From a virus, in IMG/VR virus record IMGVR_UViG_3300010883_000516, positions 1-23,073 of that record: DNA of 23,073 nucleotides; one strand, written 5' to 3'. Shown here one piece after another: positions 1 through 23,073 of this stretch (the stretch's first letter is position 1; every line of letters begins with the position of its first letter). The notes beneath the pieces were generated by a model. That model searched no databases. It was not told where the DNA came from and saw only the letters and a program-made list of their open reading frames with translations. The position numbers and the translations under genes were made by a program.

Positions 1-39
1 AAGTTAGAAAAAATGGAAATGGAGCACACTAATGATTGA
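1..39 (+). CDS. C-terminal end of an upstream gene (partial)
   Basis: The first frame is open from the left edge and stops at TGA 37-39, giving a charged tail KLEKMEMEHTND. The next gene starts inside it (ATG at 32), the tight overlap typical of this genome. The Lys/Glu/Met-rich end could belong to a coiled coil, but too little is visible to name it. In a T7-like layout the gene to the left would be a late structural or tail-fibre gene, which is inference only. Confidence 0.45.
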   Translation, partial: KLEKMEMEHTND

Positions 40-247
40 AACCGTTGTGGCTTTATTAATGTTTGTAGGTGCTGAAATTAAAGAACATAGAATACAACCT
101 TCTATGTCTGAGTGTTTAAAAGGTAAACGTCATGCTAGTCGTAATATTTCTGAAAACGTAGAATTTAAATGTATTAAGAGTAAAGCAGAATTACAGACTA
201 ATATTGATGGTAGCAAAAGTATTAAAAGTCTTATATTAACTCCGTAG
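32..247 (+). CDS. Small hypothetical protein, late region
   Basis: 71 residues. GGAG at 21-24 sits seven bases before ATG 32, and the start overlaps the previous stop. The N-terminus is mildly hydrophobic (IETVVALLMFVGAEI). It is followed by a basic segment with two Cys, in SMSECLKGKR and FKCIKSKAEL, and a C-terminal Ser/Lys/Ile stretch. This layout resembles small unnamed proteins I associate with marine phages, but I cannot assign a function. The 1983-2195 product has a similar plan (hydrophobic start, Cys pair, F-x-C near the end), so the two may be distant relatives. It lies just before the exported-protein gene and is probably co-transcribed with it. Confidence 0.7.
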   Translation: MIETVVALLMFVGAEIKEHRIQPSMSECLKGKRHASRNISENVEFKCIKSKAELQTNIDGSKSIKSLILTP

Positions 248-272
248 TAGATAATTAAAAAGGAAAAATATT

Positions 273-1634
273 ATGAAAAAAATGATAGTTGCAATAGCTT
301 TTGGGTGGTTTTTGTTATCATGGTTTGCTAATTCTGTAGGTTTAAAAGCTGAAGAAATAACTACTAACAACATTCTTAATCAAACATTTACAACACAAAA
401 TAATTGGTCAGGTGATAATTTATCTTCTAATCATGGAACTGGAATAGTAGCTGGATTAAATGATGGTTATGTTGAAAATACAACAGGTTATAGTTTAGCC
501 AATGATGTAGGTTTAACGGAAAATGAAATTAAACATGGTTTTACTTCAAATCAATCTGCTGAAGTGTGGTTTTGGAATAATAGAACACAAAATGTAATTA
601 TGAAACAAATTATTACTAGCAGTAATGGAGATGTTGTAACACAAAGTAAAATTATTGAAGGTTCATGTGCTGTTACTAATGGTTGTGGTTTTGAAGCAAC
701 AGGTAATAACACATATGTATCAGGCACAAATACTAACATTGACTATTTATTTAAAACTAGATTTGAATTTAACAGTACCGGAAATAATCACACAGCTGCT
801 GATTTAAAACTACCGGTGTTAACTGTTACTTATAATAATAATGTAGTTGAAAGCACTGTAGTGGCAGAAATTCAAGAAGATTTAAAACCAGAAAACTTTG
901 TTGTAAAACCTATAATACAATGGCAAGAAGTAATAATAAAAGAAGAACCTTTACCAAAAATGGCTGTTTTAGCTAATGACCCCGTTGTAGAAGAAATCAT
1001 TACAACAAAAAAACAAGTAATTGAAACAATTATAGAAGAGGTTGAAAATGAAAGAACTGAAAAAATGGTGTCTTCGGAATCTGAACCGATTGAAGAATTC
1101 CCTGAAGATACATATACAAAACCATCTGGAGAAATTAGACAAGAATTTACAGAAACTCCTAAAAAAATAACTAAAGAAAAAGTTAAAAAAGAACCTAAAG
1201 AAAAATTAATTACAAAGAAAGAAAAAAATGTACAAAAAGAAAAAACAATCAAACAAGAAACCAAGCAAAAAACCCTACAAACCAAAAAAGAAATAAAGAC
1301 AAAGACAGTTTCATTAACTGCTAAATTAGCATCAATTGATGTTAATGTTAAAGATGTTTCAAGAAATCTTGAGCTTAAAAATTTAGTTAAACTAGATGCT
1401 ATGCTTAAAAAAGAAATGTCTTTAGAAACATACACAAATGTTAATTTTTATAAACCAATTAATATTTATGGTAAGCAAGATTTAATGGAAGATAATAGAT
1501 TGTTATATGCAAATATTACTTTAGATGCATATACTTCTAACGACCCTGTGAATAAACACTTAAAAAATATGAGCAGAATTAAGACTGAAAAACAAAAGTT
1601 AATGTTACAATTAAAGGACTTAAAAAATGGATAG
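273..1634 (+). CDS. Exported 453-residue phage protein with a Lys/Glu-rich stalk
   Basis: The start is supported by AAGGA about nine bases upstream of ATG 273. Residues 1-26 form a clear Sec signal peptide: MKKM, a hydrophobic core IVAIAFGWFLLSWF, and a likely cut after GLKA. Residues 27-190 are Asn/Thr/Gly-rich and look like a beta-sandwich; Cys in GSCAVTNGCG could form a disulfide. Residues 200-290 are acidic with many Val/Ile-Glu-Glu motifs. Residues 290-345 are highly charged, dominated by Lys and Glu, and probably helical or extended. Residues 346-453 are a mixed helical tail with Leu/Lys periodicity. I do not recognise the family. Export suggests a periplasmic or surface role such as lysis or envelope modification. 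A virion protein would not normally need a signal peptide. It lies upstream of the membrane-protein, terminase and endolysin cluster. Confidence 0.85.
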   Translation: MKKMIVAIAFGWFLLSWFANSVGLKAEEITTNNILNQTFTTQNNWSGDNLSSNHGTGIVAGLNDGYVENTTGYSLANDVGLTENEIKHGFTSNQSAEVWFWNNRTQNVIMKQIITSSNGDVVTQSKIIEGSCAVTNGCGFEATGNNTYVSGTNTNIDYLFKTRFEFNSTGNNHTAADLKLPVLTVTYNNNVVESTVVAEIQEDLKPENFVVKPIIQWQEVIIKEEPLPKMAVLANDPVVEEIITTKKQVIETIIEEVENERTEKMVSSESEPIEEFPEDTYTKPSGEIRQEFTETPKKITKEKVKKEPKEKLITKKEKNVQKEKTIKQETKQKTLQTKKEIKTKTVSLTAKLASIDVNVKDVSRNLELKNLVKLDAMLKKEMSLETYTNVNFYKPINIYGKQDLMEDNRLLYANITLDAYTSNDPVNKHLKNMSRIKTEKQKLMLQLKDLKNG

Positions 1635-1641
1635 GAAAATT

Positions 1642-1731
1642 ATGAAAACACAATTAATACACATATGGAATGAACACCGATATGTTTCAGTAGCAACAAT
1701 TATTCTTTTAGTAATTGCAATTATTTTATAA
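1642..1731 (+). CDS. 29-residue single-span membrane peptide
   Basis: ATG 1642 follows GGAAAAT, and the peptide ends at TAA 1729-1731, two bases before the next ATG (1734). It has a short polar N-terminus (MKTQLIHIWNEHRYV) and a C-terminal transmembrane segment (SVATIILLVIAIIL). The tight spacing on both sides and the purely hydrophobic C-terminus support a real small gene. Position beside the endolysin/terminase cluster makes a holin or holin partner possible. It is shorter than usual holins, so this is weak inference from context. Confidence 0.55.
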   Translation: MKTQLIHIWNEHRYVSVATIILLVIAIIL

Positions 1732-1733
1732 TT

Positions 1734-1982
1734 ATGAAAAAATTAAAAGAAAATATTGGTGTAGTAATGGTAATATTAGGACTTATAGGTTCTACAGGTG
1801 CAGGATTTAGTAAATTTGCTAAAATGGAAGCACAAATAAATGTATTGTCTAAAAAACAAGCGCCTGATTTAACTATTATTTCTACTTTAAACACACAAGT
1901 TAAAATAATGGAAACAGAAATTAAATTACTTAAAATTCAAATTGAAGAAGTTAAAGAAAATAATAAAAATCCATTAAGATAA
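1734..1982 (+). CDS. Membrane-anchored coiled-coil protein, candidate lysis protein
   Basis: 82 residues. Residues 1-7 are basic (MKKLKEN). Residues 8-26 are one transmembrane segment rich in Gly/Val/Ile (IGVVMVILGLIGSTGAGF). Residues 28-75 have heptad-like Leu/Ile/Met spacing, consistent with a coiled coil, and the last residues are polar. One N-terminal span followed by a long periplasmic coiled coil is the layout of inner-membrane spanins of the Rz type. Some unusual holins share it. There is no Pro-rich C-terminus and no embedded lipoprotein gene, so a complete Rz/Rz1 pair is not evident. The next gene starts directly after its stop (ATG 1983). Confidence 0.75.
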   Translation: MKKLKENIGVVMVILGLIGSTGAGFSKFAKMEAQINVLSKKQAPDLTIISTLNTQVKIMETEIKLLKIQIEEVKENNKNPLR

Positions 1983-2195
1983 ATGAAATTTGAATTATTG
2001 ATGATGGTGTGTTCAGTAATTGCAAGTGAGTGCAGTAAACCAAGTACACACTTGCCTTTATTTAACACTCATTACGAATGTGCAACTGTAGGTTATTTAA
2101 AAGCATTAAAAATAGTAGATAGTTTAGGTGCCGATATAGTTAACAATAATAAAGTTATTGTTAGTTTTAGGTGTGCAGAAATTTTAGATTCTTAA
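1983..2195 (+). CDS. Small Cys-containing hypothetical protein
   Basis: 70 residues starting immediately after the previous stop (TAA 1980-1982, ATG 1983), so probably translated by coupling. The N-terminus MKFELLMMVCSVIASEC is hydrophobic and could be a signal peptide, although no clean cleavage site or lipobox is visible. Further Cys occur in HYECATVGYL and in SFRCAEI near the end. Small secreted-looking proteins with this Cys pattern recur in marine phages, which is recollection rather than a search result. Function unknown. Its place between the membrane peptides and the terminase genes fits an accessory late protein. Confidence 0.65.
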   Translation: MKFELLMMVCSVIASECSKPSTHLPLFNTHYECATVGYLKALKIVDSLGADIVNNNKVIVSFRCAEILDS

Positions 2196-2197
2196 AC

Positions 2198-2380
2198 ATG
2201 ACCTATTGGACAAGAGTAAAATTAAATAAAGATAAAGTTTTAAAACATGTTAAAGAAAAAGCTGTTGATACAAAACAAATGAATTTGTTTAAAGAATTAC
2301 GCAAAGAAGTAAACATTGGAGATAATGGGACACAAAGATATGTAGTCAAAAAAGGAAAAAATAAAGGTAAAATACTGTAA
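2198..2380 (+). CDS. Small basic hypothetical protein
   Basis: 60 residues from ATG 2198, two bases after the preceding stop. A longer form from GTG 2171 would overlap the upstream gene by 25 bases and is less likely. The product is Lys-rich throughout (MTYWTRVKLNKDKVLKHVKEKA at the start, KKGKNKGKIL at the end) with no hydrophobic segment. The charge suggests nucleic-acid or protein binding, but no family is recognised. The next small gene starts at 2382, right after the stop at 2378-2380, so both belong to one packed late operon. Confidence 0.6.
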   Translation: MTYWTRVKLNKDKVLKHVKEKAVDTKQMNLFKELRKEVNIGDNGTQRYVVKKGKNKGKIL

Positions 2381-2381
2381 T

Positions 2382-2507
2382 ATGGCTAAACAAAATTTTA
2401 GTACCTACGTTAAACGAGACAAACCTAGAAAAAGAAAAGGAAGACATGCAAAAAGTCCCAACAAAAGAAGTAACATCAAAAAGTATCATAGACAAGGAAG
2501 AGCCTAG
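2382..2507 (+). CDS. 41-residue Arg/Lys-rich protein overlapping terS
   Basis: ATG 2382 to TAG 2505-2507. The product begins MAKQNFSTYVKRDKPRKRKG and continues with more basic residues (RHAKSPNKRSNIKKYHRQGR), so nearly half the residues are Lys, Arg or His. It starts one base after the previous stop and overlaps the small-terminase gene by 62 bases in another frame. Very basic peptides of this kind with KRPGRH-like motifs are familiar next to late genes in marine phages. A role in DNA binding or packaging is a guess from charge and position. Confidence 0.55.
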   Translation: MAKQNFSTYVKRDKPRKRKGRHAKSPNKRSNIKKYHRQGRA

Positions 2508-2715
2508 ACAAGAAAAGTCTAATATGGAATCAATCCTAGAGGAATTACCTCAACTATTAGTTACACACGCATATACAAAATTAAAATCAGGAGAACCTTT
2601 AACTGCATCAGAATTAAAAGTTTGTTTAGATGTTTGTAAAGCTTACAGTGCAGCTACTATTATTAAACAACCAGAAAATATACTAGAAACAGTACCTTTT
2701 GATATTGATGGATAA
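2446..2715 (+). CDS. Terminase small subunit (T7 gp18-like)
   Basis: 89 residues, the same length as T7 gp18. It recognises concatemer DNA and delivers it to the large subunit for packaging. AAGGAAG lies a few bases upstream of ATG 2446, a good ribosome site; an internal ATG at 2524 lacks one. Residues 1-25 are charged and probably flexible. From residue 28 on it is helical and contains LTASELKVCLDVCKAY, a pattern usual in small terminases of this group. Its end overlaps the large-subunit start by eight bases (ATG 2708, TAA 2713-2715). Assignment rests on length, position and that helical motif. Confidence 0.85.
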   Translation: MQKVPTKEVTSKSIIDKEEPRQEKSNMESILEELPQLLVTHAYTKLKSGEPLTASELKVCLDVCKAYSAATIIKQPENILETVPFDIDG

Positions 2716-4348
2716 TAGAGTTAAAAATTTTAAGAATTTTTTATATTTGTGTTGGAAACATTTAAATTTACCAGAACCAACACCTATACAATACGATATA
2801 GCAGATTACCTACAAGCACCTCATAAAAGACTTGTAATTGAAGCTTTTCGAGGAGTGGGAAAGTCTTGGATTACATCCGCTTTTGTTTGTCATCAATTAT
2901 TATTAAATCCACAACGTAATATACTTGTAGTATCAGCTTCTAAAAGTAGAGCAGATGATTTTAGTACATTTACACAAAGATTAATAAGTGAAATGCCTAT
3001 GTTACAACATTTACAACCTAGAAATAACCAAAGACAATCTAAGGTTAGTTTTGATGTAGCTCCGGCTACAGCTTCTCACGCACCCTCAGTAAAATCTATG
3101 GGTATAACTGGCCAACTTACTGGGTCAAGAGCTGATTTAATTATTGCTGATGACGTAGAATCTGCAAATAACTCACAAACTCAATTAATGAGAGACAGAT
3201 TAGGTGAGACAGTAAAAGAATTTGATGCCATTATTAAACCTGAGATTGGCAGAATTATATTTTTAGGGACACCACAAACTGAAATGTCATTATATAATGA
3301 TTTAGATGAACGTGGTTTTAAGACTAGAATATGGACAGCTCTATATCCTAGTAAAGCACAGACTATTGGTTATGGTCATAAGATAGCACCCATCATTGCT
3401 GACGTTGAAGACAATGAAGGTAAACCTACAGACCCTAAAAGATTTGATGAAGTTGATTTATTAGAACGTATGTCATCTTATGGTAAGTCAGGATTTAACT
3501 TACAATTCATGTTAGACACAACTATGTCTGATGCTAATAGATACCCACTTAAACTTAACGATTTAATTGTACTATCAGGTAGTTCAACTTGGAAAGAAGC
3601 CCCAGCAAAATTACAATGGGCATCTTCACCAGAACAAATTAAAGCGGTAGACCCTGATATTCCTAATGTAGGTTTAAAAGGTGACTATTACGTAGCACCC
3701 ATGTACACCAGCCCTGAGTTTACATCTTTTGAGGGTGCTGTAATGTCTATTGACCCTAGTGGTCGAGGTGAAGATAAGACAGCGTATGCGGTGCTTAAAA
3801 TGCTTCATGGAGTGTTGTATTTGACTGCTGTAGGTTCACTAGATGGTGGTTATTCAGATGATACTATGGGAAGATTAGCACAAATTGCTAAAAAACAAAA
3901 TGTAAACTATATAGTTATAGAGAGTAACTTTGGTGATGGCATGGCTACACAATTATTAAAACCTATGATGGCCAGTGTTCACCCCTGTGAAATAGAAGAA
4001 GTAAGACATAATATTCAAAAAGAAAAACGTATAATAGATACTTTAGAACCATTAATGAATAGCCACAGGTTAGTCGTTGATGATTTATTAATTAAAGAAG
4101 ATTTTAAACTTGAGCCTGACCATCAGTTGTTTAGACAAATGACAAGGTTAACAAGAGACAAAGGAGCTTTAAGACATGATGACCAAATTGATGCTTTGGC
4201 TATTGCCGCTAATTATTGGGTGGAGCGTATGGACAGAGACCAAACCTTATCTTACCAACAACACAAAGAAGACTTATTGGATAGAGACCTTGAAAAATTC
4301 ATGGAAACTACCATTGGTCGTAAACCTAAAATGGACAGATTTATATAA
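2708..4348 (+). CDS. Terminase large subunit (T7 gp19-like)
   Basis: Packaging motor ATPase and nuclease that pumps DNA into the prohead and cuts the concatemer. Numbered from ATG 2708 (546 residues; a TTG three codons upstream is possible): Walker A FRGVGKS at 47-53, Walker B LIIADD at 144-149, a coupling motif LGTPQTE near 186, then the RNase H-like nuclease with Asp in SIDPSGRGEDK (D349), Glu in YIVIESN (E405) and Asp in HDDQIDAL (D492, D495). All motor and nuclease residues are present. T7 gp19 is 586 residues, so this is slightly short. The eight-base overlap with the small subunit indicates coupled translation. Confidence 0.97.
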   Translation: MDNRVKNFKNFLYLCWKHLNLPEPTPIQYDIADYLQAPHKRLVIEAFRGVGKSWITSAFVCHQLLLNPQRNILVVSASKSRADDFSTFTQRLISEMPMLQHLQPRNNQRQSKVSFDVAPATASHAPSVKSMGITGQLTGSRADLIIADDVESANNSQTQLMRDRLGETVKEFDAIIKPEIGRIIFLGTPQTEMSLYNDLDERGFKTRIWTALYPSKAQTIGYGHKIAPIIADVEDNEGKPTDPKRFDEVDLLERMSSYGKSGFNLQFMLDTTMSDANRYPLKLNDLIVLSGSSTWKEAPAKLQWASSPEQIKAVDPDIPNVGLKGDYYVAPMYTSPEFTSFEGAVMSIDPSGRGEDKTAYAVLKMLHGVLYLTAVGSLDGGYSDDTMGRLAQIAKKQNVNYIVIESNFGDGMATQLLKPMMASVHPCEIEEVRHNIQKEKRIIDTLEPLMNSHRLVVDDLLIKEDFKLEPDHQLFRQMTRLTRDKGALRHDDQIDALAIAANYWVERMDRDQTLSYQQHKEDLLDRDLEKFMETTIGRKPKMDRFI

Positions 4349-4349
4349 T

Positions 4350-4871
4350 ATGGATGACACTACTAACAAGATAGATATAAGAAACCACAAGTACATGAAT
4401 ACAGTTCGAAATCATATTAAAGAAAAAGAAAGCTACAGACTGGAACCATATCAATTAGAATATAAAGGTGATATGGAAACAAAAGTTAAAGAAACTTTTT
4501 TTACAGGTGGTTATGGTCATAAAATGCTTCCCGGAGAGGTTGCACCTACTGACAGAGCTGGGTGGGACATATTTTTTGACAAAGATTTTACAAAAGCTAT
4601 GAATGGGGCTTACAGATTAACTAAAAATTCTGATATGTCACCTGAAGCGTTTGGTGAATTAACAAAAATGATATATCAAATGGGAGAAACTAACATAAGT
4701 GGGTGGTCTAATACACTAAAATATTTAAGAGAAGGCAACTATGAAGAGGCTGGTAGGGAAGTTTTAAGAGGAAAATCAGAGGGAACTGTGAGTAAATGGT
4801 CTTTACAAACACCTGATAGAGCTAATGAGACCTCAGAAATGCTTATAAGTCTAGGTAATAATAGTAAGTAA
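4350..4871 (+). CDS. GH24 lysozyme, phage endolysin
   Basis: 173 residues from ATG 4350, right after the terminase stop. An upstream in-frame start at 4176 would sit inside the terminase gene and is rejected. The second half matches the T4 lysozyme pattern: IYQMGETNISGWSNTLKYL (109-126), then WSLQTPDRA (150-158), compare QMGETG..GF.NSL and W..QTPNRA. The N-terminal catalytic region is recognisable: ESYRL with the likely catalytic Glu27, and TGGYGH at 52-57. No signal peptide is visible, so it should need a holin. It would cleave the glycan strands of peptidoglycan. T7 has no GH24 enzyme here, and with the degenerate amidase at 11167 this is probably the working lysis enzyme. Confidence 0.88.
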   Translation: MDDTTNKIDIRNHKYMNTVRNHIKEKESYRLEPYQLEYKGDMETKVKETFFTGGYGHKMLPGEVAPTDRAGWDIFFDKDFTKAMNGAYRLTKNSDMSPEAFGELTKMIYQMGETNISGWSNTLKYLREGNYEEAGREVLRGKSEGTVSKWSLQTPDRANETSEMLISLGNNSK

Positions 4872-4897
4872 TATATACATATAGGGTAACCTTTGTA

Positions 4898-4917
4898 TAT
4901 CTTATACGGGTACCTTG
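4898..4917 (-). promoter_or_regulatory. Inverted copy of the phage promoter-like motif
   Basis: On the minus strand this reads CAAGGTACCCGTATAAGATA. It matches the motif seen upstream of the RNA polymerase and ssDNA-binding genes (TAAAGTACCCNTAGTAGATA) at 15 of 19 defined positions. If active it would transcribe leftwards, antisense to the endolysin and terminase genes, which is unexpected in a genome coded on one strand. It may instead be an origin or end-associated element. Confidence 0.4.
4904..4915. repeat. 12-bp inverted repeat, left arm
   Basis: ATACGGGTACCT here is the exact reverse complement of AGGTACCCGTAT at 5234-5245. The arms lie about 320 bases apart and bracket the GC-rich, repeat-bearing part of the non-coding region. 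The shared core GTACCC is also the core of the candidate phage promoters. Confidence 0.8.
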
Positions 4918-5127
4918 ATATTTTAACAAAAAATCTGAGAGGGTATATCGATACACACGGCGGTGCGCTTCCCCCATAGACATCAACTGTGGCGCTGCAG
5001 GCATACCCCTATTAAAAGTATATATGCGGTCATTGATTGGTATATATAGGCAAACTAAAGGCCTTGCGCCGGCTGGGGGTGGACAAAATGTTTCAATGCG
5101 TGTGTGTGCTAGTCTGTTTTTTTAGTA

Positions 5128-5186
5128 ACGCATAGCCATACGCATAGCCATACTATATGTAGTAGGTGCGCAGACGCATAGCCATA
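5128..5186. repeat. Three copies of CGCATAGCCATA
   Basis: Copies lie at 5129-5140, 5141-5152 (directly adjacent) and 5175-5186; the first and third are preceded by A. A related CACATAG follows at 5188. T7 has arrays of a short repeat beside its terminal repeats, so these may mark the inside edge of the terminal repeat or bind terminase. An iteron-like origin role is an alternative. Confidence 0.8.
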
Positions 5187-5233
5187 CACATAGTAACACA
5201 CTAGATGTGGTGTATATAACCTGCTAAGCACAT

Positions 5234-5245
5234 AGGTACCCGTAT
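5234..5245. repeat. 12-bp inverted repeat, right arm (weak promoter-like motif)
   Basis: AGGTACCCGTAT is the exact reverse complement of 4904-4915. On the + strand the surrounding bases (ATAGGTACCCGTATTAGTAT, 5232-5251) match the phage promoter motif at about 12 of 19 defined positions. It could therefore be a weak rightward phage promoter near the left genome end, comparable in position to phi-OL of T7. Confidence 0.55.
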
Positions 5246-5421
5246 TAGTATTCAAGGGTTGACCAGTGTATAGCTGTGTGTGGCTGTGTTCCTGTGGTAC
5301 TACTTGAGGTAGTGTCTAAGGGGTGCTGTGTGTAGTTATCATTATTAGTATATATATGCCTATAAGTAGGGGCTATATTGTTTAGACATTATATTGATTA
5401 TTATTTATTTTATTTAATGGG

Positions 5422-5450
5422 TTGACATCAATGTTTACTTGCTTTATAGC
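5422..5450 (+). promoter_or_regulatory. Sigma70-like early promoter
   Basis: A perfect -35 box TTGACA (5422-5427) is followed after exactly 17 bases by TATAGC (5445-5450), a four-of-six match to TATAAT. Transcription would start near 5457, upstream of the folded leader, the first hammerhead ribozyme and the early genes. This is where T7 keeps the host-polymerase promoters that drive class I genes. It is the best host promoter I can see in the 817-base gap. Confidence 0.6.
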
Positions 5451-5508
5451 TTCAATAAGACTGTTTTTTGTTCATTTTTTAAATCTCTTTAATAAAAAAA
5501 ATGTAGTG

Positions 5509-5560
5509 CCACCGGGCAGATTTAAAGCAGTAAATTTGTCGATAGTTTCTAACCGGCTGG
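5509..5560 (+). ncRNA. Folded element in the early leader, identity unknown
   Basis: An outer stem pairs CCACCGG (5509-5515) with CCGGCTGG (5553-5560), with one bulged C (5557). Inside it a nine-pair hairpin runs 5516-5524 with 5531-5539 (two G-U pairs, loop AAGCAG). Bases 5540-5552 stay unpaired. It lies between the predicted early start site (about 5457) and the ribozyme cut at 5623, so cleavage would release it in a leader RNA of about 165 bases. I could not match it to a known riboswitch or ribozyme. Confidence 0.45.
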
Positions 5561-5613
5561 AAAACCCACATTCGAGAAATAAGCGGGCTTTATGAGGGCT
5601 GTTACGGATTTCT

Positions 5614-5675
5614 TTTGTTTGTCTCAAAATATTTTATTTTGACTGATGAAGCGCAGGAACGCTGAAACAAACAAA
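5614..5675 (+). ncRNA. Hammerhead ribozyme 1 (type III)
   Basis: Complete hammerhead. Stem III is nine pairs, 5614-5622 with 5667-5675. The cleavage triplet is GUC (5621-5623), cut after 5623. Stem I is seven perfect pairs, 5624-5630 with 5636-5642, loop ATTTT. The conserved CTGATGA is at 5643-5649. Stem II is AGCG/CGCT (5650-5653 with 5660-5663), loop CAGGAA, and the conserved GAAA is at 5664-5667. Every core position fits the consensus. The 3' strand of stem III runs into the ribosome site CGGAG (5676-5680) of the gene at 5689, so self-cleavage would free that translation leader. All bases needed for catalysis are seen; activity itself is inferred. Confidence 0.93.
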
Positions 5676-5682
5676 CGGAGCC
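5668..5682 (+). promoter_or_regulatory. Translation leader CAAACAAACGGAGCC
   Basis: The same 15 bases recur at 6177-6191, and a shortened form CAAACAATGGAGC at 6738-6750. In each case it lies directly after a hammerhead and 5-8 bases before a start codon. It combines an unstructured CAAA-rich stretch with a GGAG ribosome site. In ribozyme 1 its first part doubles as the 3' strand of stem III. Confidence 0.7.
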
Positions 5683-5688
5683 TATAAC

Positions 5689-6099
5689 ATGCTAAAAAAA
5701 CATATAATAAGAACTACTAAGAATTTTTATACACTAACAAGTGATGACACGAAGTTAGCTGTCTATTATTCTTACGCTACGCCGGTGGCTATTAAATGCC
5801 AGTTAACAAATACATACTTTGTGGCACAAAACCAATGGAGCAGCACAACAGGCAAGCATCTAACATGGGTTGATGGCGGTGGCGCACATAAAAAAACTAG
5901 ATTAAATCCTGCAGATTGGACAGCAGCAAAACTGTTGTTTGGTGTTCATAGTAAAGTGTTTAATCAAATTGATTTTTTGTCGCCTACGTTGAGCAAAATA
6001 TGCGATTTAATTGCAGATGTTGGAACTACAAAAAACAATGGTTTCACTTTTAGTGAGTTAAGTGAACCCACAGATATAACCAACGAACTTTGGAAGTAA
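5689..6099 (+). CDS. Early protein 1, unknown (DUF8033-like appearance)
   Basis: 136 residues and the first early gene, preceded by the CGGAG leader. There are no membrane segments. The N-terminal half contains AVYYSYATPVAIKC, then YFVAQNQWSSTTGKHLTWVDGG (about residues 25-65). This is a pattern I associate with small proteins of phages and archaea grouped as DUF8033; the assignment is from memory. The C-terminal half is helical (LSKICDLIADVGT). Function unknown. In T7 this position carries host-takeover proteins. It should form a monocistronic mRNA once ribozymes 1 and 2 have cut (5624-6144). Confidence 0.8.
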   Translation: MLKKHIIRTTKNFYTLTSDDTKLAVYYSYATPVAIKCQLTNTYFVAQNQWSSTTGKHLTWVDGGGAHKKTRLNPADWTAAKLLFGVHSKVFNQIDFLSPTLSKICDLIADVGTTKNNGFTFSELSEPTDITNELWK

Positions 6100-6110
6100 C
6101 AACACAAAAA

Positions 6111-6172
6111 GACCGAAACTAGCCGGCGTATAATCTGGCTAGTATACCATTTATAATGGTACTGATGAGGTT
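6111..6172 (+). ncRNA. Hammerhead ribozyme 2 (type II, stem II open)
   Basis: The order of core parts is permuted. Stem II 5' strand GACC (6111-6114), GAAA (6115-6118), stem III CTAGCC/GGCTAG (6119-6124 with 6137-6142, plus A6118-U6143), 12-base loop. Cleavage triplet GUA (6142-6144), cut after 6144. Stem I is seven pairs (6145-6151 with 6155-6161), loop TAT. CTGATGA is at 6162-6168 and stem II 3' strand GGTT at 6169-6172. Stem II is only four pairs including one G-U, so it may be slow alone. It lies between the genes ending at 6099 and starting at 6196. Confidence 0.9.
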
Positions 6173-6195
6173 AACACAAACAAACGGAGCCAGTA

Positions 6196-6477
6196 ATGAT
6201 AAAATACGTAATACATGCCAAAAAATGGAGAGACAAACCAAACGGCAATACATACCACGCAACAACAATACTAAATACACAAAATAATTTAATGATTTCT
6301 AGTCCAATGAAATATGGATATGGAGACCAATTTATTCAATCTGCTAGTGATGTAATGGTAGCAAAAAAATGGATTGATAAACCTTTGAAAAGTTTAGATT
6401 ATTTAAATATTCATATGATTGTTGAAGATAATTGTAAAAAAAAACATGTTGAAGCGTGGGGTGCTAGCTATGGTTAA
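6196..6477 (+). CDS. Early protein 2, unknown
   Basis: 93 residues with ribosome site CGGAGCC five bases or so upstream of ATG 6196. The N-terminus MIKYVIHAKKWRDKPNGNTYHA looks like a short beta-strand followed by a basic loop; the middle has MKYGYGDQFIQSASDVM and the end CKKKHVEAWGASYG. No transmembrane or known catalytic motif is visible. Proteins with a K-W-x-D-K-x-N-G-N-T-Y-H start occur in marine phages and may be DNA- or host-binding, but I cannot name a family. It overlaps the next gene by eight bases. Its mRNA should begin at the ribozyme 2 cut. Confidence 0.78.
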   Translation: MIKYVIHAKKWRDKPNGNTYHATTILNTQNNLMISSPMKYGYGDQFIQSASDVMVAKKWIDKPLKSLDYLNIHMIVEDNCKKKHVEAWGASYG

Positions 6478-6664
6478 ATTTAACACATTAATTAAGTTCA
6501 AAGATAATACAGTTATGTATCAAAGAGATAGCAACGAAGCTTTTACAAATGCTAAGTTGAAAGGTTTAAACAAGCCAGCTGACGTGATGTACATGTATTC
6601 TAAAGATAATAAAGATTTCTTTAAAAATATTATGGATAGGAAGTATATCAGCTTCAACCAATAA
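6470..6664 (+). CDS. Early protein 3, unknown
   Basis: 64 residues from ATG 6470, which overlaps the stop of the previous gene (6475-6477). An in-frame start at 6419 would lie deep inside that gene and is unlikely. The product is basic and polar (MVKFNTLIKFKDNTVMYQRD at the start, DFFKNIMDRKYISFNQ at the end) without membrane segments. Translation is probably coupled to the upstream gene. Ribozyme 3 begins within ten bases of its stop. Function unknown. Confidence 0.65.
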   Translation: MVKFNTLIKFKDNTVMYQRDSNEAFTNAKLKGLNKPADVMYMYSKDNKDFFKNIMDRKYISFNQ

Positions 6665-6671
6665 CAAAAAA

Positions 6672-6733
6672 AACTGAAACTAGCCGGCATATAATCTGGC
6701 TAGTATACCATTTATAATGGTACTGATGAAGTT
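6672..6733 (+). ncRNA. Hammerhead ribozyme 3 (type II, stem II open)
   Basis: Near-copy of ribozyme 2, offset by 561 bases. Stem II is AACT (6672-6675) with AGTT (6730-6733), four Watson-Crick pairs. GAAA is at 6676-6679. Stem III is CTAGCC/GGCTAG (6680-6685 with 6698-6703). Triplet GUA (6703-6705), cut after 6705. Stem I runs 6706-6712 with 6716-6722, and CTGATGA is at 6723-6729. Relative to ribozyme 2 the pair next to the core changes from C-G to U-A and the end pair from G-U to A-U. Both changes keep stem II paired, which is direct evidence of selection for the fold. Confidence 0.92.
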
Positions 6734-6757
6734 AACACAAACAATGGAGCAAACAAC

Positions 6758-7117
6758 ATGGCAAAAATAACTATTAATGTTACCGATTTTGACATTAAAA
6801 ATGGAATACCTGAAGATTGCGCAAGGTGTGCAATTGCTACAGCGTTAAGAAGACAAATAACAAATCCAATGTTAATAAATGTGAAGCTGGATATGGCGAC
6901 AGCTGCAAAAAAACAATCTACAAATGCGTTGGATTATATGCCATATTTTGAAATAAATGCAAAACAATACTATCAAGACGCATTTACAAAAGCAAAAGAA
7001 ATACGAAAGTTTATTTTTGATTATGATAAGTCAAAAAGAACTCAACAATATAAATACATACCTTTAAAACCTTTTAATTTTGTTTTAGATTTAAACAAAT
7101 TTGTAGAGAGGTCTTAA
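6758..7117 (+). CDS. Early protein 4, unknown (Cys-containing)
   Basis: 119 residues, preceded by TGGAGC and ATG 6758. It begins MAKITINVTDFDIKNGIPED followed by CARCAIATALRR. The segment G-I-P-x-D-C-x-x-C-x-I-A-x-A-L is a recurring signature of small phage proteins that I have seen without a function attached. The CxxC could bind a metal or be redox active. The C-terminal half is Lys/Tyr-rich with alternating hydrophobics (YIPLKPFNFVLDLNKFV). No membrane segment. Its stop overlaps the next start by one base (7117). Confidence 0.75.
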   Translation: MAKITINVTDFDIKNGIPEDCARCAIATALRRQITNPMLINVKLDMATAAKKQSTNALDYMPYFEINAKQYYQDAFTKAKEIRKFIFDYDKSKRTQQYKYIPLKPFNFVLDLNKFVERS

Positions 7118-7308
7118 TGCACGAACATCTTGAAATAATACTTATTGTATTAGGTGGTTTAATTAGTGGATTAATTTTAATGCCTAAAAAACCAAAAAAA
7201 CCTGATACATTTAATGAAAGCAATCCGTTTAGTTTATCAATTAGACTAAGCGGCGAAGAAATAAGATGTTTTAATCACATAATACAAAAAGGAGATAAAA
7301 AAAAATGA
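7117..7308 (+). CDS. Small single-span membrane protein, early region
   Basis: 63 residues. Residues 1-22 hold a transmembrane segment (LEIILIVLGGLISGLILM), followed by a Lys/Pro-rich stop-transfer stretch (PKKPKKPD) and a soluble tail ending QKGDKKK. The start shares the A of the preceding TAA, and the stop overlaps the next ATG (ATGA, 7305-7308). It is the first of three consecutive envelope-targeted small genes before the RNA polymerase gene. Early membrane proteins in phages often act in superinfection exclusion or host takeover, which is inference here. Confidence 0.68.
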   Translation: MHEHLEIILIVLGGLISGLILMPKKPKKPDTFNESNPFSLSIRLSGEEIRCFNHIIQKGDKKK

Positions 7309-7427
7309 GTATCTTTAAATATGTAATAATAATTCTAATCGCATGTGTTTTGGCATGGTTTGGAATGGAGTATGCAATGAATAGATTGATTGAAGGCATA
7401 TTTCAAACAGCGCTGTTATATAATTAA
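7305..7427 (+). CDS. 40-residue membrane protein, early region
   Basis: ATG 7305 follows a strong GGAG (7291-7294), and the gene ends TAA 7425-7427. The product begins MSIFKYVIIILIACVLAWFG and continues with an amphipathic segment (MEYAMNRLIEGIFQTALLYN). It overlaps both neighbours by one to four bases (ATGA at the start, TAATG at the end), the pattern of translationally coupled genes. One transmembrane span is clear. Function unknown. Confidence 0.6.
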   Translation: MSIFKYVIIILIACVLAWFGMEYAMNRLIEGIFQTALLYN

Positions 7428-7624
7428 TGAAATATATATTAGTATTTTTGCTGTTTACTGGTTGTGCAGAACTCTTAATGATTTCTAGCACAACTGGAGT
7501 AATTGTATCACAAGCGCCATTAATTAAAGCCTACAATGGCGCAGATATGTTGACAATTATGTCTACAAAACAAGACATAAAAACAACTATTTACAAAAAA
7601 CTTAAAACCCCAAAAAAAGACTAA
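7427..7624 (+). CDS. Small lipoprotein, early region
   Basis: 65 residues. The N-terminus MKYILVFLLFTGC is a textbook lipoprotein signal: basic start, hydrophobic core, lipobox LFTGC with Cys13 as the lipidated residue. Position +2 is Ala, which favours outer-membrane sorting. The mature part (SSTTGVIVSQAPLIKAYNG, then DMLTIMSTKQDIKTTIYKKL) is short and mixed. Early expression makes a lysis role unlikely and a surface-exclusion role plausible, but nothing in the sequence proves it. Its stop codon is part of the promoter motif preceding the RNA polymerase gene. Confidence 0.75.
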   Translation: MKYILVFLLFTGCAELLMISSTTGVIVSQAPLIKAYNGADMLTIMSTKQDIKTTIYKKLKTPKKD

Positions 7625-7641
7625 AGTACCCTTAGTAGATA
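7622..7641 (+). promoter_or_regulatory. Candidate phage RNA polymerase promoter upstream of its own gene
   Basis: TAAAGTACCCTTAGTAGATA differs by one base from the 20-mer at 10136-10155; a weaker version is at 20003-20022. All three lie in intergenic gaps upstream of gene blocks and none resembles a host promoter, which is what promoters of a T7-type polymerase look like. Here it would give the polymerase positive feedback on its own transcription. Confidence 0.7.
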
Positions 7642-7684
7642 CGAAAACATAACCCACAAACATATATAGGAGTTAGTTACACAC

Positions 7685-10132
7685 ATGGTAAAATTAATTG
7701 AAGCAGTACATACATACAAAGACGAGTTAGCACACGAAATTGAAATGAAAACTTTAGGTGCTAAAAGAACAAATACAAGATTGCACTCACACATAGAACG
7801 AGGTGAGGAATCTGTTACATCTTATGGTAAAGTTATGGTGGCTAATACTATAAGACCATTAGCATTAGAAATTGCTAAATGGATAACTGAACAATCACAA
7901 AAAACTATTGGTAAGCCTGCCATAGCTTTCATTAAAATGTGCGAGGTTGAGCCTGAAATATTAGCGCTCATAACTGGCAAACACATCATAAACACAATCA
8001 CACAAAGCAAACCTTTAACTGCAACTTGTATTGCACTTGGTGGTAAAATAGAAACTGAGATTTCTTTAAAAAATTTCAAATTACTTAACCCAGAGTTATA
8101 CCAAACAGTTAAAAATGATTTAGACAAACGTAGTTTTAACTACACTTATAAAAGACGTAAACTTAGGGAAAGCTCTAAGCGAGACAATGTAATGACTTGG
8201 GAAGAGTGGACAACACCTACTAAATTACACGTAGGACTTAGGCTGGTTGAATTAATGATTTATTCAACAGGAATGATTGAGATTGGCACTGAGACTATAC
8301 GGCATAAAAAAGCTAAGATAATTAAACAAACAGACAAAACAAGGGAGTGGATTAAAAATAGAAATAGTTTTAATGAATTATTAAACCCTGAATACTTACC
8401 AACAGTTATGCCACCTAAAATGTGGTCGACTGTAACTGGTGGTGGCTATTGGACTAAAGAATTACCTGAACTTGAACTGGTTAAACAAAAAAACAAATTG
8501 TTTAAAAAGGAATTAGAAAACTTTGATATGCCTGAAGTTTATAGTGCAGTTAATTCTATGCAGAACACACCATTTAAAATTAATAATTTTATCTTAAAAG
8601 TTATGCAAGAAGCGTGGGACAGAGGTTTAGCTGTTGGTGGAATGCCACCTAACACTAATCTTGATATACCAAACAAACCACATGACATAGAAACAAACCC
8701 GGAATCTCGTAAAGCATGGAAGATGAAAGCTGTTATGGCTCACACAGAAAACGCTAGAATGTTTTCTAAAAGATTATTATATGCAAAAATAATATGGTTG
8801 GGTCAAAAGTTTTTAAATTTTGCAACTATTTACTTTCCATTACAATTGGATTTTAGAGGCAGAGCTTATGCTGTTCCGGCATTTTTAAATTATCAATCAA
8901 TTAATGGAGCAAAAGCTTTATTATCGTTTGCGCATGGCAAAGCAATTACTAAAGAAAATAAAGGTGATTACTGGTTAGCTGTGCATGGTGCTAACATGTT
9001 TGGTGAAGATAAAATATCTTTTGCAGAACGTGTTCAATGGACTGAAGACAATGAAGCTATGATTGTAGCATGTGCGGCAGACCCTTTAACTAACAGACAA
9101 TGGGAAGCTGCTTCTAACGCATTTCAATTTTTAGCATTTTGTGATGAGTGGTCTAGGTTTTTAAAAGAAGGAGATGGTTTTATTTCAACTATACCAGTTA
9201 ATGTGGATGGTTCTTGTAATGGTCTTCAACTTTATTCTTTAATGCTTAGAGATAAAACAGCTGGTAAGTTAGTTAATTTAACCCCTTCTGCAAAACCACA
9301 AGACATTTATCAATTAGTTGCTGACGCAGTTATTGAACAATTAAAAATAGATGTTACTGAAGGCAAACCTTACGCTCAAACATGGTTAGATTTTGGAGTT
9401 AAACGTTCAACAACTAAACGTAGTATTATGACTATTTGTTATGGTTCAACAAGATATTCATGCACTGAGTTTGTTATTGAAGATTTAACAAAACGTAAAG
9501 ATAAAGGTGAACACAATCCTTTTGCAAATGATTTGTTTAAACCAGCAAGTTATTTAGCAGCAGTAATATGGGATAGCATTGGTGACAATTTAGCATCTGC
9601 AAGAGTAGGTATGAATTATTTACAAACAATTGCAAGAATAGTTGCTAAAGAACAGCTGCCAGTCCATTGGGTTACTCCAGTTGGATTTCCAGTTTATCAA
9701 TCATATCCACAAATGAAGTCTAAAAGAGTTAAAGCTATGTTAATGGGCGAAGTCATTAAACCTAGAATTAACACTGAGACTGATTTAACAGATAAATTGC
9801 GTATGGGAAATGGTGTGGCACCTAATTTGGTTCATTCCGTAGATTCTGCTGCAATGATGAAAACTGTTAACATAGCTCACAAAAATGGTATTACTAATTT
9901 CTGTAACGTACATGATAGTTTTGGTACTACTGCTGGTGATGTTGAGACACTTAACAAATCTATAAGAGAAGCATTTATTGAAATGTTTACAAACAATGAC
10001 GTATTGTTAAATTTTAGAAATGATGTGTTAAAACAATTACCTGTTGAGTTACATTCTAAATTACCTGAAGTTCCCGAAAAAGGTGATTTAGACATACAAC
10101 AACTTCGGGAAAGTGAGTTCTTTTTTGCGTAA
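7685..10132 (+). CDS. Phage single-subunit DNA-directed RNA polymerase (T7 gp1-like)
   Basis: 815 residues, compared with 883 in T7; most of the difference is in the N-terminal domain. All catalytic motifs are present: LDFRGRAYAVP (389-398), motif A VDGSCNGLQ with Asp508, motif B RSTTKRSIMTICYG with Lys578 and Tyr586, and motif C VHDSFG with Asp744. The protein ends in EFFFA, equivalent to the FAFA foot of T7 that sits at the active site. The specificity-loop region (about 660-700) begins HWVTPVGFPVYQSY as in T7, then diverges (KSKRVKAMLMGEVIKPRINT), as expected for a different promoter. GGAG at 7669 is rather far from ATG 7685. It transcribes the middle and late genes. Confidence 0.99.
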   Translation: MVKLIEAVHTYKDELAHEIEMKTLGAKRTNTRLHSHIERGEESVTSYGKVMVANTIRPLALEIAKWITEQSQKTIGKPAIAFIKMCEVEPEILALITGKHIINTITQSKPLTATCIALGGKIETEISLKNFKLLNPELYQTVKNDLDKRSFNYTYKRRKLRESSKRDNVMTWEEWTTPTKLHVGLRLVELMIYSTGMIEIGTETIRHKKAKIIKQTDKTREWIKNRNSFNELLNPEYLPTVMPPKMWSTVTGGGYWTKELPELELVKQKNKLFKKELENFDMPEVYSAVNSMQNTPFKINNFILKVMQEAWDRGLAVGGMPPNTNLDIPNKPHDIETNPESRKAWKMKAVMAHTENARMFSKRLLYAKIIWLGQKFLNFATIYFPLQLDFRGRAYAVPAFLNYQSINGAKALLSFAHGKAITKENKGDYWLAVHGANMFGEDKISFAERVQWTEDNEAMIVACAADPLTNRQWEAASNAFQFLAFCDEWSRFLKEGDGFISTIPVNVDGSCNGLQLYSLMLRDKTAGKLVNLTPSAKPQDIYQLVADAVIEQLKIDVTEGKPYAQTWLDFGVKRSTTKRSIMTICYGSTRYSCTEFVIEDLTKRKDKGEHNPFANDLFKPASYLAAVIWDSIGDNLASARVGMNYLQTIARIVAKEQLPVHWVTPVGFPVYQSYPQMKSKRVKAMLMGEVIKPRINTETDLTDKLRMGNGVAPNLVHSVDSAAMMKTVNIAHKNGITNFCNVHDSFGTTAGDVETLNKSIREAFIEMFTNNDVLLNFRNDVLKQLPVELHSKLPEVPEKGDLDIQQLRESEFFFA

Positions 10133-10135
10133 GCA

Positions 10136-10155
10136 TAAAGTACCCATAGTAGATA
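10136..10155 (+). promoter_or_regulatory. Candidate phage RNA polymerase promoter before ssb
   Basis: TAAAGTACCCATAGTAGATA, 19 of 20 identical to the copy at 7622. It begins three bases after the RNA polymerase stop codon and ends 21 bases before the ssDNA-binding protein start. It would drive the replication block. Confidence 0.72.
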
Positions 10156-10176
10156 TAACACAAGGAGAATAATATC

Positions 10177-10794
10177 ATGGCAAAGAACAATTACGTTAAG
10201 ATTGTAAGTCCTGAAGGAATCAGCCAGTATGCATGGTTAACACAACCTGATACTAAGTTTGACGAATCTGGACATTACAAAGTAAATCTTATCATTCCTA
10301 CAATTGAAGCAAATGCTTTAATTAAACAGATTGATGAAGAAATGAAAAAGAGCATGGCTACCGCTCAAGAGAGCAATCAAGGTAAAACGATAAAAGCAGC
10401 TAACGCTCCATATGACGCAGAAATAGTAGATGGAAAACCTTCTGGTAATACTATTTTTAAATTTAAAAGAAAAGCACAAATTATTGCTAAAGATGGAAAA
10501 GTAATTCCATTTAAAGTAGCATTGTTTGACAGTGCTGGCGTACCATTAAAAGATGTTAATGTATGGTCAGGTAGTAAAATGAAAGCAAGTGCTGAACTTG
10601 TTCATTGGTTTACTGCAATGGCTGGTGCTGGAGTATCATTAAGACTAAGAGCGGTGCAAGTAACCGAATTAGTAGAAGGTACTAGCGGCAATAAAGCAGA
10701 AGGTTTTGGCTTTAACGAAGTTAAAGGTGGATATAAAGCAGAGGAAACTACAGAAGATGTACAACCACAGACCGAAAACAAAGCTGACTTCTAG
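10177..10794 (+). CDS. Single-stranded DNA-binding protein (T7 gp2.5-like)
   Basis: 205 residues (T7 gp2.5 is 232). It coats single-stranded DNA and recruits polymerase and primase-helicase. The start has AAGGAG upstream of ATG 10177. The N-terminal region forms the OB fold (YVKIVSPEGISQYAWLTQPD to KVNLIIPT, about 7-42), and the centre has IFKFKRKAQIIAKDGKVIPFK (around 98-117). The last 20 residues are acidic and end in Phe (NKADF), the tail that in T7 gp2.5 contacts polymerase. Position directly after the polymerase gene and before endonuclease I is as in T7. It overlaps the next gene by 38 bases. Confidence 0.93.
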   Translation: MAKNNYVKIVSPEGISQYAWLTQPDTKFDESGHYKVNLIIPTIEANALIKQIDEEMKKSMATAQESNQGKTIKAANAPYDAEIVDGKPSGNTIFKFKRKAQIIAKDGKVIPFKVALFDSAGVPLKDVNVWSGSKMKASAELVHWFTAMAGAGVSLRLRAVQVTELVEGTSGNKAEGFGFNEVKGGYKAEETTEDVQPQTENKADF

Positions 10795-11170
10795 TCAGAT
10801 TGGTTTATTTAAGGGCTTTAGGTCAGGCTTAGAAGTAGCGATTGCTTCCGAGCTTGACAGCCACCATGTAGAGTATCAATTTGAAAAAACTAAACTAAGT
10901 TATACTAAGCCAGAAAAAATACATACATACACCCCCGATTTTTATTTAACTAAAAAGAATATATACATTGAAACTAAAGGTTATTTTACTACACAAGACA
11001 GACAAAAAATGCGTCTTATTAAAGAACAGCACCCAACATTAGATATTCGATTTATTTTTAGTAACTCAAGACAACGTATTAGTAAAAAGTCAAAAACAAC
11101 ATATGGCATGTGGTGTCAGAAGTATGGATTTCAATACACTGACAAACATGTCCCAAAGGAGTGGTTATGA
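10757..11170 (+). CDS. Endonuclease I, Holliday-junction resolvase (T7 gp3-like)
   Basis: 137 residues from ATG 10757; T7 gp3 is 149. It resolves branched DNA and helps degrade host DNA for nucleotides. The four catalytic residues of the family are in place: Glu26 in RSGLEVAI, Asp61 in TYTPDF, and Glu72/Lys74 in YIETKG (T7 E20, D55, E65, K67). A basic N-terminus and a C-terminal segment FIFSNSRQRISKKSKTTYGMWC also match. The start lies 38 bases inside the ssDNA-binding gene; a TTG at 10706 is in frame but deeper. The stop overlaps the next start (ATGA at 11167). Confidence 0.95.
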   Translation: MYNHRPKTKLTSSQIGLFKGFRSGLEVAIASELDSHHVEYQFEKTKLSYTKPEKIHTYTPDFYLTKKNIYIETKGYFTTQDRQKMRLIKEQHPTLDIRFIFSNSRQRISKKSKTTYGMWCQKYGFQYTDKHVPKEWL

Positions 11171-11592
11171 GTAACACACGCATAGATACAAAATATATTG
11201 TGGTACATTCAAGTCAAACAACTCCACAAGAAAATTTAGATGTGAAAGATTTAGATATACAACACCGAAAAGAAGGTTTGTTTTCTTGTAAATTTCACAA
11301 AATAATAAAAAAAGATGGCACTGTGCAAGATGGTAGAGATATTATGCTTGCTGGAACTCACATAGATAAAACAGTGAAACTGTCTAATAAAAATTCCATA
11401 GGTATATGTCTAATAGGTGGACATAATACTAGCGGACAACCTGATTGTAATTTTACTTTAAAACAATATCAAAGTTTAGCGACTTTGGTTGCAAATTTAA
11501 AATTAACTTATGACCAAGTTGAGATTGTTGGACACAGAGATGTGTCTGGCTCCCTATGTCCACAGTTTGATGTAAAAGAATTGTTGGCATAG
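11167..11592 (+). CDS. T7 lysozyme homologue (amidase fold) with altered catalytic residues
   Basis: 141 residues; T7 gp3.5 is 151. AAAGGAG lies six bases before ATG 11167. T7 gp3.5 is both an N-acetylmuramoyl-L-alanine amidase and an inhibitor of its RNA polymerase. The zinc ligands are kept: His14 (YIVVHSSQ), His123 and Cys131 (VGHRDVSGSLCP), with the same spacing from His to Cys as T7. The two residues described as catalytic in T7 are changed: Tyr46 is Phe43 (FSCKFHKII) and Lys128 is Ser129. The fold is therefore clear but amidase activity is doubtful. A separate GH24 endolysin lies at 4350, so this protein may serve mainly as a polymerase regulator. Confidence 0.92.
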   Translation: MSNTRIDTKYIVVHSSQTTPQENLDVKDLDIQHRKEGLFSCKFHKIIKKDGTVQDGRDIMLAGTHIDKTVKLSNKNSIGICLIGGHNTSGQPDCNFTLKQYQSLATLVANLKLTYDQVEIVGHRDVSGSLCPQFDVKELLA

Positions 11593-11602
11593 TTTGTTTG
11601 TG

Positions 11603-11628
11603 CTTGCTGGGTAGAAATACCCAGTAAG
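11603..11628 (+). terminator. Hairpin with GAAA tetraloop between amidase and primase genes
   Basis: Eleven pairs, 11603-11613 with 11618-11628 (core CTGGGTA/TACCCAG, one G-U pair), closed by a GAAA tetraloop. It is followed by TTAATTATTAATTT, not a clean run of T. It could be a weak terminator, an RNA-processing site or a 5' stabiliser for the primase-helicase mRNA. The primase ribosome site (AGGAG, 11648-11652) follows soon after. Confidence 0.6.
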
Positions 11629-11657
11629 TTAATTATTAATTTAACTTAGGAGAAAAC

Positions 11658-13262
11658 ATGGAAGTAAAAACGGAAAGTAATTTTTTGTACCACGCTTCAT
11701 GTGATGAATGTGGTTCAAGTGACGCTAATTCAATTTATGATGATGGACATAGTTTTTGTTTTTCATGTAATACAAACAAACAAGGAGTAGAAACATTGAC
11801 CCCAACAAACAAACAAGAACCTAGTAAAAATTTTATAAGTGGTGAAATTACTGCAATAACTAAAAGACATATTGATTTTAACACAACACAAAAATATAAT
11901 TATCAAACTGGTACTTACTTTGGTAGACCTTGTCAAATTGCTAATTATTATGATAGTGATAAAACATTAGTTGCTCAAAAATTAAGATACCCTGATAAAA
12001 CATTTCAGTGGTTAGGTGACGCAAGACAATCAGGTTTATTTGGTCAACATTTATGGCGTGATAAAGGTAAACTTATTATAGTTACAGAAGGCGAATTAGA
12101 CGCTTTAAGTGTTTCAAAAATTAATTCTAATAAATTCCCCGTAGTCAGTATTAAGTCCGGCGCAGCAGGAGCAAAAAAAGATATACAAAAAGAACTTGAA
12201 TTTTTAGAGAGTTATGAATCTGTTGTTTTTATGTTTGACCAAGATGAACATGGTAAAAAAGCAGCTTTAGAATGTGCTAAATTATTTTCACCCAACAAAG
12301 CAAAAATATGTACGCTACCATTAAAAGATGCAAATGAAATGTTAATGGCAGGTAAAGCACAAGAACTTACAAATTGTATGTGGGCAAGTAAACCTTACAG
12401 GCCAGATGGTATTGTTTTAGGTGCTGATTTGTGGGCTGAAATACAAAAAGAAGACAAACATGTTACTGTTCCTTATCCGTTTGAAAGTTTAAATATTAAA
12501 ACACATGGATTACGTAAAGGTGAGTTAGTAACAATTACTGCTGGAAGTGGTGTAGGTAAATCTTCATTTTGTAGGCATGTGGCATTACAATTATTAAAAC
12601 ATGATTACACTGTAGGTTACATTGCATTAGAAGAAACAATGAAACATAGTGCTTTAGGCATTATGGGCGTTGAATTAAAAAAACCATTACATTTAACTAG
12701 AGAAGGAATAACAGATGCACAATTACTTGAGACATTTACTAATACTGTTGGCAGTGGCAAATTCTATTTGTATAACCATTTTGGTTCTACAATCGCAGAT
12801 AACTTGCTTTCCAAAATAAGATACATGGCTAAAGCATGCAATGTAGATTATGTAATACTTGACCATTTACATATGGCTTTGTCTGCATTAGGTGATTCTA
12901 ATACAACAGATGAACGTAAACTTATTGATTATTTTGTTTCTAAATTGAGAACGCTAGTTGAAGAAACAGGAATTGGTTTAATACTTGTATCACATTTATC
13001 AAGAGCTAAAGATGGAAATAAAGGTTATGAAGATGGCCTACAAGTTTCTATGAATAGTCTTAGAGGTTCAGCTTCAATAGCTCAATTATCTAACATGGTA
13101 TTATCACTATCAAGAGATTTACAATCTTCTGATAATTTAGCACAAGTAAATGTGTTAAAAAATAGATTTAGTGGTGAGACTGGGAAAGCGTGTGATTTAC
13201 ATTATGATTTAGAAACCGGGTGTTTAACAGAATCACAAACAGCTGTAGCTAATGATTTCTAA
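11658..13262 (+). CDS. Primase-helicase (T7 gp4-like)
   Basis: 534 residues (T7 gp4 is 566). It unwinds DNA at the fork and makes primers. Zinc-binding domain: Cys15, Cys18, Cys34, Cys37. TOPRIM primase: EGELDAL from Glu144, and FDQDEHG with Asp194/Asp196. RecA-like hexameric helicase: Walker A AGSGVGKS (295-302), Walker B YVILDHLHM, and the H4/Arg region SMNSLRGSASIAQLSN. The C-terminus ends in acidic, Phe-terminated NDF, the polymerase contact in T7. AGGAG is present before ATG 11658. Both primase and helicase halves look intact. Confidence 0.98.
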   Translation: MEVKTESNFLYHASCDECGSSDANSIYDDGHSFCFSCNTNKQGVETLTPTNKQEPSKNFISGEITAITKRHIDFNTTQKYNYQTGTYFGRPCQIANYYDSDKTLVAQKLRYPDKTFQWLGDARQSGLFGQHLWRDKGKLIIVTEGELDALSVSKINSNKFPVVSIKSGAAGAKKDIQKELEFLESYESVVFMFDQDEHGKKAALECAKLFSPNKAKICTLPLKDANEMLMAGKAQELTNCMWASKPYRPDGIVLGADLWAEIQKEDKHVTVPYPFESLNIKTHGLRKGELVTITAGSGVGKSSFCRHVALQLLKHDYTVGYIALEETMKHSALGIMGVELKKPLHLTREGITDAQLLETFTNTVGSGKFYLYNHFGSTIADNLLSKIRYMAKACNVDYVILDHLHMALSALGDSNTTDERKLIDYFVSKLRTLVEETGIGLILVSHLSRAKDGNKGYEDGLQVSMNSLRGSASIAQLSNMVLSLSRDLQSSDNLAQVNVLKNRFSGETGKACDLHYDLETGCLTESQTAVANDF

Positions 13263-13473
13263 AAAAACAATTCTTAGAAGAGATTCTATAACTTGGACAA
13301 AATATTTACTTACAGCTGTAGAAAAAGCTAAACTTACTGGTGATATAGTTACATTAGAAATTGGAAAAGAATCATCTGCAAATTTACTACAACATGCATT
13401 AACTGCTTTAGCTTTAAGAGGCAATGATGCTGCTTTTGATGTTGAAATAAAATTACATAAACACTTACATTAG
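13252..13473 (+). CDS. Small hypothetical protein between helicase and polymerase
   Basis: 73 residues. ATG 13252 overlaps the last 11 bases of the primase-helicase gene. The product is probably mostly helical and basic at its start (MISKKTILRRDSITWTKYLL), then AVEKAKLTGDIVTLEIGKES and a Leu/Ala-rich helix. No catalytic motif is visible. T7 carries several small unknown genes in the same interval (4.x). Translation is likely coupled to the helicase. Function unknown. Confidence 0.65.
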   Translation: MISKKTILRRDSITWTKYLLTAVEKAKLTGDIVTLEIGKESSANLLQHALTALALRGNDAAFDVEIKLHKHLH

Positions 13474-13479
13474 GAAAAC

Positions 13480-13761
13480 ATGAAATTACCACTTATAAAT
13501 AAAAAAATATTAGATGCTCCATTTGTTTCTTTACATTGGAAAGATATAAATTCCAATTCGGCTTGGCTAGGATTAAAAGAAGCAAAGAACAGCAAGATTA
13601 CTATTTGTATTTCAAATGGTTGGCTTATTAAATCTGATTTAGATTTACATATTCTTGCAGCAGATGTTAATTTTAATGATGATGGTTCATTAGGTGAAGT
13701 TGGTAATATAACGACTATACCCACAGTTAATGTTTTAAAAATAAAAAGGGTAAAACTTTGA
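13480..13761 (+). CDS. Small hypothetical phage protein
   Basis: 93 residues with GGAAAAC just before ATG 13480. The sequence has VSLHWKDINSNSAWLGLKEA, SNGWLI and a Gly/Asp turn NDDGSLGEVGNITTIPTVNV. This W-x-D-x-x-S-x-x-x-W layout followed by a short beta-rich tail occurs in small phage and prophage proteins of unknown role, a recollection without a database check. Its stop overlaps the polymerase start (TTGA, 13758-13761), so translation of the polymerase is probably coupled to it. Confidence 0.7.
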   Translation: MKLPLINKKILDAPFVSLHWKDINSNSAWLGLKEAKNSKITICISNGWLIKSDLDLHILAADVNFNDDGSLGEVGNITTIPTVNVLKIKRVKL

Positions 13762-15488
13762 AATACATATTTGACGTAGAAACAGATGGTTTTCTAAATG
13801 TTGTATCTAAAATACATTGTATTGTTTTAAAAGATATTGATGCAAACAAAATGGTACATCTATCAGTAAAAGAAGCAATTTCTGAATTAGAAAACGCAGA
13901 GTTAATTGTTGGTCATAATATTATTAAATACGATATACCAGTTTTAAAAAAATTATATGGCTTTAATTTTAAGAATAAAATTTTAGACACTTTAGTTGCT
14001 ACAAGATTATTATTTCCAGACATAAAAGAAAAAGATTTTCAACGTAAAGATTTCCCTAGAGATTGCATTGGCAGACACAGTTTAAAAGCTTGGGGAAATA
14101 GAATAGGTAATTACAAAGCACAGTTTGAAACTGATTGGAAAACTTTTTCACCTGCAATGTTAGACTATTGTACTCAAGATGTTGAAGTAACTTATAATTT
14201 ACATAAAATGATAGAAGAAAAAGGTTATTCTCAACAAGCTATGGATTTAGAGCATGCTGTTGCAAAATTAATTTACAAACAAGAATCGTATGGTTTTAAT
14301 TTTGATACAGATAAAGCTAAACAATTATATTCTAAATTGCAAAGCAGAAGATTAGAATTAGAAGATGAATTACAACTTTTGTTTCCCCCTAAAACATTAA
14401 AAACACCTTTTATTCCAAAAGTAAATAATAAAGCCAGAGGGTATGTTAAAGGTAAATTGTTTTATAAAGAAAAAATTGTTGTATTTAATCCTTCAAGTCG
14501 TCACCACATTGCAGACCGATTAACAGATATACACAAATGGAAACCTACTGTATTTAATGATGATGGTAAACCAAAATTAGATGAAACTATACTTGCTTCT
14601 TTACCTTACCCAGAAGCTAAAACATTATGTGAACATTTTTTATTAGATAAAAGAATTGGACAATTAGCAACCGGAGCGCAAGCTTGGCTAAAACATGAAA
14701 AGAATAATAAAATACATGGCACTTGTAATACTAATTCAACTGTCACTGCAAGAGCTACACATTCTTACCCAAACATGGCGCAAATACCTAGTGTATCTGT
14801 GCAGTATGGAAAAGATTGTAGAGCTTTATTTAAAGTTCCAGCTGGTAAAAAACTTGTAGGCGTTGATGTCTCAGGTTTAGAAGTGAGAATGTTGGCTCAC
14901 TATATGGCTAGGTATGACAAAGGAGATTATTCTAAAGTAGTGTTAGAAGGTGATATACACACTGAAACACAGACTTTAGCTGGTTTAGATAGTCGAGACC
15001 TAGCCAAAAGATATTTTTATTGTTTTCTATATGGTGGTGGTGTTAAAAAAATTGCGTCAGTAATAAATAAATCAGTAGCAGAAGCATCTAAAATTAAAAA
15101 AAGATTTTTAAATAATTTACCTGCATTAAACAAATTAATTGTAGATGTACAATTAGCTGCAGAGCGAGGTTATTTAACAGGTTTAGACAAAAGAAAAATT
15201 AAAGTACGTTCAGCACACGCTGCATTAAATACATTATTACAAAGTTCAGGCGCTTTAGTGTGTAAGCAATGGCTTGTTGAATTTGATAAAGTTGTTAAAA
15301 ACATTCCAGAAGCACAACAAGTTGTTTGGGTGCATGATGAAATACAAATAGAATGTTTAGAAAAAGATGCAGAAAAGATAGGACAATTTGCTGTAAAAGC
15401 AATTGAAGATACAGGAAGATATTTTAATATAAGACTTCCATTAACAGGTGAATACAAAATAGGAGATAATTGGAGTGAAACACACTAA
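13758..15488 (+). CDS. DNA polymerase, family A (T7 gp5-like) with TTG start
   Basis: 576 residues; T7 gp5 is 704. TTG 13758 is preferred because the exonuclease motif DVETDG begins at residue 6, as in T7 (Asp5, Glu7), and AAGGG lies upstream. Exonuclease residues: Asp6, Glu8, Asp59 (KYD), Asp141 (QDVEVTY). Polymerase motifs: A GVDVSGLEVR with Asp370; B RDLAKRYFYCFLYG with Arg413, Lys417, Tyr421; C VHDEIQ with His526/Asp527. Tyr421 is the residue that permits dideoxynucleotide use in T7. The thumb insert that binds thioredoxin in T7 (about 75 residues before VVFNPSSR) is cut to roughly 35-40 residues (211-241), so processivity may not depend on host thioredoxin. Confidence 0.98.
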   Translation: MKYIFDVETDGFLNVVSKIHCIVLKDIDANKMVHLSVKEAISELENAELIVGHNIIKYDIPVLKKLYGFNFKNKILDTLVATRLLFPDIKEKDFQRKDFPRDCIGRHSLKAWGNRIGNYKAQFETDWKTFSPAMLDYCTQDVEVTYNLHKMIEEKGYSQQAMDLEHAVAKLIYKQESYGFNFDTDKAKQLYSKLQSRRLELEDELQLLFPPKTLKTPFIPKVNNKARGYVKGKLFYKEKIVVFNPSSRHHIADRLTDIHKWKPTVFNDDGKPKLDETILASLPYPEAKTLCEHFLLDKRIGQLATGAQAWLKHEKNNKIHGTCNTNSTVTARATHSYPNMAQIPSVSVQYGKDCRALFKVPAGKKLVGVDVSGLEVRMLAHYMARYDKGDYSKVVLEGDIHTETQTLAGLDSRDLAKRYFYCFLYGGGVKKIASVINKSVAEASKIKKRFLNNLPALNKLIVDVQLAAERGYLTGLDKRKIKVRSAHAALNTLLQSSGALVCKQWLVEFDKVVKNIPEAQQVVWVHDEIQIECLEKDAEKIGQFAVKAIEDTGRYFNIRLPLTGEYKIGDNWSETH

Positions 15489-15843
15489 AGCACAACCTCG
15501 TTTTGATTTAGATTTAAAATTTGGACAAGCAAATGAAAATGATTTTTTAAAAACAATCGAAGGAAAAGTAGAAGTAAAAACAGACCGCATGTGTATTAAT
15601 ACTGGTAACGTTTACATTGAAACAGAGAGTAGAGGAAAACCATCTGGTGTCTACAATACAGACGCAAAGTATTATGCTATTTGTTTATATAAAGCAGAGC
15701 GCAAGAAGAATGTTTGGATTTTAATACCAACTAAACATTTAATTAAGTTAATGAAAAAATATCCAGTGAAAGCTGGTGGAGACAATTGGTCTTCCAAAGG
15801 ACATATTGTCCCAAAGGAAGCTTTAATAACATTTGATATATAG
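15475..15843 (+). CDS. Putative PD-(D/E)XK nuclease-like protein
   Basis: 122 residues from GTG 15475, overlapping the polymerase end by 14 bases, with AGGAG at 15461-15465. The core is FGQANENDFL, then VEVKTDRMCINTGNVYIETE, then RGKPSGVYNTDAKYYAICLY. The E-x-K (VEVK) after an acidic residue in a helix, followed by a beta strand, fits the PD-(D/E)XK nuclease fold. The combination with GNV.IE and RGKPSG is familiar from small proteins of many phages. Location between polymerase and exonuclease suggests recombination or host-DNA breakdown. No activity has been shown from sequence alone. Confidence 0.72.
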   Translation: MKHTKAQPRFDLDLKFGQANENDFLKTIEGKVEVKTDRMCINTGNVYIETESRGKPSGVYNTDAKYYAICLYKAERKKNVWILIPTKHLIKLMKKYPVKAGGDNWSSKGHIVPKEALITFDI

Positions 15844-15854
15844 GAGAAAATAAA

Positions 15855-16604
15855 ATGGCAAAAGACAAAGTATTATTAATTGATGGCGATATTTTATTAT
15901 ATAAAATTGCTTTAAATAATGAGGTGCCTATAAACTGGGGTGATGGTTTGTGGACATTACAAGCTGATGAAAATATTTGCAAAGCAGATGTTGACGCAGT
16001 AATTGAAAATTTAGGTTCAACATTTAGTGCTGATGATTATGTTGTTTGTTTAACAGACAAAAATAACTTTAGAAAAGATGTATTACCTAGCTACAAAAGC
16101 AACAGAAAAGATGTACGTAAACCAATGATGTTAAAAACATTGCGTGAGTATGTTCTTGAAAAACACAATGGAGTAGTTTGGGCTAATTTAGAAGCTGATG
16201 ATATAATGGGAATTATGGCAACAGAAACATCTGAAGAAGAACGTATCATTGTCAGTATTGATAAAGATATGAAAACAATTCCATGTAATTTATCTGTTGA
16301 TGGACAAAATGTCACAGAAATACCATTGAGAATTGCTGATTATAATTTTATGTTACAAACTTTAACAGGTGATAAAACTGATGGTTATGATGGCATTGAT
16401 GGTGTGGGAATTAAAACTGCTGAAAAGCTAATTAAGAAATATACTAACGTTCCCTTATTAGACCTATGGAAAGTTGTTAAAGGAATTTATGTAGAAAAAG
16501 GCTACACTGAAAAAGAAGCTTTACAACAAGCCAGAGTTGCACACATTTTAAGAGATGGTGACTATAACAAAAAAACAGGAGAAGTAAAACTATGGACAAT
16601 ATAA
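15855..16604 (+). CDS. 5'-3' exonuclease, FEN family (T7 gp6-like)
   Basis: 249 residues (T7 gp6 is 300). It removes RNA primers, degrades host DNA and helps recombination. AGGAG precedes ATG 15855. Metal-binding acidic residues typical of the family: Asp10 and Asp12 (LLIDGDILLY), Glu113, Asp115 and Asp116 (NLEADDIMG), Asp136 and Asp138 (VSIDKDMK). A basic arch SYKSNRKDVRKP lies at 79-90. The helix-three-turn-helix DNA grip is TGDKTDGYDGIDGVGIKTAEKL (171-192). All core motifs are intact. It overlaps the next gene by 13 bases. Confidence 0.96.
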   Translation: MAKDKVLLIDGDILLYKIALNNEVPINWGDGLWTLQADENICKADVDAVIENLGSTFSADDYVVCLTDKNNFRKDVLPSYKSNRKDVRKPMMLKTLREYVLEKHNGVVWANLEADDIMGIMATETSEEERIIVSIDKDMKTIPCNLSVDGQNVTEIPLRIADYNFMLQTLTGDKTDGYDGIDGVGIKTAEKLIKKYTNVPLLDLWKVVKGIYVEKGYTEKEALQQARVAHILRDGDYNKKTGEVKLWTI

Positions 16605-16819
16605 AAAAACCCTTACATTACGCTAATCAAGTTATAGAACCTATTGATTATATAGTCGCTAATAGTCTTTCCTACTGTGAAGGCAATGTAATTAAATACA
16701 TTTCACGTTGGAAACTTAAAGGTGGTGTGGAAGATTTAAAAAAAGCAAAACAATACATTGACTTTATTATAACTAAAGAAAGTGTGCCAAAAATAACAGG
16801 AGAAATAGACTTTACATGA
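16592..16819 (+). CDS. DUF3310 family small protein
   Basis: 75 residues starting inside the exonuclease gene (13-base overlap). The sequence PLHYANQVIEPIDYIVANSL with EGNVIKYISRWKLKGGVEDL and KKAKQYIDFII is the DUF3310 pattern (HY...EPIDYI...G.VIKY..R...KG..EDL.KA..Y). This family is a common small protein in phage nucleotide-metabolism and replication regions with no established activity. Its stop overlaps the nrdA start (ATGA, 16816-16819), which links its translation to ribonucleotide reductase. Confidence 0.88.
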   Translation: MDNIKKPLHYANQVIEPIDYIVANSLSYCEGNVIKYISRWKLKGGVEDLKKAKQYIDFIITKESVPKITGEIDFT

Positions 16820-18573
16820 GCATAGATTACACTAGAGATGAATTACTTACTGATTTTGGTAAAACTACTTTAAGAGATAGATATTTATTACCATCAGAAG
16901 GGTCACCGCAAGACGGATTTATGCGTGCCGCTAAAGCTTTTTCTGATAGTGATGACATGGCAGAACGTATCTATTCTTATTCATCTAAATTATGGTTTAT
17001 GTATTCAACACCTATTTTATCTAATGGTGGAGCTAACAGAGGAATGCCTATTTCATGTTTTTTAAATTACGTAGCTGATAGTAGAGAAGGTCTGACTGGA
17101 CATTACACAGAAAATGCGTGGTTAGCATCTGTTGGTGGCGGCATTGGTGGTTATTGGGGAGATATAAGAAGTGATGGAACCGCAACTTCAGGTGGCTCAC
17201 AATCATCAGGTTCAATACCATTTCTTCATGTTGTAGATTCAGAAATGTTGGCGTTTTCTCAAGGTAAAACAAGAAGAGGTAGTTATGCAGCCTATATGGA
17301 TATTAGTCACCCAGAAATTATAGAATTTTTAGAAATGCGAAAACCAAGTGGTGGTGATGTTCACAGAAAATGTTTGAATTTACATCATGGCGTTAATTTA
17401 TCTAATGAGTTTATGTCTTTAATTGATAATTGCATTAAAGAACCGACACATGATGATATGTGGAATTTAATAGACCCTCATACTAAAAAAATAGTAAGAG
17501 CTGTATCAGCTAAAGATTTGTGGCTTAAACTTTTAGAAACTAGAGTAGCCACTGGTGAGCCTTATGTTTCTTTTATAGATACTATTAATGAAACATTACC
17601 TGAAACACAAAAAAAATTAGGATTAAAAGTACATCATTCAAATTTATGCACAGAAATTACATTAGCAACTTCAGAAGACAGAACAGCAGTTTGTTGTTTA
17701 TCATCTGTAAATTTAGAAAAATATGATGAATGGAAAAATGATTCAAGATTTATTCCTGACTTAATTAGATTTTTAGACAATGTATTACAATTCTTTATTG
17801 ATAAAGCTCCTGAAGAATTATTCAGAGCAAGGTTTAGTGCATCACAAGAAAGAAGTATTGGACTAGGTGCAATGGGTTTTCATTCTTATTTGCAATCTAA
17901 AGGTATTCCTTTTGAAGGTGCTTTAGCTAAATCAATGAATTTAAAAATGTTTAGACAAATAAAAGAACAAGCTGTAGCTGAAAGTAAAAGACTTGCAGTT
18001 AAACGAGGAGAAGCACCTGACATGGAAGGAACAGGCATGAGGCACGCTCATTTATTAGCCATAGCACCTAACGCTTCATCTTCTATTATATGTGGTACAA
18101 CTTCCCCATCAATAGAACCTTTTAGAGCAAATGCTTATGTACAAAAAACTATGTCTGGCTCATTTTTAGTTAAGAATAAATTTCTTGAAAAAATCTTAGA
18201 CAAAAAAGAAATTAACAATGAAAAAACATGGACATCTATTTTATCTAACAGAGGTTCAGTTTTACATTTAAAAGAATTATCTGATAATGAAAAAGATGTA
18301 TTTAAAACTGCAATTGAAATTAATCAACAATGGATAATTGAACACGCAGCAGACCGACAGCAATATGTTTGTCAAGGACAATCAACAAATGTATTTGTAC
18401 CTGCTGATGTTAACATTAAAGAATTGCATGACATACATATGTTAGCTTGGAAAAAGAAATTAAAAACATTATACTATTGTCGTTCTGAAGCTATTAAACG
18501 TGCAGAGTTAGTATCTAAAAAAATTGAAAGAACAATCATACCAGAAGCTGATTGTTTAGCATGTGAGGGTTAA
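16816..18573 (+). CDS. nrdA: Ribonucleoside-diphosphate reductase, class I alpha subunit
   Basis: 585 residues; E. coli NrdA is 761. It reduces ribonucleotides to deoxyribonucleotides for phage DNA. Active-site set: Cys81 (PISC), Asn276-x-Cys278-x-Glu280 (NLCTE), the second redox Cys at 293/294 (VCCLSSVNL), the tyrosine pair of the radical path Tyr553/Tyr554 (TLYYCRS), and the C-terminal shuttle CLAC (580, 583). Loop residues for specificity control lie around GGSQSSGSIPF. The N-terminal ATP-cone is absent because the protein begins close to the catalytic barrel, so dATP feedback inhibition of the usual type should be missing. ATGA overlap with the preceding gene; ends in TAATG into a small gene. 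Confidence 0.97.
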   Translation: MSIDYTRDELLTDFGKTTLRDRYLLPSEGSPQDGFMRAAKAFSDSDDMAERIYSYSSKLWFMYSTPILSNGGANRGMPISCFLNYVADSREGLTGHYTENAWLASVGGGIGGYWGDIRSDGTATSGGSQSSGSIPFLHVVDSEMLAFSQGKTRRGSYAAYMDISHPEIIEFLEMRKPSGGDVHRKCLNLHHGVNLSNEFMSLIDNCIKEPTHDDMWNLIDPHTKKIVRAVSAKDLWLKLLETRVATGEPYVSFIDTINETLPETQKKLGLKVHHSNLCTEITLATSEDRTAVCCLSSVNLEKYDEWKNDSRFIPDLIRFLDNVLQFFIDKAPEELFRARFSASQERSIGLGAMGFHSYLQSKGIPFEGALAKSMNLKMFRQIKEQAVAESKRLAVKRGEAPDMEGTGMRHAHLLAIAPNASSSIICGTTSPSIEPFRANAYVQKTMSGSFLVKNKFLEKILDKKEINNEKTWTSILSNRGSVLHLKELSDNEKDVFKTAIEINQQWIIEHAADRQQYVCQGQSTNVFVPADVNIKELHDIHMLAWKKKLKTLYYCRSEAIKRAELVSKKIERTIIPEADCLACEG

Positions 18574-18698
18574 TGAAAAATAGAATAATATATTATGTGT
18601 TGTCAAAAATTAGTCACTACTCTAGTAAAATTAGTGTGTGGTCTTGGCAACAATTATGGGGAAACAAAAAAACAGGAAAAGGATATAACAGAAAATGA
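18573..18698 (+). CDS. 41-residue protein between nrdA and nrdB
   Basis: ATG 18573 overlaps the nrdA stop (TAATG) and the stop overlaps the next start (ATGA, 18695-18698), strong coupling signs. The product begins MKNRIIYYVLSKISHYSSKI, then SVWSWQQLWGNKKTGKGYNR. Tiny Trp/Lys-rich proteins ending in a KKTGxGY-like tail are recurrent in marine phages, but their role is unknown. No membrane segment is evident. Confidence 0.62.
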   Translation: MKNRIIYYVLSKISHYSSKISVWSWQQLWGNKKTGKGYNRK

Positions 18699-18865
18699 CA
18701 CACGCAGACGATTGGAAAGATTTTGATAAACCAAGAAAAAAAAGAAAACAAAAAGTAAAAAAACATTCTGTATTATGGACAATATATCATACCATATTAG
18801 CAGTTGAATTATTAATTATTATTATTATAGAAGGATTAGAATTGTATTATGAGTGGTTTCAATAG
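18695..18865 (+). CDS. 56-residue membrane protein between nrdA and nrdB
   Basis: ATG 18695 to TAG 18863-18865. Residues 1-24 are charged (MTHADDWKDFDKPRKKRKQK, then VKKH), and 26-45 form one very hydrophobic span (VLWTIYHTILAVELLIIIII), followed by an acidic, aromatic end (EGLELYYEWFQ). It overlaps the gene before by four bases and the gene after by 17. The basic stretch before the span suggests the N-terminus stays in the cytoplasm. Function unknown. Confidence 0.6.
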   Translation: MTHADDWKDFDKPRKKRKQKVKKHSVLWTIYHTILAVELLIIIIIEGLELYYEWFQ

Positions 18866-19043
18866 TTATAAAATTAGAGATGGCAAACACATTCCAAGTC
18901 AAAAATACAAAGACAATTGGAATGGTATCTTTGGAAAAAAAGAAAAGCCTAAAAAAAATAAAGAAGAATTAAAAGGAATAAAATTAACCTATGCTGATAA
19001 TGAACCTGAAAAAGAGTACACAGTATTTGGAACAAAAATTTAG
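18849..19043 (+). CDS. Small basic hypothetical protein upstream of nrdB
   Basis: 64 residues from ATG 18849, which lies inside the end of the previous small gene. It is hydrophilic and rich in Lys/Gly/Asn (MSGFNSYKIRDGKHIPSQKY, FGKKEKPKKNKEELKG) and ends YTVFGTKI. Probably a small soluble protein. It ends 11 bases before nrdB, whose ribosome site (TTAGGAG) overlaps its stop codon. Possible accessory to ribonucleotide reductase by position only. Confidence 0.6.
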   Translation: MSGFNSYKIRDGKHIPSQKYKDNWNGIFGKKEKPKKNKEELKGIKLTYADNEPEKEYTVFGTKI

Positions 19044-19054
19044 GAGAACAATAA

Positions 19055-20005
19055 ATGAGTTTATTTGAAAAACGAACACACTACAAACCCTTTGAATATG
19101 AATGGGCATTTGAAGCTTATGATGCGCACCAAAAAATGCATTGGTTACCAAGCGAAGTTCCTTTACATGAAGATGTAAGAGATTGGAATGAAAGATTAAC
19201 TGCAGAAGAAAAAAATCTTATAGGACAAATACTTAAATTCTTTACACAAGGAGATGTAGATATTGCGCAAGCATATCTTGATAAGTATATTCCTAAATTT
19301 AAACCACCAGAAATTAGAATGATGTTATCAGCAATAGCTACTTCAGAAGCTAATCATGCACATAGTTATTCATTATTAAATGACACTATTGGTTTACCTG
19401 ATAGTGAATATAAAGCATTTCAAGAATATAAAGAAATGTCTGATAAACATTCTTATTTATTTGAATCTAAAGGAAAAGGTTTAGAAGGATTAGCAAGAGA
19501 CATAGCTTGTTTTTCTGCTTTTGGTGAAGGACTACAATTGTTTGCTTCTTTTGCCATGCTTCTTAATTTTTCAAGATTTGGTAGAATGAAGGGAATGTGT
19601 CAAATAGTAACTTGGAGTATTAGAGATGAAACCCATCACGTTGAAAGTATGATTAAATTATTTCATGCTCTTGTAAAAGAAAACCCAAATATTTGGACAG
19701 AAAAATTTAAGGCAAGTATCTATCAAACATGTAGAGATATGGTTTCTTTAGAAGATAGATTTATTGACTTAGCTTTTGCACAAGGTGGCATTAAAGGATT
19801 AAAAGCTGAAGAAATTAAACAATACATTAGATACATAGCTGACAGAAGATTGTTACAGTTATCTTTAAAACCTAATTACGGAGTTAAACAAAACCCATTA
19901 GGGTGGTTAGATTGGGTATTAAATGGTGTAGAACATGCTAATTTCTTTGAAAACAGAGCTACAGAATACAACAAAGGTAGTATTACTGGTAGCTTATGGG
20001 ACTAA
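19055..20005 (+). CDS. nrdB: Ribonucleoside-diphosphate reductase, class I beta subunit
   Basis: 316 residues. It holds the metal cofactor and radical that start catalysis in NrdA. All six metal ligands are found with E. coli spacing: Asp67, Glu98 and His101 (SEANHAHSY), Glu158 (FGEGLQ), Glu192 and His195 (RDETHHVES). Tyr105 sits seven residues after Glu98, the radical tyrosine position (Tyr122 in E. coli). AGGAG precedes ATG 19055. The pair nrdA/nrdB is split by three tiny genes. The stop codon is the first part of a phage promoter motif at 20003. Confidence 0.97.
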   Translation: MSLFEKRTHYKPFEYEWAFEAYDAHQKMHWLPSEVPLHEDVRDWNERLTAEEKNLIGQILKFFTQGDVDIAQAYLDKYIPKFKPPEIRMMLSAIATSEANHAHSYSLLNDTIGLPDSEYKAFQEYKEMSDKHSYLFESKGKGLEGLARDIACFSAFGEGLQLFASFAMLLNFSRFGRMKGMCQIVTWSIRDETHHVESMIKLFHALVKENPNIWTEKFKASIYQTCRDMVSLEDRFIDLAFAQGGIKGLKAEEIKQYIRYIADRRLLQLSLKPNYGVKQNPLGWLDWVLNGVEHANFFENRATEYNKGSITGSLWD

Positions 20006-20022
20006 AGTACCCTTTTTAGAAG
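20003..20022 (+). promoter_or_regulatory. Candidate phage RNA polymerase promoter before virion genes
   Basis: TAAAGTACCCTTTTTAGAAG keeps the first ten bases of the motif at 7622 and 10136 and part of the second half. It lies at the boundary between nrdB and the virion genes, where T7 has late promoters. The second half is weaker, so strength may differ. Confidence 0.6.
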
Positions 20023-20030
20023 GATTAAAA

Positions 20031-20213
20031 ATGCCAGAACTAAAAGATGTAGAATTACCTACAAAGATAGACGATTTGATTAAACTTTTAAATGAAGTTT
20101 ACCCAGAAAAATCCCCAATTATATCTAATACACCTACTGAAATTTATTTTCAAGCAGGTCAAAGAGATGTAGTTAAATTTATTAACATGTTAAAAGAGAG
20201 GACACAAAAATAA
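20031..20213 (+). CDS. Small hypothetical protein, start of virion block
   Basis: 60 residues from ATG 20031 with AAGGA upstream. An in-frame start at 19935 would lie within nrdB and upstream of the promoter, so it is rejected. The product begins MPELKDVELPTKIDDLIKLL and has a second helix AGQRDVVKFINMLKERTQK. It looks like a small helical soluble protein. In this place, before the tail and portal genes, related phages carry small proteins of uncertain role. Function unknown. Confidence 0.7.
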   Translation: MPELKDVELPTKIDDLIKLLNEVYPEKSPIISNTPTEIYFQAGQRDVVKFINMLKERTQK

Positions 20214-20215
20214 CT

Positions 20216-20440
20216 ATGTGTATGTCAGCCCCTAAGATACCAACAGTTCCTACTCCGCCGCCAATGGCCGCTCCAATAGTAAATGAAGCAGCTTACGCAG
20301 AAGAGAAGGTAGCAAAAGTTGAAACAGCAGTGGATTCCGCAAAAGATGTAGCTAAAAAAGCTAAAAAATCTGGAACTACAGCATTACAAACTTCGTCAGG
20401 TTTAAACATACCTACTGTATCTGGACTAAATATAACATAA
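20216..20440 (+). CDS. Small virion/tail assembly protein (T7 gp7.3-like)
   Basis: 74 residues. The Pro-rich start MCMSAPKIPTVPTPPPMAAP is followed by an Ala/Lys/Glu helix (AYAEEKVAKVETAVDSAKDV) and a C-terminal tail SSGLNIPTVSGLNIT. A Ser/Gly tail ending in GLNI-type residues (compare SGGGINI in T7 gp7.3) and its position directly before the portal gene suggest a gp7.3-like assembly protein needed for tail or host range. The start may be ATG 20216 or 20222. The similarity is short, so moderate confidence. Confidence 0.62.
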   Translation: MCMSAPKIPTVPTPPPMAAPIVNEAAYAEEKVAKVETAVDSAKDVAKKAKKSGTTALQTSSGLNIPTVSGLNIT

Positions 20441-20441
20441 T

Positions 20442-22013
20442 ATGCAGAACTATGGCATGAGTATGTTACAACAAAGCGCTAGACAACGTTACGAATCTTT
20501 AAAACAACACCGAGAACATTTCTTAGATAGAGCGCAAGAGTGTAGTGAATTAACTATACCTTCGTTACTCCCCCCAGATGGATTTCATTCATCAACTGAA
20601 CTATACAATCCCTTTCAATCCGTAGGCGCTAGAGGTGTAAACAATTTAGCTTCTAAACTATTACTATTATTATTACCACCTAATGCTCCTTTTTTTAGAT
20701 TGTCTGTATCAGGTGATGCTAAAAAAGATTTAGACCAACAAAAAGAAATTAAGTCTGAAGTAGAAAAATCTTTAGCAACTATTGAAAGAGAAGTGTCAAG
20801 CAAAATTGAACAATTGGCTTTAAGAGTTAGTGTGTTTGAAGCGCTTAAACATTTAATTGTTGTAGGTAATGTATTAACTTATCTTCCAAAAAAAGGAAAC
20901 ATGAGAGTTTTTCCACTATCAAATTTTGTATGTAAAAGAGATGCATCAGGAAATATTTTAGAAATAATTATTAAAGAAACTATTCACCCAACATATTTAG
21001 ATTCAAAAACTACAGAACAATTACAAAAACAAGAAGATTTTAAACCTGATGAACAATGTGATTTATATACTCACATTTATAAAATAGATGATAAAAAATT
21101 TTACACATGTCAAGAAGTAAAAGGAATTAAAATAGAAACTTCTATTGGTGATTATCCAATTGAATCTTTACCTTATCAAGCATTAAGAATGGTTAGAGTA
21201 GACAATGAAGATTATGGTAGAAGTTATGTTGAAGAATTTTTAGGAGATTTAAAATCTTTAGAAGGATTGTCACAAGCTTTAGTAGAATCAGCAGCAGCTT
21301 CATCTAAAGTAGTCTTTATGGTTAGACCTAATTCTGTTACTAGAAAAAAAGATTTAGCTGGCACAAGAAATGGTGATATTATTACTGGAAGTGCAGATGA
21401 TGTCGCTGTCCTACAATCACAAAAACAATATGATTTACAAGTTGTTGAAAGAAGCATAACAAAATTAGAAGAAAGAATGTCTTATGCCTTTTTATTAAAC
21501 ACTGCTATTCAAAGAGATGCTGAAAGAGTTACAGCACAAGAAATTAGATACATGGCACAACAATTAGAAACTGCTATGGGTGGTATTTATTCTTTATTAT
21601 CTCAAGAATTTCAATTACCTTTAGTTACAATTTTAATGCAAAGAATGGCGCAAGCCAAAGAAATACCTACGTTACCAAAAGGTTCTGTACAGCCTACAAT
21701 TGTTACAGGTGTTGAAGCTTTAGGTCGAGGAAATGATTTACAAAAATTAAGAGAATTTGTAGCTGAGATAGGAAACTTAGCACAGATAAATCCAGCAATT
21801 GCACAAAGTATAAATGCACAGGATTTAATTAAACGTATTGCTACAGGGTTAGGTATTGATACTGAAGGACTTGTTAAGAGTGAAGAGCAATTAGCTCAAG
21901 AACAAGAAGCTCAAGCAGATGAAATGCAAAATCAACAAATGATGGGAATGGCTGAAAAAGCTGTCGCTCCTGTTATTAATGGAGCAATGAAACAACAACA
22001 AGAACAAGGATAA
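20442..22013 (+). CDS. Portal (head-tail connector) protein (T7 gp8-like)
   Basis: 523 residues; T7 gp8 is 536. Twelve copies form the ring through which DNA enters and leaves the head. The N-terminus has QRYESLKQHREHFLDRAQEC, LTIPSLLPPDG and FQSVGARGVNNLASKLLLLL, close to T7 (YERLK, TIPSLFP, VGARGLNNLASKLML). Further conserved parts are YRALR-like PYQALRMVRVDNEDYGRSYV and RDAERVTAQEIRYMAQQLE. The C-terminal tail is Gln-rich. No obvious ribosome site precedes ATG 20442, one base after the previous stop, so translation may be coupled. Confidence 0.96.
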   Translation: MQNYGMSMLQQSARQRYESLKQHREHFLDRAQECSELTIPSLLPPDGFHSSTELYNPFQSVGARGVNNLASKLLLLLLPPNAPFFRLSVSGDAKKDLDQQKEIKSEVEKSLATIEREVSSKIEQLALRVSVFEALKHLIVVGNVLTYLPKKGNMRVFPLSNFVCKRDASGNILEIIIKETIHPTYLDSKTTEQLQKQEDFKPDEQCDLYTHIYKIDDKKFYTCQEVKGIKIETSIGDYPIESLPYQALRMVRVDNEDYGRSYVEEFLGDLKSLEGLSQALVESAAASSKVVFMVRPNSVTRKKDLAGTRNGDIITGSADDVAVLQSQKQYDLQVVERSITKLEERMSYAFLLNTAIQRDAERVTAQEIRYMAQQLETAMGGIYSLLSQEFQLPLVTILMQRMAQAKEIPTLPKGSVQPTIVTGVEALGRGNDLQKLREFVAEIGNLAQINPAIAQSINAQDLIKRIATGLGIDTEGLVKSEEQLAQEQEAQADEMQNQQMMGMAEKAVAPVINGAMKQQQEQG

Positions 22014-22017
22014 TTAA

Positions 22018-22767
22018 ATGGTAGATGTAGTAGAAGTAAATACAGAAGATACTGGTGCTGTAAAACCAGAAGTAAATGAGAAACAGTCCGCACAAAGTAA
22101 ACCTGAAGGCTTACCTGAAAAATTCAACACAGTTGGAGATTTAGCAAAGTCTTATCAGGAATTAGAAAAGAAACTTGGTGAACAATCTCAGTCAAAAGAA
22201 GCTGAACCTATTCTTAAAGAAGAAGTTAAAGCTGACCCAAACAATTTAGACATAGCTGAACAAGCTGTTGAAACTGCTGGATTAGATATGACATCTTTAC
22301 AAAAAGAATATTCAGAAAAAGGTGAATTAAATGCTAAGTCTTATGCTGCTTTAGAAAAAGCTGGTATAACAAAAGACTATGTAAATAATTATATTGCCGG
22401 ACAAGAAGCTTTAGCTACAAATTCAGCTAATGAAATTAAAGCTTCTGTTGGTGGTGATGCACCCTATCAAGCAATGACTGATTGGGCATCTAACAATATG
22501 AATGAAGGTGAAAAAAAAGCTTACAACACAGCTGTTAATAGTGGAGACATGGACACAGTTAAGTTAGCAGTAAGCGCACTTAAAGGCCAATATGAAAGAG
22601 CTAATGGTGTAGAGCCTACACTTGTTGCAGGCAAAGCACAAGCATCTCAAGGTGAAGGTTATCAATCTTGGGCGCAAGTTACTGCAGCTATGTCTGACCC
22701 TAGATATGCTAAAGATAGTGCATACCAAGCTGAAGTAAAAGCAAAACTAGCTAACAGTAAGATATAA
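22018..22767 (+). CDS. Capsid assembly scaffolding protein (T7 gp9-like)
   Basis: 249 residues; T7 gp9 is about 307. It templates prohead assembly and is then lost. The acidic N-terminus is followed by GLPEKFNTVGDLAKSYQELE and KKLGEQ (about 32-57), a typical signature of T7-like scaffolds. The rest is helical, Glu/Lys/Ala-rich. The C-terminus ends YQAEVKAKLANSKI, a basic helix where scaffolds bind the coat protein. AAGGAT lies shortly before ATG 22018, five bases after the portal stop. Placement between portal and capsid is as expected. Confidence 0.93.
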   Translation: MVDVVEVNTEDTGAVKPEVNEKQSAQSKPEGLPEKFNTVGDLAKSYQELEKKLGEQSQSKEAEPILKEEVKADPNNLDIAEQAVETAGLDMTSLQKEYSEKGELNAKSYAALEKAGITKDYVNNYIAGQEALATNSANEIKASVGGDAPYQAMTDWASNNMNEGEKKAYNTAVNSGDMDTVKLAVSALKGQYERANGVEPTLVAGKAQASQGEGYQSWAQVTAAMSDPRYAKDSAYQAEVKAKLANSKI

Positions 22768-22787
22768 TAAGAAAAAATAAAAAATTG

Positions 22788-22815
22788 TCGTTAGCGGGTT
22801 AATTCCCGCTTGCGA
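22788..22815 (+). terminator. Hairpin after the scaffold gene
   Basis: Stem of 11 positions, 22788-22798 with 22805-22815 (core AGCGGG/CCCGCT, one G-U and one T-T mismatch), loop TTAATT. An A-rich stretch precedes it, but no clear run of T follows. It could be a partial terminator that sets scaffold-to-capsid ratio, or an RNA-processing structure. Confidence 0.55.
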
Positions 22816-22819
22816 TTAT

Positions 22820-22906
22820 ATAGTTGTGCATGCTATTTAGCAGGCAACTGCCAACACATATATAAATAAGCGTAGTAACCTTACCACCTGCGGGTGATAA
22901 TCTGGA
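22820..22906 (+). other. Structured leader of the capsid gene
   Basis: A second imperfect stem pairs TATATA/TATATA, GTTG/CAAC, TGC/GCA and TGCT/AGCA around an ATTT loop (about 22819-22866). A third hairpin is CACC TGCG GGTG (22885-22896), with outer CTT(A)CCA pairing TGGAAG. No GTACCC promoter motif is present in this 208-base gap. Its high structure contrasts with the AT-rich surroundings. Confidence 0.45.
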
Positions 22907-22975
22907 AGTGAAACTGAAAAGAAATATGTAGAGGCTTTCATAACAATAACAACAGTAACAAAGGAAAATAATAAT

Positions 22976-23073
22976 ATGGCAAATGCAACACCCGTAAGTC
23001 AAGGTTTAGTAAATGCATCCGGTACTGAAGACGCATTGTTTCTGAAAGTTTTTGCAGGTGAAGTTCTTACTTC
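22976..23073 (+). CDS. Major capsid protein, N-terminal part (T7 gp10-like)
   Basis: ATG 22976 follows AAGGAAAA (22961-22968). The 32 complete codons visible give MANATPVSQGLVNASGTEDA and LFLKVFAGEVLT, which fits the usual T7-like capsid start (MA.....G......ALFLKVF.GEVLT.F). The gene runs off the right edge. Preceding scaffold and portal genes agree. Confidence 0.9.
   Translation, partial: MANATPVSQGLVNASGTEDALFLKVFAGEVLT

Follow-up and report, generated by a model that had tools for sequence, protein, structure and literature searches.

The DNA analysed here (the window) is a stretch of 23,073 bases, one strand, corresponding to positions 1-23,073 of the IMG/VR virus record IMGVR_UViG_3300010883_000516. 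Among cultured SAR11 phages, HTVC031P, HTVC142P and Eistla EXVC025P have RNA polymerases with 84-85% identity to that of the window; all three are classed as Autographiviridae, Pelagivirus, and the window shares their annotated gene order through ribonucleotide reductase and the head proteins. According to the sequence of its closest RNA polymerases and the shared layout of early and replication genes, the window phage is a Pelagivirus-like autographivirus. A scan of bacterial genomes with the same polymerase found no relatives. Three candidate self-cleaving RNAs of the hammerhead class follow a non-coding leader of 0.7 kb and precede the RNA polymerase gene, a location equivalent to the T7 early region. 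The features of the locus are as follows:

5614..5675, + strand: type III hammerhead, predicted cut after C5623 (scanner, Rfam type III model, covariance model); stem III 5614-5621/5668-5675, stem I 5624-5642, core CUGAUGA 5643-5649, stem II 5650-5663, GAAA 5664-5667
5676..5688, + strand: leader with the Shine-Dalgarno sequence (CGGAGCC) of early gene 1 (sequence, folding prediction)
5689..6099, + strand: early gene 1, 136 aa (phrog_5643, E 5e-6)
6111..6172, + strand: type II hammerhead, predicted cut after A6144 (scanner, alignment, covariance model); stem II 6111-6114/6169-6172, GAAA 6115-6118, stem III 6119-6142, stem I 6145-6161, core 6162-6168
6196..6477, + strand: early gene 2, 93 aa (phrog_6246)
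6473..6664, + strand: early gene 3, 63 aa (open reading frame)
6672..6733, + strand: second type II hammerhead, predicted cut after A6705 (scanner, covariance model)
6758..7117, + strand: early gene 4, 119 aa (phrog_19191), first gene of the third predicted unit
7117..7624, + strand: small early genes 5-7 (7117-7308, 7305-7427 and 7427-7624; open reading frames)
7685..10132, + strand: single-subunit RNA polymerase (phrog_414)

Within the non-coding leader, at 5128-5187, the sequence ACGCATAGCCATAC occurs three times without mismatch, two of the copies overlapping in tandem, against a chance expectation of 0.08; these repeats are possibly part of a terminal repeat or of an origin.

Identification of three hammerhead ribozymes

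A strict scanner requiring CUGANGA, GAAA, a UH cleavage triplet and three stems, in all three permutations, was run on both strands of the window. It returned exactly three matches, all on the + strand, whereas the chance expectation is about 0.02 matches per window (2 loose and 0 strong matches in total over both strands of 100 dinucleotide shuffles). These are the sites, with cuts at 5623, 6144 and 6705, that a previous sequence-only reading of this DNA had proposed. All three elements carry CUGAUGA and GAAA, with GUC as the NUH triplet in the type III element and GUA in both type II elements, and they form the three stems of the class with 8/4/8 and 7/4/8 pairs in stems I/II/III, a pairing supported by covariation (see below). 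The two type II copies, starting at 6111 and 6672, are 95% identical over 78 bases, and one of their differences is compensatory, changing C-G to U-A in stem II.

The Rfam type III model (RF00008, Hammerhead_3) matched the first element with 37.7 bits (E 5.6e-6), the gathering score of this model being 48.5. Neither type II element of the window was listed by Rfam at E values up to 10, and at the gathering threshold nothing was returned in the window or in 14 related loci, ribozyme-bearing or not; for this reason, our own scanner and covariance models were used. The first element has the same core, stems and cut site as RF00008, but it falls under the gathering threshold and has distinct loops, with loop II being CAGNA in most relatives. 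Stem II of the window type II copies has 4 pairs and is predicted to be formed in 11-15% of the secondary-structure ensemble. Inspection by eye of these two elements found a 3-pair match between loop I and the tail and no pseudoknot of at least 4 pairs; most type II hammerheads described by Perreault et al. have 4 or more (PMC3088659). By their sequence and predicted structure, the window elements are members of the hammerhead class.

Distribution of hammerhead arrays in related phages

The window RNA polymerase brought in 49 viral loci, and the initial set comprised 55 loci (449 kb), a few of them duplicates of the window or of contigs already included. This set contained 112 hammerheads, all on the sense strand, whereas shuffled sets gave 0.1 matches each and the reversed sequence gave none; the single minus-strand entry corresponded to one contig fetched in the opposite orientation. 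Most related phages carried an array of 1-5 hammerheads in the corresponding early region, among them HTVC031P (4 elements, with predicted cuts after 40986, 296, 1333 and 2148 of MH598800), HTVC142P (2), Eistla (3), HTVC168P (3), HTVC019P (2), HTVC021P (1) and HTVC109P (three, plus one cut off by the end of the record). In whole cultured genomes, hammerheads were located only upstream of the RNA polymerase gene; HTVC021P has one weak match (E 0.007) in its tail region, which was put down to chance. Covariance-model searches of whole records added HTVC022P, HTVC201P and HTVC131P (1 each), the uncultured S35-C6 (3) and Roseobacter phage CRP-125 (a type III element). In the same kind of search, no element reached a convincing score in T7, LUZ100, HTVC120P, HTVC134P, HTVC119P or HTVC200P. 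The elements are therefore not essential to the group, since T7 and several relatives (HTVC120P, HTVC134P, HTVC119P and HTVC200P) do without them. A pattern scan of IMG/VR gave 42 contigs and brought the total to 123 distinct elements.

Other phage contigs also carried such elements. In a different phage (31 kb contig L081), four type I hammerheads lie on the minus strand at 8535-11428, with an anti-restriction gene (phrog_7245, E 6e-54) between the first two, an arrangement resembling that of the anti-restriction gene ardA, which lies in one of the cleaving clusters, in an Agrobacterium prophage (PMC3088659). Four other contigs of 16.6-62 kb (L088, L083, L086 and L104) had type I hammerheads, with as many as three in succession; two of these contigs (L088 and L086) also have a groEL gene. 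A type III-like hammerhead was found at 3314-3364 of a 242 kb virus contig (L090). A probable decayed type III hammerhead with a broken GAAA core was observed in HTVC121P (661-718; L077:262-319). In addition, pelagiphage early regions contain repeated copies of the 10-mer GACTAGACGG, in most cases with a C after it, and this 10-mer also lies inside stem III of some hammerheads (L060:1174, 1216 and 1437; L061:2337, 2754 and 2989; L058:9333; L059:2208); it is absent from the window.

Covariation and conserved loops

Distinct elements of each type were aligned with MAFFT, with shuffles and alignments in which one strand had been slid as controls. In type II elements, 99.7% of the alignment cells were paired and 14 of the 20 pairs had changed on both sides, with a covariation score of 0.63 (0.20 in shuffled alignments). 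The corresponding values were 98.3%, 12 of 19 pairs and 0.55 (0.15 shuffled) for type III, and 97.6%, 12 of 21 pairs and 0.45 (0.15 shuffled) for type I; slid-strand controls did not exceed 0.13. Because a core and minimal pairing are preconditions of a scanner match, the pair percentages lean towards the model; the counts are also not independent, as many of the loci are closely related. Among relatives, loop II was conserved as well (UUANU-like for type I, CAGNA for type III), which is suggestive of a docking partner and of a retained tertiary contact.

Relationship between ribozyme permutation and gene position

Feature tables of four annotated cultured phages were used to count early intergenic gaps longer than 60 nt, setting aside long leaders before the first gene. 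A hammerhead was present in all nine of these gaps and in none of 19 downstream of the RNA polymerase gene (Fisher p 1.4e-7). The usual order of the array was III-(III)-I-II-I, and in all 100 ordered pairs taken from 42 loci, type III stood ahead of type I or type II, a rule that the III-II-II order of the window obeys. This conserved arrangement in relatives argues that the array is under selection.

The position of each permutation relative to the adjoining genes was also regular: types I and II start at the stop codon of the upstream gene, and type III adjoins the next ribosome-binding site. An open frame of at least 30 codons ended between -22 and +7 bases relative to the ribozyme start in 64/67 type I and 21/21 type II elements (85/88 together) and in 3/32 type III elements; random early positions passed this test at a rate of 26%. 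The stop codon was a UAA inside stem I (G-UAA-CA) in 33 of the 67 type I elements. In the window and the annotated phages, 13-26 bases separated type III elements from the following start codon, and type III cuts fell 57-88 bases upstream of that codon. After cleavage, a type III ribozyme would stay on the downstream RNA and a type I ribozyme on the upstream RNA, with type II being split between both, so that each permutation is placed where its structure would remain on an mRNA end.

Predicted effect of cleavage on ribosome-binding sites

Folding predictions gave an unpaired probability for the gene 1 Shine-Dalgarno sequence of 0.13 in the uncut and 0.55 in the cut RNA. For 28 type III elements, mean predicted accessibility rose from 0.36 to 0.60 upon cleavage, with only 18 of the 28 being less accessible than a control with shuffled upstream sequence; no change was predicted for types I and II. 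A general gating of ribosome-binding sites by all the ribozymes was thus rejected, and gating would be a property of some type III members, the window element included.

These predictions bear on an alternative in which the ribozymes cleave but serve mainly in regulation, either by removing a leader that hides the ribosome-binding site or, when ribosomes stopping in the type I stem block cleavage, by coupling translation and cutting. The predicted opening of the gene 1 site, the frequent stop codon within stem I of type I elements, and the precedent of adhE and lambda cIII, in which RNase III cleavage opens the ribosome-binding site (PMC5371410), are in line with this possibility. We regard it nevertheless as doubtful in view of the unchanged accessibility at types I and II and of the effect being confined to part of type III.

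Proposed processing of the early transcript

As a main function, we consider it quite likely that the hammerheads cut the early polycistronic transcript co-transcriptionally into end-capped mRNAs, acting as functional analogues of the T7 RNase III sites. These viruses would thus probably chop their own early mRNA instead of relying on a host enzyme. Host polymerase would transcribe from the leader through all three sites and the early genes; sigma-70 promoter scans upstream of the first ribozyme gave nothing above shuffles, and no early promoter could be placed above chance. Each ribozyme would fold and cut soon after its synthesis; other clusters of this class have been shown to cleave, both in the test tube and in E. 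coli (PMC3088659). A type III element upstream of a ribosome-binding site would keep the ribozyme on the 5′ end of the mRNA, a type I element at a stop codon would keep it on the 3′ end of the preceding mRNA, and a type II element would divide its hairpins between both products.

In the window, the predicted cuts delimit units of 521 and 561 bases, containing gene 1 and genes 2-3, respectively, followed by a third unit from gene 4 to the RNA polymerase gene, and re-reading of the region and its gene list agreed with the sequence-only reading on these lengths and contents. That reading had also assigned hairpins to both RNA ends at each type II cut, and only these cuts would leave a hairpin on both sides. 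At the first element, a type III, the upstream product would lack a 3′ hairpin and the downstream product would keep the whole ribozyme. The first unit would therefore carry gene 1 with a 5′-OH, two 5′ hairpins and the stem III hairpin shortly past the stop codon; the second would hold genes 2-3 between two hairpins, and the third would begin with a hairpin and run through gene 4 into the RNA polymerase gene. The type III cut is also predicted to free the gene 1 ribosome-binding site. 5′-OH ends are poor substrates of RNase E, and 3′ hairpins slow 3′ exonucleases, which makes stabilisation of the mRNAs by the hammerhead ends plausible: gene-sized mRNAs with 5′-OH hairpin ends and 3′ hairpins directly past the stop codon would resist decay, and neighbouring early genes would be uncoupled.

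It is unlikely that the elements are mobile or recombinogenic cassettes whose repeats let phages swap early genes by homologous recombination, cleavage being a by-product. Genes 2-3 are indeed flanked by two nearly identical 78-base copies, and early gene content differs between relatives with a common array. Recombination, however, does not need a catalytic core, and the covariation holds the structure while the sequence diverges; moreover, orthologous positions retain their own ribozyme type and sequence. Many intact repeats with a dead core would favour this explanation, but only one clearly decayed element was noticed, that of HTVC121P.

Hammerhead products have 5′-OH and 2′,3′-cyclic phosphate ends that can be ligated, and the elements could accordingly make new RNA species, either ligated or circular molecules or small RNAs set free between two cuts. 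We find this very unlikely, given that the predicted cuts bracket whole genes and not short spacers, and that Perreault et al. sought such products in their own clusters and found none (PMC3088659).

Finally, ordinary processing hairpins (RNase III sites or terminators) resembling hammerheads by chance are hardly credible, in spite of lying where T7 has its RNase III sites, since the stems, of up to about 8-9 pairs, fall short of the usual length of RNase III substrates, the stems covary around a catalytic core that stays the same, and there is no U-run.

Comparison with known systems and implications

The self-processing reading extends known systems on two sides. RNase III is the enzyme that processes the early RNAs of T7 (Dunn and Studier 1973, as cited in PMC5371410), for instance at site R1.1 (PMC6121014). 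The window phage belongs to the same phage supergroup, and the predicted cuts similarly fall between early genes, which the host polymerase transcribes first, the phage RNA polymerase acting later. In T7, with no hammerhead detected by covariance models, a host enzyme acts on hairpins, whereas here the cutting would be done by catalytic RNA. The longest ribozyme stems have 8-9 pairs, short of the long double-stranded hairpin of a T7-type RNase III site. A folding comparison of long local hairpins did not separate the T7 early region from that of this phage and was not used. The likeness to the T7 sites is one of position and presumed role only. A reading of the elements as terminators was discarded, no terminator-like site (hairpin with a U-run) being found on the + strand of 4800-7800.

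On the other hand, hammerhead clusters around prophage genes were described by Perreault et al. (2011), who demonstrated cleavage in vitro for three of the clusters and in E. coli for one; in their proposal, the clusters divide phage transcripts into mRNAs the length of a gene or an operon (PMC3088659). The arrays reported here share with those clusters the ribozyme class and the presence of several copies around one gene or short block. In the prophages the flanked genes vary, while here a conserved array occupies the early operon of T7-group phages, with a fixed permutation order and positions tied to stop codons and ribosome-binding sites. In the open-access literature searched (most subscription papers lying outside it), we came across no description of hammerheads from pelagiphages or from any other member of the Autographiviridae. 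The earlier statement that no phage early operon of this kind had been described therefore holds for T7-group early operons within the literature searched, but has to be qualified by the prophage clusters (PMC3088659). Measured against that literature, it is new that T7-group phages have a conserved array in the early operon, that the array is confined to the early region, and that a rule connects permutation with position; the hammerhead class and the prophage clusters were already known.

Altogether, the presence of the three hammerheads was confirmed and extended to relatives, and self-processing, the core of the proposed interpretation, is likely on the comparative evidence. We give about even weight to the broader proposal that RNase III processing has been replaced in SAR11 phages by a conserved array in which position sets the permutation, type III capping the 5′ end (and being able to gate the ribosome-binding site), type I capping the 3′ end at the stop codon and type II capping both. 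Standard annotation misses these ribozymes, as the Rfam gathering threshold gave none in the records searched. The role of bacterial and phage hammerheads has been a standing question since 2011, and a conserved array with a positional rule in phages of SAR11, a dominant group of ocean bacteria, makes this question directly testable, the array occurring in cultured SAR11 phages. If the proposal is true, a DNA phage would process its own mRNA by catalytic RNA where T7 uses a host enzyme, and the position rule would provide a biological reason for the existence of three hammerhead permutations.
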